Below are positions 1 to 64,000 of a stretch of DNA of 64,000 nt, piece by piece. How positions within the stretch are numbered: the first letter of the stretch is position 1; each line of letters opens with the position of its first letter. Origin of the DNA: Cytophagaceae bacterium (GTDB taxonomy: Bacteria; Bacteroidota; Bacteroidia; Cytophagales; Spirosomataceae). The position numbers and the translations under genes were made by a program. A model generated the notes under the pieces. The model made no database searches, was not told the origin of the DNA, and was given only the letters and a program-made list of their open reading frames with translations. The stretch covers positions 124,001 through 188,000 of the forward strand of contig JAIXWQ010000012.1 of NCBI GenBank assembly GCA_027491195.1. Direction: 5' to 3'.

Positions 1-1
1 G

Positions 2-769
2 AAGGATTCGATGACTTCGATTGGTTTAGGTTTGGGGAATTTAGGAATCGGGTTTGTCACCAAGGCAATCACGGTGGGTGCTTCATTTTATGTGTACAAT
101 AACTGGAAACTGTTTGATTTAGGCCAAAGCTGGCCCGTTTGGGTGCTCGCCTTTTTTGGAGAAGATTTGACCTATTACTGGGTACACCGCATTTCTCATG
201 TTGTTCGCTTTTATTGGGCTTCACACATGGTGCACCATTCGTCCCCTAAGTATAATCTAGCTGCGGCTTTGCGTCAAACATGGACAGGAAATCTATCGGG
301 CGGCTTTATTTTCTGGCTTTGGTTGCCCTTAATCGGTGTTCATCCATTTATTGTGATGTTCTTCCAGCAAACGAGTTTGTTGTATCAGTACTGGATACAC
401 ACGGAATTAATTAATAAGATGCCGCGTTGGTTCGAATATATTTTAAATACTCCGTCACATCACCGCGTTCACCATGGCACGGATCTGGATTATCTGGATA
501 CGAATTATGCGGGGGTATTGATTATTTGGGATCGAATGTTCGGCTCATTTGTATCCGAGAATCATCGTCCACAGTATGGTTTAACGAAGCAGATTGAAAG
601 CTATAATCCGGCTAAAATTGCCTTTTATGAATGGGTGCAAATAATCAAAGATGTAGCTAAAGCCAAAAGTATCAAATCGGCATTGGGTTATGTTTTTGGG
701 CCTCCAGGTTGGAGCGATGATGGCAGTAGGTTAACTGTGACGCAAATGCGTGAGCAACAAAAGAGCTAA
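2..769 (+). CDS. Sterol desaturase / fatty acid hydroxylase family protein (5' end outside window)
   Basis: Integral-membrane di-iron oxygenase of the fatty acid hydroxylase superfamily, which hydroxylates or desaturates lipids. Counting from the ATG at position 11, the histidine clusters are HRISH (59-63), HMVHH (72-76) and HHRVHH (150-155), the HxxxH, HxxHH, HxxHH set that binds the two irons. Hydrophobic stretches alternate with them. The frame stays open to the window edge, and family members normally carry another N-terminal membrane segment, so the true start is probably upstream and the ATG at 11 internal. The stop overlaps the next start as TAATG, which suggests translational coupling. 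The substrate cannot be told from sequence. Confidence 0.85.
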   Translation, partial: KDSMTSIGLGLGNLGIGFVTKAITVGASFYVYNNWKLFDLGQSWPVWVLAFFGEDLTYYWVHRISHVVRFYWASHMVHHSSPKYNLAAALRQTWTGNLSGGFIFWLWLPLIGVHPFIVMFFQQTSLLYQYWIHTELINKMPRWFEYILNTPSHHRVHHGTDLDYLDTNYAGVLIIWDRMFGSFVSENHRPQYGLTKQIESYNPAKIAFYEWVQIIKDVAKAKSIKSALGYVFGPPGWSDDGSRLTVTQMREQQKS

Positions 770-1542
770 TGGAAAAGATCAAAACGATGGCTGAATTCGC
801 CGCAGCGGGGGAGCAGCCAGAATTTCTTTTTTGGGTAGGATGCGCGGGGTCATTTGATGACCGCCATAAGAAAGTAACGCGTGCCTTTTCGGAGATCTTG
901 CAAAAAGTGGGTATCTCTTTTGCGGTTTTAGGTACGGAAGAATCTTGCACGGGCGATCCAGCCAGAAGAGCAGGGAATGAATTCTTGTTCCAAATGCAGG
1001 CGATGGCGAATATCGAAGTCTTGAACCTCTATGCGGTGAAGAAAATCGTGACGGCTTGTCCGCATTGTTTCAATACCTTAAAGAACGAATACCCAGGCTT
1101 AGGCGGAACCTATGAGGTGATTCACCATAGCCAGCTTTTGGCAGAATTAATCAGCGCCGGAAAAATAAAAGCTTCTGACGATACGTCTTTAGAGCAAGTG
1201 GCCTACCACGATTCTTGCTACCTAGGAAGAGGAAATGGGGTCTACGAAGCTCCTCGCGAAATCATTTCCGGATTAAAAAAGGAACTAATCGAGTTGAAAA
1301 GTTGTAGAACCAAAGGACTCTGCTGTGGAGCCGGAGGCGCTCAAGTTTTCAAAGAACCAGAAGCCGGGGGCGAAGACGTGCAGGTGAAGAGAGTAAAAGA
1401 AATGGTGGATTCTGGCGTCACCAAAGTAGCCTTAGCTTGCCCGTTCTGTATGGTTATGGTCCAAGACGGCTTGAATAAAGTAGGCAAAGAAAAACACATC
1501 CAAGTAGTAGATTTAGCTGAACTCGTTCAGCAATCCATGTAA
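769..1542 (+). CDS. (Fe-S)-binding protein with two CCG (cysteine-rich) domains
   Basis: Soluble iron-sulfur protein of the HdrB/LutA/GlpC type, 257 aa. Two cysteine-rich repeats are visible: Cys25, Cys60, then ACPHC at 96-100; and Cys150 in HDSCYLGR, CCGAGG at 185-190, then ACPFC at 223-227. In this superfamily CCG domains bind a [4Fe-4S] or noncubane cluster and pass electrons to a partner redox protein. In related bacteria a larger ferredoxin-like Fe-S protein usually precedes this gene; here a sterol-desaturase-family gene does. The start overlaps that gene's stop by one base. The family is clear, the reaction is not. Confidence 0.82.
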   Translation: MEKIKTMAEFAAAGEQPEFLFWVGCAGSFDDRHKKVTRAFSEILQKVGISFAVLGTEESCTGDPARRAGNEFLFQMQAMANIEVLNLYAVKKIVTACPHCFNTLKNEYPGLGGTYEVIHHSQLLAELISAGKIKASDDTSLEQVAYHDSCYLGRGNGVYEAPREIISGLKKELIELKSCRTKGLCCGAGGAQVFKEPEAGGEDVQVKRVKEMVDSGVTKVALACPFCMVMVQDGLNKVGKEKHIQVVDLAELVQQSM

Positions 1543-1546
1543 AATT

Positions 1547-2020
1547 ATGTATCTACCGATAGAACAAATGCCCGATCACTCCCGCGTGTGGGTGTATCAA
1601 GCAAACCGACCTTTTACGGCGTCGGAAATCCAAGCAATTGAAAACTATTTAGCCCCCGCTTTAACCCAATGGGCGGCACATGGCGCTGGTTTGAACGCGT
1701 CTTACGAGATCCGTTTTCAGCAAGTGATTGTGATCGCCGTAGACGAAACGGTCAACGCTGCCTCCGGCTGTTCCATCGATGCTTCGACGCGCTGGTTTAA
1801 AGAGATGGGCGCTGAATTAGGTATTGATTTCTTCGATAGAAGTACGGCTGTTGTGGATGGCGACGAACTAACCTTGATTCCATTGACTGCTCTAAAGAAT
1901 AATCCTTTATTAGATCGCGCTACACAGATTATTCCATTACAAACCGAATCATTAGGAGCCTACCGCTCAGGCTGGTTACAAAGAGCGGATACGACGTGGT
2001 TACAACGATATTTCGCATAA
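1547..2020 (+). CDS. Conserved Bacteroidota protein of unknown function
   Basis: Small soluble protein, 157 aa, without signal peptide or membrane segment. I recognise it as a conserved Bacteroidota family that databases often label 'ABC transporter ATPase'. That label has no support here: no Walker A, Walker B or LSGGQ motif is present. A conserved-looking block around residues 74-83 reads ASGCSIDAST, with a Cys that could be functional. It starts 4 nt after the Fe-S protein and ends 1 nt before the methionine sulfoxide reductase gene, so it is probably co-transcribed with both and may have a redox-linked role. Confidence 0.75.
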   Translation: MYLPIEQMPDHSRVWVYQANRPFTASEIQAIENYLAPALTQWAAHGAGLNASYEIRFQQVIVIAVDETVNAASGCSIDASTRWFKEMGAELGIDFFDRSTAVVDGDELTLIPLTALKNNPLLDRATQIIPLQTESLGAYRSGWLQRADTTWLQRYFA

Positions 2021-2021
2021 G

Positions 2022-2513
2022 ATGGCAGAGGATCTAATTAAAATTGAAGGAACTCGTAAAGAAAAATACGCCTCACTTTATCCCCAAATACAATCTTTAC
2101 TCGCAGGAGAAACGGATAAATATGCCAATCTAGCGAACATCGCTGCGGCGGTGCATGAAGTATTTGGCTTTTTCTGGGTAGGATTTTACCTGACCAAAGA
2201 GGATCAATTAGTCTTAGGGCCATTTCAAGGGCCTGTAGCTTGTACCCGAATTCCTTTTCACAAAGGAGTTTGTGGCCATGCCTATACGACGCGCGAAACG
2301 GTTTTAGTACCGGACGTAGAGGAATTTCCTGGGCATATCGCTTGTGCGTCAGCCTCGAAATCGGAGATTGTCTTACCTGCCATCGTGAATGGGGAGGTCG
2401 TGCTTGTTTTTGATCTGGATTCAGATCAATTAGCGGACTTCTCTGAAGTGGATCAGGAAGGTCTCGAGAAAATTATCAAGTTGATTGAGGAGTCTTGGAC
2501 TGCTTGGTCTTAA
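2022..2513 (+). CDS. msrC: GAF-domain free methionine-(R)-sulfoxide reductase
   Basis: Cytosolic enzyme that reduces free L-methionine-(R)-sulfoxide with electrons from thioredoxin. The whole 163-aa protein is one GAF domain of normal length for the fRMsr family. The three family cysteines are present: Cys74 (PVACTRI), Cys84 (GVCGHA) and Cys108 (HIACAS). It closes the short operon that begins with the desaturase-family gene. Its TAA stop interlocks with the stop of the convergent psd gene in a shared TTAA. Confidence 0.9.
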   Translation: MAEDLIKIEGTRKEKYASLYPQIQSLLAGETDKYANLANIAAAVHEVFGFFWVGFYLTKEDQLVLGPFQGPVACTRIPFHKGVCGHAYTTRETVLVPDVEEFPGHIACASASKSEIVLPAIVNGEVVLVFDLDSDQLADFSEVDQEGLEKIIKLIEESWTAWS

Positions 2514-3169
2514 GCTAATTTAGCGATTACCGTTTCGCCTCCTACTGGTTTGTCATCGATATTCACGCAGATTTCTGCGTCTAATGGTAAGTAGATATCG
2601 ATACGGCTACCGAATTTAATGAAGCCGAATTCCGTCCCTTGAACGACAGCATCTCCTTCTTTCGCATACCAGCAAATACGTTTTGCTAGAGCACCTGCAA
2701 TCTGGCGGAACAATACTTCCGTACCATTTTCATGCTTCACAACGTAGGTTGTGCGTTCGTTCTCCGTGCTTGATTTAGGATGCCAAGCCACTAAAAATTT
2801 TCCAGGGTGGTATTTGAAATACGAAACGATACCAGAAATAGGATTGAAGTTTACGTGCACATTAATTGGTGACATAAAGATCGACACCTGGCGACGAGGT
2901 CCATTGAAATACTCTGTTTCTACGGTTTCTTCGATTACAACGACTTTTCCATCCGCTGGGGCGATGATGTGCTTCGGGTTAATCTCCGTCACGCGCTTTG
3001 GAACACGGAAAAATTGAAGGATAATTAGATAGAACAAAGCGGTGATGACCACAATGGTTTCTCTTAGGTAGACATTTTCAGGGAAGAAATACGCAACCAG
3101 GCCATTAATACCTAATACGATGAGTAATGAAGTGAATAATAGGGTCCGTCCTTCTCTATGTAATGTCAT
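2510..3169 (-). CDS. psd: Phosphatidylserine decarboxylase (short, archaetidylserine-decarboxylase-like type)
   Basis: Converts phosphatidylserine to phosphatidylethanolamine at the inner membrane. The 219-aa length fits the short Psd subfamily. An N-terminal hydrophobic hairpin (about residues 10-55) precedes the catalytic part. PADGKV (71-76), HVNFNP (105-110) and the FGSR motif at 186-189 are visible. Gly187-Ser188 is the expected self-cleavage site, where the Ser becomes the pyruvoyl group. No pssA lies next to it. A promoter-like element sits in the 68-bp divergent region shared with the next gene. Confidence 0.92.
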   Translation of the reverse strand: MTLHREGRTLLFTSLLIVLGINGLVAYFFPENVYLRETIVVITALFYLIILQFFRVPKRVTEINPKHIIAPADGKVVVIEETVETEYFNGPRRQVSIFMSPINVHVNFNPISGIVSYFKYHPGKFLVAWHPKSSTENERTTYVVKHENGTEVLFRQIAGALAKRICWYAKEGDAVVQGTEFGFIKFGSRIDIYLPLDAEICVNIDDKPVGGETVIAKLA

Positions 3170-3189
3170 GCGTTGAATGCTAAATAAAC

Positions 3190-3218
3190 TTGTTAATTTC
3201 CAAAATTAGTTATTTTTG
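3190..3218 (+). promoter_or_regulatory. Bacteroidota-type promoter upstream of the propeller sensor gene
   Basis: TTG at 3190-3192, an 18-nt spacer, then TATTTTTG at 3211-3218, matching the -33 TTG / -7 TAnnTTTG pattern of Bacteroidota. It ends 19 nt before the ATG at 3238. Confidence 0.55.
3201..3208 (-). promoter_or_regulatory. Candidate -7 element for psd
   Basis: On the minus strand this reads TAATTTTG, a match to TAnnTTTG, 31 nt upstream of the psd start. A minus-strand TTG at 3225-3227 is 16 nt away, slightly close. It lies between the two boxes of the divergent promoter, so the two promoters probably exclude each other. Confidence 0.4.
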
Positions 3219-3237
3219 AGGACGCAACCACATCTAA

Positions 3238-4656
3238 ATGCTAAAAAAAGCGATTCTGTTCCTCTTCTTGTTTACTCAAATCGCCTTCAGCGGCCTGGGA
3301 CAGTATATTAAATGGCAAGAAGATAAGTCCATCAATTATTTGCGTTTGCACCTAGTTACGCATGAAATTTCGCGTTATCAACCCCAAACGGGTTGGGTTG
3401 CAGTAGATACCCTAAGCTCGGTCAATGTTAATTTTGACGATATTTTACCTGGTTCGAATGGAATACATGAATTTCAAATTGGAAAATCGGCGAAGTATTA
3501 CCTAACGATTCATTGCACCGGCCAGATGTATGAATTAGATAAGTCCACCTGGACTTTGAAGCGCTTAGATCAGACCTTTTTTAGGGGTGCTAATTGCCTG
3601 AGTAGCATTTTTATGCGGGGGGATGATATTTATTCCTTTGGTGGATATGGTTTTTGGAGATCCAATAATATCTTGACGAAATTCGATTTTGTAGCCAAAG
3701 AATGGATGAGCATCGCTGCCGAAGGCGATATTCCTGCTTCGATTTTCGACGGCATGTCAGGGTATTCTGCTAAAAAGGATCGCTATTATTTGTTGAGCAC
3801 CGTTCACATGAACGATACGGAGAAGAAAACAGCCTTTAATCGGGACTACGGTATCTATGAGTATGATTTTTTCAATCAAAAATTCACTCGTCTAGGAGAA
3901 ATCAAACTAGATATTGTTCGCAATTTCTTAGACTCCAAAGATACCAAGCCCTACGTCTTCAATGGCCGCTATTTTATTATCTCAGACAAACCCAATAAAG
4001 ATTTCGCCTATGATACGATGTTCTTTATTGATGTGGAGGATGATTTTAAAGTGTATCAATGGAAAAATCCCCACCGAATCTACTTAAATGCACAGCGAGG
4101 GGATGATCCTGAAGCCTATATGCATGTGAGTGGTGATTCATTAGTTTGGTCCAATAATTTAGTGAAGGCCTCGGTAGAGGAACCTGGTTTTACAATGGTT
4201 TCTGTTCAAACCCTTATTAGAGAGGCGGAATATATCGGTACATTGGATGAAGCGCCGTGGTATGAGCGATTTGCTTTATTCGGTGCTGTGCTACTTGCCA
4301 TCCTATCTGTGGCCCTGATTTTTGAAATTTACCGTCGATTAAAACGCAATAAATTGAAGAAATCTATTCGCTTTTTGTTAGGGGCAAATGAGCGTCTGTT
4401 CTTGGACTTTTTGATTTTAAATTACGAGCAAGGCTTTGTGAATGGACATCAGATTATTGCCTTTTTTGGAAAGCACAAAAGTACGCCAGAGTCACAGCGT
4501 CAGTTTAGAGCGAAATTGATTGAGAATTTTACCAAAACCTTAGGACTGATTTTTGTCGATGAGGAAATTTTAGATATTCAGTTAGATGAACGAGATCAAC
4601 GCATGTTTACCTACCGATTGCAGCCGGAGATTTATAAAAAACTGAAAAATCTTTAG
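3238..4656 (+). CDS. Membrane-anchored propeller-like sensor with cytoplasmic helical C-terminus (possible DNA-binding regulator)
   Basis: Not a named gene. A signal peptide (about 1-21) is followed by about 320 residues rich in aromatic and Gly/Asp turns that recall a kelch-like beta-propeller (for example IYSFGGYGFW near 140). One membrane helix follows at about 344-364, then basic residues (RRLKRNKLKK), then about 100 cytoplasmic residues. The tail has helical segments around STPESQRQFRAKLIENF and ends with RMFTYRLQPEIY. That layout resembles Bacteroidota proteins in which a periplasmic propeller is fused through a membrane helix to a helix-turn-helix-like tail. The DNA-binding role is inference. 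Its TAG stop interlocks with the stop of the facing lipoprotein gene. Confidence 0.6.
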   Translation: MLKKAILFLFLFTQIAFSGLGQYIKWQEDKSINYLRLHLVTHEISRYQPQTGWVAVDTLSSVNVNFDDILPGSNGIHEFQIGKSAKYYLTIHCTGQMYELDKSTWTLKRLDQTFFRGANCLSSIFMRGDDIYSFGGYGFWRSNNILTKFDFVAKEWMSIAAEGDIPASIFDGMSGYSAKKDRYYLLSTVHMNDTEKKTAFNRDYGIYEYDFFNQKFTRLGEIKLDIVRNFLDSKDTKPYVFNGRYFIISDKPNKDFAYDTMFFIDVEDDFKVYQWKNPHRIYLNAQRGDDPEAYMHVSGDSLVWSNNLVKASVEEPGFTMVSVQTLIREAEYIGTLDEAPWYERFALFGAVLLAILSVALIFEIYRRLKRNKLKKSIRFLLGANERLFLDFLILNYEQGFVNGHQIIAFFGKHKSTPESQRQFRAKLIENFTKTLGLIFVDEEILDIQLDERDQRMFTYRLQPEIYKKLKNL

Positions 4657-5198
4657 TCCTTAAAGATCACAATGGGATCTGTCTCGATTGTATTACTTTG
4701 ATTCAAAGCATTGTCCCTGATGAAAATTTTGAACTTTAAGGTGTCATTTTTTGCCGTGAACTGAGGGCTATAGCCTTTATAAAAAGCATAAACGAATTGA
4801 GTAGAGTAATCGATACTTCCCTCAATAGGGCCTGATTTCTGATTCGGTTTAAAATTAAAGTTCATTAAACCACCTAGGGCAGGAGTGAAGGTGATGGGGA
4901 TAAAGACGCCATTCTTTTGTAACATCACTGCTACCTCGAAATTGCGGAAATCCTTGTATTTAGGATCAGATTTTAGCTGAGCCTCGGTTAATCCTAAATC
5001 GCCTTCTGCGTCTTGAAAGTTAATACTCATGATGACCGAATCGATTTTCGTAGTGCCACCGAATCCGTCATTACTGGTTTTAGTAATCTTTTGAATCGAC
5101 TTAAATGAGATAGCAGGCGTAGAGCTAAACGTAGGTTCTTGCACACAAGCACCTAGTCCTATCAATAATACCCCGAATATGCCCACTAATTTCCGCAT
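4653..5198 (-). CDS. Putative lipoprotein of unknown function
   Basis: The N-terminus is a type II signal peptide with lipobox LGAC, giving lipidated Cys18, so an envelope lipoprotein is expected. The mature part (about 163 aa) is predicted mostly beta, with NFQDAEGDLG near 75 and a C-terminal FIRDNALNQSNTIETDP stretch. Similar small lipoproteins are common in Bacteroidota and have no established function. It is convergent with the propeller sensor gene (interlocked stops) and divergent from the LuxE-like gene. Confidence 0.7.
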   Translation of the reverse strand: MRKLVGIFGVLLIGLGACVQEPTFSSTPAISFKSIQKITKTSNDGFGGTTKIDSVIMSINFQDAEGDLGLTEAQLKSDPKYKDFRNFEVAVMLQKNGVFIPITFTPALGGLMNFNFKPNQKSGPIEGSIDYSTQFVYAFYKGYSPQFTAKNDTLKFKIFIRDNALNQSNTIETDPIVIFKD

Positions 5199-5241
5199 GG
5201 ATTCCTTTGAAAATTTCAGCAGTAAAGTTAATGATTTGCGT

Positions 5242-5249
5242 TAATTTTG
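5242..5249 (+). promoter_or_regulatory. Candidate -7 promoter element for the LuxE-like gene
   Basis: TAATTTTG matches TAnnTTTG, 21 nt upstream of the ATG at 5271. No well-spaced -33 TTG was found, so the call rests on the -7 match and its position. Confidence 0.35.
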
Positions 5250-5270
5250 CGCTACATCTAGCGAAATCAA

Positions 5271-6311
5271 ATGGGTCAAACGATCAACGAACAGAGGAAA
5301 GAACTTAAAAACCGAGTCCTACACATGCAGGAAGCGGATTTTGATGTCTTGGCTTTGGATGTTTTTCGTTTTCAGGCTGAAAATAACCCACTTTATCAGC
5401 AGTATATTCAGCTATCAGGTGTTTCTCCTGAAAAAATAGCGCATTGGACGGAGGTACCTTTTTTGCCCATCGAACTATTTAAAAGTCACGAGATTTTAAC
5501 GGGATCTGAGCCGGTTTTATTCTCTTTCGAAAGCTCCGGAACGACGGGTCAAATTCCCTCGAAACACCCTGTTTGCGATCCCGGATTTTACCAACAGATT
5601 TCTAAGATTGCCTTCGAGCGGGAATATGGTCCGCTCAGTGATTACCATATTTTCGCATTGCTCCCTTCTTATTTAGAGCGTTCGACTTCTTCGCTGGTCT
5701 TCATGATGGATCATTTCATCAAGGAATCTCAGTCGGATTTATCGGGTTTTTATCTGAATCAATACGATTCTCTGGTAGATGCTTTGCGTCAAGCTTTGGC
5801 CACGGACAAGAAGGTTTGGTTGATGGGCGTCACTTTTGGTTTATTGGATTTAGTCGATTCGGGAATTGATTTATCCTTTCTTAAGGAGCACAAAGATCAA
5901 TTAATCGTGATGGAAACGGGCGGGATGAAAGGCCGTCGCGAAGAGTGGATAAGAGATAAGGTACACGCGTATTTGCAAGAAAAGATGGGGTTAGATTCAA
6001 TCGCCTCAGAATACGGAATGACCGAATTGTTTTCTCAAGGCTATGCGAAATCACAGGGAATATTTACGCCGGCCTATACGATGCGTGTTTGTTTGCGGGA
6101 GGTGAGTGATCCGTTTGCTTTGGTGAACCAAGCACATAAAACCGGTGGTATTAAGATCGCTGATTTAGGCAATATTGATTCCTGTGCGTTTATCGAAACA
6201 CGGGATTTAGGTTCGCTGGAAGAAGATGGGGTGCGATTTAAAGTACTAGGCCGGTTCGATAATTCGGAAATGCGCGGCTGCAGCCTGATGGTCTCAGGGA
6301 TGGGGAACTAA
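5271..6311 (+). CDS. LuxE-family acyl-protein synthetase / acyltransferase
   Basis: 346 aa, related to the acyl-protein synthetase LuxE, which activates fatty acids with ATP inside the ANL (adenylate-forming) superfamily. The phosphate-binding loop SSGTTG is at 88-93 and the later EYGMTELFSQGY block (about 247-258) fits the adenylate-binding motif of that superfamily. No luxCDAB genes are nearby, so bioluminescence is not implied. Stand-alone LuxE-like proteins are common in Bacteroidota and their substrate is unknown. Its 3' end overlaps the convergent moaE by 18 bp. Confidence 0.8.
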   Translation: MGQTINEQRKELKNRVLHMQEADFDVLALDVFRFQAENNPLYQQYIQLSGVSPEKIAHWTEVPFLPIELFKSHEILTGSEPVLFSFESSGTTGQIPSKHPVCDPGFYQQISKIAFEREYGPLSDYHIFALLPSYLERSTSSLVFMMDHFIKESQSDLSGFYLNQYDSLVDALRQALATDKKVWLMGVTFGLLDLVDSGIDLSFLKEHKDQLIVMETGGMKGRREEWIRDKVHAYLQEKMGLDSIASEYGMTELFSQGYAKSQGIFTPAYTMRVCLREVSDPFALVNQAHKTGGIKIADLGNIDSCAFIETRDLGSLEEDGVRFKVLGRFDNSEMRGCSLMVSGMGN

Positions 6312-6713
6312 CCAAGACGATCCGTCCTCATAAAATTCATTTTTCCAAATAGGTACTTCTTGTTTCAAGGTGTCGATCAGCCATTCACAGGCTTTGAAAG
6401 CCTCAGCCCGGTGTACCGAAGTAACACCAATTAAAACCGCAATATCTCCGATTTCCAAAGGTCCGGTTCTGTGAACTAAGGCAATGCGCTCCACAGGCCA
6501 TTTCGAAGCCGCCTGCTCACACAATAATTCGATTTGTTTCAAAGCCATGGGAGGGTAGGCTTCCATCGTTAAGGCCTTGACGTCTTTTCCTTGATTCTTA
6601 TTTCGGATGGTTCCGATAAAAAGACAAATGCCGCCAGCCACCGGATCCTGTAGGAAACGGTAATAGGGGTCGATCGAGATCGCCTCGGCGGATAAGTCTA
6701 TTTTATGAATCAT
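6294..6713 (-). CDS. moaE: Molybdopterin synthase catalytic subunit
   Basis: Large subunit of molybdopterin synthase, which inserts two sulfurs into precursor Z (cPMP) using MoaD thiocarboxylate. 139 aa, normal length. Visible motifs are FIGTIRNKNQG (32-42), VHRTGPLEIGD (80-90), SVHRAEAF (99-106, with the conserved Arg102) and PIWKNE with the expected catalytic Lys124. The start overlaps the folA stop by 4 nt (ATGA), so the two are co-translated. No moaD or other moa gene lies in the window. Confidence 0.9.
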   Translation of the reverse strand: MIHKIDLSAEAISIDPYYRFLQDPVAGGICLFIGTIRNKNQGKDVKALTMEAYPPMALKQIELLCEQAASKWPVERIALVHRTGPLEIGDIAVLIGVTSVHRAEAFKACEWLIDTLKQEVPIWKNEFYEDGSSWLVPHP

Positions 6714-7198
6714 TTTCTGCTATAGGTCAAATAGCTGTATTGGTAGGCATTTTTCTCATCCGTCACGCCTCGTTCTTTTTCAGTCACCTCCCATTCGGAT
6801 GACGGGATTTCTGGGAAAAAGGCGTCGCCTTCGAAAATATCATGTAATTGCGTCACTAAAATTTGGTCCGCTATAGCTATTGACAAGGCATAAATTTCAG
6901 CACCACCCACAATGAAAATATCTTCTCGGCTTAATGATTTCGCCTTTAAGATGGCTTCTTCGATGGAAGTCGTGCAGATGACACCATCAATTTGCAAGCC
7001 AGGCGTGCGTGAAATAACAATTGTAGTACGATTAGGTAGTGGCTTGCCGATGGAATCGTAGGTTTTACGTCCCATGATGATCACGTGACCCGTGGTTAAG
7101 GCCTTGAATCTTTTTAGATCCGCTGGTAAGTGCCATATCAGTTCATTGTTTTTTCCAATGACCCTATTTTCATCAAAAGCTACGAGTATTTTTATCAC
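6710..7198 (-). CDS. folA: Dihydrofolate reductase
   Basis: Reduces dihydrofolate to tetrahydrofolate with NADPH. 162 aa, the usual bacterial size. The substrate-binding acid is Asp27 in WHLPADLKRF, the same number as in E. coli. The NADPH-binding blocks IMGRKTYDSIG (41-51) and FIVGGAEIY are intact. It leads a two-gene operon with moaE and is divergent from carB across 175 bp. Confidence 0.95.
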   Translation of the reverse strand: MIKILVAFDENRVIGKNNELIWHLPADLKRFKALTTGHVIIMGRKTYDSIGKPLPNRTTIVISRTPGLQIDGVICTTSIEEAILKAKSLSREDIFIVGGAEIYALSIAIADQILVTQLHDIFEGDAFFPEIPSSEWEVTEKERGVTDEKNAYQYSYLTYSRK

Positions 7199-7217
7199 GA
7201 TTTCTACAATTTGTTGT

Positions 7218-7225
7218 CAAAAATA
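7218..7225 (-). promoter_or_regulatory. Candidate -7 element for folA-moaE
   Basis: Minus-strand TATTTTTG matches TAnnTTTG and lies 19 nt upstream of the folA ATG. No -33 TTG at good spacing was seen. Confidence 0.38.
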
Positions 7226-7273
7226 AGGGAAATTTTGGGTTCTGCCTCACCTATGCAAAAGTCTCTTTTTTAT

Positions 7274-7304
7274 TTTGGAAATCGACCCTAAAACGCTAAC
7301 TTTG
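7274..7304 (+). promoter_or_regulatory. Promoter of carB
   Basis: TTTG at 7274-7277, exactly 19 nt of spacer, then TAACTTTG at 7297-7304. This is the best consensus Bacteroidota promoter in the window. Transcription would start near 7311, leaving a leader of about 60 nt before the GTG start. Confidence 0.7.
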
Positions 7305-7309
7305 CACAA

Positions 7310-7337
7310 TTTTGGAGCTTAACCAAGCAGCCCAAAA
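7310..7337 (+). promoter_or_regulatory. Leader hairpin at the 5' end of the carB transcript
   Basis: TTTTGG (7310-7315) can pair with CCAAAA (7332-7337), and inside it GCTT (7317-7320) with AAGC (7325-7328) around an AACC loop. It sits at the predicted transcript start. It could protect the 5' end or take part in leader control; no known riboswitch is recognised. Confidence 0.35.
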
Positions 7338-7373
7338 ACGACATATCCATTCAGAATTTAATTTATACCCCCT

Positions 7374-10208
7374 GTGCCTAAAGATTCCTCGATTAAATCC
7401 GTCCTGATTATTGGTTCTGGTCCCATTGTGATCGGTCAAGCTTGTGAATTTGACTATTCCGGTTCCCAAGCCGCTCGATCCTTACGGGAAGAAGGGATTG
7501 AGGTGATCTTGATTAACTCAAATCCGGCGACAATCATGACGGATCCGATGAATGCGGATCACGTTTACTTGAAGCCATTAGAGAAAGCGTCAATCATTCA
7601 CATCTTAGAAAATCACAAGGTGGATGCCGTTTTACCTACCATGGGAGGTCAAACAGCCTTGAACTTGGCGATTGATTGTGATGCGGCAGGTATTTGGGAA
7701 AAATATGGTGTGCGCATCATCGGGGTTGATATCAAAGCCATCGAAACGACAGAAGATCGCGAGAAATTCCGTCTGAAGATGTTAGAAATCGGGGTGGGTG
7801 TATGTAAAGGACGTACGGCTCGTTCGTTCTTGGAAGGAAAAGAGATTGCACAAGAAACGGGTTTCCCGTTAGTGATTCGCCCATCGTTTACCTTAGGTGG
7901 AACGGGTGGAGGTTTCGTGCACGATCCAAAAGACTTTGACGCAGCCTTGAATAAAGGTTTACACGCATCACCTACCCACGAGGTGTTAGTCGAGCAATCC
8001 ATCATGGGTTGGCAAGAATACGAATTAGAATTATTACGCGATAATTTAGGTAACGTGATCATTATCTGTTCGATCGAAAACTTCGATCCAATGGGTATTC
8101 ACACGGGAGATTCGATTACGGTGGCGCCAGCGATGACGCTTCCAGATACCATCTACCAGCGTATGCGTGATATGGCCATCAAAATGATGAACGCCATCGG
8201 TCAATTTGCGGGTGGATGTAACGTTCAGTTCTCGTTGAATCCGGAGACGGATGAAATTATTGCGATTGAAATTAACCCAAGGGTATCTCGCTCTTCGGCT
8301 TTGGCCTCTAAAGCAACTGGATATCCGATTGCGAAGATTGCTGCGAAAATGGCGATCGGTTATAATTTAGATGAATTAACGAATGCAATCACGGGAACGA
8401 CGTCTGCTTATTTCGAGCCGGCTTTAGACTACGTGATTGTGAAAGTGCCACGTTGGAACTTTGATAAGTTCAAAGGCGCAGATCGTACCTTAGGATTACA
8501 GATGAAATCGGTGGGTGAGACCATGGGTATCGGACGTAATTTCCAAGAAGCCTTACAAAAAGCGTGTCAATCTCTAGAGATCAAGCGGAATGGTATGGGT
8601 GCGGACGGTAAGGAATTGCGCGATCAGGAGGCGATTATGTACTCTTTAGCGAATCCATCTTGGAACCGTTTGTTTCACATCTACGATGCCTTCAAAATGG
8701 GCATTTCGTTCAAAACGATCCAACAATTAACGAAGATCAACAAATGGTTCTTGAACCAAATCGAAGATCTAGTGCGCGTGGAGAAGGAAATGGAGAAATA
8801 CTCGATCCACAATATTCCAACAATACTTTTAGAAGAAGCGAAGCACAAAGGATTCGCAGATCGCCAAATCGCTCACACGCTTCGTTGTCTAGAATCGGAA
8901 GTGTATGACAAGCGTAACGAAGTAGGGATCAAGCGTATCTATAAATGTGTAGATACCTGTGCAGCGGAATTCGAAGCGAAGACACCGTACTATTACTCGA
9001 CGTTTGGACAAGAGGGTGCATCAGCCGTTCTTGATAACGAATCAGTTTCATCGACTCGTAAAAAAGTAGTTGTTTTAGGTTCTGGTCCAAACCGCATCGG
9101 TCAAGGTATCGAGTTCGATTATTCTTGTGTTCACGGCGTGTTAGCAGCGAAAGAAGCAGGATACGAAACGATTATGATTAACTCGAATCCGGAGACCGTT
9201 TCAACGGACTTCGATATCGCAGATAAATTATACTTCGAGCCGGTATTCTGGGAGCACGTGTATGACATCATTCAGCACGAAAAACCAGAAGGCGTTATCG
9301 TTCAATTAGGTGGCCAAACAGCCCTTAAATTAGCCGAGAAATTATCTAAATACGGCATTAAAATCCTAGGTACTTCGTTCGAAGCCTTAGATTTAGCCGA
9401 AGATCGCGGTGCCTTCTCTAGCTTGTTGAAAGACTTAGATATTCCATATCCTAAGTTTGGGGTATGTGAAGATGCAGACAATGCAGTAGGTTTAGGGCGC
9501 GAATTAGGTTATCCTTTATTAGTTCGTCCATCGTACGTTTTAGGTGGTCAATCGATGAAAATCGTGATCAACGAGCAAGAATTAGAGCAACATGTGGTGG
9601 ATATCTTGCGCGATATTCCAGGCAATAAAATCTTATTAGATCACTTCTTGGAGAACGCAATCGAAGCAGAAGCAGATGCGATTTGCGATGGCGAGGACGT
9701 GTATATCATCGGTGTGATGGAGCACATTGAGCCGGCGGGCATTCACTCCGGTGATTCTCACTCGGTATTACCTCCATTCGATTTATCGGAGAAGGTGATC
9801 AAGCAAATCGAAGATCATACGCGTAAAATTGCCGTGGCTTTGAAGACCAAAGGTCTATTAAACATCCAATTCGCCGTGAAAGACGAAGTGGTATATATTA
9901 TTGAAGCAAACCCACGTGCCTCCCGTACCGTTCCATTCATTTGCAAGGCTTACCAAGAGCCGTATGTGAACTACGCGACGAAGGTGATGTTAGGAGATAA
10001 GAAAGTGAAGGATTTCAACTTCAAGCCAGTGAAGAAAGGATATGCAATAAAAATCCCGGTATTCTCTTTCTCTAAATTCCCCAATGTAAATATGGAATTA
10101 GGGCCAGAAATGAAGTCAACAGGTGAGGCGATCTATTTCATTGATGATTTGAAAGACGATTTCTTCCGCAAAGTGTATGGTGAGAGAAACTTGTATCTAA
10201 GTAGATAA
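7374..10208 (+). CDS. carB: Carbamoyl-phosphate synthase large subunit, lacking the MGS domain
   Basis: Makes carbamoyl phosphate for arginine and pyrimidine synthesis with the small subunit CarA (not in the window). Start codon is GTG. Both synthetase halves are present: GSGPIVIGQACEFDYSGSQ near the N-terminus and GSGPNRIGQGIEFDYS near 567, each followed by an ATP-grasp domain (for example SFTLGGTGGGF and SYVLGGQSMK). The protein is 944 aa, about 130 short of the E. coli enzyme. It stops just after the second ATP-grasp half, so the C-terminal methylglyoxal-synthase-like regulatory domain is missing. The next gene begins 1 nt after the stop, which argues against a recent frameshift. Confidence 0.95.
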   Translation: MPKDSSIKSVLIIGSGPIVIGQACEFDYSGSQAARSLREEGIEVILINSNPATIMTDPMNADHVYLKPLEKASIIHILENHKVDAVLPTMGGQTALNLAIDCDAAGIWEKYGVRIIGVDIKAIETTEDREKFRLKMLEIGVGVCKGRTARSFLEGKEIAQETGFPLVIRPSFTLGGTGGGFVHDPKDFDAALNKGLHASPTHEVLVEQSIMGWQEYELELLRDNLGNVIIICSIENFDPMGIHTGDSITVAPAMTLPDTIYQRMRDMAIKMMNAIGQFAGGCNVQFSLNPETDEIIAIEINPRVSRSSALASKATGYPIAKIAAKMAIGYNLDELTNAITGTTSAYFEPALDYVIVKVPRWNFDKFKGADRTLGLQMKSVGETMGIGRNFQEALQKACQSLEIKRNGMGADGKELRDQEAIMYSLANPSWNRLFHIYDAFKMGISFKTIQQLTKINKWFLNQIEDLVRVEKEMEKYSIHNIPTILLEEAKHKGFADRQIAHTLRCLESEVYDKRNEVGIKRIYKCVDTCAAEFEAKTPYYYSTFGQEGASAVLDNESVSSTRKKVVVLGSGPNRIGQGIEFDYSCVHGVLAAKEAGYETIMINSNPETVSTDFDIADKLYFEPVFWEHVYDIIQHEKPEGVIVQLGGQTALKLAEKLSKYGIKILGTSFEALDLAEDRGAFSSLLKDLDIPYPKFGVCEDADNAVGLGRELGYPLLVRPSYVLGGQSMKIVINEQELEQHVVDILRDIPGNKILLDHFLENAIEAEADAICDGEDVYIIGVMEHIEPAGIHSGDSHSVLPPFDLSEKVIKQIEDHTRKIAVALKTKGLLNIQFAVKDEVVYIIEANPRASRTVPFICKAYQEPYVNYATKVMLGDKKVKDFNFKPVKKGYAIKIPVFSFSKFPNVNMELGPEMKSTGEAIYFIDDLKDDFFRKVYGERNLYLSR

Positions 10209-10209
10209 G

Positions 10210-10467
10210 ATGTTAAAACTTATTGCCCTCGGTTTAGTTTTATACTATGTAGTCATTCCACTTCTTCGTTTTTTAATGAAGGGTTATGTGATTACGCAGG
10301 TGCATAAAAAGATGTCAGAGCAGGATATTCGGGCGAAACAAGCTTCGGCTCGCAAGCGCAAGGAGGGTACGATTGATGTGGATTATGTGCCTCCAACTGC
10401 CTCTAAAACGAAGACAAAGCCGGCGGACGACGGTGATTATGTTCCCTACGAAGAAATTAAGGATTAA
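10210..10467 (+). CDS. DUF4834-like small membrane protein
   Basis: 85 aa: one N-terminal membrane helix (about 3-20), a basic stretch, then an acidic tail ending in GDYVPYEEIKD. This matches my recollection of the Bacteroidota DUF4834 family, of unknown function. It begins 1 nt after the carB stop and is probably co-transcribed with it. Confidence 0.65.
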   Translation: MLKLIALGLVLYYVVIPLLRFLMKGYVITQVHKKMSEQDIRAKQASARKRKEGTIDVDYVPPTASKTKTKPADDGDYVPYEEIKD

Positions 10468-10471
10468 CAGT

Positions 10472-10765
10472 ATGAGAGGAATCGTTATTTACTGCTTTAT
10501 CGTATTTAGTCTGCTATTGAAAGATGGAATTTCATTAGCGATTAATACGTTGCGCGAGCAGGAAAAAACGACAATTTCTTATGATATGTCGGTAGAAGAT
10601 TCTCCTGAAGAGGATGGTGCCGAAGATTTATTTACAGCGACCTTAGTGGATGGGATTACACCCGTTTTAGTTCATTATTCAGTTCAAGAGATGCTAGACC
10701 AATACAAGGCATCTCCATTACAAGTTCTTTTAGAACAAGTAAGCCCCCCTCCCCGCACGGCGTAA
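10472..10765 (+). CDS. Small exported or membrane protein upstream of the RND efflux genes
   Basis: 97 aa from the ATG at 10472. The frame is open further upstream but would overlap the DUF4834-like gene. A hydrophobic N-terminus (about 3-23) could be a signal peptide or anchor. The rest is acidic (VEDSPEEDGAEDL) and ends in SPPPRTA. I do not recognise the family. It starts 4 nt after the previous stop. Position suggests it belongs either to the carB transcript or to the head of the efflux operon. Confidence 0.5.
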   Translation: MRGIVIYCFIVFSLLLKDGISLAINTLREQEKTTISYDMSVEDSPEEDGAEDLFTATLVDGITPVLVHYSVQEMLDQYKASPLQVLLEQVSPPPRTA

Positions 10766-10808
10766 CACGCCTGCTTTTTGAAACAAAATCATAAAACTTT
10801 CTTGTCAT

Positions 10809-10826
10809 AATACCCATAAGGGTATT
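10809..10826. promoter_or_regulatory. Palindrome upstream of the efflux operon (candidate operator)
   Basis: AATACCC, loop ATAA, GGGTATT: a perfect 7-bp inverted repeat ending 13 nt before the next start at 10840. It lacks a T tract, so it is not a typical terminator, and position and symmetry fit a regulator binding site. No regulator gene is adjacent. Confidence 0.4.
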
Positions 10827-10839
10827 AAATACGTGAATC

Positions 10840-11100
10840 ATGCAAACATTCGCCCAAACGGTCTTGTTTGTCTGCTTGACTTTTATAGGCTATGCTCAGG
10901 GGAAGCACTATAAAAATCAGATAAATAAGACATTAACAGAAAAAGTAAACCTAGAAATAAAGGTGGAAGAAAAAATGACAATACCTTCTTCTCAAACCCC
11001 GAAGTACCAGCAAGTGAATCCCAATATTCAATTTGCAGACACTTCTAAAACGAAAAAAAATAACGCCTCCTATAAACAGCATGGAGGCAAACCAAACTAA
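10840..11100 (+). CDS. Small predicted secreted protein, unknown function
   Basis: 86 aa with a signal peptide (hydrophobic 6-17, likely cut after GYAQG around 19-21) and a short polar, lysine-rich mature part of about 65 aa. No cysteines and no recognised domain. It sits 6 nt before the RND adaptor gene, so it probably belongs to that operon and may be a periplasmic accessory; that role is inferred only from position. Confidence 0.5.
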   Translation: MQTFAQTVLFVCLTFIGYAQGKHYKNQINKTLTEKVNLEIKVEEKMTIPSSQTPKYQQVNPNIQFADTSKTKKNNASYKQHGGKPN

Positions 11101-11106
11101 GTCGAT

Positions 11107-12210
11107 ATGAAAAAAATTCTTTTTGGCCTTTTACTTTTAAGCGCTTGCACCACAAAAAAAGAAGAAGTAGAAGAAATTCAAACGCTTGAAGTTTCTTCTC
11201 CCATTTCAGTAGATACCACCATCCAGCAGGAGTTTGTGGCGGATATTCATGCCGTTCAAAATGTGGAAATCCGTGCCCGCGTGAAGGGATATCTAGATCG
11301 AATCTTAGTCGATGAAGGAAAACAGGTCCGCAAAGGCCAAATCATGTTTACCATCAATAGCCAAGAATACGTGGCTGACTTAGCCCGCGCGAAGGCGGTT
11401 TTGAGCCAAGCTTCGGCGGAATTGAAAGCAGAGGAATTGACCTTAGTGAATACCCGCTTGCTAGTGGATAAAAATGTCATTTCGAAGAATCAATTAGCCA
11501 TTTCGTTAGCGAAAGTGGATGGACTAAGGGCGAAAAGGGAAGAGGCTTTGGCCCATGTTAGAGCCGCGGAATTAAAGGTGGAACATTCGAATATTCGTGC
11601 GCCATTTGATGGTATGGTGGATCGATTGCCATTTAAGCGTGGTTCTTTGGTAGACGAAGGAACCTTGTTGACAACCTTATCTGATAACCACCATGTCTAT
11701 GCCTACTTTAATGTGTCAGAACAGGAATATCTAGCCTTTAGTGCAAAAGAAGGGGTGAATAAGTCTGCAGCAGTGGATTTAGTGTTAGCGAATGGCGAAA
11801 CTTATCCAGAGAAGGGTGTCGTGGAGACGATTGAAGGGGAATTTGATAAAAATACGGGAAACATTGCTTTCCGTGCTCGCTTCGCAAATCCGGCTAAATT
11901 ATTACGACATGGGGCCTCCGGTAAGGTACAATTGCCTAAAAAGGTAAGTGGGTACTGGGCTATTCCGCAGAAATCTGTTTTTGAGATTCAGGAAAAAAGT
12001 TATGTTTTTGTGAAGACTCCTTCCGGCGAAGTGAAGATGAAGAATATTACGCCGGACTTGAGAATTCCGCATTTCTATTTAGTAAAAAATGGATTCTCTA
12101 CGCAAGACACGGTGCTGGTAGAAGGTATTCAATTAGTGAAGCAAGGCCAAAAAATCAAGTCGACCTTCAAGCCAATGCGTCAATTATTCGCGGACTATAA
12201 AACACAATAA
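11107..12210 (+). CDS. RND efflux periplasmic adaptor subunit (membrane fusion protein)
   Basis: Links the inner-membrane pump to the outer-membrane channel. 367 aa, with a lipoprotein signal (LLLSAC, Cys14). In order it shows a biotinyl-lipoyl-like half (EIRARVKGYLDRILVDEGKQ), an alpha hairpin (about 95-160), the second lipoyl half (IRAPFDGMVDRLPF), a beta-barrel and the membrane-proximal domain. This is the AcrA/MexA architecture. It is followed after 1 nt by the pump gene. Confidence 0.9.
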   Translation: MKKILFGLLLLSACTTKKEEVEEIQTLEVSSPISVDTTIQQEFVADIHAVQNVEIRARVKGYLDRILVDEGKQVRKGQIMFTINSQEYVADLARAKAVLSQASAELKAEELTLVNTRLLVDKNVISKNQLAISLAKVDGLRAKREEALAHVRAAELKVEHSNIRAPFDGMVDRLPFKRGSLVDEGTLLTTLSDNHHVYAYFNVSEQEYLAFSAKEGVNKSAAVDLVLANGETYPEKGVVETIEGEFDKNTGNIAFRARFANPAKLLRHGASGKVQLPKKVSGYWAIPQKSVFEIQEKSYVFVKTPSGEVKMKNITPDLRIPHFYLVKNGFSTQDTVLVEGIQLVKQGQKIKSTFKPMRQLFADYKTQ

Positions 12211-12211
12211 G

Positions 12212-15200
12212 ATGGTACAACAATTCATCACTCGACCGGTATTGTCGATCGTTGTTTCGATCTTTATCGTGATTTTAGGGGTCATTGCAATGAAGCAATT
12301 GCCCATTACCCAATTCCCAGATATCGTACCTCCCGCAGTTACTGTAACCACTAAATATACAGGGGCGAATGCGGAGGTGTGTGCAAAAGCCGTGGTTACG
12401 CCTTTAGAGCGCGCCATTAACGGGGTGGCAGGGATGACCTATATGACCTCTGTTTCAGGAAACGACGGGACGAGTATAATTCAAGTGTATTTCGAAGTAG
12501 GGACGGACCCTGATGTGGCGGCTGTTAACGTGCAGACCCGTGTGCAAACGGTTTTGGACGAATTACCTGAGGAAGTTATCAAGGCCGGTGTGATTACGGA
12601 GAAAGAGGTGAACAGTATGCTCTTGTATGTAAACCTACTTAGTGAGGACAAGGACATCGATGAGAAGTTCATTTACAACTTTGCGGACATCAACGTTTTA
12701 CCAGAGTTGAAGCGTATCGATGGGGTAGGTTTTGCAGATATTATGGGTTCTCGTGAATATGCCATGCGTATTTGGTTACACCCAGATCGCCTATTTGCCT
12801 ATAAATTATCTGCGGAAGATGTCATTCAAGCGTTGCGTAATCAAAACGTGGAGGCAGCTCCGGGTAAGATAGGCGAAAGTTCGGGCAAGCATCCGCAGGC
12901 ATTACAATATGTGATGCGCTACACGGGTAAGTTTACGCAGGTGACGGAATATGAAAATCTAGTCATAAAGGCGACGGAGACGGGCCAGATTTTGCGCTTG
13001 AAAGATGTAGCCGATGTGGAGTTTGGGTCGCTTGATTATGATGTACTTTCGAAAGAAAATGGTCGTCCGTCTGCGGCGATTTTATTGAAACAACGTCCGG
13101 GTTCGAACGCCGCCGAGGTAATTGAAAACGTGAAGAAGCGCTTAGCGGAGTTGAAAACGAGCACTTTCCCGCCGGGGATGGGCTTCACGATTTCGTATGA
13201 CGTATCCCGTTTCTTGGATGCTTCCATTCACGAGGTAATTAAGACCTTATTAGAGGCCTTTATTTTAGTGGCGCTTGTCGTGTTTATTTTCTTGCAAGAC
13301 TGGCGAGCGACCTTGGTACCTATTATTGCGGTGCCAGTTTCACTCGTAGGAACATTTACGTTTATGCTCGCTTTCGGGTTCTCGATTAATTTGTTGACCC
13401 TTTTCTCTCTGGTTTTAGCCATCGGTATAGTGGTCGATAACGCGATTGTCGTAGTGGAGGCGGTCCATGCCAAAATGGAGGAAAAAGACATGCCCGTCCT
13501 AGCCGCCACCCAAGAGGCGATGCACGAAATTTCTGGTGCGATTTTGGCGATCACTTTAGTGATGGGTGCGGTATTCGTGCCAGTGGCCTTTTTATCTGGG
13601 CCGATCGGCGTGTTTTTCCGACAATTCTCCGTTACGATGGCGATCTCGATTGCCTTGTCCGGTCTAACCGCCTTAACACTTACGCCGGCACTCTGTGTTT
13701 TGCTCTTGAAGAAACCAGAGCATCATCAAAAGGGCTGGTTAGGTAAATTCTTCCATGCCTTTAACCAGCGTTATGAGGCGATTGCGCAGAAATACCTGGT
13801 TTGGGTGGGAGCTTTGATTAGTAAGCGCCTGTTGATGTGGATGATTTTACTAGCCTCTGTTGCTGGAACGGTGGTCTTATCGGGGATTGTTCCGAGTGGA
13901 TTTATTCCTTCGGAGGATCAAGGTACGCTGTATGTGAATGCGACGACTCCAGCAGGAGCTACCTTAGAGAGAACGGAGAGCGTTATGGACCAGGTGTTTA
14001 AATCCATTCAAGGAGTAGATGCCATTGAGTCTTTTTCTACTCTGGCAGGTTTTAGTTTATTAACAGATGGCTCTGGAGCCTCTTACGGAACAGGGATTAT
14101 TACGTTGAAACCTTGGGAGGAACGGAAAGAGACTGTGGACGAGTTAACGGAAATCATCAGGGAGAAGACCAAAGGCATTAAAGAGGCGAGTATTCAATTC
14201 TTCCCTCCGCCAGCGGTTCCGGGTTTTGGTAATGCGTCTGGTTTTGAATTCCGGATTCAGGACCGAAGTGGATCAGGTGATTTGCAGAAGTTAGCTGCCG
14301 TATCGAATGACTTCGCGAAGAAGTTGAATGAAATGCCTGAAATTCAAAATACCTTCTCGAGTTTTGACCCTTCTTTCCCTCAGTATATGCTGGAAGTGGA
14401 TCAAGAGGCAGCGGCTCAGAAAGGGGTGAATGTACTTCCTGCGATGGATAATTTACAAACCCTGCTTGGTAGTTTTTATGCGACGAACTTCATTCGTTTT
14501 GGCCAAATGTACAAAGTGATGGTGCAGGTCGATCCGCGCTACCGGGCTCATCCGGATGACGTATTGAAGTTTTATGCGAAAAACAAGGATGGAGAAATGG
14601 TGCCTTATTCCTCTTTCGTGAAGATGAAACGTGTCTATGGACCGGAGCAGTTTACCCGTTACAATATGTTTACGTCGGCGATGGTGAATGGTGAACCGGC
14701 GCCGGGCTTCAGTTCGGGTGCCGTTTTGGATATTATTCGGGCGCAAGCCGCTAAGAGTTTGCCGCGGGGATATACGCTAGAATGGTCGGGGATGACGCGG
14801 GAGGAAGATTTAGCGGGTAATCAGGCGATTTTCATTTTCGCCATCTGTCTGCTCTTTGTGTATCTCTTACTGGCGGCGCAATATGAATCCTTCCTATTGC
14901 CGTTCCCTGTACTTCTTTTCTTACCGATGGGGGCGATGGGGACCTATGCTTTCTTGTACCTATTCGGATTGCAGAACAACATTTATGCGCAAGTAGCGCT
15001 GGTGATGCTGATCGGTTTATTAGGGAAGAATGCGATTTTGATTGTGGAGTTTGCGATTGCCAAACAAAAGGAGGGAGCCTCCATCATCGAAGCCGCAAAA
15101 GAAGGGGCATTCTCTCGTTTGCGCCCTATTTTGATGACTTCCTTTGCTTTCGTGGCAGGTTTGATCCCCTTAATGGTGGCTTCTGGAGCCGGTGCCATTG

Positions 15201-15331
15201 GAAACCGAACCATCGGTACTGCCTCAGCGGGGGGTATGATTTTAGGGACAGTTGGAGGTTTATTAGTAATTCCGGGATTGTATGTGGTTTTCGCTACGCT
15301 CTCGGCTAAATGGTCAAAAAATGAAAAATAG
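12212..15331 (+). CDS. RND efflux transporter permease, HAE1 (AcrB-like) family
   Basis: Inner-membrane proton-driven pump, 1039 aa. It opens with QQFITRPVLSIVVSIFIVIL (first membrane helix), has two large periplasmic loops and about twelve helices. The TM4 proton-relay block reads GIVVDNAIVVVEA: Asp409 is present but the second acid of the usual Asp-Asp pair is Asn410. The TM10 Lys939 (LLGKNAILIVEF) is intact. The family exports hydrophobic drugs or bile-salt-like compounds. It lacks the features of metal (CusA/CzcA) pumps. Its end overlaps the start of the channel gene by 11 nt. Confidence 0.92.
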   Translation: MVQQFITRPVLSIVVSIFIVILGVIAMKQLPITQFPDIVPPAVTVTTKYTGANAEVCAKAVVTPLERAINGVAGMTYMTSVSGNDGTSIIQVYFEVGTDPDVAAVNVQTRVQTVLDELPEEVIKAGVITEKEVNSMLLYVNLLSEDKDIDEKFIYNFADINVLPELKRIDGVGFADIMGSREYAMRIWLHPDRLFAYKLSAEDVIQALRNQNVEAAPGKIGESSGKHPQALQYVMRYTGKFTQVTEYENLVIKATETGQILRLKDVADVEFGSLDYDVLSKENGRPSAAILLKQRPGSNAAEVIENVKKRLAELKTSTFPPGMGFTISYDVSRFLDASIHEVIKTLLEAFILVALVVFIFLQDWRATLVPIIAVPVSLVGTFTFMLAFGFSINLLTLFSLVLAIGIVVDNAIVVVEAVHAKMEEKDMPVLAATQEAMHEISGAILAITLVMGAVFVPVAFLSGPIGVFFRQFSVTMAISIALSGLTALTLTPALCVLLLKKPEHHQKGWLGKFFHAFNQRYEAIAQKYLVWVGALISKRLLMWMILLASVAGTVVLSGIVPSGFIPSEDQGTLYVNATTPAGATLERTESVMDQVFKSIQGVDAIESFSTLAGFSLLTDGSGASYGTGIITLKPWEERKETVDELTEIIREKTKGIKEASIQFFPPPAVPGFGNASGFEFRIQDRSGSGDLQKLAAVSNDFAKKLNEMPEIQNTFSSFDPSFPQYMLEVDQEAAAQKGVNVLPAMDNLQTLLGSFYATNFIRFGQMYKVMVQVDPRYRAHPDDVLKFYAKNKDGEMVPYSSFVKMKRVYGPEQFTRYNMFTSAMVNGEPAPGFSSGAVLDIIRAQAAKSLPRGYTLEWSGMTREEDLAGNQAIFIFAICLLFVYLLLAAQYESFLLPFPVLLFLPMGAMGTYAFLYLFGLQNNIYAQVALVMLIGLLGKNAILIVEFAIAKQKEGASIIEAAKEGAFSRLRPILMTSFAFVAGLIPLMVASGAGAIGNRTIGTASAGGMILGTVGGLLVIPGLYVVFATLSAKWSKNEK

Positions 15332-16745
15332 TTTATATGCCTTATGTGTCGTATTTGTGCTAGGTTCCTGCACCTCAGGTCTCTTGAAGGAACAGTACAA
15401 ATTGCAAGCTGAGTTAGGTACGTACCGAGATACGGAAGAGGAAAAGTCGGTGGCGGATGTACAGGAATGTTGGAAGCGAGATACCTTATTAGTGCAGTTG
15501 ATTGATTCGGTATTAGTTCGCAGCAATGATATCAAGATCGGATTTCTGCAGTTAGCCATGGCAAAGGCGGATTTTGGCTACCAACGAGGTCTGCTTAAAC
15601 CCACTGTTAACGGGATTATTCAGCCTAGTTTGCGTCGATTTGGAAAGTACACGATGGATGGGGTGGGAAATTACGATACGCAGTTTTCGACTAATATCAC
15701 CAAAGATCAAATTATTCCTGAGCACCTTCCTGATCTTCAAATCGGTCTTCAGTCGAGCTGGGAATTGGATATTTGGGGGAAGCTAACTAAAAAGAAAAAG
15801 GCAAGCGCACTCCGTTATTTAGCTTCTGAGTCAGGTCAGCAATGGTTGATAACTTCTTTAGTGGCAGAAGTAGCCAGTTCCTATGGCCAGCTAATCGCTT
15901 TAGACAAAGAATTAGATATCTTAAAAAACAATATTGAAATTCAGCGCAAAGCTTTTGAATTAGTCCAAGTGCAGAAAGAGGCGGGTACGGTAAATGAATC
16001 GGCAGTGCAACAACTAGAGGCACAGTGGTTAAACTCCCGTGCGCAAGAAGGTAATGTGCTCCAGCAAATCACTTCCTTAGAGAATGATATTCGATTCCTT
16101 TTAAATAAGCCAACGGCAACGATTCACCGATCGAAATTCCCTTTCCAATGCGCGTTGGATACCAGTTTGTTTACTCGTTTAAAGATTGATCAATTAGGGC
16201 GGAGGCCAGATGTAAAACAGGCAAAATTAAACCTGATGGCTGCTTTTGAAACGAAAGAAAGTGCGGCATTAGCTTTGAAGCCGTCCATTGTGCTTTCTGG
16301 AATTTTAGGGGTACAAGGTTTTCAGCCGGCTTATTTATTCCAGCTCCCCGCTTCAATGGCCTATCAATTATTGGGAGGGATTACCTCCCCTTGGTTAAAT
16401 AGATCTGCCATTACCTCGGAGATGTTGCGAACGGAGTCCTCCTGGAAGGCGCAGGATTTAGCCTACCAAAATGCCCTAGTCAAAGGTTATTTAGAATGGG
16501 ATACGCAGGTAAAGTCGTTGACCTATTTACAAACCCAACAGCAATTAAAGCAACGCGAGGTATTACTAACAAAAGGGGCCATCAATACCGTGGGCACCTT
16601 ATTTTTAACGGCAAACGCCAGTTATTTAGAGGTGTTAACAGCCCAGCAAAATGCGTTGAGATCTGAATTAGAACTATTAGAAATATCGCGTAATCAATGG
16701 ATGCGCGCCATTAATTTGTATCGTGTATTAGGAGGAGGCTGGTAG
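15321..16745 (+). CDS. TolC-family outer membrane efflux lipoprotein
   Basis: Outer-membrane channel of the tripartite pump, 474 aa. I chose the ATG at 15321 because it places a lipoprotein signal (VLGSC, Cys17) at the N-terminus; an earlier in-frame start would bury it. Two long helical repeats characteristic of OEP domains follow (around 130-290 and 310-470), with LGRRPDVKQAKLNL between them, a hallmark of the NodT/OprM group. The 3' end overlaps the convergent purN by 18 bp. Confidence 0.88.
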   Translation: MKNSLYALCVVFVLGSCTSGLLKEQYKLQAELGTYRDTEEEKSVADVQECWKRDTLLVQLIDSVLVRSNDIKIGFLQLAMAKADFGYQRGLLKPTVNGIIQPSLRRFGKYTMDGVGNYDTQFSTNITKDQIIPEHLPDLQIGLQSSWELDIWGKLTKKKKASALRYLASESGQQWLITSLVAEVASSYGQLIALDKELDILKNNIEIQRKAFELVQVQKEAGTVNESAVQQLEAQWLNSRAQEGNVLQQITSLENDIRFLLNKPTATIHRSKFPFQCALDTSLFTRLKIDQLGRRPDVKQAKLNLMAAFETKESAALALKPSIVLSGILGVQGFQPAYLFQLPASMAYQLLGGITSPWLNRSAITSEMLRTESSWKAQDLAYQNALVKGYLEWDTQVKSLTYLQTQQQLKQREVLLTKGAINTVGTLFLTANASYLEVLTAQQNALRSELELLEISRNQWMRAINLYRVLGGGW

Positions 16746-17300
16746 AACGAGCGACTCGATCACTCTAGGGAAATCCCGGTGCTCCAATACTTGGCCTTTT
16801 TTTGCGACATCTTCTGGAGTATCACTCGGCAACACTGGGAAAGAACTCTGGAAGATGGTTGCACCTTCATCATAATGCTCGTTTACATAGTGAATCGTGA
16901 TTCCCGATTCCTTCTCTCCAGCCGCCACAACAGCCTCATGTACGAAATGACCGTACATGCCTTTGCCGCCAAATTTGGGCAATAAAGCGGGATGAATATT
17001 CACAATACGTTGTGGGAATGCCTTCACGAAATCGGCTGGAATTAACCACAAGAAGCCGGCTAAAATGATCCAATCTGTTCGTAGGGATTGAACTTCTTTC
17101 AACACCGTTCCGTTCTTATAAGATTCTCGGTCAAAAACCCGGCAAGGTACGCCTAGTCGTTCTGCGCGCTGAATGATGCCTGCAGTGGGGTTATTGCAAT
17201 AGATGTGGGTGATTTGAACTTGGTCGGAACCTTTGAAATGTTCGATAATTTTTTCGGCATTAGAACCCGAACCAGAAGCAAATAAGACGAGATTTTTCAA
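16728..17300 (-). CDS. purN: Phosphoribosylglycinamide formyltransferase
   Basis: Third step of purine synthesis: formylation of GAR with 10-formyl-THF. 190 aa, the usual size. GSGSN (10-14) binds phosphate; the catalytic residues Asn101, His103 (NIHPALLPKF) and Asp144 (HYDEGATIF) are all present. It stands alone on its strand and is divergent from bshA. Confidence 0.95.
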   Translation of the reverse strand: MKNLVLFASGSGSNAEKIIEHFKGSDQVQITHIYCNNPTAGIIQRAERLGVPCRVFDRESYKNGTVLKEVQSLRTDWIILAGFLWLIPADFVKAFPQRIVNIHPALLPKFGGKGMYGHFVHEAVVAAGEKESGITIHYVNEHYDEGATIFQSSFPVLPSDTPEDVAKKGQVLEHRDFPRVIESLVLPASS

Positions 17301-17320
17301 AGGTTATCAGTTGTTTAATA

Positions 17321-17328
17321 CAAATTTA
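17321..17328 (-). promoter_or_regulatory. Candidate -7 element for purN
   Basis: Minus-strand TAAATTTG fits TAnnTTTG, 20 nt upstream of the purN start. No clear -33 box. Confidence 0.33.
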
Positions 17329-17352
17329 CATTCTTTCAGCTAAATTTAGCGT

Positions 17353-18504
17353 ATGAAAATAGGGATCGTTTGTTATCCGACGTATGGCGGAAGTGGTGTG
17401 GTGGCGACTGAATTAGGTAAGGCTTTGGCCTTAGCGGGTCATCAGGTGCACTTTATTACGTATACGCAACCCCCGCGTTTGGATATTTTCTCGGAAAATA
17501 TCTTCTACCACGAAGTTTCGGTGGCTTCTTATCCTTTATTTGAATACCTGCCTTATGAGTCTGCCTTAGCCAGTAAGATGGTGGATGTGACGATTAACGA
17601 GAAGTTGGATTTAATCCACGTGCATTATGCGATTCCTCATGCTTCGGCGGCTTATTTAGCCAAGCAGATTTTGAAATACAAAGGTATTCACGTGCCAGTC
17701 ATTACGACTTTGCACGGTACGGATATTACTCTCGTAGGTCGCGACCCCTCTTTCGAGCCGGTGGTTACCTTCTCGATTAATGAATCCGATGGGGTGACGG
17801 CGGTATCGGAGAGTTTGAAAAACGATACCTACGATGAGTTTGAGATCTTAAGTCATATCGAAGTTATTCCGAATTTTATTGATCTTCATCGGTTCCAAAA
17901 ACGCCCACACGAACACTTTAAAAAATCCCTCTGTCCTAACGGAGAGAAGCTGTTGATGCACACCTCGAACTTTCGTAAAGTGAAGCGTATCGAGGATATC
18001 GTGAAGGTATTTGCGCTCGTTCGCAAAAAGATTCCTGCGAAATTAGTCTTGATAGGCGATGGTCCGGAGCGTTCAGGTATTGAGGCTCTGTGCCGCGAAC
18101 TGGAAGTGCAATGTGATGTACGTTTCCTAGGTAAGATGGATGGAATCGAGGAGGCACTATCGCTAGCAGATCTGTTCTTATTGACCTCCGAAAAAGAGAG
18201 TTTTGGATTAGCTGCTTTAGAGGCAATGGCTTGCGAAGTTCCTGTGATTTCGTCGAATGCCGGAGGTATTCCAGAGGTAAATATTCACGGTGAAACTGGT
18301 TTTGTGAGTGAGATCGGGGATGTAAAAGATATGGCTGCGAATGCCATCAAAGTACTTTCAGATCCCGAATTACATGAAAAAATGAAGGCGAATGCCTTAG
18401 CGCGAGCAAAAGAATTTGATATTGTAAAGATCCTCCCTTTGTACGAAAAGTACTACGAGCGCATCACGTCTAAGAGCTGGAAATTCCCTAAGCAAAACGA
18501 TTAA
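17353..18504 (+). CDS. bshA: N-acetyl-alpha-D-glucosaminyl L-malate synthase BshA
   Basis: First enzyme of bacillithiol synthesis: joins GlcNAc from UDP-GlcNAc to L-malate. GT4/GT-B glycosyltransferase, 383 aa. The N-terminus GIVCYPTYGGSGVVATELG is diagnostic for BshA, as is HVHYAIPHA. The nucleotide-sugar site is the usual GT4 block ESFGLAALEAMACEVPVI in the C-terminal half. bshB and bshC are not in the window. It overlaps the convergent folK by 17 bp. Confidence 0.93.
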   Translation: MKIGIVCYPTYGGSGVVATELGKALALAGHQVHFITYTQPPRLDIFSENIFYHEVSVASYPLFEYLPYESALASKMVDVTINEKLDLIHVHYAIPHASAAYLAKQILKYKGIHVPVITTLHGTDITLVGRDPSFEPVVTFSINESDGVTAVSESLKNDTYDEFEILSHIEVIPNFIDLHRFQKRPHEHFKKSLCPNGEKLLMHTSNFRKVKRIEDIVKVFALVRKKIPAKLVLIGDGPERSGIEALCRELEVQCDVRFLGKMDGIEEALSLADLFLLTSEKESFGLAALEAMACEVPVISSNAGGIPEVNIHGETGFVSEIGDVKDMAANAIKVLSDPELHEKMKANALARAKEFDIVKILPLYEKYYERITSKSWKFPKQND

Positions 18505-18973
18505 CGTTGCTGGTATCTGTGCAGGTGTCTACTAATTCTAGCATCGTTTTGCGGGATAAAGGGTCTTGAAACGAGGGAGCAATCTCCACTAAAGGAGTCA
18601 AGATAAATTTACGCTCCGCAATCCGCGGATGAGGAATGGTTAAGTCTGCTTCTGCAATCACTACATCACTGTAATAAAGTATGTCAAGATCAAGTGTTCT
18701 TGGTCCCCAGCGCTCTTTTCGTTCTCTGCCAAATTCCTTTTCAATGGCTAACATTTCAGTTAAACAGGCTTGCGGAGCAAGGCTTGTACTCACTAAAATA
18801 ACCTGATTCAGAAAGTCCGCTTGTGGGATGGGACCCCAGGCTTCGGTTTGGTAAATCGACGAGTAAACGGATATCTTTCCTATTTTTTTTTCAATAAGCG
18901 GGTAGGCACCCTCGAATATTTCCCGGGTATTTCCTAGATTGCCGCCTAAAGAGAGGAAGAGCTGATTGATCAT
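18488..18973 (-). CDS. folK: 2-amino-4-hydroxy-6-hydroxymethyldihydropteridine pyrophosphokinase
   Basis: Folate pathway enzyme that transfers pyrophosphate from ATP to the pterin alcohol. 161 aa. Motifs seen: LGGNLGNT near the N-terminus, the signature RWGPRTLDLDILYY and the following IPHPRIAERKF. Divergent from the YqgE gene by 26 bp. Confidence 0.93.
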   Translation of the reverse strand: MINQLFLSLGGNLGNTREIFEGAYPLIEKKIGKISVYSSIYQTEAWGPIPQADFLNQVILVSTSLAPQACLTEMLAIEKEFGRERKERWGPRTLDLDILYYSDVVIAEADLTIPHPRIAERKFILTPLVEIAPSFQDPLSRKTMLELVDTCTDTSNVNRFA

Positions 18974-18999
18974 CTTTTAAAATTACTAATTTCTGCGCT

Positions 19000-19569
19000 A
19001 TGCACCCGAATTATTCTGTGGAGGATTTAGAACCCGGCATGCTTTTGTTAGCCGAACCCTTCTTAGAGGACCCGTCGTTTCATCGGTCGGTGATTTTGCT
19101 GTGCGAGCACACGACGGCGCATTCCTTCGGCTTAGTATTGAATAATAAGCAGGAAATTGTCTTTGATTCCTTTGTAGACGAGAAGGTGCTGGAGGATGTC
19201 CCTTTGTATTCTGGCGGGCCGGTTGATCCTACGATTATGCAGTTTGTGCACCGTAGGCCGGATTTAATTCCGGATGGGGTGCTGATAGGACCCGGGATTT
19301 ATTGGTCTGGGAGCTTCGAGGTCGCGATTGATAAGGTCGTGGCGGGGGAGATTGGTTTTGATGAAATCAAGTTTTTTATCGGCTATTCAGGTTGGGGAGC
19401 CGGGCAATTAGAGCGCGAGGTACGGTCGAATGCGTGGATTTTGCATCCGGGGAATGATAAATTGGTTTTTGATGAATCCCACGAGTCGTTGTGGCGGAAG
19501 ATTATGTATGCCAAAGGCGGGGATTTCAGAGTTCTTTCCACTTATCCAGACGATCCAAATTTAAACTAG
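19000..19569 (+). CDS. YqgE/AlgH family protein
   Basis: Small soluble protein, 189 aa, of the UPF0301/YqgE-AlgH family. The family start GMLLLAEPFLEDPSFHRSV and the later GLVLN, YSGGPV and GYSGWGAGQLEREV blocks are diagnostic. Structures are known for the family but its molecular role is not settled. The TAG stop interlocks with the recG stop (CTAG). Confidence 0.9.
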   Translation: MHPNYSVEDLEPGMLLLAEPFLEDPSFHRSVILLCEHTTAHSFGLVLNNKQEIVFDSFVDEKVLEDVPLYSGGPVDPTIMQFVHRRPDLIPDGVLIGPGIYWSGSFEVAIDKVVAGEIGFDEIKFFIGYSGWGAGQLEREVRSNAWILHPGNDKLVFDESHESLWRKIMYAKGGDFRVLSTYPDDPNLN

Positions 19570-21665
19570 GATATTCTCGCCCAGTTCGTGGTGTCTTTGC
19601 GCTGGGAGCGGACTTGTTCGCGGATCATTTGGTAGCCTGGCTTTTCGAGGTTAGGATCTTCTTCTAAGATTTTTTGTGCTGTTTCTCTAGCTACTTTCAA
19701 TATTTCTCCATCCTTCGAAAGATCAGCGATCATCAGGTCGATGGCGCCACTTTGGCGAGTGCCGGAAATATCTCCCGGACCACGTAATTGTAAATCGACT
19801 TCTGCGATCTCGAAACCATTATTCGTTTTCACCATCGTATCGATGCGCTTCTTCGTATCTGCTGATATTTTATAGCCCGTCATTAAGATGCAATAACTTT
19901 GTTCTGCACCTCGACCTACGCGGCCTCTTAGCTGGTGTAATTGGGATAGTCCGAATCGTTCCGCGCTTTCAATGATCATGATGGAGGCATTCGGAACGTT
20001 TACCCCTACCTCGATGACCGTGGTTGCCACCATAATCTTGGTTTCGTTTTTCACGAAGCGAGCCATTTCAATATCCTTGTCTGCTGGCTTCATCTTTCCG
20101 TGCAAGATGCCCAAAGGTACCTCCGGGAAGGCTCTCGAAATACTTTCATAACCATCCATTAGGTCTTTGAAGTCCATTTTTTTTTTTTTTTTTATCAAGG
20201 GATATACGATGTATATCTGGCGACCTTTGCTTAACTCGTTTTGAATGAATCCAAAAACCTGCAAGCGGTGGCTATCGTAGCGATGCGTGGTCTGGATAGG
20301 CTTGCGGCCCACGGGTAATTCGTTAATTATCGAAATATCTAAATCTCCGTACAATGTCATCGCTAAAGTCCTGGGAATCGGCGTCGCCGTCATCACCAAA
20401 ATGTGCGGATGAAACTCCTTATTTTTATCCCAGAGCTTGGCTCTTTGCGCCACCCCGAAGCGGTGTTGTTCATCGATGATGCACATACCTAGATTCTTAA
20501 ACTGGACCGAATCCTCGAATAAAGCGTGTGTGCCCACTAAAATTTGTAATTTCCCCGACTGCAAATCCTCGTGCAGCCCCACGCGATCCTTCTTCTTCAC
20601 AGATCCTGTCAACTTCGCAATTGTTAAGCCCAATAAGTCCGCGAACTTCTTCAGACCTTGGTAATGCTGATCGGCTAAAATCTCCGTAGGTGCCATCAAG
20701 CAGGCCTGTGTCCCGTTATCAATCGCCAACAGCATCGAAATAAACGCCACAATCGTCTTTCCTGAACCGACATCGCCCTGCAATAAACGGTTCATCTGTT
20801 GCCCCGATCGCATATCTGCGAAAATCTCCCGAATCACCTGCTTCTGCGCATTCGTTAATTCGAAGGGCATGTGCTCTTGGTAGAACTTGGTTAAAAGGGC
20901 AGCGGAAGAAAAAACTTGACCTGGGAAAGCCACTTTGCGTATCAAGTTCTGCTTAATCAGACGTAGCTGATTGTAGAAAAGTTCTTCGAATTTGAGTCGT
21001 CGTCTAGCTTGGTGTAGCCAGTTTTCGCTTTGAGGTAAATGAATATGGTACAGCGCCTCTTGCTTCGAAATCAGTTTAAACTGGGTGGTAACCTCAGAAG
21101 GAAGCGTCTCTCGAATGTAAGGAAACGCGATTTCTAATAGGTTTTTCTGCAGCGTTGCGATGGCCTTGCTATCGATGTATTTCTTCCGCAGTTTCTCGGT
21201 TAATGGATAGACAGGCTGGAAATATTTTCCTGTAGCTTGTTCGCCCTTGTAGACCTCCATCTCTGGATGCGTCATCTGCAGCTGTCCATTGAAGCTGGTG
21301 GGCTTGCCGTAAAAAAGGTAGTCGACTCCAGTGTTTAAGGACTTTTCGAGCCATTTGACTCCCTGAAACCAAACGATTTCAATGCAGCCCGTGGCATCGC
21401 AAACTTGTGCGACGATGCGCTGGCGATGGCCTGCGCCTATTTTTTCTTTGAAACGGATCCGGCCGATGAACTGTGCGTGGTCCATGTCGTCTGTGATCGA
21501 GGCGATGGGATGAACCAGGGTTCTGTCTTCGTAGCGGAAGGGAAAGTATTGAATTAAGTCGCCGTAAGTAAACATCCCGAGTTCCGTCTGTAATAGCGTC
21601 AGCTTCGCGGGGGTCATCCCACGGAGTTTGGCTAAATCAGTATCGAAAAAAGCTACGAGCGACAT
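19566..21665 (-). CDS. recG: ATP-dependent DNA helicase RecG
   Basis: Branch-migration helicase that remodels stalled forks and Holliday junctions. 699 aa, normal length: N-terminal wedge/OB domain, Walker [16 protein letters not shown] box, TATPIPRT motif III and a C-terminal helicase half with [10 protein letters not shown] run of 17 A on the coding strand (20177-20193) encodes IKKKKKM just after YPL in the C-terminal helicase half and would be slippage-prone. The start was taken as the first Met of the divergent region; the N-terminal alignment to family members is good. Confidence 0.95.
20177..20193 (-). repeat. 17-nt poly(A) tract inside recG
   Basis: Seventeen consecutive T on the plus strand, A17 in the recG message, coding for five Lys plus flanking bases. 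The frame is intact as given. Such a tract is expected to slip during replication and transcription, producing +1/-1 frames that would cut off the C-terminal helicase half. Confidence 0.9.
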
Positions 21666-21726
21666 AGACGAAAAATTTTGTGAATTTAGGTATATTTACA
21701 GAACGATTGCGAAAATAACCCCAAAC

Positions 21727-22242
21727 ATGAAGAGTTTTTTAGATCAAGAATTTGAATCCGATGGCTTTGTGCTGAGCAATGTCGAGGATTTATTGAATTG
21801 GGCGAGGGCTAGCTCGCTTTGGCCGATGAGTTTTGGTTTAGCGTGTTGCGCGATCGAAATGATGCAGGCTTTTGCGTCAGGTTATGATTTGGATCGTTTT
21901 GGGGTGTTTCCTCGGCCTTCCCCGCGTCAATCCGACGTGATGATTGTGGCCGGAACCGTGACCTTTAAAATGGCGGATCGCATCCGTCGCCTTTACGAGC
22001 AAATGCCAGAGCCTCGTTACGTGATTTCGATGGGTTCTTGTGCTAATTGCGGGGGTCCTTATTGGGAGCACGGTTACCATGTGGTGAAAGGAGTGGATCG
22101 GATTATTCCCGTGGACGTGTATGTTCCAGGTTGCCCACCGCGTCCAGAGGCCCTTTTAGGTGGCATCATTAAATTACAAGAGAAGATTAATCAGGAAAGT
22201 CTAGTTGCGCCTAAACGCATTCTAGCAGCCATAAATAAATAA
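21727..22242 (+). CDS. nuoB: NADH-quinone oxidoreductase subunit B
   Basis: Complex I subunit that carries the terminal N2 [4Fe-4S] cluster next to the quinone site. From the ATG at 21727 the protein is 171 aa, the family size; an upstream start at 21628 would overlap recG and add a non-homologous extension. Cluster ligands are Cys40-Cys41 ([10 protein letters not shown]), Cys105 (GSCANCGG) and Cys136 (VPGCPPRP). nuoC follows after 1 nt; nuoA is absent upstream. Confidence 0.94.
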
Positions 22243-22243
22243 G

Positions 22244-22717
22244 ATGGATGTAGCATCGATCAAAGATTTAGTTCAAACGCAATTCCAATTCGAAGTCGAA
22301 TGGGAAGAGGAGATGGGGCGTTTGACCTTGCCGGCGGAGCATATTTTGCCGGTTTGTGAATTTCTTTGGAAGAATCCGTCCACCTATTTTGATTCCCTTT
22401 CTTGCCTGACGGCTATCGATCAGGGTCCAGAAGCGGGCAAAATGGAAGTCATTTATACCCTCTATTCTATTCCAAATCACGTGACTATGCATTTGCGCGT
22501 GATGTTAGATCGGGAAAAGCCTTCGGTATCCTCTGTATCATCTGTCTGGAGAACAGCGGATTGGCATGAGCGCGAGGCCTTTGATTTTTATGGAATTCAA
22601 TTCGAAGGGCATCCCGATTTGCGCAGAATATTGCTTCCAGAGGACTGGGAGGGACATCCATTGCGCAAAGATTACGTGGAGCAAACCAAATACCACGGTA
22701 TACAAGTGAAATCTTAA
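22244..22717 (+). CDS. nuoC: NADH-quinone oxidoreductase subunit C
   Basis: Hydrophilic complex I subunit of the peripheral arm, 157 aa, not fused to NuoD. The C-terminal signature WHEREAFDFYGIQFEGHPDL, then RRILLPEDW and HPLRKDY, is typical of the 30-kDa subunit family. The next gene is a glycosyltransferase (TAATG overlap), not nuoD, so the rest of complex I must lie elsewhere. Confidence 0.93.
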   Translation: MDVASIKDLVQTQFQFEVEWEEEMGRLTLPAEHILPVCEFLWKNPSTYFDSLSCLTAIDQGPEAGKMEVIYTLYSIPNHVTMHLRVMLDREKPSVSSVSSVWRTADWHEREAFDFYGIQFEGHPDLRRILLPEDWEGHPLRKDYVEQTKYHGIQVKS

Positions 22718-23592
22718 TGAAAATAGCCGGATTTACATTTATTCGAAATGCGGTGAAGAACGATTATGCAATCGTAGAAGCCATCACGTCCATTTTACCC
22801 ATCTGCGACGAATTTGTAGTGGCGGTGGGGGCGTCGGAAGATGAGACTTTGGCCTTAATTCAAAGCATTCCTTCAGATAAAATCAAGATTGTGGAGACGG
22901 TATGGGATGATACGAAACGCGAAGGTGGTGCCACTTTTGCCCTAGAAACAGATAAAGCCTTACAAGCCATCTCGAAAGACATCGACTGGGCCTTCTATAT
23001 TCAAGGGGACGAATGCGTGCACGAGGATGACTTGCCTATCGTCAAGTCTGCGATGGAGGCAAATTTAAGCGATAAAAACGTCGAAGGATTGCTTTTTCAT
23101 TACCGACATTTCTATGGATCTTACCAGCATGTGGCCATTTCGAGACGCTGGTATCGAAGAGAAATTCGGGTGGTGAAAATGCATCCAGGTGTTCATTCTT
23201 ACAAGGATGCCCAGGGCTTCAGAAAGGATGGCAACAAGATGAAAGTGAAGCTGATTCCAGCATATGTCAACCATTATGGCTGGGTAAAACCGCCCGAAGG
23301 CCTGAACAATAAAGTGCGTAATTTCACTCAATTCTACCACGACGATGCTTGGTTAGCGGAAAACGTGCCCGCAGATTACCAATTTGATTATGGTAATGCG
23401 GAACGACTTTTCCGTTTTGAGGGAACACATCCTGCCGTGATGGCGGATCGCGTGGCTCGCTCGAACTGGCCATTCTATTTCGATCCTGTTGAACTAGAGA
23501 AGAAAATGAGCTTGCGTCGTAAAATCTTACAGAAAATCGAGGACCTCACGGGATACCGCGTCGGGGAATATAAAAACTACCGCCTGCTGTAA
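22717..23592 (+). CDS. Glycosyltransferase family 2 protein
   Basis: Predicted cytoplasmic GT-A glycosyltransferase, 291 aa. The N-terminus GFTFIRNAVKNDYAIVEAI and QGDECVHEDD (about 95-104) fit the nucleotide-sugar and metal-binding parts of GT2-like enzymes; WDDTKREGGATFALETDKAL lies between. It is coupled to nuoC upstream and to a second glycosyltransferase downstream by TAATG overlaps. Sugar and acceptor are unknown; a surface glycan role is likely from the neighbours. Confidence 0.75.
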   Translation: MKIAGFTFIRNAVKNDYAIVEAITSILPICDEFVVAVGASEDETLALIQSIPSDKIKIVETVWDDTKREGGATFALETDKALQAISKDIDWAFYIQGDECVHEDDLPIVKSAMEANLSDKNVEGLLFHYRHFYGSYQHVAISRRWYRREIRVVKMHPGVHSYKDAQGFRKDGNKMKVKLIPAYVNHYGWVKPPEGLNNKVRNFTQFYHDDAWLAENVPADYQFDYGNAERLFRFEGTHPAVMADRVARSNWPFYFDPVELEKKMSLRRKILQKIEDLTGYRVGEYKNYRLL

Positions 23593-24482
23593 TGGAAGAG
23601 TCGATTCAATTTTTCCCTGCTACCAAGGCGCCTCAAAAGCCTTATTTCTCGATTCTCATCCCGAGTTGGAACAATCTGGCTTACCTGCAATTATGTATCG
23701 CAGCTATTAGAAAACACTCCACCACTTCGTATGAAATCATTCTGCATCTGAATGAAGCGAAGGATGGTTCGAAAGAATGGGTGGAATCACAGGAAGATAT
23801 CGCCTTTTCCTACAGCCCCATCAATGTGGGCGTTTGCTATGCGATGAACGCTATGGTGAAACTAGCACGCGCGGATTATTTCTTGTATTTGAATGACGAT
23901 ATGTATGTGCTGCCTAATTGGGATGGGTTTTTACAGGAAGAAATTCAATGCATCGGACATACAGAAGTCTTTTTATCCGCCACTGCCATAGAGCCTAAAG
24001 CCCAAAGCGCTTGCTCTATCCAAGCCGATTTCGGCCGGTCGATTGCCACTTTCGAAGAGGCGAGATTACTAGAAACCTACGAATCTTTGCCTTTCCAGGA
24101 TTGGCAAGGAGCGACATGGCCACCTAATGTGGTGCACCGTTCTTTGTGGGATAAAGTGGGAGGGTATTCGAATGAATTCACCCCTGGGATGTACTCTGAC
24201 CCCGATTTTTCGATGAAATGCTGGAAGGCGGGAGTTCGTTTGTTCAAGGGGATTTCACGGAGTAGAGTGTATCATTTTGGGTCCATTTCCGTGAAACGAG
24301 TAAAGCAGAACAAAGGCTATTATCAGTTTATCCGAAAATGGGGGATGACTTCGTCCACCTTATCGAAATACTATTTAAGAAGAGGCGACCGCTTCGATGG
24401 TCCCTTAGTACAACGTCCAATTCCGGTGACAGTTCAGTTGAAAAATCTGTATTACCGCCTGAGTCTTCCGTTTAGAAAATAG
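23592..24482 (+). CDS. Glycosyltransferase family 2 protein
   Basis: GT-A fold enzyme of 296 aa: FSILIPSWNNLAYLQLCIAA at the N-terminus and the metal-binding YLNDDMYVLPNWD near 97-109. A later GGYSNEFTPGMYSDPDFSMK block is the usual acceptor/base region. Last gene of the nuoBC-glycosyltransferase run. Its end overlaps the convergent third glycosyltransferase by 11 bp. Confidence 0.82.
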   Translation: MEESIQFFPATKAPQKPYFSILIPSWNNLAYLQLCIAAIRKHSTTSYEIILHLNEAKDGSKEWVESQEDIAFSYSPINVGVCYAMNAMVKLARADYFLYLNDDMYVLPNWDGFLQEEIQCIGHTEVFLSATAIEPKAQSACSIQADFGRSIATFEEARLLETYESLPFQDWQGATWPPNVVHRSLWDKVGGYSNEFTPGMYSDPDFSMKCWKAGVRLFKGISRSRVYHFGSISVKRVKQNKGYYQFIRKWGMTSSTLSKYYLRRGDRFDGPLVQRPIPVTVQLKNLYYRLSLPFRK

Positions 24483-25377
24483 AGAAGAGGAGTTTGAAAC
24501 TGTAGAGGAAGCTACTCAATTCGGATTTCCCCTTGTAGGATAGCATTGCTCGATGGTGTTTTGCGACGCTTAGGAATCTTCTGACACGTGCTGCGAGGCT
24601 TTTGGAAGCAAAATCCTGAGCTAATTCCTGCAAAATTTTGCGTTCCGCACCGTTAGGACAACGTTCCGCGAGTAAATTGAGCCTTTTAACAATCCGCGCA
24701 TTCCGCTCCTCCCGTGTGTTATAATTTTTCTTTCCCTTGCTTAAATCAGCCCCCATCGTGTTTGAACTATGTTGGCGGTAATTCACCAAAGTCGCAGGGA
24801 AATAGCTAACTCCATTTAGGGCAGCCGCTGCAAAACCTAAAATATAATCGTGTCCGACATAATCCGGGAAAGGTAAGGCGACGTCGATGATTTCGCGCTT
24901 GAAAAGCATGGCGTGTCCCATGGCTTTGGTCCCAAAAACATAGTGCAACGCACTCGGATAATCACCTAACTGATTTCGATCGGAGAATTTTCCGGTTACA
25001 TGGCCGTCCGAATTCGTCAAAGCAGAATCCGCATAAATCATGGAATTCCGACCGATGCCAGCGGCCAACAAACTGATTTTATTCGGCATCCAAACGTCGT
25101 CCTGGTCTGATAAAGCGATTAATTCCCCCTTAGCCTCCCGAATACCTCGCTCGAAAGTGGCTAAAAGTCCTTGATTTACTGGATTTGTGACCAAGCGAAT
25201 GCGCTCGTCTTGCGAGGCGTACTGTTGCAGAATCACATGACTCCCGTCTGAAGAGGCGTCGTCCACAAAAATAAATTCCAATGACGGATAACTCTGCGCG
25301 AGCAAACTGTCCACCTGTTCCCGGAGGTATTTCTCCCCGTTGTAGGTGGCCATCACAATGGAAATTAAGGGTGACAT
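24472..25377 (-). CDS. Glycosyltransferase family 2 protein
   Basis: 301 aa with the classic GT2 start (ISIVMATYNGEKYLREQVDS), FVDDASSDGS and the SDQDDVW block, the pattern seen in many rhamnosyl- and galactosyl-transferases of O-antigen clusters. GHDYILGFAAAALNG is the expected acceptor-side motif. Single gene on its strand, divergent from the ABC exporter. Confidence 0.85.
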   Translation of the reverse strand: MSPLISIVMATYNGEKYLREQVDSLLAQSYPSLEFIFVDDASSDGSHVILQQYASQDERIRLVTNPVNQGLLATFERGIREAKGELIALSDQDDVWMPNKISLLAAGIGRNSMIYADSALTNSDGHVTGKFSDRNQLGDYPSALHYVFGTKAMGHAMLFKREIIDVALPFPDYVGHDYILGFAAAALNGVSYFPATLVNYRQHSSNTMGADLSKGKKNYNTREERNARIVKRLNLLAERCPNGAERKILQELAQDFASKSLAARVRRFLSVAKHHRAMLSYKGKSELSSFLYSFKLLFSIF

Positions 25378-25434
25378 TCGGAGTAGTTTCTGAAAATTGT
25401 CGTAATTTGACCAAAATTTTGATAAAAAGCCGCA

Positions 25435-27270
25435 TTGAAAACATATTTTCGCTTATTAAGCTATGCCGTTTCGATCCGTAAGTATGTGTTTCCATACTTC
25501 GGTTTTTCCTTGCTAGCGAGTTTGTTTGGCATCTTAAATTTTACCTTGCTGATCCCTTTATTGAACGTTTTGTTCAATCAATCAGCTCCGGAAAACATTC
25601 AGATTTACCGCGTTTTACCCGCTTTTTCACTAACGCCTACGTATTTCTCCTTCTTGTTTAATCACTATTTCTACGGTGCGCTGGAGGATTTTGGACGAAT
25701 AGGAGCGCTGAAATATGCCTGTGGGGCCATCATGGTTTCTGTAATCTTGTCGAATTTCTTTCGTTATTTTTCCCAAAGAGTCTTAAAAACCGTCGAAGCC
25801 GATACCATCGCCTCTTTACGCCAAGCCGTTTTTGAGCGGGCCATTCGCCTTGACCTAAGCTATTTCACGGAGCAGAAAAAAGGGAACCTGATGTCGCGTT
25901 TAACCACGGACGTGCAGGAGGTGGAAAACAGTATTGGTCGCGCATTCACGGCGACTTTTAAAGAGATTTTTACACTGATTTTATTCTTCGTTTTCCTAGC
26001 AAGTATGTCGGTGAAATTAACGTTGTTTTCGTTGATTATTTTACCTCTTTCAGGTTCAGTCATTGCGACGATTACGAGACATTTACGCCGCGCCGCAGGA
26101 GAAGTGCAGCAGCATTTGAGTGGAATTATCAGTTTGTTGGATGAAACCTTCGGAGCCATGCGCGTGGTGAAGGCTTTCAGAGCGGAGAAGATGATGGATG
26201 CGCGTTTTCAAGCCGGAAATGATCGCTACCGGAATTCCCTTTTGAAGATGGTGTTTCGCCAAGAATTAACCTCTCCTACCTCCGAAAGTTTAGGGGTTTT
26301 AGTGGTGACCGGCATCTTATTGTATGGGGGTAGTTTAGTTATCAATGGGGAAGGTGAACTGAGTGCTTCGACGTTCATTGCCTTTATTGCGACTTTTTCA
26401 CAGGTAATGCGTCCTGCGAAAGCGATTGCGGATGCCTTTAGTGGGATTCAGCGTGGAGTGGCTTCGGCGGACAGAATTATTGAAATACTCGATACGGAAT
26501 CTGAAATCGTAGCCGAGGAGCCAATCCAGCAGGTGAAGGAATTTACCGATAAAATCAGTTTCGAGGCGGTTGGTTTTGAATATGTGAAAGGGCGCTCCGT
26601 GTTAAAAGAAGTGAGTTTTGATATTCCCAAAGGAAAAACAATTGCCCTCGTAGGAGCTTCTGGTGGCGGTAAATCGACTTTGGCGGATCTTTTACCGAGA
26701 TTCTATGACCCATCGAATGGGAAGATTACACTCGATGGCATTCCGTTGAAAAACATTCCTTTGGATGATTTAAGAGGTTTAATGGGCATTGTGACCCAGG
26801 AATCGGTTTTATTTAACGATACCATTTTCAATAACATCGCTTTTGGGACAGAGGCTAGCTTAGCGGAGGTCGAGGCGGCGGCAAAGATTGCGAATGCCCA
26901 TGATTTTATTTCGGCGAATCCGGAAGGATACGAGACTGTGATAGGGGATCGAGGCTCGAAATTATCAGGCGGCCAAAGACAACGTATCTCCATCGCCCGC
27001 GCCGTTCTCAAAAATCCACCGATTTTAATTCTAGACGAAGCGACCAGTGCACTGGATAACGAATCAGAGAAACTTGTTCAGGAGGCATTGAGTCATTTGA
27101 TGGAAAACCGGACGGTGCTCGTTATCGCCCATCGCCTTTCTACGATTCAGCACTCAGACCAGATTTTAGTGGTACAGCAAGGTGAAATCATCGAACGCGG
27201 CACCCACGAGGAGTTGATGAAGATCGAGAAAGGGGCCTATGCGGTTTTGGCACAAGGTATTACAGCCTAA
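25435..27270 (+). CDS. ABC transporter, permease and ATPase fused (MsbA-like exporter)
   Basis: Half-size exporter, 611 aa: six membrane helices in the first about 330 residues, then one ATPase domain. Walker A GASGGGKS (407-414), Q-loop VTQESVLF, signature LSGGQRQR, Walker B ILILDEATSALD and H-loop VIAHRLSTI are all intact, so it should be an active homodimeric pump. Start is TTG (25435), supported by the family-like KTYFRLLSYA. The group flips lipid A, lipid-linked glycans or drugs; neighbouring glycosyltransferases favour a lipid or glycan substrate. Confidence 0.88.
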   Translation: MKTYFRLLSYAVSIRKYVFPYFGFSLLASLFGILNFTLLIPLLNVLFNQSAPENIQIYRVLPAFSLTPTYFSFLFNHYFYGALEDFGRIGALKYACGAIMVSVILSNFFRYFSQRVLKTVEADTIASLRQAVFERAIRLDLSYFTEQKKGNLMSRLTTDVQEVENSIGRAFTATFKEIFTLILFFVFLASMSVKLTLFSLIILPLSGSVIATITRHLRRAAGEVQQHLSGIISLLDETFGAMRVVKAFRAEKMMDARFQAGNDRYRNSLLKMVFRQELTSPTSESLGVLVVTGILLYGGSLVINGEGELSASTFIAFIATFSQVMRPAKAIADAFSGIQRGVASADRIIEILDTESEIVAEEPIQQVKEFTDKISFEAVGFEYVKGRSVLKEVSFDIPKGKTIALVGASGGGKSTLADLLPRFYDPSNGKITLDGIPLKNIPLDDLRGLMGIVTQESVLFNDTIFNNIAFGTEASLAEVEAAAKIANAHDFISANPEGYETVIGDRGSKLSGGQRQRISIARAVLKNPPILILDEATSALDNESEKLVQEALSHLMENRTVLVIAHRLSTIQHSDQILVVQQGEIIERGTHEELMKIEKGAYAVLAQGITA

Positions 27271-27285
27271 TTTTTACACATTTTA

Positions 27286-27317
27286 TTAGCTTATCCGTTC
27301 GCAAAAAAGTAATTTTG
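27286..27317 (+). promoter_or_regulatory. Promoter upstream of the aspartate aminotransferase gene
   Basis: TAATTTTG at 27310-27317 fits the -7 TAnnTTTG box. A weak TTAG at 27286-27289 lies 20 nt upstream. The start codon is 38 nt further on. Confidence 0.42.
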
Positions 27318-27355
27318 CAAGCGATTTTATATACAAATATTCGTTTCTAAATACC

Positions 27356-28558
27356 ATGTCACAAGCACAATTAGCCCAAAGAATTCAAGCATTAGAAGAA
27401 TCATCTACGTTAGGGATGACGAAAAAAGCGCGCGAATTAGCAGCCCAAGGTCACAAAGTAATCAGTCTTTCTGTAGGAGAGCCAGATTTTAAAACACCTG
27501 CTCACATCTGTGAGGCGGCGAAAAAGGCGATTGATGATGGTTTTCACGGGTATTCACCAGTGGCTGGTTATCCTGACTTGCGCTTGGCGATTGCGAATAA
27601 ATTAAAGCGTGATAATAACTTAGAGTGGGGTTCAGAAAACATCGTCGTGAGCACGGGTGCAAAGCACTCTTTAGCAAACGCGATTGCAGCCTTAATTAAC
27701 CCAGGTGACGAAGTAATCATCTTCTCTCCTTACTGGGTTTCTTACTCTGAGATGGTGAAATTAGCGGAAGGTACTTCGGTGGTCGTTCAAGGGGCTTTTG
27801 ACAATAATTTCAAAGTAACTCCAGAGCAATTCGAAGCAGCCATCACGCCTAAAACGAAGATGGTGATGTTCGCATCGCCTAACAACCCGACAGGATCGGT
27901 TTACACAGAATCAGAATTACGTGATATCGCGAATGTGGTAGCGCGTCATGAAAATATCTTTGTCTTAGCGGACGAAATCTACGAGTACATCAACTTTACA
28001 CAAGGTGGTCACTTCTCGATCGGTTCTATTCCAGAAATCAAAGAGCGCGTTATCACGGTAAACGGGGTAGCGAAAGGCCATGCGATGACGGGATGGAGAA
28101 TTGGATTTATCGCAGCAGCAAAATGGATCGCTGACGGTATCGAAAAATTACAAGGTCAAGTAACGTCAGGTACGAACTCTATCGCTCAAAAAGCGGCAGT
28201 AGCGGCCTTCAACGGTAGCTTAGTTCACGCTTACGAAATGAAAGCGGCCTACGATCGCCGCCGTAAATTAGTAGTAGAAAAATTACGTGAGATCCCGGGT
28301 TTCAAAGTAAATATGCCGGATGGCGCGTTCTATGCGTTCCCTGATATTTCGTATTATTTCGGAAAGACGGATGGCACCACGGTGATTAAAGACTCAGATG
28401 ATTTCTGTTCTTGGTTATTAGCGGATGCTTTTGTGGCTACGGTTGCTGGTTCAGGTTTCGGCGCACCAGATTGTATGCGTATTTCTACGGCTGCTGCAGA
28501 TGAGCAATTGGTAGAAGCTTGCGATCGCATTAAAGCGGCGGTTGCAAAATTAAAATAA
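27356..28558 (+). CDS. Pyridoxal-phosphate-dependent aminotransferase (aspartate aminotransferase type)
   Basis: Class I aminotransferase, 400 aa, most like the aspartate/prephenate aminotransferases of subgroup 1-beta. VGEPDFKTPAHI and GYSPVAGYPDLR form the N-terminal lid and substrate loop; SPNNPTGSVY holds the PLP-ring Asn; ADEIYEYI holds the Asp that binds the pyridine N; the PLP Lys is in NGVAKGHAMTGWRIGF. Likely reaction: aspartate plus 2-oxoglutarate to oxaloacetate plus glutamate. Followed after 1 nt by the antiporter gene. Confidence 0.9.
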   Translation: MSQAQLAQRIQALEESSTLGMTKKARELAAQGHKVISLSVGEPDFKTPAHICEAAKKAIDDGFHGYSPVAGYPDLRLAIANKLKRDNNLEWGSENIVVSTGAKHSLANAIAALINPGDEVIIFSPYWVSYSEMVKLAEGTSVVVQGAFDNNFKVTPEQFEAAITPKTKMVMFASPNNPTGSVYTESELRDIANVVARHENIFVLADEIYEYINFTQGGHFSIGSIPEIKERVITVNGVAKGHAMTGWRIGFIAAAKWIADGIEKLQGQVTSGTNSIAQKAAVAAFNGSLVHAYEMKAAYDRRRKLVVEKLREIPGFKVNMPDGAFYAFPDISYYFGKTDGTTVIKDSDDFCSWLLADAFVATVAGSGFGAPDCMRISTAAADEQLVEACDRIKAAVAKLK

Positions 28559-28559
28559 C

Positions 28560-29813
28560 ATGGGAATCGCGTCCATACTCATCTTCCTTGCCGGCTACTT
28601 AGCCATCGCTTTCGAGCATCCATTGAAGATTAACAAGACCGCCTCTGCTTTAGTAACAGGCGTTCTAGTGTGGACCATGTATGCGATTTCGACGGGTTCA
28701 ACCACCGAATTAGGACATCACTTAGCCTCGACCTCGGAGATATTATTCTTCTTGTTAGGCGCAATGACCCTGGTAGAATTAGTGGATGCCCACAATGGAT
28801 TTTACTTCGTTTCGAGATTAATAAAAACAGATAAGGTGATTAAACTGCTTTGGATAGTGGGTTTGATCACCTTTTTTATGTCTGCCGTTCTAGACAATTT
28901 GACCACTGCGATCGTGATGGTCACCTTGCTTCGGAAGTTGATAAGCAACAAGGAAACACGCAAATATTTTGTTGGAATCGTAGTCATCGCAGCGAATGCA
29001 GGTGGTGCTTGGTCACCCATCGGCGATGTGACGACGACGATGTTGTGGATCGGTGGCCAAATATCAGCAACAGGCATTGTTCAAAGTTTATTTTTACCCT
29101 CTTTACTTTCTTTATTTGTTCCATTGGCCGTTGCCTCTTATGTCTTGAAAAATCAGGCGATTGGAAAATCTGAGGCCACAGTGCAATTAACACCACTGGA
29201 GCAAAGAGACGGTAAAATTATGCTTTTTGCGGGTGCAGGCTCTTTATTAGGCGTTCCTGTATTCAAAACGTTAACGCATTTACCTCCCTATATGGGCATC
29301 TTATTAGCCTTGGGTTTAGTTTGGATACTTTCTGAAATTTTGCATTCGGAGAAAGACGAGGAGGCGAAGAAACATTTGAGTGTGGGTTATGCGTTGACTA
29401 AAATAGATACGTCGAGTATCCTCTTCTTTTTAGGCATCTTATTAGCGATTGGAGGGTTAGAGTCCTTTGGTTATTTGCATGCGCTTTCGGATCAATTAGC
29501 CACTACTTTTGGGAATCAAAACCTGATTGTAACCATCATCGGATTAGCTTCTTCCGTAGTGGATAACGTGCCTTTAGTGGCTGCGACGATGGGGATGTAT
29601 TCTTTGACTGATTTCCCGATGGACCACGAGATGTGGGAATACCTGGCCTTTTGTGCAGGTACGGGCGGAAGTATCCTCATTATAGGATCTGCGGCGGGTG
29701 TAGCCGTGATGGGAATGGAGAAAATCGAATTTGGCTGGTACTTAAAGAAAATCGGTTTTCTGGCTTTATTAGGTTACTTCGCAGGTGCCGGCTTGTATCT
29801 TCTGTTACACTAA
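28560..29813 (+). CDS. nhaD: Sodium:proton antiporter NhaD
   Basis: Polytopic inner-membrane protein, 417 aa, of the ion-transporter superfamily NhaD group. Paired family motifs are seen: VLDNLTTAIVMVTLLRKL and GGAWSPIGDVTTTMLW in the first half, and SSVVDNVPLVAATMGMYS with GTGGSILIIGSAAGVAVMG in the second. Exchanges Na+ (or Li+) for H+ to keep pH and salt balance. The TAA stop interlocks with that of the convergent PAP2 gene (CTAA). Confidence 0.9.
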   Translation: MGIASILIFLAGYLAIAFEHPLKINKTASALVTGVLVWTMYAISTGSTTELGHHLASTSEILFFLLGAMTLVELVDAHNGFYFVSRLIKTDKVIKLLWIVGLITFFMSAVLDNLTTAIVMVTLLRKLISNKETRKYFVGIVVIAANAGGAWSPIGDVTTTMLWIGGQISATGIVQSLFLPSLLSLFVPLAVASYVLKNQAIGKSEATVQLTPLEQRDGKIMLFAGAGSLLGVPVFKTLTHLPPYMGILLALGLVWILSEILHSEKDEEAKKHLSVGYALTKIDTSSILFFLGILLAIGGLESFGYLHALSDQLATTFGNQNLIVTIIGLASSVVDNVPLVAATMGMYSLTDFPMDHEMWEYLAFCAGTGGSILIIGSAAGVAVMGMEKIEFGWYLKKIGFLALLGYFAGAGLYLLLH

Positions 29814-30481
29814 AATCCAATCGACATACTGGCGCCATAATAAGCGGGAGCCACCTGAGGAGTCAGGGTGAAGCGATTCAGCTTTTGCCATTGATGGCGC
29901 ACTTTCGGGTACAAAATATAGGCTAATTCTGCCGAAGCGATGCCTATCGCAGAACCCATCAACACATCCGTTACCCAATGTTTATTGTTTGCGATGCGCA
30001 AAGCACCCGTGGCTGTGGCCAAGGTATAACCGGCGATCACAAATTCCGGGTGCGTGTCTCGATACTCATGTGCTAAAACAGTCGCTCCGAAAAAGGCGGT
30101 TGCTGTATGACCCGAAGAAAAAGTTTTTTCCGTCCCGTCTGGTCTTGCCTCCGTGATCGCAGCCTTCAGGCCATGTGTAGCCGCCACATAAATGCCTGTG
30201 CCTAAAAGGAAAACACCCGCTTGATCGAAGGCTTTCTCTTCATTTTGGTATTCAAAGATATTTAGACCCACATACATTGCTGCAGGTCCATATTGAATAT
30301 AATCGTCCAAAGGTGTCACCTGACCCGCTGCCACAATTTTTGTTTGAATTTTTTTAGCAAATGGATTATAAGTAATGCCACTCGCAATGCCGAGAGCTAA
30401 GGGAGTTTTCCACTTTTTAAAAGAGGGTTTTTCTGCCTGAACCGCGAGCGAAAACAAACAAAGTAGGGCGATTAATCTCAT
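29810..30481 (-). CDS. PAP2-family phosphatase
   Basis: 223 aa with a cleavable signal peptide (RLIALLCLFSLAVQA) and the complete three-part acid phosphatase signature: KAAITEARP, SSGHTA and RIANNKHWVTD with the catalytic His. The family removes phosphate from phosphatidic acid, undecaprenyl pyrophosphate or lipid A. Hydrophobicity between motifs is moderate, so it may be periplasmic or membrane-attached. Its start abuts the stop of the upstream TlpA-like gene. Confidence 0.88.
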   Translation of the reverse strand: MRLIALLCLFSLAVQAEKPSFKKWKTPLALGIASGITYNPFAKKIQTKIVAAGQVTPLDDYIQYGPAAMYVGLNIFEYQNEEKAFDQAGVFLLGTGIYVAATHGLKAAITEARPDGTEKTFSSGHTATAFFGATVLAHEYRDTHPEFVIAGYTLATATGALRIANNKHWVTDVLMGSAIGIASAELAYILYPKVRHQWQKLNRFTLTPQVAPAYYGASMSIGF

Positions 30482-31698
30482 TATTTTTCGGCTAAAAGGC
30501 TTTGGATGGTATGTTCAAAATCGGCGATCCAGTCTGCGTAATATTTTCCGGTACCCGGTCCAGAGAATCCAGTGTGAATTTCACGTACGATACCTTTTTT
30601 GTCGATGATGAAAGTGGTGGGATAACCGTTCATTTGGCTTAACATAGGGAGCACCTGCGCGATAGTTTTTTCGTCGGGAGTTCCGGCGAAAAGGAGGGGA
30701 TAGGTGATGCCGATTTTCTTTTGGAAACTATCCATCTTCGGTCCTGAAATCTTGATATCGGGGGAGTATTCAAAGGCTAGGCCCAAAACCTCTACTCCTT
30801 TGCTTTGGTATTTTTTATAAAACGGCGCTAAATAACGCGATTCATCCAAGCAGTTAGGGCACCAAGATCCCATCAATTCAATCACGACCACCTTGTTCTT
30901 AAAGCGTTCATCTTTCAGGCTAATTTGTTCGCCTTTCGTCGTCGGAAGTTGGAAATCAATGCGATCGAATCCAGGTTTCAAGAAAGTTAATTTCTTTAGG
31001 TCAGGAAGTGTAGCATTCGGATCTAATTTTGCTTCTACCGTTCTCACTCCACTTAAACCGGACGTAAATCGACCCTTCAAAGAAGAACCGTTCACTTTCG
31101 CTTTCAATAAATACAAACCACTGCCATCGAAATAGCTAAGTAAAAGACTGTCCCCACTCACGTTTCCTTGTAGGAAGCGATAATCTCCAGATGTACGCAA
31201 AAAAGTACCAGTTACGGCCGATCCTTTTTGTTCGAATACACCCACGCCAGGGCTGTGATTTGTGGCATCACTGAAGAAGTCCGCCATCCATTTGCCACTT
31301 ACGTTAACGGTGGCTGGCTGTAGGTTTTGGAACCGCTCAGATGATCCTGCTAACGCAGAAATTGGTAATCTAAAGGCTGTTTTCCCATTTCTCTTTTTCA
31401 CATAATAGCCCTTCATTTCGGTGCTTTTTGTCACTGCTAAAACGACTTCAGAATCATATAAATCGAGTGGCAATACGAGAGAATCAGCTCTGAAAAAGGA
31501 ATTTCCTAAGGAGAATTTTTCTGCTCCGTTCACTAATTTGATATCCAATTCGCCAGCGTTGCTCGTCGAATTGACTTCGAAATTAAGAGGTAATGCGCCG
31601 CCATGCGTGCTAATTTCAGCTCTCCAAATACCCGAAACCGGAGTCTGTGCGAAACTAAATAGGGGGGCAAATACGAGGGCAAATAGGATCTTTTTCAT
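30481..31698 (-). CDS. TlpA-family thiol-disulfide oxidoreductase with N-terminal extension
   Basis: 405 aa from the ATG at 31698, chosen because it begins a clean signal peptide (KKILFALVFAPLFSFAQ); a longer in-frame start would bury it. Residues about 25-235 form a beta-rich domain of unknown role typical of Bacteroidota exported TlpA-like proteins. The C-terminal thioredoxin fold has GSWCPNC with Cys280 and Cys283 and the cis-Pro block GYPTTFIID. Expected to reduce periplasmic disulfides. It shares a base with the next start, suggesting coupling with the PAP2 gene. Confidence 0.88.
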   Translation of the reverse strand: MKKILFALVFAPLFSFAQTPVSGIWRAEISTHGGALPLNFEVNSTSNAGELDIKLVNGAEKFSLGNSFFRADSLVLPLDLYDSEVVLAVTKSTEMKGYYVKKRNGKTAFRLPISALAGSSERFQNLQPATVNVSGKWMADFFSDATNHSPGVGVFEQKGSAVTGTFLRTSGDYRFLQGNVSGDSLLLSYFDGSGLYLLKAKVNGSSLKGRFTSGLSGVRTVEAKLDPNATLPDLKKLTFLKPGFDRIDFQLPTTKGEQISLKDERFKNKVVVIELMGSWCPNCLDESRYLAPFYKKYQSKGVEVLGLAFEYSPDIKISGPKMDSFQKKIGITYPLLFAGTPDEKTIAQVLPMLSQMNGYPTTFIIDKKGIVREIHTGFSGPGTGKYYADWIADFEHTIQSLLAEK

Positions 31699-31802
31699 GT
31701 GTAAAATGAGACGGCGTTTAAGCAAAGATACGCGTTCGAAACTTGTCACAAAAAAATCCACTACAAATTCACAATTTGATGGCATAGCCGGGGGATAATT
31801 TG

Positions 31803-31810
31803 TATTTTTG
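31803..31810 (+). promoter_or_regulatory. Candidate -7 element for the rsmH cluster
   Basis: TATTTTTG fits TAnnTTTG, 15 nt before the rsmH ATG. A TTTG at 31775-31778 is 24 nt upstream, slightly long spacing. The resulting leader would be very short. Confidence 0.35.
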
Positions 31811-31825
31811 TTTTCATCCAAAATT

Positions 31826-32740
31826 ATGCCAGAAAACACCTATCATACCTCCGTCATGTTGCACGAATGCATCGATGGTTTACGCATTGATCCTGCGGGA
31901 ACCTATGTCGATGTAACCTTTGGTGGAGGGGGGCATTCGAAGGCTATTTTAGCCAAGCTCGGTCCTGAGGGCAGGTTGTTTTCTTTTGATCAAGATCCCG
32001 ATGCCTGGGAACAGGCAGAGAAGATTGAAGATGAGCGTTTGACGCTTATAACGGCTAATTTCCGCTATTTAGAGAAGTATTTACGTTTGCATCGGGTGAA
32101 GCAAGTGGATGGTATTTTAGCTGATTTTGGGGTTTCCTCGTTTCAATTGGATGCACCAGAACGGGGTTTTTCGATTCGTTTCGATGGACCACTGGATATG
32201 CGCATGGGGCCTTCTGCCTCGATGACGGCGGCGGAGTTGTTGAATGGCTATTCGGCCACAGAATTGCAACGGATTTTGGGTATGTATGGGGAGGTGAAGA
32301 ATGCTCGAACTTTGGCCCAAGCTATCATTCAAGCTCGGACGAGAAAACCGCTCGAAACAACACAAGAATTTAAAGAAATTTTGAATAAATTAGCTCCTAA
32401 ACACCGGGAGTTTAAATACTTCGCTCAGGTCTTTCAGGCGATTCGAATTGAAGTGAATCAAGAGTTAGCGGTGATCGAAGAATTTTTAGCTCAGGTGCCT
32501 GTGGTTTTAAAGCCGGAGGGAAGGCTAGTGGTGATGTCGTTTCACTCGCTGGAGGATCGACTAGTGAAGAATTTTATTAAAGCGGGTAATGTGGAAGGGA
32601 AAGAAGACAAGGATTTATTCGGTGTGGTGCACAGGCCGCTCGAATCAGTGATTAGAAAACCCATTACCGCTTCAGAAGAAGAATTGAAAATCAATCCGCG
32701 CTCGCGAAGTGCGAAATTAAGAATAGCGTCTAAAATTTAA
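31826..32740 (+). CDS. rsmH: 16S rRNA (cytosine(1402)-N(4))-methyltransferase
   Basis: SAM-dependent methyltransferase for N4 of C1402 in 16S rRNA. 304 aa from the ATG at 31826, where the family sequence PENTYHTSVMLHECIDGL begins. SAM loop VDVTFGGGGHSKAIL, FDQDPDAW, the catalytic-region ADFGVSSFQLDAPERGFS and the C-terminal SFHSLEDRLVKNF are clear. First gene of a division/cell-wall cluster; no mraZ precedes it. Confidence 0.95.
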   Translation: MPENTYHTSVMLHECIDGLRIDPAGTYVDVTFGGGGHSKAILAKLGPEGRLFSFDQDPDAWEQAEKIEDERLTLITANFRYLEKYLRLHRVKQVDGILADFGVSSFQLDAPERGFSIRFDGPLDMRMGPSASMTAAELLNGYSATELQRILGMYGEVKNARTLAQAIIQARTRKPLETTQEFKEILNKLAPKHREFKYFAQVFQAIRIEVNQELAVIEEFLAQVPVVLKPEGRLVVMSFHSLEDRLVKNFIKAGNVEGKEDKDLFGVVHRPLESVIRKPITASEEELKINPRSRSAKLRIASKI

Positions 32741-32741
32741 C

Positions 32742-33125
32742 ATGGCTACACCGATCGAACCTACGGAAGGAGGACCTAAACGAATCTCATCGCCTAAAAA
32801 AGAGGGGATCTTTGATTCTGTATTCAATATTGACTATTTCACAGGTGGGGAGCTACCGGTGATGTGGGTGAAGCGAATCGCCTTTGTGGCGTTTTTGACC
32901 CTCATCAATATTTACTACTCCATGTTAGCGGACGGAAAATTGCATCAGATTCAAAAGGAAAAAAGTGCTTTAGAAGAAGATCGAGCTGATTATACAACCC
33001 AAAAAGCGGAGTATATGAAGGTGAGCAAGCAAAGCAATTTAGAGGAAACCTTGAAGCGCTACCAAATAGGTGTCAGCACGATTCCACCTACTAAAATCAT
33101 CATTCAAGTCAATAAAGAAAAATAA
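32742..33125 (+). CDS. FtsL-like cell division protein
   Basis: 127 aa bitopic membrane protein: a cytoplasmic N-terminus of about 40 aa, one membrane helix (about 46-65), then a short coiled coil (QIQKEKSALEEDRADY). Its place between rsmH and ftsI is where ftsL sits in most bacteria. Bacteroidota FtsL sequences diverge strongly from E. coli FtsL, so the call rests on topology and context. Starts 1 nt after rsmH and overlaps the next start by one base. Confidence 0.75.
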   Translation: MATPIEPTEGGPKRISSPKKEGIFDSVFNIDYFTGGELPVMWVKRIAFVAFLTLINIYYSMLADGKLHQIQKEKSALEEDRADYTTQKAEYMKVSKQSNLEETLKRYQIGVSTIPPTKIIIQVNKEK

Positions 33126-35275
33126 TGGCGAAGGAGAAAAGACCTAATATTCGGGGCTTAATTACAAGACGTTTCTATACGTTTTTCATTATCATTTTGG
33201 CCGTTTTCTTGTATTTGCTTTTTAGCCTTTACAAGGTTGTTGTGTTGAAAGGACCTAAATTCCGTTCAGAGGCGATGGCTACTTACGTGAAGAAGCGCAA
33301 GATCGAGGCGACTCGGGGAAATATTTATTCCGATGACGGGAGTTTACTGTCTACTACTTTGCCCAAATACCGCTTAGGCATGGACCCTTCCGTACTTACC
33401 GGGAATGCGAAGGCCGACGAATTTTACAAGCAACATATCGATGGATTAGCAGCAGCCTTATCGAACTTCTTCAAGGATCGCACGGCAGAGGAATACAAAG
33501 AGAAAATTTCGGCGGCTAGAAAAAGTGGACGCACGTATTTGTTGTTGAACAATCGTTTGTTGGACTTCCAGGAGAAAAAGAAAGTATTAAGCTTCCCTTT
33601 GTTCAAAGAGGCAAAGAATTCGAATAAGTCCGGGGTTGTTTTCGATAAGATTAATGTGCGCTATGCGCCTTTCGGCCAAATGGCCTACCGTACTGTCGGA
33701 TATTTAAAGGACTTACGAGATAAAGGACGCGTGGGGATTGAGAATAGTTTCGATAAGGAATTGCGGGGAGAGTTTGGGGAAGGGATGTTCGAGAAAATGG
33801 ACAATAATACTTGGCGTCCTGAACCGGGCGATGAGCCTAAATTACCGGTGGCTGGGGTAGACCTACATTCGACCATCGACATTAATATCCAAGAGATCGT
33901 GGAAACGGCCCTTTTGAACGGGATGAAAATATTCAAAGGGAATTATGCCGTAGCGATTGTGATGGAAACATCGACGGGTAAGATTAAAGCCTTGTCGAAT
34001 ATCGCGGCGAATCCATTATCCCCAACAGGCTATTCAGAGACTTACAATTATGCCTTGTTAGAGGCCCGTGACCCGGGTTCTGTATTTAAGTTGCCTTCTA
34101 TCATGGCGGTATTAGAGGAAAAGAATTATCCGTTGACGAAGATGGTGAATACGGGAGATGGAAAGTTTCGTCTATACAATGGCGTGATGTCTGATTCTCA
34201 CCCATTAGGCACTATTTCGCTGGAACAAGTCATTGAAAGTTCTTCGAACGTGGGGACGATGAAATTGGTTCAGGAGGCTTTTGGGACAACAAATAATGAG
34301 AAGTTTTATAATTACTTGAAGAAATATCACCTGATCGAGTCCCTTGATTTTCAATTAAAGCCGAGCAGGAAACCCGTTTTCCCGGTGCCGGCGAAATGGG
34401 ATGGATTACAGCTTTTGTGGTCATCTGTGGGTTATTCAACGCAGTATACGCCTTTGCAGATTTTAGCTTTTTACAATGCTGTAGCGAATAATGGCTATTG
34501 GGTTCAACCGCTGATCGTGAGTAAAGCCACTCGTGGAGATGAGGTCGTGATTGACTACACCGCTTCCCAAGTACGGGATTCGAAACCTTTGTGTTCTCCA
34601 GAAACCCTACAAAAACTGAGAATCATGTTAGAGGGGGTAGTGACGAAAGGTACAGCTAATAATATCAAAGGTTCTGTATACGGTATCGCAGGGAAAACAG
34701 GTACCGCTCAACGTACGGTAACGGGAGCGAAAGGCTACCGGAAAGGAAATTACTACACGACTTTTGCGGGATATTTCCCCGTGAAGAACCCTAAATACAC
34801 GATGATTGTGGCGGTGGATGAGCCGAAGGGTAGTGCGGAAGGAACTTATGCCCGTCAGGTAACGGCGCCTGTATTCAAGGAAATTGCGGATCGTATTTAT
34901 TTACGCGATATGAAGTTACAGCAGACATTAAGAGGTTATTTGCCGGATTCTTTGAACAAAAATAAACTAGCGCATACCCTGCATCCAGCGGATCAAAACA
35001 TCCTATTCTCTCGTTTAGGATTGCCTAAGGTTGAAGAGAATGGACAATGGGTGAACTTTAATTTAGAAAAGAAGATGGTAAACAATCAGGCCATTACGAT
35101 GACGCCTAAAACGGTGCCTAACGTGGTGGGGATGAATTTAAGGGACGCCTTATTTGCCTTGGAAAACAAGGGGCTGAAAGTGCGTGCGAATGGATTTGGG
35201 ACGGTGAAGAATCAGTCGATTCCTGCGGGTTCCCCAGCCGCCAAAAACAGATTAGTCTACATTCAATTGCAATAA
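33125..35275 (+). CDS. ftsI: Penicillin-binding protein, septal transpeptidase with PASTA domain
   Basis: Class B PBP, 716 aa, that cross-links septal peptidoglycan. One N-terminal membrane anchor (about 15-40), a PBP dimerisation domain (KKRKIEATRGNIYSDDG), then the transpeptidase with SVFK (catalytic Ser319), SSN (373-375) and KTGT (524-527). A C-terminal PASTA domain starts at VPNVVGMNLRDAL, a feature more often associated with Gram-positive PBPs but common in Bacteroidota FtsI. Cluster position makes FtsI (PBP3) the best name. Confidence 0.92.
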   Translation: MAKEKRPNIRGLITRRFYTFFIIILAVFLYLLFSLYKVVVLKGPKFRSEAMATYVKKRKIEATRGNIYSDDGSLLSTTLPKYRLGMDPSVLTGNAKADEFYKQHIDGLAAALSNFFKDRTAEEYKEKISAARKSGRTYLLLNNRLLDFQEKKKVLSFPLFKEAKNSNKSGVVFDKINVRYAPFGQMAYRTVGYLKDLRDKGRVGIENSFDKELRGEFGEGMFEKMDNNTWRPEPGDEPKLPVAGVDLHSTIDINIQEIVETALLNGMKIFKGNYAVAIVMETSTGKIKALSNIAANPLSPTGYSETYNYALLEARDPGSVFKLPSIMAVLEEKNYPLTKMVNTGDGKFRLYNGVMSDSHPLGTISLEQVIESSSNVGTMKLVQEAFGTTNNEKFYNYLKKYHLIESLDFQLKPSRKPVFPVPAKWDGLQLLWSSVGYSTQYTPLQILAFYNAVANNGYWVQPLIVSKATRGDEVVIDYTASQVRDSKPLCSPETLQKLRIMLEGVVTKGTANNIKGSVYGIAGKTGTAQRTVTGAKGYRKGNYYTTFAGYFPVKNPKYTMIVAVDEPKGSAEGTYARQVTAPVFKEIADRIYLRDMKLQQTLRGYLPDSLNKNKLAHTLHPADQNILFSRLGLPKVEENGQWVNFNLEKKMVNNQAITMTPKTVPNVVGMNLRDALFALENKGLKVRANGFGTVKNQSIPAGSPAAKNRLVYIQLQ

Positions 35276-35276
35276 A

Positions 35277-36695
35277 ATGGCACAAATTTCCTTATTCCCC
35301 GAAGTTGAAATCGCAAGTTTGTGCTTTGATTCACGCAAGGCTATTTCTGGTTCTGTGTTTTTTGCCATTCCCGGCACCCAGGTAGACGGACATTCGTTTT
35401 TGACTCAGGTATACGAGCAGGGATGCAAGCTTTGGGTGGTTGAAAAACAGCCTGCGGAGGTCCCTTCCGACGTTCAATGTGTTCAAGTGGAGGATTCGAA
35501 TGCGGCTTTAGCGGAGGCTGCTGCTGAATTTTATGATCACCCGTCTAAGAAGTTGAAGCTGGTAGGTATTACAGGGACGAATGGAAAGACGACGACCGTT
35601 ACTTTGCTTTTTGAATTATTCAAACGCCTGGGTCACCGTTGTGGTTTGATTTCGACGGTCGTGAATAAGATTGAGGATAAAATTATTCCTTCTACCCATA
35701 CGACGCCAGATGCCCTTAGCCTGAATGCATTATTAGCCGATATGGTAGCTGCAGGATGTAGCCATGCTTTTATGGAGGTGAGTTCGCATGCGGTGGTGCA
35801 AAAACGCATTCATGCAGTCAAATTTAGCGGGGCTATTTTTTCGAATATTACCCGCGATCACCTCGATTTTCACAAGACATTTGACGAATATATTAAGGCC
35901 AAAAAAGGATTTTTTGACGCCCTGCCCGCCACGGCTTTCGCTCTAACGAATGTGGATGACAAGCGAGGAATGGTGATGTTGCAGAATACGGCGGCGAAGA
36001 AATACGGTTTTGGTTTACTGAATGCGGCTGACTTTAAAGCTAAAATCATTAGTAATGGAGTAGGTGGCTTGCAATTAGAAATCGATCACCAGCAAGTGCA
36101 TGCGCAATTAATAGGCACCTTTAATGCCTATAATTTGCTTGGTATTTACGGAGCGGCTCTCCTGTTAGGTGAGGAGTCTCATGAAGTATTGGTACAGATT
36201 TCTGCTTTAAAAACCGCTCCAGGGCGTTTTGAACAGCTGGCAGGCTCTAACCAAAAAATGGGTATCGTCGATTATGCCCACACGCCTGATGCCTTAGAAA
36301 ATGTGTTAAAGACGATCCAAACGATTAAGGACAAGTCGCAACGCGTCATAACGGTCGTGGGATGTGGAGGAAACAGGGATGCAGGGAAGAGACCTATTAT
36401 GGCGGAATTAGCGGCAAAGTACAGTGATGCGGTGGTGTTAACTTCTGATAATCCCCGCAAAGAAGATCCGGAATTGATTTTGGACCAAATGGAAGCCGGC
36501 GTTCCGGAGGCATTAAAATCGAAAGTCCACCGCGTATCTGACAGAAAAGAAGGCATTTTTTATGCGGTTAGAGATTTAGCTTTGACGGGAGACATCATTT
36601 TAGTAGCTGGAAAAGGTCATGAAAACTACCAAGATATCCAAGGCGTGAAATACGACTTCGATGATAAAATAGTGCTGGGGGAGGCTTTTAGCTAA
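35277..36695 (+). CDS. murE: UDP-N-acetylmuramoyl-L-alanyl-D-glutamate--2,6-diaminopimelate ligase
   Basis: Mur ligase that adds the third stem-peptide residue, 472 aa. ATP loop GITGTNGKTTTV (about 98-109), central NITRDHLDFHKTFDEY, and DNPRKEDPE, the motif that selects meso-diaminopimelate over lysine. Starts 1 nt after ftsI. The three-domain length is normal. Confidence 0.95.
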   Translation: MAQISLFPEVEIASLCFDSRKAISGSVFFAIPGTQVDGHSFLTQVYEQGCKLWVVEKQPAEVPSDVQCVQVEDSNAALAEAAAEFYDHPSKKLKLVGITGTNGKTTTVTLLFELFKRLGHRCGLISTVVNKIEDKIIPSTHTTPDALSLNALLADMVAAGCSHAFMEVSSHAVVQKRIHAVKFSGAIFSNITRDHLDFHKTFDEYIKAKKGFFDALPATAFALTNVDDKRGMVMLQNTAAKKYGFGLLNAADFKAKIISNGVGGLQLEIDHQQVHAQLIGTFNAYNLLGIYGAALLLGEESHEVLVQISALKTAPGRFEQLAGSNQKMGIVDYAHTPDALENVLKTIQTIKDKSQRVITVVGCGGNRDAGKRPIMAELAAKYSDAVVLTSDNPRKEDPELILDQMEAGVPEALKSKVHRVSDRKEGIFYAVRDLALTGDIILVAGKGHENYQDIQGVKYDFDDKIVLGEAFS

Positions 36696-36746
36696 GTTTG
36701 ATTTCCCCTCGTTTTTTTGCAATTTTAAAAATTAAAACCCTTTTGC

Positions 36747-37931
36747 ATGCTGTATTACCTCTTTGAATACTTAGACAAGACCTTGAATATTCCAGGCGCC
36801 GGTGTATTTCAATACATCACCTTCCGCGCTTTTGCTGCGATTATTACGTCTTTGGGAATTGCGGCGATTTGGGGTAAGTCGGTGATTTATCGCCTGCAAC
36901 GTTTGCAAATTGGAGAGGAAATACGCGACTTAGGTTTAGAGGGCCAAATGGCTAAAAAAGGAACTCCTACCATGGGAGGCTTCATTATTTTATTGTCTCT
37001 ATTAATTCCTACGCTGCTTTTTTCTAAAATCACGAATGTCTATATCGTACTATTGGTTACCTCTGCCATCTGGTTAGGCGCGGTTGGATTTGCGGATGAT
37101 TACATTAAAGTATTCAAGAAGAATAAGGAAGGTTTATCTGGAAAGTTTAAGGTGATAGGCCAAATCGGTTTAGGCATCATCGTGGGTTTAACCATGTACT
37201 TTAACCAACACATTAAGGTGCGCGAATTTGCCACAGATGGCACCTTTGTGGATCACAAATCTTTGTTAACGACGGTTCCTTTTATGAAGGATAACCAGTT
37301 CGATTACAACATGTTACTTCCGAGCTTCATTCCGGATGAATACGTTTGGATTGTCTATGTATTGGTGGTGATTTTCATCATCACGGCCGTTTCAAATGGG
37401 GCAAATATCACAGACGGTATTGATGGATTAGCGGCGGGAACCTCGGTGATTATCGGTATTGCCTTGGCTATTTTAGCTTATGTATCGGGTAATAAAGTCA
37501 TTTCTCAATACCTAAACGTGATGTTCATCCCGAATTCAGGAGAGCTCGCCGTCTTTTGTGCGGCGTTCGTAGGGGCGTGTATCGGATTCCTTTGGTATAA
37601 TGCGTATCCAGCCCAAGTTTTTATGGGAGATACCGGAAGTTTGATGTTAGGTGGAGTTATTGCCACGCTAGCGATTGTAATCCGTAAAGAGATGTTAATT
37701 CCTGTTTTATGCGGGATTTTCTTGATCGAGAATTTATCGGTCATCATTCAGGTGGCCTATTTTAAATATACGAAACGTAAATATGGGGAGGGACGTCGCG
37801 TCTTTTTGATGTCGCCACTTCACCACCATTTCCAAAAGAAAAATTACCACGAATCGAAGATCGTTATTCGCTTCTTGATCGTGGGAATCATCTTAGCCGT
37901 TTTATCATTAGTCACTTTAAAATTGCGTTAA
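36747..37931 (+). CDS. mraY: Phospho-N-acetylmuramoyl-pentapeptide-transferase
   Basis: Inner-membrane enzyme that makes lipid I from UDP-MurNAc-pentapeptide and undecaprenyl phosphate. 394 aa, about ten membrane helices. Family motifs: [44 protein letters not shown] and [17 protein letters not shown]. Here murD, ftsW, murG and murC do not follow; aroA does. Confidence 0.95.
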
Positions 37932-37945
37932 TCGCAAAGCCCGCT

Positions 37946-39184
37946 TTGAGTCAAATTACTTTATTTCCGCGTAGTACTTCCTTTTCTGAAATTATCCCGT
38001 TGCCGGCATCTAAGTCGGAAAGTAACCGAGCTTTGGTCATCAATGCCTTAGCTAAGGGGACCTTGGATAATCTTTCAAATTTAGCGGAGGCCCGCGATAC
38101 CCAAACCATGATACGCTTGCTATCAGAGAATGGGCCGGAAGCGGACGTATTAGATGCGGGAACGACGATGCGTTTTTTGACGGCCTATTACGCTGTGACG
38201 GGTGCCGTAAAGAAGATGAACGGTACGCCGCGCATGTGCGAACGCCCGATCGGAATTTTGGTAGATGCCTTGCGCGCCTTGGGTGCAGATATCACGTATT
38301 TGAACAAGGAAGGCTATCCTCCTATGCAATTGAACGGTTTTGCCTTTCAAGGAAACCGTGAGATTTCTATTCGGGGGGACGTCAGTTCACAATTTATTTC
38401 GGCCATTTTAATGGTTGCCCCCTTATTGCCGGAGGGACTTAAATTACAAATTACAGGAGCACTTGGTTCGAAGCCTTATATCGAGATGACCTTAGCCCAA
38501 ATGAAGCATTTCGGCATCGAAGCAAAAGCGGATTGGTCCACAGGAACGATTGAAATCCCTAAACAGGACTATCGCTTGCAGCCATTTGCCGTGGAATCAG
38601 ATTGGTCCGGAGCGAGCTATTGGTATTCGATGGTGGCCTTGTCCCCTTTTGAAGATAGTTCACTAGAATTGCTAGGCTTGAAAGAAGATTCTCTACAGGG
38701 TGATTCAGCGATTAAAGCCATTATGGAGCCTTTAGGAGTGAAAAGTACCTACACGGGACGCGGTTATTTACTGACTAAAATTCCAGCACAGGATTCATTG
38801 GCCTGGGACTTTACGGATTGTCCTGATTTAGCCCAAACCATCTGTGTTGTCGCTGCGGTTCAGGACATTCCTTTGACCTTGACGGGCTTGGAATCCTTGA
38901 AAGTAAAGGAAACGGATCGCGTGCTAGCCTTGCAAAATGAATTGAAGAAATTAGGTGCCACCTTAGTAGAGGTGGAAACGAACCACAAATATGAAGTTCG
39001 CGGTGATTTTGCCTCAATCTCTCGCATCGAACCTATCGAAACGTACGATGATCACCGGATGGCGATGGCCTTTGCGCCGGTGGCCATGCAAAAAGAAATT
39101 ACCCTATTAGATCCTTCGGTGGTGAATAAAAGCTACCCTAGCTTCTGGAAACATATATCTATCCTATTAAACTCTGAACAATGA
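37946..39184 (+). CDS. aroA: 3-phosphoshikimate 1-carboxyvinyltransferase (EPSP synthase)
   Basis: Shikimate-pathway enzyme joining PEP to shikimate 3-phosphate, 412 aa. Start appears to be TTG (37946), 14 nt after mraY; no nearby ATG fits the family N-terminus. PLPASKSESNRALV, DAGTTMRFLTAYY and ETYDDHRMAMAFAP hold the expected active-site residues. The stop overlaps the amidohydrolase start (ATGA). Confidence 0.93.
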   Translation: MSQITLFPRSTSFSEIIPLPASKSESNRALVINALAKGTLDNLSNLAEARDTQTMIRLLSENGPEADVLDAGTTMRFLTAYYAVTGAVKKMNGTPRMCERPIGILVDALRALGADITYLNKEGYPPMQLNGFAFQGNREISIRGDVSSQFISAILMVAPLLPEGLKLQITGALGSKPYIEMTLAQMKHFGIEAKADWSTGTIEIPKQDYRLQPFAVESDWSGASYWYSMVALSPFEDSSLELLGLKEDSLQGDSAIKAIMEPLGVKSTYTGRGYLLTKIPAQDSLAWDFTDCPDLAQTICVVAAVQDIPLTLTGLESLKVKETDRVLALQNELKKLGATLVEVETNHKYEVRGDFASISRIEPIETYDDHRMAMAFAPVAMQKEITLLDPSVVNKSYPSFWKHISILLNSEQ

Positions 39185-40455
39185 AAAAAATAGTAACCTT
39201 GGCATTCAGCCTTTTGGCCTTTGCTGGAATGGCCCAAAAAACGATCCTCCACTGTGGATCACTCATCGACGTAAAAACACAGACTGTCTTGAAAAACCGT
39301 TCCATTGTGGTGGAAGGAAAGAAGATTGTTTCGGTATCTGAAGGTTTCTTGACTCCGGCGAAAGGAGATGTTGTGATCAATTTGAAAGACCGCACGGTGA
39401 TGCCGGGATTGATCGACTCACACGTGCATTTAGAGTCGGAAACTAATCCCGGGGCTTATTTGGATCGCTTCGTAAAGAATCCGGGTGATGTGGCTTACCA
39501 GGCTTTGGTCTATGCAAAACGTAATTTACTTGCTGGTTTTACTACGGTTCGTGATTTGGGTGGTAGCCACGTAGTTATCAGCTTGCGTAATGCCATCAAT
39601 AAAGGCCTTGTGGAAGGACCTCGCGTATTTACAGCGGGTGTTTCGATCGGTACGACGGGTGGTCATGCGGACGATTCGAATGGTATTAATGAAGCATTTA
39701 AAAAGGATTTGGGCCCAGAGGATGGTGTTGTGAATGGTATAGCAGATGCGGCGAAAGCGGTTCGTCAGCGCTACAAGGAAGGCTCTGATTTGATTAAAAT
39801 CACGGCAACTGGAGGAGTTTTAAGTTATGCCAAAGACGGTGCAGGTGCTCAATTCACCGATGAAGAAGTCCGTACCATCGTACAAACAGCGAAAGATTAT
39901 GGCTTCAAAGTCGCCGCTCACGCTCACGGAAAAGAGGGAATGAAGCGTGCGGTTTTAGGAGGTGTTTCTTCAATCGAACACGGAACATTCATGGATGAAG
40001 AGGTGATGGAATTGATGAAAAAGATGGGGACATACTACGTGCCTACGGTCATTGCAGGTCGTTCGGTGGCAGACTCTTCGAAGATACCGAACTATTATCC
40101 GGAGATGGTAGCGAAGAAAGCGGCAGCGATTGGACCCATCATTCAAGGAACTTTTGGTAAAGCTTATAAGTCAGGCGTGAAGATTGCCTTCGGAACAGAT
40201 GCTGGGGTTTTTGGCCATGGAAAGAATGGCTATGAATTTATCTTGATGAATGAGGCGGGTATGCCGGTACTAGAGGCGATTAAATCGGCTACTGTTAGTG
40301 CAGCAGATTTATTAGGCCAAAGCGATTTAATCGGATCCATCGAGGCGGGAAAAGCGGCAGACATTATCGCTGTACCAGGAGATCCAGTAGCAGACGTGAA
40401 ACTAATGACGAAGGTAAACTTCGTGATGAAAGACGGAAAGGTCTACAAGAACTAG
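39181..40455 (+). CDS. Exported metal-dependent amidohydrolase
   Basis: 424 aa with a signal peptide (KKIVTLAFSLLAFAGMAQ). TIM-barrel amidohydrolase: DSHVHLES holds the HxH metal pair, DLIKITATGG the bridging Lys, AHAHGKEG and SSIEHGTFMDEE the next His ligands, FGTDAGVFGHG the catalytic Asp. Closest to the imidazolonepropionase-like/Xaa-Pro dipeptidase group, which often hydrolyses acylated amino acids or proline dipeptides. Exact substrate unknown. Followed by a strong terminator. Confidence 0.88.
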   Translation: MKKIVTLAFSLLAFAGMAQKTILHCGSLIDVKTQTVLKNRSIVVEGKKIVSVSEGFLTPAKGDVVINLKDRTVMPGLIDSHVHLESETNPGAYLDRFVKNPGDVAYQALVYAKRNLLAGFTTVRDLGGSHVVISLRNAINKGLVEGPRVFTAGVSIGTTGGHADDSNGINEAFKKDLGPEDGVVNGIADAAKAVRQRYKEGSDLIKITATGGVLSYAKDGAGAQFTDEEVRTIVQTAKDYGFKVAAHAHGKEGMKRAVLGGVSSIEHGTFMDEEVMELMKKMGTYYVPTVIAGRSVADSSKIPNYYPEMVAKKAAAIGPIIQGTFGKAYKSGVKIAFGTDAGVFGHGKNGYEFILMNEAGMPVLEAIKSATVSAADLLGQSDLIGSIEAGKAADIIAVPGDPVADVKLMTKVNFVMKDGKVYKN

Positions 40456-40470
40456 AAACGACCATAAACA

Positions 40471-40508
40471 AAAAGGGTCGGCTCGCATCTGCAAGCCGAC
40501 CCTTTTTT
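40471..40508. terminator. Strong bidirectional intrinsic terminator
   Basis: AAAAGGGTCGGCT pairs perfectly over 13 bp with AGCCGACCCTTTT across a 10-nt loop, with T6 on the plus side and an A run that gives T's on the minus side. It separates the amidohydrolase gene from the convergent membrane-protein gene. Confidence 0.9.
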
Positions 40509-40522
40509 ATGTCTGTTAGATT

Positions 40523-41068
40523 CTAGCGTAAAGCTGGAACTTGTTTTTTCAATAGTTCAAATCCTCCAAAGAATAATCCAGAGAATAAGAATTGACTAGC
40601 TAATGTATTCTTTAGGAAGGGAATACCAGCTGCGTAGCAACTCATCAAGCCCGCAAGGTCTTTCGTGTAAGCGATATCAGATCCTAACCAAACCGCGAAG
40701 TTTGAAACTAAGAAGAAAGCCATTGCTGATGCTAAGTTAGTGCCGATGAAACGAGAGGGACTTGCTGTGGTGTTTTGGCCCAATAAAGAGATCAGAGCAA
40801 ATAATCCCATGTGAACCGCATCAATTCCGAAGGAGAAACCTGGGAAAAACGAATCATATAAGGTGTTATTTAAGATCAAATTCGATCCCCAAACCGCTAG
40901 TAAAGTCCAAGCAACGGCTTGTTTGCGATTTTGTAGATAAGCCCCTACAAAAAGTGCCATAGAGGCCATAGGAGAGAAGTTCGCCCAACCGGGTCCAGCT
41001 AAAATTAATAAACGACTCGCGATAGCTAGTAAAATGAACGCGATAATGGTGGTATTTCTTTTTGTCAT
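40523..41068 (-). CDS. Multi-pass membrane protein (DUF6580-like)
   Basis: 181 aa with about five or six hydrophobic helices, no charged domain and no signal cleavage. WANFSPMASMALFVGAYL and SNFAVWLGSDIAYTKDL match my recollection of the DUF6580 'putative transport' family; ECF-transporter S-subunits have similar size and topology. No riboswitch was seen in the 100-bp upstream region. The transport role is unproved. Confidence 0.65.
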   Translation of the reverse strand: MTKRNTTIIAFILLAIASRLLILAGPGWANFSPMASMALFVGAYLQNRKQAVAWTLLAVWGSNLILNNTLYDSFFPGFSFGIDAVHMGLFALISLLGQNTTASPSRFIGTNLASAMAFFLVSNFAVWLGSDIAYTKDLAGLMSCYAAGIPFLKNTLASQFLFSGLFFGGFELLKKQVPALR

Positions 41069-41122
41069 GTCCTGAATATGGTATCCTGCAAGAATATTTT
41101 TTCTCGAGGTCTAAATAATTTC

Positions 41123-41130
41123 CAAAGGTA
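41123..41130 (-). promoter_or_regulatory. Candidate -7 element for the DUF6580-like gene
   Basis: Minus-strand TACCTTTG fits TAnnTTTG, 54 nt upstream of the start. -33 box not evident. Confidence 0.33.
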
Positions 41131-41168
41131 AAACAAAAGCCGTAATTTTACCCATTGAATTCGAATTT

Positions 41169-42302
41169 ATGTCTACATCACTTCCCAAAATCGGATTATT
41201 AGGCGGCGGCCAGCTAGGAAGAATGCTCCTACAAGCAGCAATCGACTTAGATTTGCAAATCGCCTGCCTTGATCCAGATCCAGAAGCTTCTTGTCACACC
41301 TTAACGACCCAGTTTACGCAGGGCTCGTTCCAGGACTTTGATACGGTATATGCTTTTGGAAAAAAATGTGATTTAGTCAGTATCGAAATTGAGCATGTTA
41401 ACATCGAAGCGCTTGAACAATTAGAAGCAGAGGGAATTAAGGTCTATCCTCAACCTCATTTGCTTCGCATGATTCAAGACAAGCGCATCCAAAAGACCTT
41501 TTTCCAAACCCACGGTTTCCCTACCGCCGATTTCAGATTAATCGAATCTGCAGACGAAATAGTGGCTAACGAGGATTTCTTGCCCGCTTTTAACAAACTG
41601 GGTAAAGGAGGATACGATGGGAAAGGGGTACAATATATCGGTACAGCTGCGGATGCTTCGAAGGGATTTTCGGAACCTGGCCTTTTAGAAAAGGCCATTG
41701 ATTTCGATAAAGAATTAGCCGTCATTGTGGCTCGCAATCCGCAAGGGGAAATTAAAGCCTTTCCTGCTGTGGAGATGGTATTTCATCCCGTCCAAAACCT
41801 AGTTGAGTTTTTAGTTTCACCAGCTGCTATTTCACGCGAGATTGAGCGGGAAGCAGAGCAAATAGCCGTTAGTCTAATCGATAAGATGGGATTAGTGGGC
41901 GTTTTAGCGGTGGAAATGTTTTTAACGAAGGACGGTAAAATTCTGATTAACGAAGTCGCTCCGAGACCGCATAATTCAGGTCATCAAACGATTCGAGCGA
42001 ATGATACGTCACAATATGAGCAGCATTTGAGAGCCATTACGGGACTTCCTTTGGGAGATACCTATGCACATAGCTACTCAGGCATGTTGAATTTATTAGG
42101 CTCAGAAGGATTTACAGGGCCTGCGAAATACGAAGGCTTGGATACTATTTTAGGTATTCCTGGCGTTCATCCATTTTTATATGGCAAGAAAATAACGAAA
42201 CCTTTTCGCAAGATGGGGCACATTACACTCGTAGCTGGCTCCCGTGAAGAGATTGAACAGAAAGCAGAATTAGTTAAACAAAGCATACGCGTTATCGCAT
42301 AA
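41169..42302 (+). CDS. purK: 5-(carboxyamino)imidazole ribonucleotide synthase
   Basis: ATP-grasp enzyme of purine synthesis that makes N5-CAIR from AIR, ATP and bicarbonate. 377 aa. GLLGGGQLGRML at the N-terminus, FNKLGKGGYDGKGVQ in the ATP-grasp fold and INEVAPRPHNSGH at the active site. The product passes to PurE, encoded 11 nt downstream. Confidence 0.95.
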   Translation: MSTSLPKIGLLGGGQLGRMLLQAAIDLDLQIACLDPDPEASCHTLTTQFTQGSFQDFDTVYAFGKKCDLVSIEIEHVNIEALEQLEAEGIKVYPQPHLLRMIQDKRIQKTFFQTHGFPTADFRLIESADEIVANEDFLPAFNKLGKGGYDGKGVQYIGTAADASKGFSEPGLLEKAIDFDKELAVIVARNPQGEIKAFPAVEMVFHPVQNLVEFLVSPAAISREIEREAEQIAVSLIDKMGLVGVLAVEMFLTKDGKILINEVAPRPHNSGHQTIRANDTSQYEQHLRAITGLPLGDTYAHSYSGMLNLLGSEGFTGPAKYEGLDTILGIPGVHPFLYGKKITKPFRKMGHITLVAGSREEIEQKAELVKQSIRVIA

Positions 42303-42313
42303 ATTAGATAGCT

Positions 42314-42805
42314 ATGGTAGGAATTATAATGGGTAGCAGCTCAGATTTAGGAGTGATGCAAGAAGCCATTCAGGTTTGCAAGGATTTTGGTGTGGCTTAT
42401 GAAGTGGACATTGTTTCTGCACACCGCACACCGGTAAAAATGATGACCTACGCGCAACAAGCGAAGTCACGCGGTATTCAGGTAATCATCGCTGGAGCGG
42501 GTGGGGCGGCGCATTTACCAGGTATGATCGCTTCGGCGACTATTTTGCCAGTGATCGGAGTTCCGGTGAAATCCTCTAATTCCATCGATGGATGGGATTC
42601 CGTATTATCTATTTTGCAAATGCCAAATGGTGTTCCAGTAGCTACTGTAGCCTTGAATGCAGCGAAGAACGCCGGATTGTTAGCTGTACAAATGTTAGCG
42701 ATTTCAGATGCTTCCTTGGCAGAAAAATACACGGCTTACAAAGCGGAATTAGAAGATAAAGTGGCTGAAATGAGCCAACAAACAAAAGATAAATTCTCAA
42801 AATAA
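42314..42805 (+). CDS. purE: 5-(carboxyamino)imidazole ribonucleotide mutase
   Basis: Class I PurE, 163 aa: moves the carboxyl of N5-CAIR to C4. IIMGSSSDLGVM, VSAHRTP and IAGAGGAAHLPGMIAS are the family motifs with the catalytic Ser and His. Works directly after PurK. The stop overlaps the start of the LysM gene by one base (TAATG). Confidence 0.95.
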   Translation: MVGIIMGSSSDLGVMQEAIQVCKDFGVAYEVDIVSAHRTPVKMMTYAQQAKSRGIQVIIAGAGGAAHLPGMIASATILPVIGVPVKSSNSIDGWDSVLSILQMPNGVPVATVALNAAKNAGLLAVQMLAISDASLAEKYTAYKAELEDKVAEMSQQTKDKFSK

Positions 42806-43431
42806 TGAGCGAAAACGAAGAAAGCAGCAAGTTGCCTGTTATCACTTTGGGCATCCTTTTATTAACTCTGGTGGGTTTAATTGCCGTAGGATTTGAGCAT
42901 TTTGTGAGTCCAGATAAGGACGAATTAATCAAGGCGGAGAAATTCGTAGAGCCAGAGGAAGAAGTAGTAGCTGAGGCGGCACAAGTGGATATTGATTCGA
43001 TTGCGGATCCTGCTGATTCCTTAATTGTAACGAAAGATTCCTTGCTAGGGCAATCAGACGAAGAAGCATTAGCCGAGCAGAAGAAAGAGGCTGAGGCGGA
43101 AGTGGTTCCTGAAGTAGCCACGCCTGCAGGCAAATCGCATGCTGTAACGGTGGAAAAAGGAGAGACTTTCTCTGCAGTTGCCAGAAAATTTGGTTTAAAG
43201 GTGGATCAATTGAAAGCCTTGAATCCAGGGGTGAATCCGGATGGGATTAAAAGTGGGTCTACGAAGTTAAATGTGAAGATTCAAGCGGTGCATACCGTGG
43301 GTCCTGGTGATATTTTACGTAAAGTGGCAGAAAAATATGGCGTGACGAAACAAGCCATTATGGAGGCGAATCACAAGAAAGATGACATAACCCTGCGTGG
43401 TGAAGTGCTCATCATTCCCTTGAAAAAATGA
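42805..43431 (+). CDS. Membrane-anchored LysM-domain protein
   Basis: 208 aa: a short cytoplasmic start, one membrane helix (about 12-33), an acidic linker of about 75 aa, then two LysM repeats (about 112-157 and 160-207; VEKGETFSAVARKFGLKV and VGPGDILRKVAEKYGVTK). LysM binds peptidoglycan GlcNAc. Overlaps the peptidase gene by 4 nt (ATGA), so a joint cell-wall role is likely. Confidence 0.85.
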   Translation: MSENEESSKLPVITLGILLLTLVGLIAVGFEHFVSPDKDELIKAEKFVEPEEEVVAEAAQVDIDSIADPADSLIVTKDSLLGQSDEEALAEQKKEAEAEVVPEVATPAGKSHAVTVEKGETFSAVARKFGLKVDQLKALNPGVNPDGIKSGSTKLNVKIQAVHTVGPGDILRKVAEKYGVTKQAIMEANHKKDDITLRGEVLIIPLKK

Positions 43432-44333
43432 TTTTAATTGGTCTTTTTCAAGTCATCTTATTCTTTCTAAGTCTTGAGGAGCAGCCTGCCAAACAGCGGG
43501 TGTGTGAGCCTGTTCGCCTAACATCAATCGATTGGGAGGAATTTAAATGGCTTTACAAGCAGCAGGATTCTACCTTTTCCACCGATTCTATTGCTTCTTA
43601 TGTATTTATCCGCGTGAATGCCGATGGTACAAAAGAGACACGCGAGTTTGCTCAATTGCACCAGCCTTGGGAGGATTTATTGTCTGCAGAAATTGACTCT
43701 TTCGAGATCAAGCGCGATAGTTTGAAGAAACGAATTAAGTCGCCGTATAAGCTGAGGTACACTTCCACTACTCGAAATAAAAAACAGCAATTATCCTTGC
43801 AAAAAAGGGGCTTCTCAAAGGCCTTTATCTCTTTTCATAACTTCGGTTTAGCTGCGGATGGAGCCATCGCCAGAAAAGGCAAGCACTTGCGTCGTGGTGC
43901 TATTTATGACCGTTATGGATCGATAGCGAAGGATTTGGGTTTGTTTTGGGGAGGAGACTTTGTAGGCTTTCCAGATCCAGGGCATATTCAGGCCTTCTTG
44001 AATAGTGCTAGTCTCATTCAAAAATATCCAGAGGTGGCGTTGGAATATGAGCCCTTTAAGGTGGCATATGAACGGAATTACTTTAAGAAGGTAGATATCG
44101 GTCGCGAAGAACTCGTCGAAGACTCTCGGGATTTATTGATTGAATTAAATAAGGTGCGGGAAAATAAACCATGCGCTTGCTCACAGGCGATCCCTTACCC
44201 CGCATCTGCTACAGATCTGTCTTTGAAACCGTATACCGTTACGGTTTTGGCAAATATACAAGAGCAATATATCTTCATCCAAAAAGGCTCCTACGGGTAT
44301 TTTTATCCGATGGGACTTTGGAAATTACACTAG
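43428..44333 (+). CDS. M15-family peptidase (predicted L,D-/D,D-peptidoglycan endopeptidase)
   Basis: 301 aa with a hydrophobic N-terminus (signal or anchor). The zinc-site pattern of M15 peptidases is complete: SFHNFGLAAD gives SxHxxGxAxD with His137 and Asp144, and FWGGDFVGFPDPGH gives the DxxH with His186. Such enzymes cut peptidoglycan stem peptides. About 60 residues after the domain have no recognised fold. Translation is coupled to the LysM gene. The stop interlocks with that of fmt (CTAG). Confidence 0.78.
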   Translation: MILIGLFQVILFFLSLEEQPAKQRVCEPVRLTSIDWEEFKWLYKQQDSTFSTDSIASYVFIRVNADGTKETREFAQLHQPWEDLLSAEIDSFEIKRDSLKKRIKSPYKLRYTSTTRNKKQQLSLQKRGFSKAFISFHNFGLAADGAIARKGKHLRRGAIYDRYGSIAKDLGLFWGGDFVGFPDPGHIQAFLNSASLIQKYPEVALEYEPFKVAYERNYFKKVDIGREELVEDSRDLLIELNKVRENKPCACSQAIPYPASATDLSLKPYTVTVLANIQEQYIFIQKGSYGYFYPMGLWKLH

Positions 44334-45247
44334 AAATTAAAGTTGTAGCCGCGTAAGAATTCGTCTATTTTCAGGCGCTTTTTGCCTTCCATCTGCCACT
44401 CTAAAATGTTGATATAGCCGTCTCCACAACCCACGCGCAGGAACGTTTTTTTATCCGTATCCCAAACCCCCATCCCAAGATCAGGGATAATTTCTGGGTG
44501 AAATTCGACGGCAATCAATTTGCAGTTTTTGCCCTGAAAAACGGTATGTGCGCCAGGAAAAGGATGCATGCCCCTTACTAAATTAACGATGTCCTGTCCA
44601 TTTCGCGTCCAATGAATTTCTCCCGTACTTCGATCTAATTTAGGGGCTGATTTTAGCTCAACTAATTCTTGTTGAGGAGTCGGGTGAATATCTCCAGATT
44701 CGATGGCTTTGGCCGTTTTAACGACTAAAGAACCGCCTTTGTTCATCAAGCGTTCATATAATTCACCTGTCGTATCTGTCGCCGAAATGGCTTCTTTTTC
44801 TTGGAATAATAAATCACCGGTATCGATTTCGTGTTGCAGAAAAAAGGTCGTAATTCCAGTTTCCGTTTCCCCATTAATGACCGCCCAGTGAATGGGAGCC
44901 GCACCTCGGTATTGAGGAAGTAAGGAAGCGTGCAAATTAAATGTACCCATCGGCGGCATATTCCAAACCGCTTCTGGAAGCATTCGGAAGGCAACGATGA
45001 TTTGTAAGTCAGCTTTGTAAGTGGCTAGTTCTTCCAAAAATGCGGGGTCTTTTAGTTTAACCGGCTGTAAAACAGGTATGCCACAAGAAGAAGCGTACAC
45101 CTTCACGGGGGAAGATTGCATCTGCTGTCCACGTCCAGCCGGCTTGTCGGGTGCGGTTACAACGGCAACGACCTCCATCTTCGCCTCTACTAAGGCCTGT
45201 AAACTAGCTACTGCAAATTCTGGGGTTCCAAAAAATATAATCCGCAT
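44330..45247 (-). CDS. fmt: Methionyl-tRNA formyltransferase
   Basis: Formylates initiator Met-tRNA with 10-formyl-THF, 305 aa. IIFFGTPEFAVASLQAL at the N-terminus, the catalytic region FNLHASLLPQYRGAAPIHWA with Asn/His, and HEIDTGDLL with the Asp. The C-terminal tRNA-binding domain is complete. def, which removes the formyl group, lies about 10 kb downstream. Confidence 0.95.
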   Translation of the reverse strand: MRIIFFGTPEFAVASLQALVEAKMEVVAVVTAPDKPAGRGQQMQSSPVKVYASSCGIPVLQPVKLKDPAFLEELATYKADLQIIVAFRMLPEAVWNMPPMGTFNLHASLLPQYRGAAPIHWAVINGETETGITTFFLQHEIDTGDLLFQEKEAISATDTTGELYERLMNKGGSLVVKTAKAIESGDIHPTPQQELVELKSAPKLDRSTGEIHWTRNGQDIVNLVRGMHPFPGAHTVFQGKNCKLIAVEFHPEIIPDLGMGVWDTDKKTFLRVGCGDGYINILEWQMEGKKRLKIDEFLRGYNFNF

Positions 45248-45262
45248 CCTTGATCTTGATAG

Positions 45263-45296
45263 TTTGTGGAATCCGTCTGAATTTTTATTATCTTTG
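45263..45296 (+). promoter_or_regulatory. Promoter upstream of the greA leader
   Basis: TTTG at 45263-45266, spacer of 22 nt, TATCTTTG at 45289-45296. Predicted start near 45303 would give a long (about 140-nt) leader before greA that contains a terminator. Confidence 0.5.
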
Positions 45297-45380
45297 TCCC
45301 CTACAAAACAACAATTTCGTGCTGTTACAGAAACAAATTACTTAGTTGCGAATCCGAAACAAAACTACAAATAAATTAGG

Positions 45381-45413
45381 TAGAACGGTCGGAGGCCGTT
45401 CTATTTTGTTTTT
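45381..45413 (+). terminator. Intrinsic terminator inside the greA 5' leader
   Basis: TAGAACGG (45381-45388) pairs perfectly with CCGTTCTA (45396-45403) around a 7-nt loop, followed by TTTTGTTTTT. It lies 30 nt before the greA ATG on the same strand, so most transcripts from the promoter at 45263-45296 would end here as RNAs of about 110 nt. Confidence 0.7.
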
Positions 45414-45442
45414 AAGCACAGAGGTTAAACCCTAAAAAGATT

Positions 45443-45916
45443 ATGGCAAAGTTTCAATATTACACGGCAGAGGCATTAGATAAATTAAAAGCAGAATTAC
45501 ACTACTTGAAGATTACAGGTCGTTCTGATATGGCCAAACAAATCGCAGAGGCTCGTGATAAGGGTGATTTAAGTGAGAATGCAGAGTACGATGCGGCGAA
45601 AGATGCGCAAGGGCTTTTGGAATTAAAGATCTCTAAAATGGAGGAAATTATTTCAGTAGCGCGTGTATTAGATGAATCCACTATCGATTTATCCGTGGTT
45701 TCCATCTATTCTATTGTTCAAATTAAGAATACGAAAAATGGAGCTGCCTTCACTTATACCATTGTATCAGAAGAAGAAGCTGATTTGAAGGCTGGAAAGA
45801 TCTCGGTATCCTCTCCATTTGGCAAAGGATTATTGGGTAAGAAAGTAGGCGATTTAGCCGAAATTACAGCGCCAGCAGGTAAGCTAGAATTTGAGATCAT
45901 GTCGTTAACTCGTTAG
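45443..45916 (+). CDS. greA: Transcription elongation factor GreA
   Basis: 157 aa: N-terminal coiled coil that enters the RNA polymerase secondary channel, with the tip signature DKGDLSENAEYDAAKDAQ (acidic tip residues intact), then the C-terminal FKBP-like domain ending FEIMSLTR. Rescues backtracked polymerase by stimulating RNA cleavage. The stop interlocks with that of the convergent PLP protein gene (TTAG). Confidence 0.95.
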   Translation: MAKFQYYTAEALDKLKAELHYLKITGRSDMAKQIAEARDKGDLSENAEYDAAKDAQGLLELKISKMEEIISVARVLDESTIDLSVVSIYSIVQIKNTKNGAAFTYTIVSEEEADLKAGKISVSSPFGKGLLGKKVGDLAEITAPAGKLEFEIMSLTR

Positions 45917-46590
45917 TGACGAGGGCCATAGATGGCCGATCCCACGCGAACCAAGGTAGCACCTAGTGCAGCGGCGATCAAATAATCTCCAGACATACCC
46001 ATGGATAATTCAATCCATTCCACAAGACCGGTCGAAACGCCGGTTTTGTTGTTTTTAAGCTTTTGGAAAAAATCAGCGAGACTTTGAAACTCTTGTCTAA
46101 TCTGCTCTTCATCAGCTGTAAAGCTGGCCATCCCCATCAATCCCACGATTCGGATATGTTGTAATTCAGCAAAAGCGGGATCCTCCAATAAGGCTTCGGC
46201 TTCCGCAAAATCCAAGCCAAATTTACTCTCCTCCGTCGCAATATAAATTTGAAGTAAGCAATCGATCACCCGCTCATGTTTTGCTGCCTGTTTATTGATT
46301 TCCTTTAATAAATTCAATGAATCCACGGAATGGATCAGGTGGACAAAAGGAGCAATGTATTTTACTTTATTCGTTTGTAAGTGACCTATTTGATGCCAAA
46401 GAATGTCCTTCGGCAACACCGCCTGCTTTTCCACCATCTCCTGCACGCGATTTTCCCCAAATTCCAAGGCCCCCGCCGCATAGGTTTCTTGAAGCTCTTC
46501 GATACTTCTCGTCTTAGTTACCACAATAAGTCGAGCGTTGCTGTCGTTTAATTGCTTGTTAATCAAGGAAATTTGTTCTGCGATGGCCAT
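45913..46590 (-). CDS. YggS/PLPBP-family pyridoxal-phosphate protein
   Basis: 225 aa alanine-racemase-fold single domain. The PLP Lys is Lys26 in LIVVTKTRS; later ENRVQEM, WHQIGHLQTNKVK, GLMGMAS and LSMGMSGDY are family motifs. The family has no proven enzyme activity and keeps vitamin B6 and amino-acid pools balanced. Confidence 0.92.
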   Translation of the reverse strand: MAIAEQISLINKQLNDSNARLIVVTKTRSIEELQETYAAGALEFGENRVQEMVEKQAVLPKDILWHQIGHLQTNKVKYIAPFVHLIHSVDSLNLLKEINKQAAKHERVIDCLLQIYIATEESKFGLDFAEAEALLEDPAFAELQHIRIVGLMGMASFTADEEQIRQEFQSLADFFQKLKNNKTGVSTGLVEWIELSMGMSGDYLIAAALGATLVRVGSAIYGPRH

Positions 46591-46645
46591 GTTAGGGTAG
46601 GCTAAATTTTGTTAGGGCTAAAAAATATTATTAAAATTAATTTAT

Positions 46646-46653
46646 TATTTTTG
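46646..46653 (+). promoter_or_regulatory. Candidate -7 element for the coiled-coil membrane protein gene
   Basis: TATTTTTG fits TAnnTTTG, 34 nt before the ATG at 46688, inside a very A/T-rich stretch, which lowers its weight. Confidence 0.3.
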
Positions 46654-46687
46654 ATTCAAGTCTAAAAGATTAAATAAAGCAGGTTAA

Positions 46688-47662
46688 ATGGAATCGGAGA
46701 ATACGAGGGGTAACGAAAGTAGTTTGAAGCGTCGCGTGACCCTGTTGACTATAGTGGTTGTTTTATTGCTGGGTTGGATTGCGGCGGATAAACTAGGTCT
46801 TTTGGATCGGTTTATGCAACCATCACAAGCCGAATTTGTGGAGAATGCACAAGTAAAGCTAGATTCCGTTGCAGAGCAATTGAATTTACGTTTAGTCCAA
46901 ATCAAAAAATTAGGCGGTAAAGTCAGTGAATTAGAGAAAGCAAAGGCGCAGATTTTGGGAGACCAAAAACACCTAAGCGACATCGATCCAGCTGAATTCC
47001 AAAAGAAACTTTCCTATTACCTGCACCTGTTAGGACAAAAAGATGCCGAAATCAAAAAGCTTAAAAAGGAAAACGTCGTATTAATTCTTCGCAATGATTC
47101 CTTAAGCCGCGAAGCGCAAATATTAAAGGTGGGCTTAGTGAATATCCAAAAAGCCCTAGAGGATTCCAGCAAGACTTTTGGCCTAAAAGAAAGAGAATTA
47201 AGCGAGAAATCCCGTGTCCTAGAAATTCGCAACAAGGAATTATCCGAAAAAGTGAGTGCGGCTGCTGCCTTACGTGCGGAAGGAGTGAATGTGTATAATA
47301 TATCCTCCCGAGGTAAAGAGTCTGCTATCAATAATCAGAAGGCGAAAAAAGTGGATAAAATTCGCGTCATGTTCCACTTGCAGGAAAATACCTTGGCTAA
47401 CAAGGAGATTAAAACGGTTTTCTTGCGCATCATCGAACCTACTGGTACAACCATTTCAGATTATAACCTGGGTTCCGGGACCTTTGATTTCAAAGGCCGT
47501 GAGTTAACCTTCACAAGCCGCCAGCGTATCTTTTACGAAAACAACCACCAATCGGTGGAATTTATCTATGCTAGACCCAATGGTTTCAAAGCAGGGAAGC
47601 ACGAAATTGAGCTGTATGCAGAAGGCTATCTGATCGGTCTGGGCACCTTCGAAGTGCGCTAA
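46688..47662 (+). CDS. Coiled-coil membrane protein of unknown function
   Basis: 324 aa: a charged N-terminus, one membrane helix (about 18-37), a long coiled coil (about 50-195, heptads visible in VQIKKLGGKVSELEKAKAQI and similar), then a beta-type C-terminal domain (about 210-324) ending YLIGLGTFEVR. Topology suggests the coiled coil and end domain lie in the periplasm. I do not recognise a named family; similar proteins occur in Bacteroidota. It stands alone before the ribosomal-protein promoter. Confidence 0.7.
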   Translation: MESENTRGNESSLKRRVTLLTIVVVLLLGWIAADKLGLLDRFMQPSQAEFVENAQVKLDSVAEQLNLRLVQIKKLGGKVSELEKAKAQILGDQKHLSDIDPAEFQKKLSYYLHLLGQKDAEIKKLKKENVVLILRNDSLSREAQILKVGLVNIQKALEDSSKTFGLKERELSEKSRVLEIRNKELSEKVSAAAALRAEGVNVYNISSRGKESAINNQKAKKVDKIRVMFHLQENTLANKEIKTVFLRIIEPTGTTISDYNLGSGTFDFKGRELTFTSRQRIFYENNHQSVEFIYARPNGFKAGKHEIELYAEGYLIGLGTFEVR

Positions 47663-47685
47663 TCCTAAAATTTTGTTGTTAACGT

Positions 47686-47715
47686 TTTGATAGTGAAGGA
47701 ATATTCGTACCTTTG
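47686..47715 (+). promoter_or_regulatory. Promoter of rpsF-rpsR-rplI
   Basis: TTTG at 47686-47689, 18-nt spacer, TACCTTTG at 47708-47715: a strong match to the Bacteroidota consensus, 40 nt before the rpsF ATG. Confidence 0.68.
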
Positions 47716-47755
47716 CAGTCCAAATTTTTACCAGTTTTTAAACAACAATTTTTTT

Positions 47756-48118
47756 ATGGAATTAAAAAACTATGAGACGGTGTTCATTTTAACTCCCGTT
47801 TTGTCTGAGCAACAGACAAAGGACACTGTTGAGAAATTCAAGAATCTGTTGGTAGAAAACGGTGCGCAAATCGTTCATGAAGACGCTTGGGGCTTACGTA
47901 AGTTAGCTTACCCGATTCAGAACAAGCACACTGGATACTATCAAATTTTCGAATTCGCAGCAGCTCCTACTTTAGTCGCTAAATTAGAATTAGAATACAA
48001 GCGTGATGAGCGCGTGATTCGTTTCTTAACTCTAGCGGTAGACAAGCACGCTTTAGCGTACAACGAAAAAAAGAGAAAAGGATTAGTAGGTAGAAAACCA
48101 GAAAAAACAGAAGCATAA
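47756..48118 (+). CDS. rpsF: 30S ribosomal protein S6
   Basis: 120 aa from the ATG at 47756, where the family sequence [19 protein letters not shown] begins; the frame is open upstream but that part is the promoter and leader. [20 protein letters not shown] is typical of S6. Binds 16S rRNA together with S18, encoded next. Confidence 0.95.
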
Positions 48119-48119
48119 T

Positions 48120-48371
48120 ATGACACTAGTTAACGAACCTGTAGATAAGAACGGAAACCGCAAAAAGTATTGCCGTTTCAAGAAATCTGGTATTCAATAC
48201 ATCGATTTCAAAAACCCAGACTATTTATTGAAGTTAGTGAATGAGCAAGGTAAAATCTTACCTCGTCGTATCACTGGAACTTCTTTGAAATTCCAACGTC
48301 GTGTGGCACAAGCTATCAAGCGTGCTCGTCACTTGGCTTTAATGCCTTACGTGGCTGACGGTTTAAAATAG
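48120..48371 (+). CDS. rpsR: 30S ribosomal protein S18
   Basis: 83 aa, family length. YIDFKNPDYLLKLVNEQGKI and PRRITGTSLKFQRRVAQAIK are the S18 signature. Partner of S6 on the platform of the small subunit. 1 nt after rpsF. Confidence 0.95.
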   Translation: MTLVNEPVDKNGNRKKYCRFKKSGIQYIDFKNPDYLLKLVNEQGKILPRRITGTSLKFQRRVAQAIKRARHLALMPYVADGLK

Positions 48372-48407
48372 TACCTTATCCAATAAACATTTGATTGTAA
48401 ACATAAG

Positions 48408-48851
48408 ATGGAAATTATATTAAAAACAGATATTGCTGGATTAGGTTACAAAAACGATATCGTTGCAGTGAAAGCTGGTTACGGTCGTAATTACTTAATT
48501 CCACAAGGATTCGCTATCATGGCGACTCCGTCTAACCGCAAGGTTGTAGCGGAAAACATCAAGCAAGCTGCTCACAAAGTGGAGAAAGTTCGTCAAGATG
48601 CATTCGATTTAGCTGCAGCTATCGGTGAAATGGCATTGATTATTCCTGCGAAGACAGGTGATAGCGGAAAAATCTTTGGTCGTGTGACTAGCCTTCAAAT
48701 CTCAGAGATGTTGAAAGAAAAAGGCTTCGATATCGATCGTAAGAAAATTTCATTCGATACAGAAGTGAAGACTACCGGCGATTACGCTGCTACGCTTGAC
48801 TTACACAAAGAAGTAAAACACAAGATTGCTTTCTCTGTGGTTTCAGAATAG
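48408..48851 (+). CDS. rplI: 50S ribosomal protein L9
   Basis: 147 aa: N-terminal domain EIILKTDIAGLGYKNDIVAV with the family GYGRNYLIPQGFA, connecting helix, C-terminal domain. Last gene of the ribosomal operon; a terminator follows after 24 nt and then the palindrome array. Confidence 0.95.
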   Translation: MEIILKTDIAGLGYKNDIVAVKAGYGRNYLIPQGFAIMATPSNRKVVAENIKQAAHKVEKVRQDAFDLAAAIGEMALIIPAKTGDSGKIFGRVTSLQISEMLKEKGFDIDRKKISFDTEVKTTGDYAATLDLHKEVKHKIAFSVVSE

Positions 48852-48875
48852 TATTTGAAACAAAACGATAAGTAG

Positions 48876-48907
48876 AAATCGCGCTGAGCAATCGGCGCGA
48901 TTTTTTT
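48876..48907 (+). terminator. Intrinsic terminator of the rpsF operon
   Basis: AAATCGCGC and GCGCGATTT form a perfect 9-bp stem over a 10-nt loop, followed by a T tract (T7 from 48901, the first three paired in the stem). The last bases and the T tract are also the left arm of the long inverted repeat that follows, so the two structures compete. Confidence 0.88.
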
Positions 48908-48938
48908 ATTTTAAGCGGAGGCTTAAAATAAAAAAATC
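48899..48938. repeat. Perfect 18-bp inverted repeat with GGAG loop
   Basis: From GATTTTTTT at 48899 to AAAAAAATC at 48938, the arms match over 18 bp around GGAG (48917-48920), the inner part being ATTTTAAGC/GCTTAAAAT. In RNA it would form a long A-U-rich hairpin and take the T tract of the preceding terminator into its stem. Confidence 0.88.
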
Positions 48939-49273
48939 TAGTCGATAGTCGCCGCGAAGCGGCGAAGTCGACTGCGTCTGAGTCGCCGCGAAGCGGCTTA
49001 GTCATCGCTGCGGGATTTAGTTGTCACTTCGTGACTTGGTCGCCGCGAAGCGGCTTAGTCATCGCTGCGCGATTTAGTCGTGACTGCGTCGCTTAGTCGA
49101 AAAAAAACAAAAAAAATCCGGAAAGGAATTTCTTCCCCTCCGGACTTTTTGACTAAGTTGCGAAGCAACGACTAAGCGACGCAGTCGCGACTAAGACGAA
49201 GTCGACTAAGTCACAAAGTGACGACTTTTCTCCGACTCAGCGACGAAGTCGCGACTTGAGCCGCCTGCGGCGA
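48939..49273. repeat. Micro-palindrome array in a mostly 19-bp register, inverted about a central terminator
   Basis: About 14 short palindromes, mostly 5-bp stem plus 3-nt loop (13 nt), joined by 6-nt linkers. Left units have centres at 48957, 48974, 48991, 49010, 49029, 49048, 49067 and 49086 with linker TTAGTC; right units have centres at 49163, 49182, 49199, 49216, 49246 and about 49265 with linker GACTAA, its reverse complement. Spacing is 19 bp between full units and 17 where the unit is 9 nt. Stems differ (GCCGC, ATCGC, GTCAC, GTTGC, GCGAC) but stay self-complementary, with two one-base mismatches. Loops are GAA, TGC, TTC, GCA or AAA; the last unit has a 2-nt loop. The array ends 2 nt from the icd stop. 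19 is not a multiple of 3, so it is not coding. Confidence 0.9.
49103..49150 (-). terminator. Central bidirectional terminator (end of the icd transcript)
   Basis: TCCGGA (49117-49122) pairs with TCCGGA (49139-49144), with an inner GGAA/TTCC pair around TTTC. On the minus strand eight T's follow (A8 at 49109-49116 on plus); on the plus strand five T's follow (49146-49150). It is the symmetry centre of the palindrome array. Confidence 0.82.
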
Positions 49274-50503
49274 TTACGCTAACGCTGCCTTTAAATTCGT
49301 ATCTAAAGCCTCTAAGAACTCTTCTGTGTATAAGTAGTGCTCTCCGTGCTTCACTTTGTTGCCGTGGATACAAACTGCTAAGTCTTTGGTCATCTTACCA
49401 GATTCAACCGTAGCCACACACACTTTTTCTAATGTTTGGCAGAAATTAATCAACGCCGCATTGTTATCTAATTTACCACGGAACTCTAATCCACGAGTCC
49501 ATGCGAAGATAGAGGCAATTGGGTTAGTTGATGTAGGCTTTCCCGCTTGGTGATCGCGGTAGTGACGAGTCACTGTTCCGTGAGCAGCTTCCGCTTCCAT
49601 TACTTTTCCGTCTGGTGTAATTAAAACTGACGTCATTAAGCCTAATGAACCGAAACCTTGAGCAACGGTATCCGACTGAACGTCTCCGTCATAGTTCTTA
49701 CAAGCCCAAACAAAGTTACCATTCCACTTCAAGGCAGAAGCAACCATGTCATCGATCAAACGGTGCTCGTAAACGATACCTGCTGCTTCGAATTGTGCTT
49801 TGTAATCTGCTTGGTAGATTTCTTCGAAGATGTCCTTGAAACGGCCATCGTATTTCTTCAAGATCGTGTTCTTAGTAGATAAATATAAAGGCCATCCTTT
49901 GCTCAATGCCATGTTAAAGCAAGAGTGTGCGAAACCTTTGATTGACTCATCTGTGTTGTACATGGTCATGGCAACGCCATCGCCTTTGAAGTTATATACT
50001 TCGAAAGTTTGAGCAGCACCACCATCTTCAGGTTGGAATGTAACTGTTAATTTACCTTTTCCTTTTGTAACGAAATCGGTTGCGCGGTATTGATCACCAA
50101 AAGCGTGGCGGCCGATCATGATCGGAGCAGTCCAGTTAGGAACTAAACGAGGAACGTTAGCACAAACGATTGGCTCACGGAAAACAGTACCATCTAGGAT
50201 ATTACGGATCGTTCCGTTAGGTGATTTCCACATTTGTTTTAAATCGAATTCCGTTACACGAGCCTCATCCGGAGTGATGGTAGCGCATTTGATACCTACA
50301 CCGTATTTTTTGATTGCCTCAGCAGCCTCGATGGTTACTTGATCATTCGTCTCATCCCGGTATTCTACACCTAAGTCATAGTACTTAATGTCTAGATCTA
50401 AATAAGGCAAGATTAATTTATCCTTGATGAATTTCCAGATAATTCGAGTCATTTCATCGCCGTCTAATTCAACGACTGGGTTGGCAACTTTAATTTTTTC
50501 CAT
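49274..50503 (-). CDS. icd: NADP-dependent isocitrate dehydrogenase (eukaryote-like homodimeric type)
   Basis: TCA cycle enzyme: isocitrate to 2-oxoglutarate plus CO2 with NADP. 409 aa, matching the homodimeric type II subfamily (mitochondrial IDH2-like) rather than the E. coli Icd. [18 protein letters not shown] is the substrate-binding block, [10 protein letters not shown] and [19 protein letters not shown] hold metal and active-site residues, [17 protein letters not shown] binds the cofactor. Its 3' UTR would contain the right half of the palindrome array. Confidence 0.95.
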
Positions 50504-50543
50504 TTTTGTTATATCAAAATTTTGATAGGTTGTGATAATCTTG

Positions 50544-50551
50544 CAAAGGTA
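50544..50551 (-). promoter_or_regulatory. Candidate -7 element for icd
   Basis: Minus-strand TACCTTTG fits TAnnTTTG, 40 nt upstream of the icd start. The remaining about 220 bp up to ffh hold no gene I can support; a 66-codon TTG-started frame there has no recognisable features. Confidence 0.4.
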
Positions 50552-50771
50552 AAGACTAAATCTTTTTTACGTGAGTATTTTGGGGTATTTTTGTTGAAAA
50601 TTATAGCTTTTTTTGAGTGCAAGGGGAATAAGGGGGCGAGATGGGAAGTTGTGGATTCGGTTTTGGCCAAAGTATCTACAGACACCCCCGCGATTTACCC
50701 TCATTTACGAGAAAACAATTGATTAAAATTTGCCTGAAAAAGCGTAAATTGCAGTCCTTTTTTTAGATACT

Positions 50772-52106
50772 ATGTTTGAGAATTTAAGTTCGAAGTTGAC
50801 CACTGCCATGCGTACCCTGAAGGGGAACGGCAGAATTACGGATATTAACGTTGCCGCTACGGTGAAGGAAATTCGCCGCGCCCTGATGGATGCGGACGTG
50901 AACTATAAGGTGGCGAAAGAGATTACGGATCGGATTAAAGATCAGGCGATGGGCCAAAAAATCCTGATCGCTGTAGAACCAGGTCAATTATTAACTAAAA
51001 TTGTACATGATGAACTAACCCAATTAATGGGTGGTCAAAAGCAAGAAATCAACTTAAAGGGGGATCCAGCTGTTGTTTTGATTGCTGGTTTACAGGGTTC
51101 TGGTAAGACGACTTTCTCAGGTAAGTTAGCTCAATACATTAAAAAAGGAGGACGCAATGTGCTTTTAGTAGCTTGCGATATTTACCGTCCTGCGGCGATC
51201 GACCAATTGAAAGTGTTGGGAGAGCAAGTAGGGGTGGAAGTATATGCTGAGCCAGAAAATAAGAATGCAGTAAGTATCGCGGAGAACGCGCTTTCGTATG
51301 CTCGCAAGATGGGTAAGAAAGTGGTGATTGTCGATACAGCGGGTCGTTTAGCCGTGGATGAGGCAATGATGAACGAGATTGCAGCGGTGAAAGAGGCGAT
51401 TAAGCCGACCGAGATTTTATTCGTAGTGGATTCCATGACGGGTCAGGATGCGGTGAATACGGCGAAGACCTTTAATGATCGCTTGAATTTTGACGGCGTT
51501 GTTTTAACGAAATTAGATGGTGATTCCCGTGGTGGTGCGGCCCTTTCGATTCGTCAAATTGTCGATAAACCGATTAAATTCATCTCTACCGGGGAGAAAA
51601 TGGAAGCCTTGGATCAGTTCTATCCTGATCGTATGGCAAACCGTATCCTGGGAATGGGTGATGTATTGTCTTTAGTGGAGCGTGCGCAGCAGGCTTTTGA
51701 CGAAGATGAGGCAGCTCGTTTAAATAAGAAGATACGCCAAAACAATTTCACCTTCGAAGACTTCTACGCTCAATTGCAGCAAATCAAGAAGATGGGTAAC
51801 ATCAAAGATTTGATGGGCATGGTGCCAGGAATGAGCCAGGCGGTGAAAGATGTAGATATTTCCAATGATTCCTTCAAGCCGATTGAAGCGATCATCAGTT
51901 CGATGACTCCGAAGGAGCGTCAAAATCCAGATATTTTGAACCCATCACGCAAGAATCGCATTGTAGCTGGTTCTGGAACGTCGATTCAAGAGGTGAATAA
52001 CCTATTGAAGCAGTTCGAGGACATGCGCAAAATGATGAAGATGATGAACAAGGTACAAGACGGAAAGATGAAGATGCCAAATTTAGGAGGCATGTTCAAA
52101 CGATAA
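50772..52106 (+). CDS. ffh: Signal recognition particle protein Ffh
   Basis: GTPase that binds signal peptides and 4.5S RNA and delivers ribosomes to FtsY. 444 aa: N domain, G domain with GLQGSGKTT, DIYRPAA, DTAGRL and TKLDGDSRGG, and a methionine-rich M domain (MVPGMSQ, EDMRKMMKMMNKV). Its TAA stop abuts the pheT stop with no base between. Confidence 0.96.
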   Translation: MFENLSSKLTTAMRTLKGNGRITDINVAATVKEIRRALMDADVNYKVAKEITDRIKDQAMGQKILIAVEPGQLLTKIVHDELTQLMGGQKQEINLKGDPAVVLIAGLQGSGKTTFSGKLAQYIKKGGRNVLLVACDIYRPAAIDQLKVLGEQVGVEVYAEPENKNAVSIAENALSYARKMGKKVVIVDTAGRLAVDEAMMNEIAAVKEAIKPTEILFVVDSMTGQDAVNTAKTFNDRLNFDGVVLTKLDGDSRGGAALSIRQIVDKPIKFISTGEKMEALDQFYPDRMANRILGMGDVLSLVERAQQAFDEDEAARLNKKIRQNNFTFEDFYAQLQQIKKMGNIKDLMGMVPGMSQAVKDVDISNDSFKPIEAIISSMTPKERQNPDILNPSRKNRIVAGSGTSIQEVNNLLKQFEDMRKMMKMMNKVQDGKMKMPNLGGMFKR

Positions 52107-54539
52107 TTATTTTCTAATTATCGCTCCTATTTCCTTCTCGAATCCTTTCATTAAGCGATCCATCGTCGACTCAATGACCTTATCCGTTAAGGTCTGAGAT
52201 TCGTCTTGTAGCGTGAAGCTAACAGAATAAGCTTTCTTGCCTTCCCCTAAGTTCTTACCTTCGTACACATCGAAGATGGATACGTTTTTCAACAAGTTCT
52301 TCTCGTACTGCTCGGCTAGTTTTCTAATCGCCTGGTAACTCACGGTTTTGTCAATCACCAATGATAAATCGCGACGTACCTCTGGGAACTTAGAAATCTC
52401 TTGGTAAACGAAGTCAGCTTTCTCTTGCTTCACCCAATAATCCCAATCGAAATCGGCGAAGAATACGTCTTGTTTTACTTCCCATTTGCTGGCTAGATTC
52501 GGGTGAATCATACCTAATTCAAGGCAAGCCTTTTTGTTGATGGAGATGCGTAAACCGAACGCGAATACACTCGAATTTTCGATCGTATCCGTCTCAAATT
52601 GAGTTATACCTAGCGAACGCATTAACTCGATGCTCACTTGGTATAAGTGGTGCAAAGCGGTTTTAGTAGGAGCGCTAGACCAGGTTTCTCCAGCCCATAA
52701 TCCCGTTGTAAATAAGGCTAAATGTTTCTTTTCGATGTATTTAGGACCTTTTTTGTGGTAGGTTTTGCCAAATTCAAAGACTTTTAGATCTTTTTGGCGG
52801 CGATTAATATTATGTGCTAGCACCTCTAATCCGGCGAAAGACATATGCTGTCTCATAACACCTAAGTCCTCTGAAAGTCGATTTAAGATCTCTACCGTTT
52901 CGAATTGTAAATCTTTCTCGATGGCCTTGTGGGCATCAGCTTTTGTTAAAGAGTTGGTGATGATTTCTTGGAAACCTTTGGCCGTCAAAATCTGAGAGAT
53001 ATTCAACTGAACGCGTTCCTTATCTAACAAAGGGAACTCCGAAATGAAGTTCGCACTCAAATGATCTGACAATGGAATATTATCCAAACCGTGGATACGC
53101 AAAATCTCCTCGATGATATCTGCCTCCCTCGTCACATCCACGCGGTAGGCAGGGGAGATAGCTACGAATTCGTCGCCTTTATCGGCTTCGATCTTGAAAT
53201 CCAATAAGGTCAAAATTTCTTTAATTCGCTCAGCCGCTATTTCAATACCAATGTATTGTTGCACCCGACGAACGCTAACCGGAATTTCGACTAATGAAAC
53301 CGGCGTTGGATAAAAATCGATCGGCTCAGACGTAATTTTACCGCCTGCTACTTCTTGAATTAATTGAGCTGCGTATTCTAAAGCAAATAGTTTCGCTTGG
53401 ATATCTGTCCCGCGCTCAAAACGGAACGAAGCATCTGTTTTCAAGCCGTGAATTTGGCTGGCTTTACGGATACGCTCTGGTTTGAAGTGAGCCACTTCTA
53501 GGAAAATACGTGTCGTAGAATCTTTAATGCCTGAATCTTCACCCCCCATCACGCCGGCCATGCCGATCGCGCCTGAAGCGTCACAGATCATTAATTCCTC
53601 TCCGGTTAACTTGCGTTCAACGCCGTCCAAAGTTTTGAAAAGTGTTCCTGCAGGTAAAGAATCGACGATTAATTTTCCGCCTTTAATTTCATTCCAATCG
53701 TAGGCATGCATCGGCTGGCCTAATCCGTGGCAAATGAAATTGGTGATGTCGACCACGTTATTAATAGGACGCAATCCGATAGCAGATAAACGTTCTTGTA
53801 ACCAAGTAGGTGATGGAGCGACTTGAATGCCATCGATGGTGATACCACAGAAGCGGTCGCAACCAGCGTCCTTAATTTCTACAGCGATTGGATGAGCATT
53901 ACTTTCAATCACCAAAGCAGGTGAAGGTAATTGAATCGGAAGACCTGTTACCGCTCTGATATCGCGCGCCACACCCCAGTGAGAGGCGGCATCCGCACGG
54001 TTTGGCGTTAATCCAATTTCTAAAACTAAATCACCAGAAATATCGAAAAAGGAAGCGGCTGGAGTTCCATTAGGCGCGTCCGTATCCAAGACTAAAATGC
54101 CGTCATGGGATGTCCCGATGCCGATTTCGTCTTCAGCACAGATCATACCTTCAGAGGGTTGACCGTATACTTTGCGCTTCTCGATTTTGAATAATTCTTT
54201 TCCCTCTTTGTCGTATAATTGGGTGCCAGGAGTGGCGACGATTACTTTTTGGCCGGCTGCTACGTTTGCTGCGCCACAAACGATAGTTAGGATTTCGTCT
54301 AAACCAGCATCCACTGTCGTTAGGCTTAAAGTTTTCTCTTTTACCTCGAATTTCTCGCAGGTCAAAACTTCACCTACCACAAAGCCTTTCAATCCACCCG
54401 GAATCTTATCGTGAGGTTCGATACCCTCCACTTCTAAGCCCGTGTTTGTTAATAAAACATCTAATTCTTCTGGGCTACCTTGTGCAGGAAGCTTCGAAAT
54501 ATCAATAAAATCGCGTAACCAATTAAGGGAAATTTTCAT
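52107..54539 (-). CDS. pheT: Phenylalanine--tRNA ligase beta subunit
   Basis: Beta chain of the heterotetrameric PheRS, 810 aa with all domains: EMAP/OB tRNA-binding domain (about 42-150), B3/B4 editing region, B5 domain, catalytic-like core and the C-terminal FDX-ACB anticodon-binding domain (ISKFPEVRRDLSLVIDK onward). pheS is not adjacent. Upstream on the same strand, def ends 8 nt before it, so the two are probably co-transcribed. Confidence 0.95.
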   Translation of the reverse strand: MKISLNWLRDFIDISKLPAQGSPEELDVLLTNTGLEVEGIEPHDKIPGGLKGFVVGEVLTCEKFEVKEKTLSLTTVDAGLDEILTIVCGAANVAAGQKVIVATPGTQLYDKEGKELFKIEKRKVYGQPSEGMICAEDEIGIGTSHDGILVLDTDAPNGTPAASFFDISGDLVLEIGLTPNRADAASHWGVARDIRAVTGLPIQLPSPALVIESNAHPIAVEIKDAGCDRFCGITIDGIQVAPSPTWLQERLSAIGLRPINNVVDITNFICHGLGQPMHAYDWNEIKGGKLIVDSLPAGTLFKTLDGVERKLTGEELMICDASGAIGMAGVMGGEDSGIKDSTTRIFLEVAHFKPERIRKASQIHGLKTDASFRFERGTDIQAKLFALEYAAQLIQEVAGGKITSEPIDFYPTPVSLVEIPVSVRRVQQYIGIEIAAERIKEILTLLDFKIEADKGDEFVAISPAYRVDVTREADIIEEILRIHGLDNIPLSDHLSANFISEFPLLDKERVQLNISQILTAKGFQEIITNSLTKADAHKAIEKDLQFETVEILNRLSEDLGVMRQHMSFAGLEVLAHNINRRQKDLKVFEFGKTYHKKGPKYIEKKHLALFTTGLWAGETWSSAPTKTALHHLYQVSIELMRSLGITQFETDTIENSSVFAFGLRISINKKACLELGMIHPNLASKWEVKQDVFFADFDWDYWVKQEKADFVYQEISKFPEVRRDLSLVIDKTVSYQAIRKLAEQYEKNLLKNVSIFDVYEGKNLGEGKKAYSVSFTLQDESQTLTDKVIESTMDRLMKGFEKEIGAIIRK

Positions 54540-54547
54540 CTGTCTAA

Positions 54548-55120
54548 TTAACGGGTAAGTTTCATTTTGTAATCCACGGAAACTTTTCCTCGCGTGATAT
54601 CACTTAACTTATTTTTGATAAGGCGCTTTTTTACCGGATTCAAATGATCCGTGAATAAAATGCCTTCGATATGATCGTATTCGTGTTGGATAATGCGGGC
54701 GGCTAAACTTTCGAACATGTCTGTTCTTTCCTCGCCTTGCTCTGTCCAATAGTGGATCTTAACGTATTCTGGGCGATACACCTCGCCGCGAATGCCTGGA
54801 ATTGATAAACAACCTTCTTCAAAACCCCATTCATCTCCAGTTTCCTCTATAATGGTCGGGTTAACGAATACTTTTTTGAAGCCTACTAACGATTGATCCA
54901 CATCCTCGTCCTTTTCTCCCTCGTTCATGGGTCTACCATCAACAACGAATAATCGAATGTCCATCCCGATTTGCGGAGCTGCTAAACCCACACCGCTGGC
55001 AGCGTACATGGTTTCAAACATATCTTCCGATAATTTGATTAAATCAATCGAACCTAATTCAATAGGTGCAGCGACTTTTCTTAAAACGGGGTCCCCGTAG
55101 GGTATAATTGGATAAATCAT
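54548..55120 (-). CDS. def: Peptide deformylase
   Basis: Removes the N-formyl group from new proteins. 190 aa with all three motifs: GVGLAAPQ (43-50), EEGCLSIP (Cys104) and QHEYDH (His146, His150), the metal ligands, plus the catalytic Glu in HEYDH. First gene of a pair with pheT; divergent from ppa. Confidence 0.95.
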   Translation of the reverse strand: MIYPIIPYGDPVLRKVAAPIELGSIDLIKLSEDMFETMYAASGVGLAAPQIGMDIRLFVVDGRPMNEGEKDEDVDQSLVGFKKVFVNPTIIEETGDEWGFEEGCLSIPGIRGEVYRPEYVKIHYWTEQGEERTDMFESLAARIIQHEYDHIEGILFTDHLNPVKKRLIKNKLSDITRGKVSVDYKMKLTR

Positions 55121-55143
55121 ATCTATTAGCGCAATGCAAACAA

Positions 55144-55151
55144 CAAATTTA
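55144..55151 (-). promoter_or_regulatory. Candidate -7 element for def-pheT
   Basis: Minus-strand TAAATTTG fits TAnnTTTG, 23 nt upstream of the def start; no convincing -33 box. Confidence 0.33.
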
Positions 55152-55221
55152 GCAGAATTTATCCTTTGTTTTTCGTAATTTGCAGGGATTTTTAACCTAA
55201 GTAAGATTTAATAAAAAGATT

Positions 55222-55839
55222 ATGAATAGAAACTTCTTTAAGGCACATCCTTGGCATGGCGTACAAATCGGCGACCAAATGCCTGAATTAGTGACCGCCT
55301 TTATTGAAATTGTTCCTACGGACACAGTAAAATACGAGATTGATAAGCAAACGGGTTATTTGAAAATTGATCGCCCGCAGAAATTCTCGAACATTGTGCC
55401 TGCTTTATATGGCTTTTTGCCACAAACCTATTGCTCAGATGGCATTGCAGAGCTTGCTCGCAAGTATTCGGGGAAAGATATTGAGAGAGGGGATGGCGAT
55501 CCATTGGATATTTTAGTGCTTTCAGAGCGTGCCATTACGCACGGAGATATTTTATGTCAGGCGATTCCGATTGGTGGAATTCGCATGATTGATAAGGGTG
55601 AGGCGGATGATAAAATTATTGCGGTATTGAAGGATGATCCGATTTATGGCAAATGGAAAGACATTGCGGATGCCCCTAAGGATATCGTGGAGCGTTTGAG
55701 ACACTATTTCTGGACTTATAAAATGTTGCCAGGAGAAACTACCTCAAATGCGGTAGATATTGATGATATTTATGGTCGTGATGTGGCGTTTGAAGTGATT
55801 CGCCAAGCACGCGAAGATTACCGTAAAAACTTTGGTTAG
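55222..55839 (+). CDS. ppa: Inorganic pyrophosphatase (family I)
   Basis: Splits pyrophosphate to two phosphates, driving biosynthetic reactions. 205 aa. The metal-binding signature GDGDPLDILVLSE, the earlier KYEIDKQTGYLKIDR and KWKDIADAP are those of the family I fold. 21 nt upstream of sppA. Confidence 0.93.
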   Translation: MNRNFFKAHPWHGVQIGDQMPELVTAFIEIVPTDTVKYEIDKQTGYLKIDRPQKFSNIVPALYGFLPQTYCSDGIAELARKYSGKDIERGDGDPLDILVLSERAITHGDILCQAIPIGGIRMIDKGEADDKIIAVLKDDPIYGKWKDIADAPKDIVERLRHYFWTYKMLPGETTSNAVDIDDIYGRDVAFEVIRQAREDYRKNFG

Positions 55840-55860
55840 AAACCATTTAAATGTAAAGCT

Positions 55861-57630
55861 ATGTGGCAATTTGTCAAGTATTCGTTAGCGACTGTTTTTG
55901 GACTATTTCTTTTTGTGATCGTCTCTCTGCTTCTTTTAGCCGGCGTTGGTGCGGCGATGGGAAGTGCTGATGAGGTCTATGATTTAAAGGATAATTCGGT
56001 TTTAAGATTAGATCTAAATCGTCCAATCGTAGAGAATGCGTCGACAGAGGAGAATCCATTCGCAGCTTTGACGGATATCTATTTTGCCCCGCCAGAAAAT
56101 CTAGGTTTGATTCAAGTTTTGTCTGCTTTAGAGCGCGCGAAGGTGGATCCTAAAATCAAAGGCATCTATTTAGATGCGAGTTTCCCGATCGCAGGCTATG
56201 CACAGCTTTCGGAGATTCGGGAGGCGATTCAGAAGTTCCAAAAATCAGGCAAATTCGTCTATGCCTACGCTAATTCCTATACAGAAAAAGGCTATTATGT
56301 ATCCTCTGTGGCAGATAAGACCTATTTGAATCCGAATGGTTTATTGGATTTCAATGGTATCAGCGTTCAATATACCTTCTACAAGAAGGCCCTAGATAAA
56401 TTAGAGATTGAGCCTTTGGTATTCCGCGTGGGTACCTATAAGTCTGCCGTGGAGCCTTTCATTCGCGAGGACATGAGCGAGGAAAATAAGGCTCAAACCT
56501 CTTCTTTCTTACAATCGATTAACACCTATATTTTTGATAAAATTGCGCGATCTAAGAACATTCCGGTCCGTAAATTAGACCAGATTGCGGATAGCCTTCA
56601 GGCTTTTGAGCCTTCTAATGCAGAGAAATTAGGGATGGTGAAGCAAGGGTATTGGGATGAGTTTGAAGCTTTATTGAAAAAGGCCTCAGGCGAGAAGGAG
56701 AAAGTGATTTATGTGTCGGTGAATAATTATTTGAAGGCCAAAAATCCGATTGACGAAGTAGAAGGCAAAGATCGCATTGCGGTTTTAGTGGCAGAAGGAG
56801 AGATTTCTGGAACGAGAGCAAGTGAAGGTAATATCGGATCAGATGATTTCGTGAAGGAATTGAAAAGGCTTCGGGAGAGCAAATCAGTGAAGGCGATTGT
56901 GCTTCGTATTGATTCACCAGGCGGCTCTTCTTTAGCGTCTGATATCATGTGGCGCGAAATTGAATTAACGAAAAAAGTGAAGCCGATTATCTCTTCTATG
57001 TCGAATTATGCGGCATCTGGAGGTTATTATATGGCGATGGGGACGGATGCGATTGTAGCTCAACCCACTACCATCACCGGTTCGATTGGTATTTTTGCGG
57101 CTTGGTTTAACGTGGATAATTTCTTGAAAAATACGTTGGGAATTACTCAGGATCACGTGAATACGCATGCGAATTCGAATTTCATGAATTCAGCAGGTGC
57201 CTTGACCGATTTTCAGAAGTCGGTAGTCCAAAACTCCGTCAACAAAGGCTACCTATCCTTTACGACGAAAGCGGCGGCAGGTCGTAAGATGACATTGCAA
57301 CGTTTGCAATCTTTAGCGGGTGGTCGTGTTTGGACAGGGGCTCAGGCAAAACAAATCGGATTAGTGGATGAGCTAGGCGGTTTAGATAAAGCGATTGAAA
57401 TCGCAGCTGCAAAAGCAAAATTAAAGCCAGGTGCTTACAAGGTGGCGGTTTATCCGAAAGCCAAATCTTTTGTGGATGAATTATTAAGTTCAGCTACTTC
57501 GGAGTCTTCGATGACGGAGCGTTTTTTAGCTAAAAATATTCCTTGGTCTACCTCCGTATTAGAGGTGAATCGTTGGAAAAAAAGAGAAGGCTTCTTAGCG
57601 ATGATGCCTTATTTAATGGAATTTGAATAG
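55861..57630 (+). CDS. sppA: Signal peptide peptidase SppA, 67-kDa type
   Basis: Membrane-bound serine protease that degrades cleaved signal peptides. 589 aa with one N-terminal membrane helix (about 8-30) and two tandem ClpP-like domains, as in the E. coli long form. The general-base Lys lies in [10 protein letters not shown] of the first half; the nucleophile Ser in [12 protein letters not shown] of the second, so the active site is shared between halves. bioB follows after 13 nt. Confidence 0.93.
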
Positions 57631-57643
57631 AAATAAAGCTTAT

Positions 57644-58663
57644 ATGGTACGTAATAATTGGACCCGTGAAGAGGTAGAAAAAATATACAACCAACCCTTT
57701 TTAGACTTAGTCTATCAGGCGGCTACGGTACACCGCGAGAATTTTGACCCGAATGAGGTGCAAATCTCCACCCTACTTTCGATCAAGACGGGAGGTTGCC
57801 CAGAAGATTGTTCTTATTGTTCTCAAGCGGCGCGTTATCACACAAATGTGAAGGTGCAAAAATTGCTTCCTTATGAGGAGGTGATTCAAGCAGCTAATCG
57901 TGCGAAGGATAACGGGAGTTCTCGTTTTTGTATGGGAGCGGCTTGGCGTGAGGTGCGTGATAATAAGGATTTTGACCGTGTCTTAGACATGGTAAAAGGG
58001 GTGAACTCGTTAGGAATGGAGGTTTGCTGTACCTTAGGCATGTTATCCGAGGAGCAAGCGCAGAAATTGAAGGATGCAGGTCTTTATGCCTACAACCACA
58101 ACATCGATACGAGTGAAGAGTATTACGACGATGTTATTTCAACGCGTACCTATGACGATCGTTTAGAGACTCTAGGAAACGTGCGTAAGGCGAAATTATC
58201 CGTTTGTTCTGGTGGTATCATCGGAATGGGAGAAAGCGCAGGAGATCGCATCGGAATGCTATTGACTTTAGCTAATCTTCCTGAGCATCCAGAATCGGTG
58301 CCGGTGAACAACTTAGTGCCGGTTGAAGGAACGCCTTTTGAGAACCAAAAGACGGCCTCTGTTTGGGATCTTGTTCGAGTGATCGCAACGGCTAGAATTA
58401 TGATGCCAAAGTCAGCGGTTCGTTTATCTGCAGGCCGCTTAGAATTAAACTACGAGGGTCAAGCCTTCTGCTTTATGGCAGGCGCTAATTCGATCTTCTC
58501 TGGAGACGTCTTATTAACAACGCCTAATCCGGATACGAAATCAGATGCGGAATTATTCCAAATCCTTAGCATTAAACCAAAGGCTGCATTCAAGGATGCG
58601 CGCAAGCCAGGTGTGGAGTTTAATCAGATTCCAAGTGCGCAAGGTTTAGAGCATACACACTAG
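57644..58663 (+). CDS. bioB: Biotin synthase
   Basis: Radical-SAM enzyme that inserts sulfur into dethiobiotin. 339 aa from the ATG at 57644; an upstream in-frame ATG would overlap sppA. The CxxxCxxC motif is [11 protein letters not shown] (Cys52, 56, 59); [24 protein letters not shown] and RLSAGR are BioB motifs for the second cluster and substrate. No other bio gene is adjacent. Confidence 0.95.
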
Positions 58664-58681
58664 TTATTGCAAACATAATTG

Positions 58682-58713
58682 AAGCGCTATTCCGAATGGT
58701 TTAGCGCTTTTTT
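58682..58713 (+). terminator. Terminator of bioB overlapping the GNAT coding end
   Basis: AAGCGCTA pairs with TAGCGCTT (8 bp) over a 12-nt loop, followed by a T tract. The hairpin covers the last codons and stop of the convergent acetyltransferase gene, so one sequence serves as coding region and as terminator. Confidence 0.75.
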
Positions 58714-59127
58714 CATGCGGTAATGTTGGATTTCCCCGAAAAGTAAATAGGATTCCGCGATAATGGTGTACCCAATCGCTTCATAAAACGGCACCGCATT
58801 CTCTCTCGCCTCTAATACGATTTCAGTCCAGCCTTTTGCTTTCGCTTGCTCTTCTAAGTAAGCCATGATTGCTTTCCCAATTCCCTTTCCTTGTGCCGCA
58901 GTAGCGGTAGCCACACAACGGACTTGACCTTGCTTTTCTGCAGACTCGTGCATACGCGCTACCCCCAACACTTCGTTGTCTTCCACGGCGATGGCGTGAA
59001 TAGCTTGATCTTCATCCGCTAGTACTTCGGATCCCAAAGGCTGATTCCAAGGCTCTCGTAGCACGTTAAAACGCAAAGCATAATAGGCTTTCCATTCGGC
59101 GTCGGTTTGGGGAGATTTGATTTCCAT
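58687..59127 (-). CDS. GNAT-family N-acetyltransferase
   Basis: 146 aa, one GNAT domain. The acetyl-CoA loop is ATAAQGKGIGKAIMAYLEEQ and the C-terminal ENAVPFYEAIGY is typical. Acceptor unknown; the ElaA/YjcF-like sequence YYALRFNVLREPWNQPLGSE suggests a small-molecule acetylating group. Its start lies 13 nt beyond the rny terminator on the same strand, leaving little room for its own promoter. Confidence 0.85.
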   Translation of the reverse strand: MEIKSPQTDAEWKAYYALRFNVLREPWNQPLGSEVLADEDQAIHAIAVEDNEVLGVARMHESAEKQGQVRCVATATAAQGKGIGKAIMAYLEEQAKAKGWTEIVLEARENAVPFYEAIGYTIIAESYLLFGEIQHYRMKKALNHSE

Positions 59128-59140
59128 GTGGTAGGGGGAT

Positions 59141-59173
59141 AAAAAAATGGCGCAGCCCGCAGGGCTGCGCCAT
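59141..59173 (-). terminator. Strong terminator downstream of rny
   Basis: On the minus strand, a perfect 12-bp stem, ATGGCGCAGCCC/GGGCTGCGCCAT, with a 3-nt loop (GCA on plus), followed by seven T's (A7 at 59141-59147 on plus). Confidence 0.9.
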
Positions 59174-59193
59174 AAATATACACGATTCCTTCT

Positions 59194-60777
59194 CTATTTT
59201 GCAAAGTTCACCGCGCGCATTTCGCGAATCACTGTTACTTTGATTTGACCAGGGTATTGCATCTCTTTCTCGATTTTCTGAGAAATATCAAACGATAAGT
59301 TCGAAGCCTTTTCGTCACTTACGTTCTCGGAATCAACCATGATACGTAACTCACGACCTGCTTGGATGGCATAACATTTCTGAACTCCGTCGAAGGAAGT
59401 CGCTAATGTTTCTAAATCACGAAGACGCTTCATGTAGGACTCCATCATCTCGCGGCGTGCACCTGGACGTGATCCAGAAATCGCATCACACACTTGGATG
59501 ATAGGGGAGATCATGGAAGTCATCTCACACTCATCGTGGTGAGCTCCGATCGCATTACAAACCTCTGGATGCTCTTTGTATTTCTGAGCCAGTTCCATAC
59601 CTAACAAAGCGTGAGGAAGTTCTGGTTCTTCATGCCAAACTTTACCAATATCATGTAGTAAACCTGCACGCTTCGCTAGCTTAGCATTCAAGCCTAATTC
59701 AGCCGCCATCGTTGCACAAAGCTTCGCTACTTCGCGCGAGTGTTGCAATAAGTTTTGGCCATAAGAAGAACGGAAACGCATGCGGCCGATCATCTTGATT
59801 AATTCTGGATGTAAACCGTGAATACCTAAGTCGATCACGGTCTTCTCTCCGATTTCGATGATCTCATCGTCGATGTTCTTGCGCGTCTTATTTACGACCT
59901 CCTCAATACGAGCTGGGTGAATACGACCATCTTGTACTAAACGGTGAAGTGATAAACGGGCAATCTCACGACGCACGGGATCAAAACCAGAGATGATAAT
60001 CGCTTCCGGCGTATCATCCACGATGAATTCAACACCCGTCGCTGCTTCTAAAGCACGGATATTACGTCCTTCACGTCCGATAATTTTACCCTTGATGTCA
60101 TCTGATTCGATGTTGAATACCGATACACAGTTTTCAATGGCATTCTCAGCTGCGGTACGTTGAATCGTCTCGATAACGACTTTTTTCGCCTCTTTCGTAG
60201 CGGTTAATTTCGCTTCTTCGATCGCTTGTTTCACGAGTGAGCTTGCTTTCGACTCTGCCTCTGCCTTCAAAGCATCCATGATTTGTTGGCGTGCTTCGTC
60301 TGCTGAAAGGCCAGCAATTTTTTCTAATTGGCTGATCTGATTCGCTAGCATTGCTTCCGCTTCCTCGCGTTTCTTTTCTACATCTTCTAGCTTCTTGCGG
60401 AAGTTTTCTTCTTTCGCTTGAACGCTCTGTTTCGCCGAGTGTAATTCTTGCTCAGCCGTACGTTGTTGTTCTGCTTGCTGTGCTAAAATGCGCTCTTTCT
60501 CGCGTAATTTTTGTTCGTTTTCTAAAAGAATTCCTTTCTTGTTTTGGGACTCCTCTTCGAACTCTGCACGTAAACGTAGGAAGTTTTCCTTCGCCTCTAG
60601 CATACGGTCTTTCTTGATGTTTTCTGCAGTGATTTCTGCATTTTTTAGGATGTCCTCCGCTTTGCGTTGGGCGTCTGTTTCGATGTTTTTATTTACCTTC
60701 GAGTAGAATACTTTTCCGGCAAATAATCCCCCCGCCGCAGCGATAAGGGGTAAAATGAAAGTTAATATAGTCGACAT
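59194..60777 (-). CDS. rny: Ribonuclease Y
   Basis: Membrane-anchored endoribonuclease that starts mRNA decay. 527 aa: N-terminal membrane helix (about 4-24), long coiled coil (about 30-200), KH domain ([16 protein letters not shown]) and an HD domain with [20 protein letters not shown], the catalytic His-Asp pair intact. Ends with a strong terminator. Confidence 0.95.
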
Positions 60778-60834
60778 ATAGAACGAATGTGTGTTTATAC
60801 ATTAGTTCCCTGAAAAATCGAAATAAAAGGAGAA

Positions 60835-61125
60835 TTATACTGTGAACTCAGCTGCTAGAGATAATAATTCGTTGTTTTCTTCTAGCACATCGGCTTGAAG
60901 CGAATTATGTTCTGCTTCAAATTTCAAACCACACATGGCCAGGTCTAAGGCCACCATTGCCATCACGGCTGCGGGATCTGAACTATTTGTTTGTTGTTCG
61001 TAATAACGAACCATCTTGTTCACTACTGATGCTGCATTTCTTACGTAAGCCTCCTCGCCCGGACTAACCTTTAAGGCGATACTTTGTATGCCTACCAGTA
61101 GATTACAAGGGATTTTAGGATTCAT
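60835..61125 (-). CDS. zapA: Cell division protein ZapA
   Basis: 96 aa: small FtsZ-bundling protein with a beta-rich N-terminus (VGIQSIALKVSPGEEAYVR) and a C-terminal helix that forms the coiled-coil tetramer. Overlaps the upstream coiled-coil gene by 4 nt. The 57-bp gap to rny is too short for an adjacent 6S RNA. Confidence 0.85.
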   Translation of the reverse strand: MNPKIPCNLLVGIQSIALKVSPGEEAYVRNAASVVNKMVRYYEQQTNSSDPAAVMAMVALDLAMCGLKFEAEHNSLQADVLEENNELLSLAAEFTV

Positions 61126-61451
61126 GGATTGCGTAATTGGTCAATGCAATGATCTATTTTTGTAATATATTCTTCTAACTTTTGTTTCAACTCAGCGGTG
61201 GGAACTGCTGTGTTATCTGTATTAGCTACAATTTTAGCGAAATTATCTGATTTTTTAAAGTTTTTCTCCAATTCTTTTAGCCGTCTCATCGATCTAGCTA
61301 GCTCCTCTGTTTTTTGGGCTAATTTTTCGCTTAACTCATCCACTTTCGCCTGCTTTTCGGCCATCGCCCCTTCGTATTCTTGTAAACGCGTTACCATCCC
61401 GCCGATTTTCAGCTTGAGGTTTAGGTACTGCATTTTCAGTTCATTTTTCAT
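61122..61451 (-). CDS. Small coiled-coil protein upstream of zapA
   Basis: 109 aa, almost wholly coiled coil (KLKIGGMVTRLQEYEGAMAE onward), soluble. Bacteroidota often have such a gene before zapA, where it may assist Z-ring assembly as ZapB does in E. coli; that role is inference from position and fold. Overlaps both neighbours by 4 nt, so the three are co-translated. Confidence 0.7.
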   Translation of the reverse strand: MKNELKMQYLNLKLKIGGMVTRLQEYEGAMAEKQAKVDELSEKLAQKTEELARSMRRLKELEKNFKKSDNFAKIVANTDNTAVPTAELKQKLEEYITKIDHCIDQLRNP

Positions 61452-62941
61452 TTCAAGGCTAAGCTAGGTTTTCCGTTTTTCCAGGAAAATTCTTGGATGA
61501 ATATATAGGCCAAAATACAAATAAATCCGATGTTTTGGCTGATGATCATCGGGATTTCTAATTTGGCAAACAGTGCACCGGAAGCGATGGCTAAAACGCC
61601 TAGACTGATGTAAACAATCGCTGCCATCCAGCGGAAGGGTGCGGGATCGTATTTTTGGCCCCCTACATAACACAATACCGTCATCACGATCGCAGAGGTC
61701 AGGAAGGAATAAGCGCAGGCCATATATCCGTAAACTGGGATAAACAACACATTTCCGATCAGGGTTACCGCCAGTCCAGTCACCGTGATGACCGTTCCCA
61801 TATAGGTCTTATTCGTCTTTTTAAACCAAACCGATTGCGTATAATACACCCCTAAAAACAAGTTAGCTAGTAACAAAACAGGTACGACAGCAATGCCTTC
61901 CCAATAAATTGCTTGGCGTAAAAATAGGCCTTGAATCCAGAACAAATTAGAACTCACACCCACCCACAAAATCAGGCAAACAATCACAAACCAGTGACTC
62001 ACCAGGGCTAAATTGGCTTGGGAATTTTCCGCCGATTTAGATCCTAAAAAGAAAGGTTCCGCGGCATATTTGAAGGCCTGTATAGCTAGGCTCATAAACA
62101 CTGAAAGCTTGTAGCAATTTCCATAAATCCCAAGCGCATCTTCTGATGTTCTGTCCGCATAAAATCCAGCAGGTAAAAACTCCTCTAGCAATAAGCGGTC
62201 AAACATCAAGTTAAACATCGCCGCTAAACTCATGAACATGATGGGGTAAGAATAGACCCATAATTTCTTCATTTCAGTGCCATCAAAAGTCCACTTGAAA
62301 TCAGCGAAAGATGATCGTAGCCAATAAAATAGGCTGGCATTCGCGAGTAGGTTTGCAAGGAAAATATAACCTGCACCGATACTCGGGAAATACAGGTTTT
62401 GTAAAAATTCAGGCCCCCAATGTTCTTCGTGCATCGGCTTCAATAGGGCTAGGAAAAATAGATTCAGTCCAACGTTGATGAGGATGGAGACGATTTTGGC
62501 CTTCACAAATAATTGAATTTTACGCTCTAAACGAAGGCGGGCAAAAGGGATAGCGGTGACCGCATCGATGGCTAAAATCAAGGCTAACCAGCGCATAAAT
62601 TGACCTTTTCCTTCGTAGCCTAAGGTAGCCATTAAGGGGTCTGCAAATACAAATAATCCGACGGTGAAGAGTCCCGAAGTTAAGATGATCGCCGTTAAAA
62701 TGATGTTATAGTAGCGCTCTGGGGCCTCTTTTGCATAGCGAAAGAAAGCCGTTTCCATTCCGTAGGTGTAGATGATGTTCGCGATGGCGACATAACCGTA
62801 AAGTTTCACGTTCACGCCTAATTCTGCCGGAAGAAAAGCAGAGGTGTGAATGAAAACCAATAAAAAATTCAACGAGCGACCCAGGATGGTACTGAATCCA
62901 TAGGAGAGGGTTTCGCCGGCTAATTTTTTAAGAATGGACAT
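61448..62941 (-). CDS. Polysaccharide flippase (Wzx/MATE-type)
   Basis: 497 aa with about 12-14 membrane helices and no soluble domain. The start GETLSYGFSTILGRSLNFLL and SYPIMFMSLAAMFNLMFDRL match lipid-linked oligosaccharide flippases (PST/MOP superfamily). Likely moves undecaprenyl-linked glycan across the inner membrane. First gene of a run with the coiled-coil gene and zapA, an odd partnership. Confidence 0.85.
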   Translation of the reverse strand: MSILKKLAGETLSYGFSTILGRSLNFLLVFIHTSAFLPAELGVNVKLYGYVAIANIIYTYGMETAFFRYAKEAPERYYNIILTAIILTSGLFTVGLFVFADPLMATLGYEGKGQFMRWLALILAIDAVTAIPFARLRLERKIQLFVKAKIVSILINVGLNLFFLALLKPMHEEHWGPEFLQNLYFPSIGAGYIFLANLLANASLFYWLRSSFADFKWTFDGTEMKKLWVYSYPIMFMSLAAMFNLMFDRLLLEEFLPAGFYADRTSEDALGIYGNCYKLSVFMSLAIQAFKYAAEPFFLGSKSAENSQANLALVSHWFVIVCLILWVGVSSNLFWIQGLFLRQAIYWEGIAVVPVLLLANLFLGVYYTQSVWFKKTNKTYMGTVITVTGLAVTLIGNVLFIPVYGYMACAYSFLTSAIVMTVLCYVGGQKYDPAPFRWMAAIVYISLGVLAIASGALFAKLEIPMIISQNIGFICILAYIFIQEFSWKNGKPSLALK

Positions 62942-62975
62942 GCGTTAGAATGAGGTCAATTCTCAAAGTTACAAT

Positions 62976-63728
62976 TTATTGCTTTTGATAGCCGATGATT
63001 TGGTAAAAATGCTCAGAATAACTTTCGCTTATCGGAATGTGGTTCTCGCCAATCTTAATTTTTTGGCTTCGAATCGATTCCATTTTACTCAAAGAGACGA
63101 TAAACGATTTGTGCACGCGGATGAAATCGGTCGAAGGTAATTTTTCCTCGATAGATTTCATGGTCATTCTACAAACCACCGGAAATTTCTGAGTTCTGAG
63201 GTGAATTTTGATGTAGTCTTTTAAACCCTCAATGTAGAGAATGTCCTCTAGCATGATTTTCATCAAGGAATAATCGGCATGGATGAAAATGAACTCTAAT
63301 TTAGGAGCTTCCGCTGGTTTGTTTAGAACTAGTTTGCTCTTGTAATAATCTAAGGCTTTGTGACTTGCCTTTAAAAAACGTTCAAAGTTAATCGGCTTTA
63401 AAACGTAATCGATGACATCTAAATTAAAACCGTCTAAGGCATATTGTTGATAGGCTGTTACGAAAATGACCATCGGTTTTGTGGTCAAACTTTCTAAAAA
63501 TTGCAAGCCCGTCATTCCCGGCATTTGAATGTCTAAGAAGACAAGATCCACCGGATTATTTTCCAAATATTCTACCGCCTCCATCGCATTTCTGCAACGC
63601 TTAACGAGTTGAAGAAAAGGGACTTTGGAAATATTATCCTCCACTAAATCTAGAGCAAGACTCTCATCGTCCACCGCTAAACATTTTAAAACGGTACCAG
63701 GTAGTTCAATTAGGCTTTCCTCTGACAT
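62976..63728 (-). CDS. LytTR-family response regulator
   Basis: 250 aa: N-terminal receiver domain with acidic pocket Asp20-Asp21 and phospho-acceptor Asp66 (VFLDIQMPG), then a LytTR DNA-binding domain from about 145 (ILYIEGLKDYIKIHLRTQ, FIRVHKSFIVSLSKM). Regulates transcription when phosphorylated by the kinase encoded just upstream on the same strand. Targets unknown. Confidence 0.92.
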   Translation of the reverse strand: MSEESLIELPGTVLKCLAVDDESLALDLVEDNISKVPFLQLVKRCRNAMEAVEYLENNPVDLVFLDIQMPGMTGLQFLESLTTKPMVIFVTAYQQYALDGFNLDVIDYVLKPINFERFLKASHKALDYYKSKLVLNKPAEAPKLEFIFIHADYSLMKIMLEDILYIEGLKDYIKIHLRTQKFPVVCRMTMKSIEEKLPSTDFIRVHKSFIVSLSKMESIRSQKIKIGENHIPISESYSEHFYQIIGYQKQ

Positions 63729-63729
63729 A

Positions 63730-64000
63730 TTAGATGTGTTGAATGGTGAGGGTAATTTCGAAATCCGAATCTGATTCTTTTACCGTAAGTTCATGGTTCG
63801 TAGGGTATAATAATTCCAAACGTCTTTTTACGTTCGCTAACCCAATCCCAGAACTTTCGTCTTTTTTCTCGTTTAAAACAGCCCCTTTTTTGTTCGCCAC
63901 ATGGAAGGTAAGTTCTTTTGACGTATCATTTAATTCGATTTCTATCGTCGGGTTTTCAATGAAACCTACGCCATGTTTGAAGGCATTTTCTACGAAGGGA
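63730..64000 (-). CDS. LytS-like sensor histidine kinase (C-terminal part; rest outside window)
   Basis: The minus strand reads openly from the window edge to the TAA at 63730-63732. The visible residues are the ATPase end of a LytS/YehU-type kinase: PFVENAFKHG (N box), ELNDTSKELTFHV, then SSGIGLANVKRRLELLYP (G box). The sensor and phospho-acceptor regions lie beyond the window. Its stop is 1 nt before the response-regulator start, the usual pair order. Confidence 0.85.
   Translation of the reverse strand, partial: PFVENAFKHGVGFIENPTIEIELNDTSKELTFHVANKKGAVLNEKKDESSGIGLANVKRRLELLYPTNHELTVKESDSDFEITLTIQHI

Follow-up and report, generated by a model that had tools for sequence, protein, structure and literature searches.

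Bacterial palindromic repeats are often explained by RAYT transposases. The nearest known kind to the arrays described here is the REP family of repeats, and the palindromes of Volvox carteri organelles are nearest in behaviour. REPs and BIMEs are, in the sections of the source used here, short extragenic palindromes that occur in many copies, in clusters, and as inverted dimers, with stems that carry alternative complementary residues and a short tag 5′ of the hairpin (PMC3733652). The Volvox palindromes have 3–5 nt loops, fill intergenic space, and were read by their authors as selfish (PMC2670323, in the part consulted). Beyond such elements, template switching between short inverted repeats (quasipalindrome mutation) is stated to homogenise arms and invert spacers (PMC8604942) and can create and maintain hairpins (PMC8794818), and GNA-loop DNA mini-hairpins with G-C stems are reported to be exceptionally stable (PMC4686876), as far as the portions of these papers at hand go.

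Here, we describe hairpin arrays of one Aquirufa branch which share with REPs and BIMEs all of the features listed above, including extragenic palindrome clusters at several sites per genome. The Aquirufa stems, however, are 3–5 bp with 3-nt loops, against stems of 8–9 bp and loops of 4–5 nt in the CGTC families and stems of 5–13 bp in the GTAG families (PMC3733652, same sections). Their linker is TTAGTC rather than GTAG or CGTC, one constant linker joins many stems, and in place of a GTAG tag the units collected are bounded on both sides by TTAGTC (in the arrays read, by TTAGTC or a one-base variant). No Y1/RAYT domain was found in the array genomes, several of which are incomplete, and the arrays show strict polarity towards genes. 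The Volvox palindromes differ in lying in organelle DNA, averaging 50 nt, and having nested insertions, with no fixed linker ladder described in the part consulted (PMC2670323). Arm homogenisation and spacer inversion are features that template switching has in common with the Aquirufa arrays (PMC8604942, PMC8794818, in part), but it is a process and not an element, and would explain hairpins, not linker, spread, or polarity; C(GNA)G mini-hairpins match the Aquirufa loop and closing pair, yet the available part of their source describes them as oligonucleotides, not as a genomic array (PMC4686876).

None of the literature matches listed, which lay mostly outside subscription journals, described a TTAGTC hairpin family, and a word search of the available text of two Aquirufa papers (PMC10821818, PMC11861422) returned no mention of palindromes, repeats, or intergenic regions. 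A sequence-only reading had remarked that it knew of no named element with this layout, and none was found in the literature searched. The array family looks like a relative of known bacterial palindromic repeats that is apparently undescribed, rather than a single odd site.

Results

The window, by which we mean the whole 64,000-nt stretch of DNA analysed, comes from a 2.49-Mb Aquirufa-type genome. Two convergent genes, rplI (ribosomal protein L9; 48408..48851, plus strand; an ORF with Pfam Ribosomal_L9_N/C) on the left and icd (isocitrate dehydrogenase; 49274..50503, minus strand; an ORF with Pfam Iso_dh) on the right, enclose two arrays, with eight micro-hairpins on the left and about six on the right, and a bidirectional terminator-like hairpin between them. 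The left array (48939..49098, plus strand) is in TTAGTC orientation with unit centres at 48957, 48974, 48991, 49010, 49029, 49048, 49067, and 49086, and contains a 57-bp three-unit tandem duplication, 88% identical (48982..49095, plus strand; repeat search, TRF period 57). The right array (49151..49273) has its TTAGTC orientation on the minus strand and starts at the icd stop codon (TAA, then TCGCCGC...). The terminator that had been placed at the flip point does sit between the arrays, as an inverted repeat at around 49111..49150 with T runs on both sides and a minus-strand terminator scan match, reads as bidirectional, and serves icd on the minus strand; rplI also has its own intrinsic terminator 5′ of the array (inverted repeat, 48876..48912, plus strand), which is the same or near-identical in all seven other array-clade genomes compared, with one base changed in G021.

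The earlier count of about 14 palindromes, mostly with 5-bp stems and 3-nt loops, was borne out. Nine perfect 5-3-5 hairpins lie in the 335 bp of 48939-49273, against a mean of 0.64 and a maximum of 5 in 2000 order-1 Markov resamples of the region, alongside two one-mismatch 13-mers (49004-49016, 49080-49092), two 3-3-3 hairpins (48970-48978, 49195-49203; a further 3-3-3 match at 49204-49212 is linker sequence), and a 5-2-5 palindrome read by eye at 49260-49271. The proposed switch from TTAGTC on the left to GACTAA on the right stands for exact copies on both sides (TTAGTC at 48998, 49055, 49074, and 49093; GACTAA at 49151, 49170, 49189, and 49204) but not for every linker, several being one base off (TGAGTC, TTAGTT, TTGGTC). 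The pattern TTAGTCN{9,13}TTAGTC occurs five times in the window, with 0.02 expected. No tRNA gene was found in the window, and Rfam gave for 48000-50600 only two matches with E up to 5, both under the gathering score. When folded as DNA, the left array by itself does only slightly better than shuffled sequence (z -2.3 and -2.7).

Extending the search for linker-bounded hairpins to the complete genome and its relatives, as the sequence-only reading had proposed, confirmed that the rplI-icd array is real and a member of a repeat family, which the window alone could not reveal. Within its own genome, BLAST gave the 335-bp region 66 matches with E ≤ 1, counting overlaps and hits on both strands, and TTAGTC-N7..15-TTAGTC matched there 89 times against 12 for the reversed control pattern, nearly all of the 89 being hairpins by eye. 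Across the genus, the N9..13 form gave 25–104 exact linker pairs in 10 of 38 genomes and 0–3 in the other 28, with 0–14 matches per genome for the reversed control, while the array pattern was present in none of 22 genomes from other families of the same order. The array genomes look like one clade, because RecF (found in eight of the ten) is 96–100% identical to the G000 protein, self-match included, against 72–76% in the array-less genomes listed, these being identities and not a tree. The antheringensis branch of Aquirufa is described as having genomes of ~2.5 Mb and 42% G+C (PMC10821818, PMC11861422, in the text available). One unit pattern run over genomes of 84,980 species, a single pattern that misses other stem and linker variants in a collection from which the own genome was possibly left out, matched 51 stretches in records of Aquirufa antheringensis, Cytophagaceae bacterium, and Spirosoma fluviale (one MAG). 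One Aquirufa branch thus carries many short runs of hairpin words as a clade-specific repeat family. A viral or plasmid origin was rejected, since the 335-bp region had no match in 50,697 phage and 72,556 plasmid records and one unit pattern had none in viral contigs.

Each unit consists of TTAGTC and a 3–5 bp stem with a 3-nt loop. Sampling between exact linkers gave 475 cores (89 from G000, 77 from G019, 75 from G007, and 234 from 44 other loci), of which 86 were 9 nt, 46 were 11 nt, 318 were 13 nt, and 25 had other lengths. Core lengths of 9, 11, and 13 nt give unit steps of 15, 17, and 19 bp; the 19-bp register noted earlier therefore holds locally, over the six centres from 48991 to 49086, but not for the family. 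Pairing was assessed on the 450 units with 9-, 11-, or 13-nt cores, the 25 of other lengths being left out, and 406 of them are perfect hairpins (83/86, 40/46, and 283/318 by core length, against means of 32.0, 32.6, and 42.7 when 3′ arms were dealt out anew among units). The observation that stems differ while self-complementarity is kept thus extends to the unit population, above arm-shuffled controls. The stem vocabulary is ~30, with 24 five-base stems among perfect 13-mers. The loop is closed by C-G in 403 of the 406 perfect units and is TNC in 323, which with its C-G closure is C(GNA)G on the other (GACTAA) strand. The commonest stem class is ATCGC, with 98 units that show up to two stem changes (90 of them show none); its middle loop base is T in 53, G in 24, and A in 21. 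A loop and its inverse occur on one stem in GCCGC (GAA 2, TTC 3), GCGGC (GAA 5, TTC 1), GGCGC (AAA 3, TTT 4), and GCGAC (GGA 1, TCC 1), a matter of few units in four stems; on the most abundant stems, no loop was found together with its exact inverse. The units end in linker and not in the T tract that follows the GC stem of an intrinsic terminator, separate terminators lying beside some arrays. A constant TTAGTC linker alternating with interchangeable micro-hairpins is thereby shown.

Placement was analysed for 94 arrays in stretches of G000, G007, and G019 (27, 25, and 21 array clusters in the three genomes), with genes taken from simple ORF calls. Four arrays were dropped from the polarity count, two lying inside a long ORF and two lacking a gene on one side. 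The TTAGTC (5′) end is nearer to a gene in 74 of the remaining 90 and the other end in 16, such that arrays point away from the nearer gene, with median distances of 27.5 and 179 nt for the two ends. The bias recurs per genome (27/31, 26/33, 21/26) and among solitary arrays (32/42), although these polarity and orientation counts pool three related genomes with partly orthologous sites. The gene edge that faces the TTAGTC end is a stop in 64/90 and a start in 26/90. The mirror arrangement seen at rplI-icd proved to be a family-wide rule: among 26 neighbouring array pairs <600 nt apart, 20 are convergent (16 of these ≤76 nt apart), six point the same way, and none is divergent. Array-bearing intergenic regions (n=66) comprise 33 convergent, 25 tandem, and 8 divergent cases; the 92 gene pairs taken as background, drawn from the window and from 20 sampled stretches of G007, comprise 8, 53, and 31.

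Stop codons frequently lie within the array itself. For the 63 arrays with a co-oriented stop ≤320 nt away, the stop falls inside the first linker in 16 (TAG 15, TAA 1), and in four more the stop is followed directly by GTC; in some stop-in-linker cases, such as a GH3-family gene, the open frame itself extends into the array. Separately, one array (L198:3556-3576, with an orthologue in L174 of G007) lies inside a 1464-aa open frame and is read through without a stop, near the linker between AcrB-type (ACR_tran) and outer-membrane efflux (OEP) domains. On contig G007:C1, arrays are found almost only in 0.16–1.48 Mb of the 2.5-Mb chromosome, with one more at 2.48 Mb and dnaA at 449. As to a replication-strand bias, array strand counts in G007 are even (39 and 37), but the GC skew of 36 sampled stretches did not locate the terminus.

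Orthologous sites were compared across species. At rplI-icd, read by eye in 8 array-clade and 22 array-less genomes, six of the eight (G000, G019, G023, G027, G021, and G030) carry arrays whose unit strings differ; in G007 the place is taken by another micro-repeat, and in G008 the contig stops there. No array was seen in the compared stretch of the 22 array-less genomes; in five of them (G026, G034, G016, G013, G010), icd adjoins rplI with just two terminators between, and most of the others have another gene at that position. The recF stop is TAG in all seven clade genomes compared, with only G000, G007, and G021 running directly from TAG into an array and G019, G023, G002, and G030 having other filler after it. 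In five of seven clade genomes (G000, G007, G021, G019, G008), the first hairpin supplies the last codons of the GH3-family gene, VLRT-stop, and the gene ends differently in array-less relatives. In G000, gpmI ends TTC-TAG within the array; in G007 and G019 it ends TTT-TAA, and a terminator-like stretch lies between that stop and the array. The search for shared sites covered the array stretches retrieved from G007 and G019. Both flanks of at least 16 of the 27 G000 array clusters led to an array no more than 400 nt away in one of these two genomes, three further clusters were matched by one flank, and eight by neither. More than half of the sites examined are thus also present in a sister species, although their units turn over. 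Arrays also contain tandem block duplications. The idea of a composite element, in which the two arrays would enclose a conserved core, was rejected, as the spacers read differ. In one comparison (G000 L207 against G019 L220), one flank is 96% identical over 2.9 kb and the other has no listed 500-bp match, and the break falls near the array, a possible rearrangement at an array.

The earlier claim that structure rather than sequence is selected, and the expectation of compensatory changes in orthologous arrays, fared less well. Across 18 orthologous site sets, aligned with a limit of one mismatch per unit (a filter that favours paired stems), 46 unit pairs were identical, 58 had one or two differences, 6 had more, and 9 differed in length. 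The 45 distinct pairs with one or two differences contained 20 linker changes (over 6 sites), 20 loop changes (over 3 sites), and 17 stem changes (over 6–10 sites). Stems are more conserved per site than linkers and loops, yet almost every stem change affects one arm alone; the one clear paired exception is GTTGC to ATTGC, where both arms are altered. Per-site compensatory selection therefore looks weak, and selection on structure as originally worded is unsupported. In our reading, pairing is high since perfect units are continually copied in, not since each site is strongly policed, and unit turnover can explain much of it.

Protein domains were surveyed in parallel. Y1_Tnp (PF01797) was found in 0/10 array genomes (several incomplete, 73–90%), 12/28 array-less genomes (10 over the cut-off), and 5/14 control genomes, and RAYT/IS200 mobilisation was rejected for the Y1 family on this absence. 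Within Aquirufa, Y1/RAYT-type domains were thus found in array-less genomes and in none of the array genomes, the opposite of the usual REP link. Reverse transcriptase (PF00078) was rejected as a partner, being inconsistent (3/10 array against 2/28 array-less genomes).

Other repeats also populate these genomes. A second palindrome, TATTGACA-N5-TGTCAATA (e.g., G000:C3:196160-196180), has 8, 5, and 6 sites in G000, G007, and G019 and none in three array-less genomes searched (G010, G015, G033), several of the sites being within a few hundred bases of an array. Word-like micro-repeats of the ACCATTCACC, TAGAGAGTAGAGAG, CTTTGTGCTTT, AGTGGACAGT, and GACTAGCGACTAG types fill further intergenic regions of the clade, at L003, L014, L017, L019, L020, and G007 rplI-icd (L137); micro-repeats are likewise present at recF in G019, G023, and G002 (L234, L235, L237). 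Some of all these micro-repeats start close behind a stop codon.

Discussion

We favour, at about even confidence, the explanation that the rplI-icd array is one site of a clade-specific set of extragenic mosaic palindromic repeats, neutral to selfish, whose hairpins are kept mainly by DNA-level copying. We infer the following mechanism of multiplication. Duplication of units and blocks, together with exchange among arrays, would multiply the family; where DNA is single-stranded, the C(GNA)G mini-hairpins may form and promote template switching, which would make the two arms match and sometimes invert the loop, and fresh perfect copies would replace decaying units. Purifying selection on coding sequence would account for the crowding of arrays at stop and start codons and for their concentration in regions between convergent genes, and any use as a 3′-UTR structure or transcription boundary would be secondary. 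We prefer this DNA-level account because loop and inverse pairs on one stem, like arm homogenisation, are template-switch outcomes. Against it, plain neutral filling would predict weaker polarity and less in-register fusion to stop codons than we see, which hints at targeting or at a function. Neither an enzyme nor a recent jump was found, and the eight G000 clusters unmatched in the G007 and G019 stretches leave room for gain, loss, or movement. Among the roles that the sequence-only reading had offered, a mobile repeat fits best.

Movement driven by an enzyme is one alternative. Here, a HUH nuclease other than Y1, or another recombinase, would mobilise the element in trans by acting on the hairpin and a TAG-containing target, with arrays inserted directly after TAG stops much as REP/IS200 use a short tag 5′ of the hairpin. 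The TAG-dominated linkers, the three clade genomes whose array is joined at exactly the recF TAG that all seven share, the strict orientation, and the unmatched G000 clusters speak for it; yet the missing Y1 domain, the inconsistent reverse transcriptase counts, the sharing of at least 16 of 27 sites between different species, and the gpmI ends in G007 and G019, TAA and not TAG and then a terminator-like stretch, make such an enzyme unlikely in our estimate. A function at the RNA level, in which hairpin ladders in 3′-UTRs (and some 5′-UTRs) protect transcript ends or separate convergent transcripts, and a mirrored pair can form a single long hairpin that encloses a bidirectional terminator, seems similarly doubtful as the main explanation. 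Several arrays do sit between stop codon and terminator, and convergent gene pairs are over-represented. The 335-nt region has folding energies of -179.8 kcal/mol for one strand and -180.5 kcal/mol for the other (z -11.7 and -13.2), but strong folding is expected of any inverted repeat this size. By scan, a terminator-like site lies just downstream of 12 of 94 arrays, compared with 4 for the mirror control and 74 for 1880 random windows; this points modestly to UTR use, and for 82 arrays the scan found no such site. Moreover, 26 of 90 arrays face a start codon and not a stop, orthologous stems drift one-sidedly, the same gene end holds different filler in some clade members (as at recF in G019 and G023), and single mismatches on the TTAGTC strand (G.T 8, A.C 20, other 10) show no excess of the G.U type, so that wobble gives no help to the transcript-end option raised earlier. 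The arrays may have an RNA role, and a transcription-collision barrier, also suggested at the outset, would fit the array position between convergent pairs.

Least probable, and in our judgement quite improbable, is an array of sites for a dimeric DNA-binding or nucleoid protein. Palindromic units, a constant linker, and clustering would suit such a protein, but a dimer site would keep its bases, whereas these stems vary widely; what is conserved is the linker plus the C-G that closes the loop, and steps of 15, 17, and 19 bp break helical phase. Dimer binding in regular phase, as had been proposed, is unlikely because the step varies by 2 bp, and a helical-phase array was rejected on that ground. 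Returning to DNA-level copying, a bolder form of it joins copying to targeting: a structure-copied genomic parasite in which hairpin shape, not sequence, is inherited and multiplied, the fixed linker serves as the joint, gene edges are targeted through the TAG of that linker, and no RAYT-type transposase is needed. We consider this speculative, with perhaps a slim-to-modest chance of being right.

Conclusions

A dense, clade-limited repeat family in which no RAYT domain was found bears on how hairpin repeats multiply without that transposase, and the same family bears on whether perfect repeat stems reflect selection or template-switch copying. These questions are tractable in Aquirufa, with an isolated strain in the genus (A. 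antheringensis 30S-ANTBAC), shared sites with differing unit strings, and array-less sister species.
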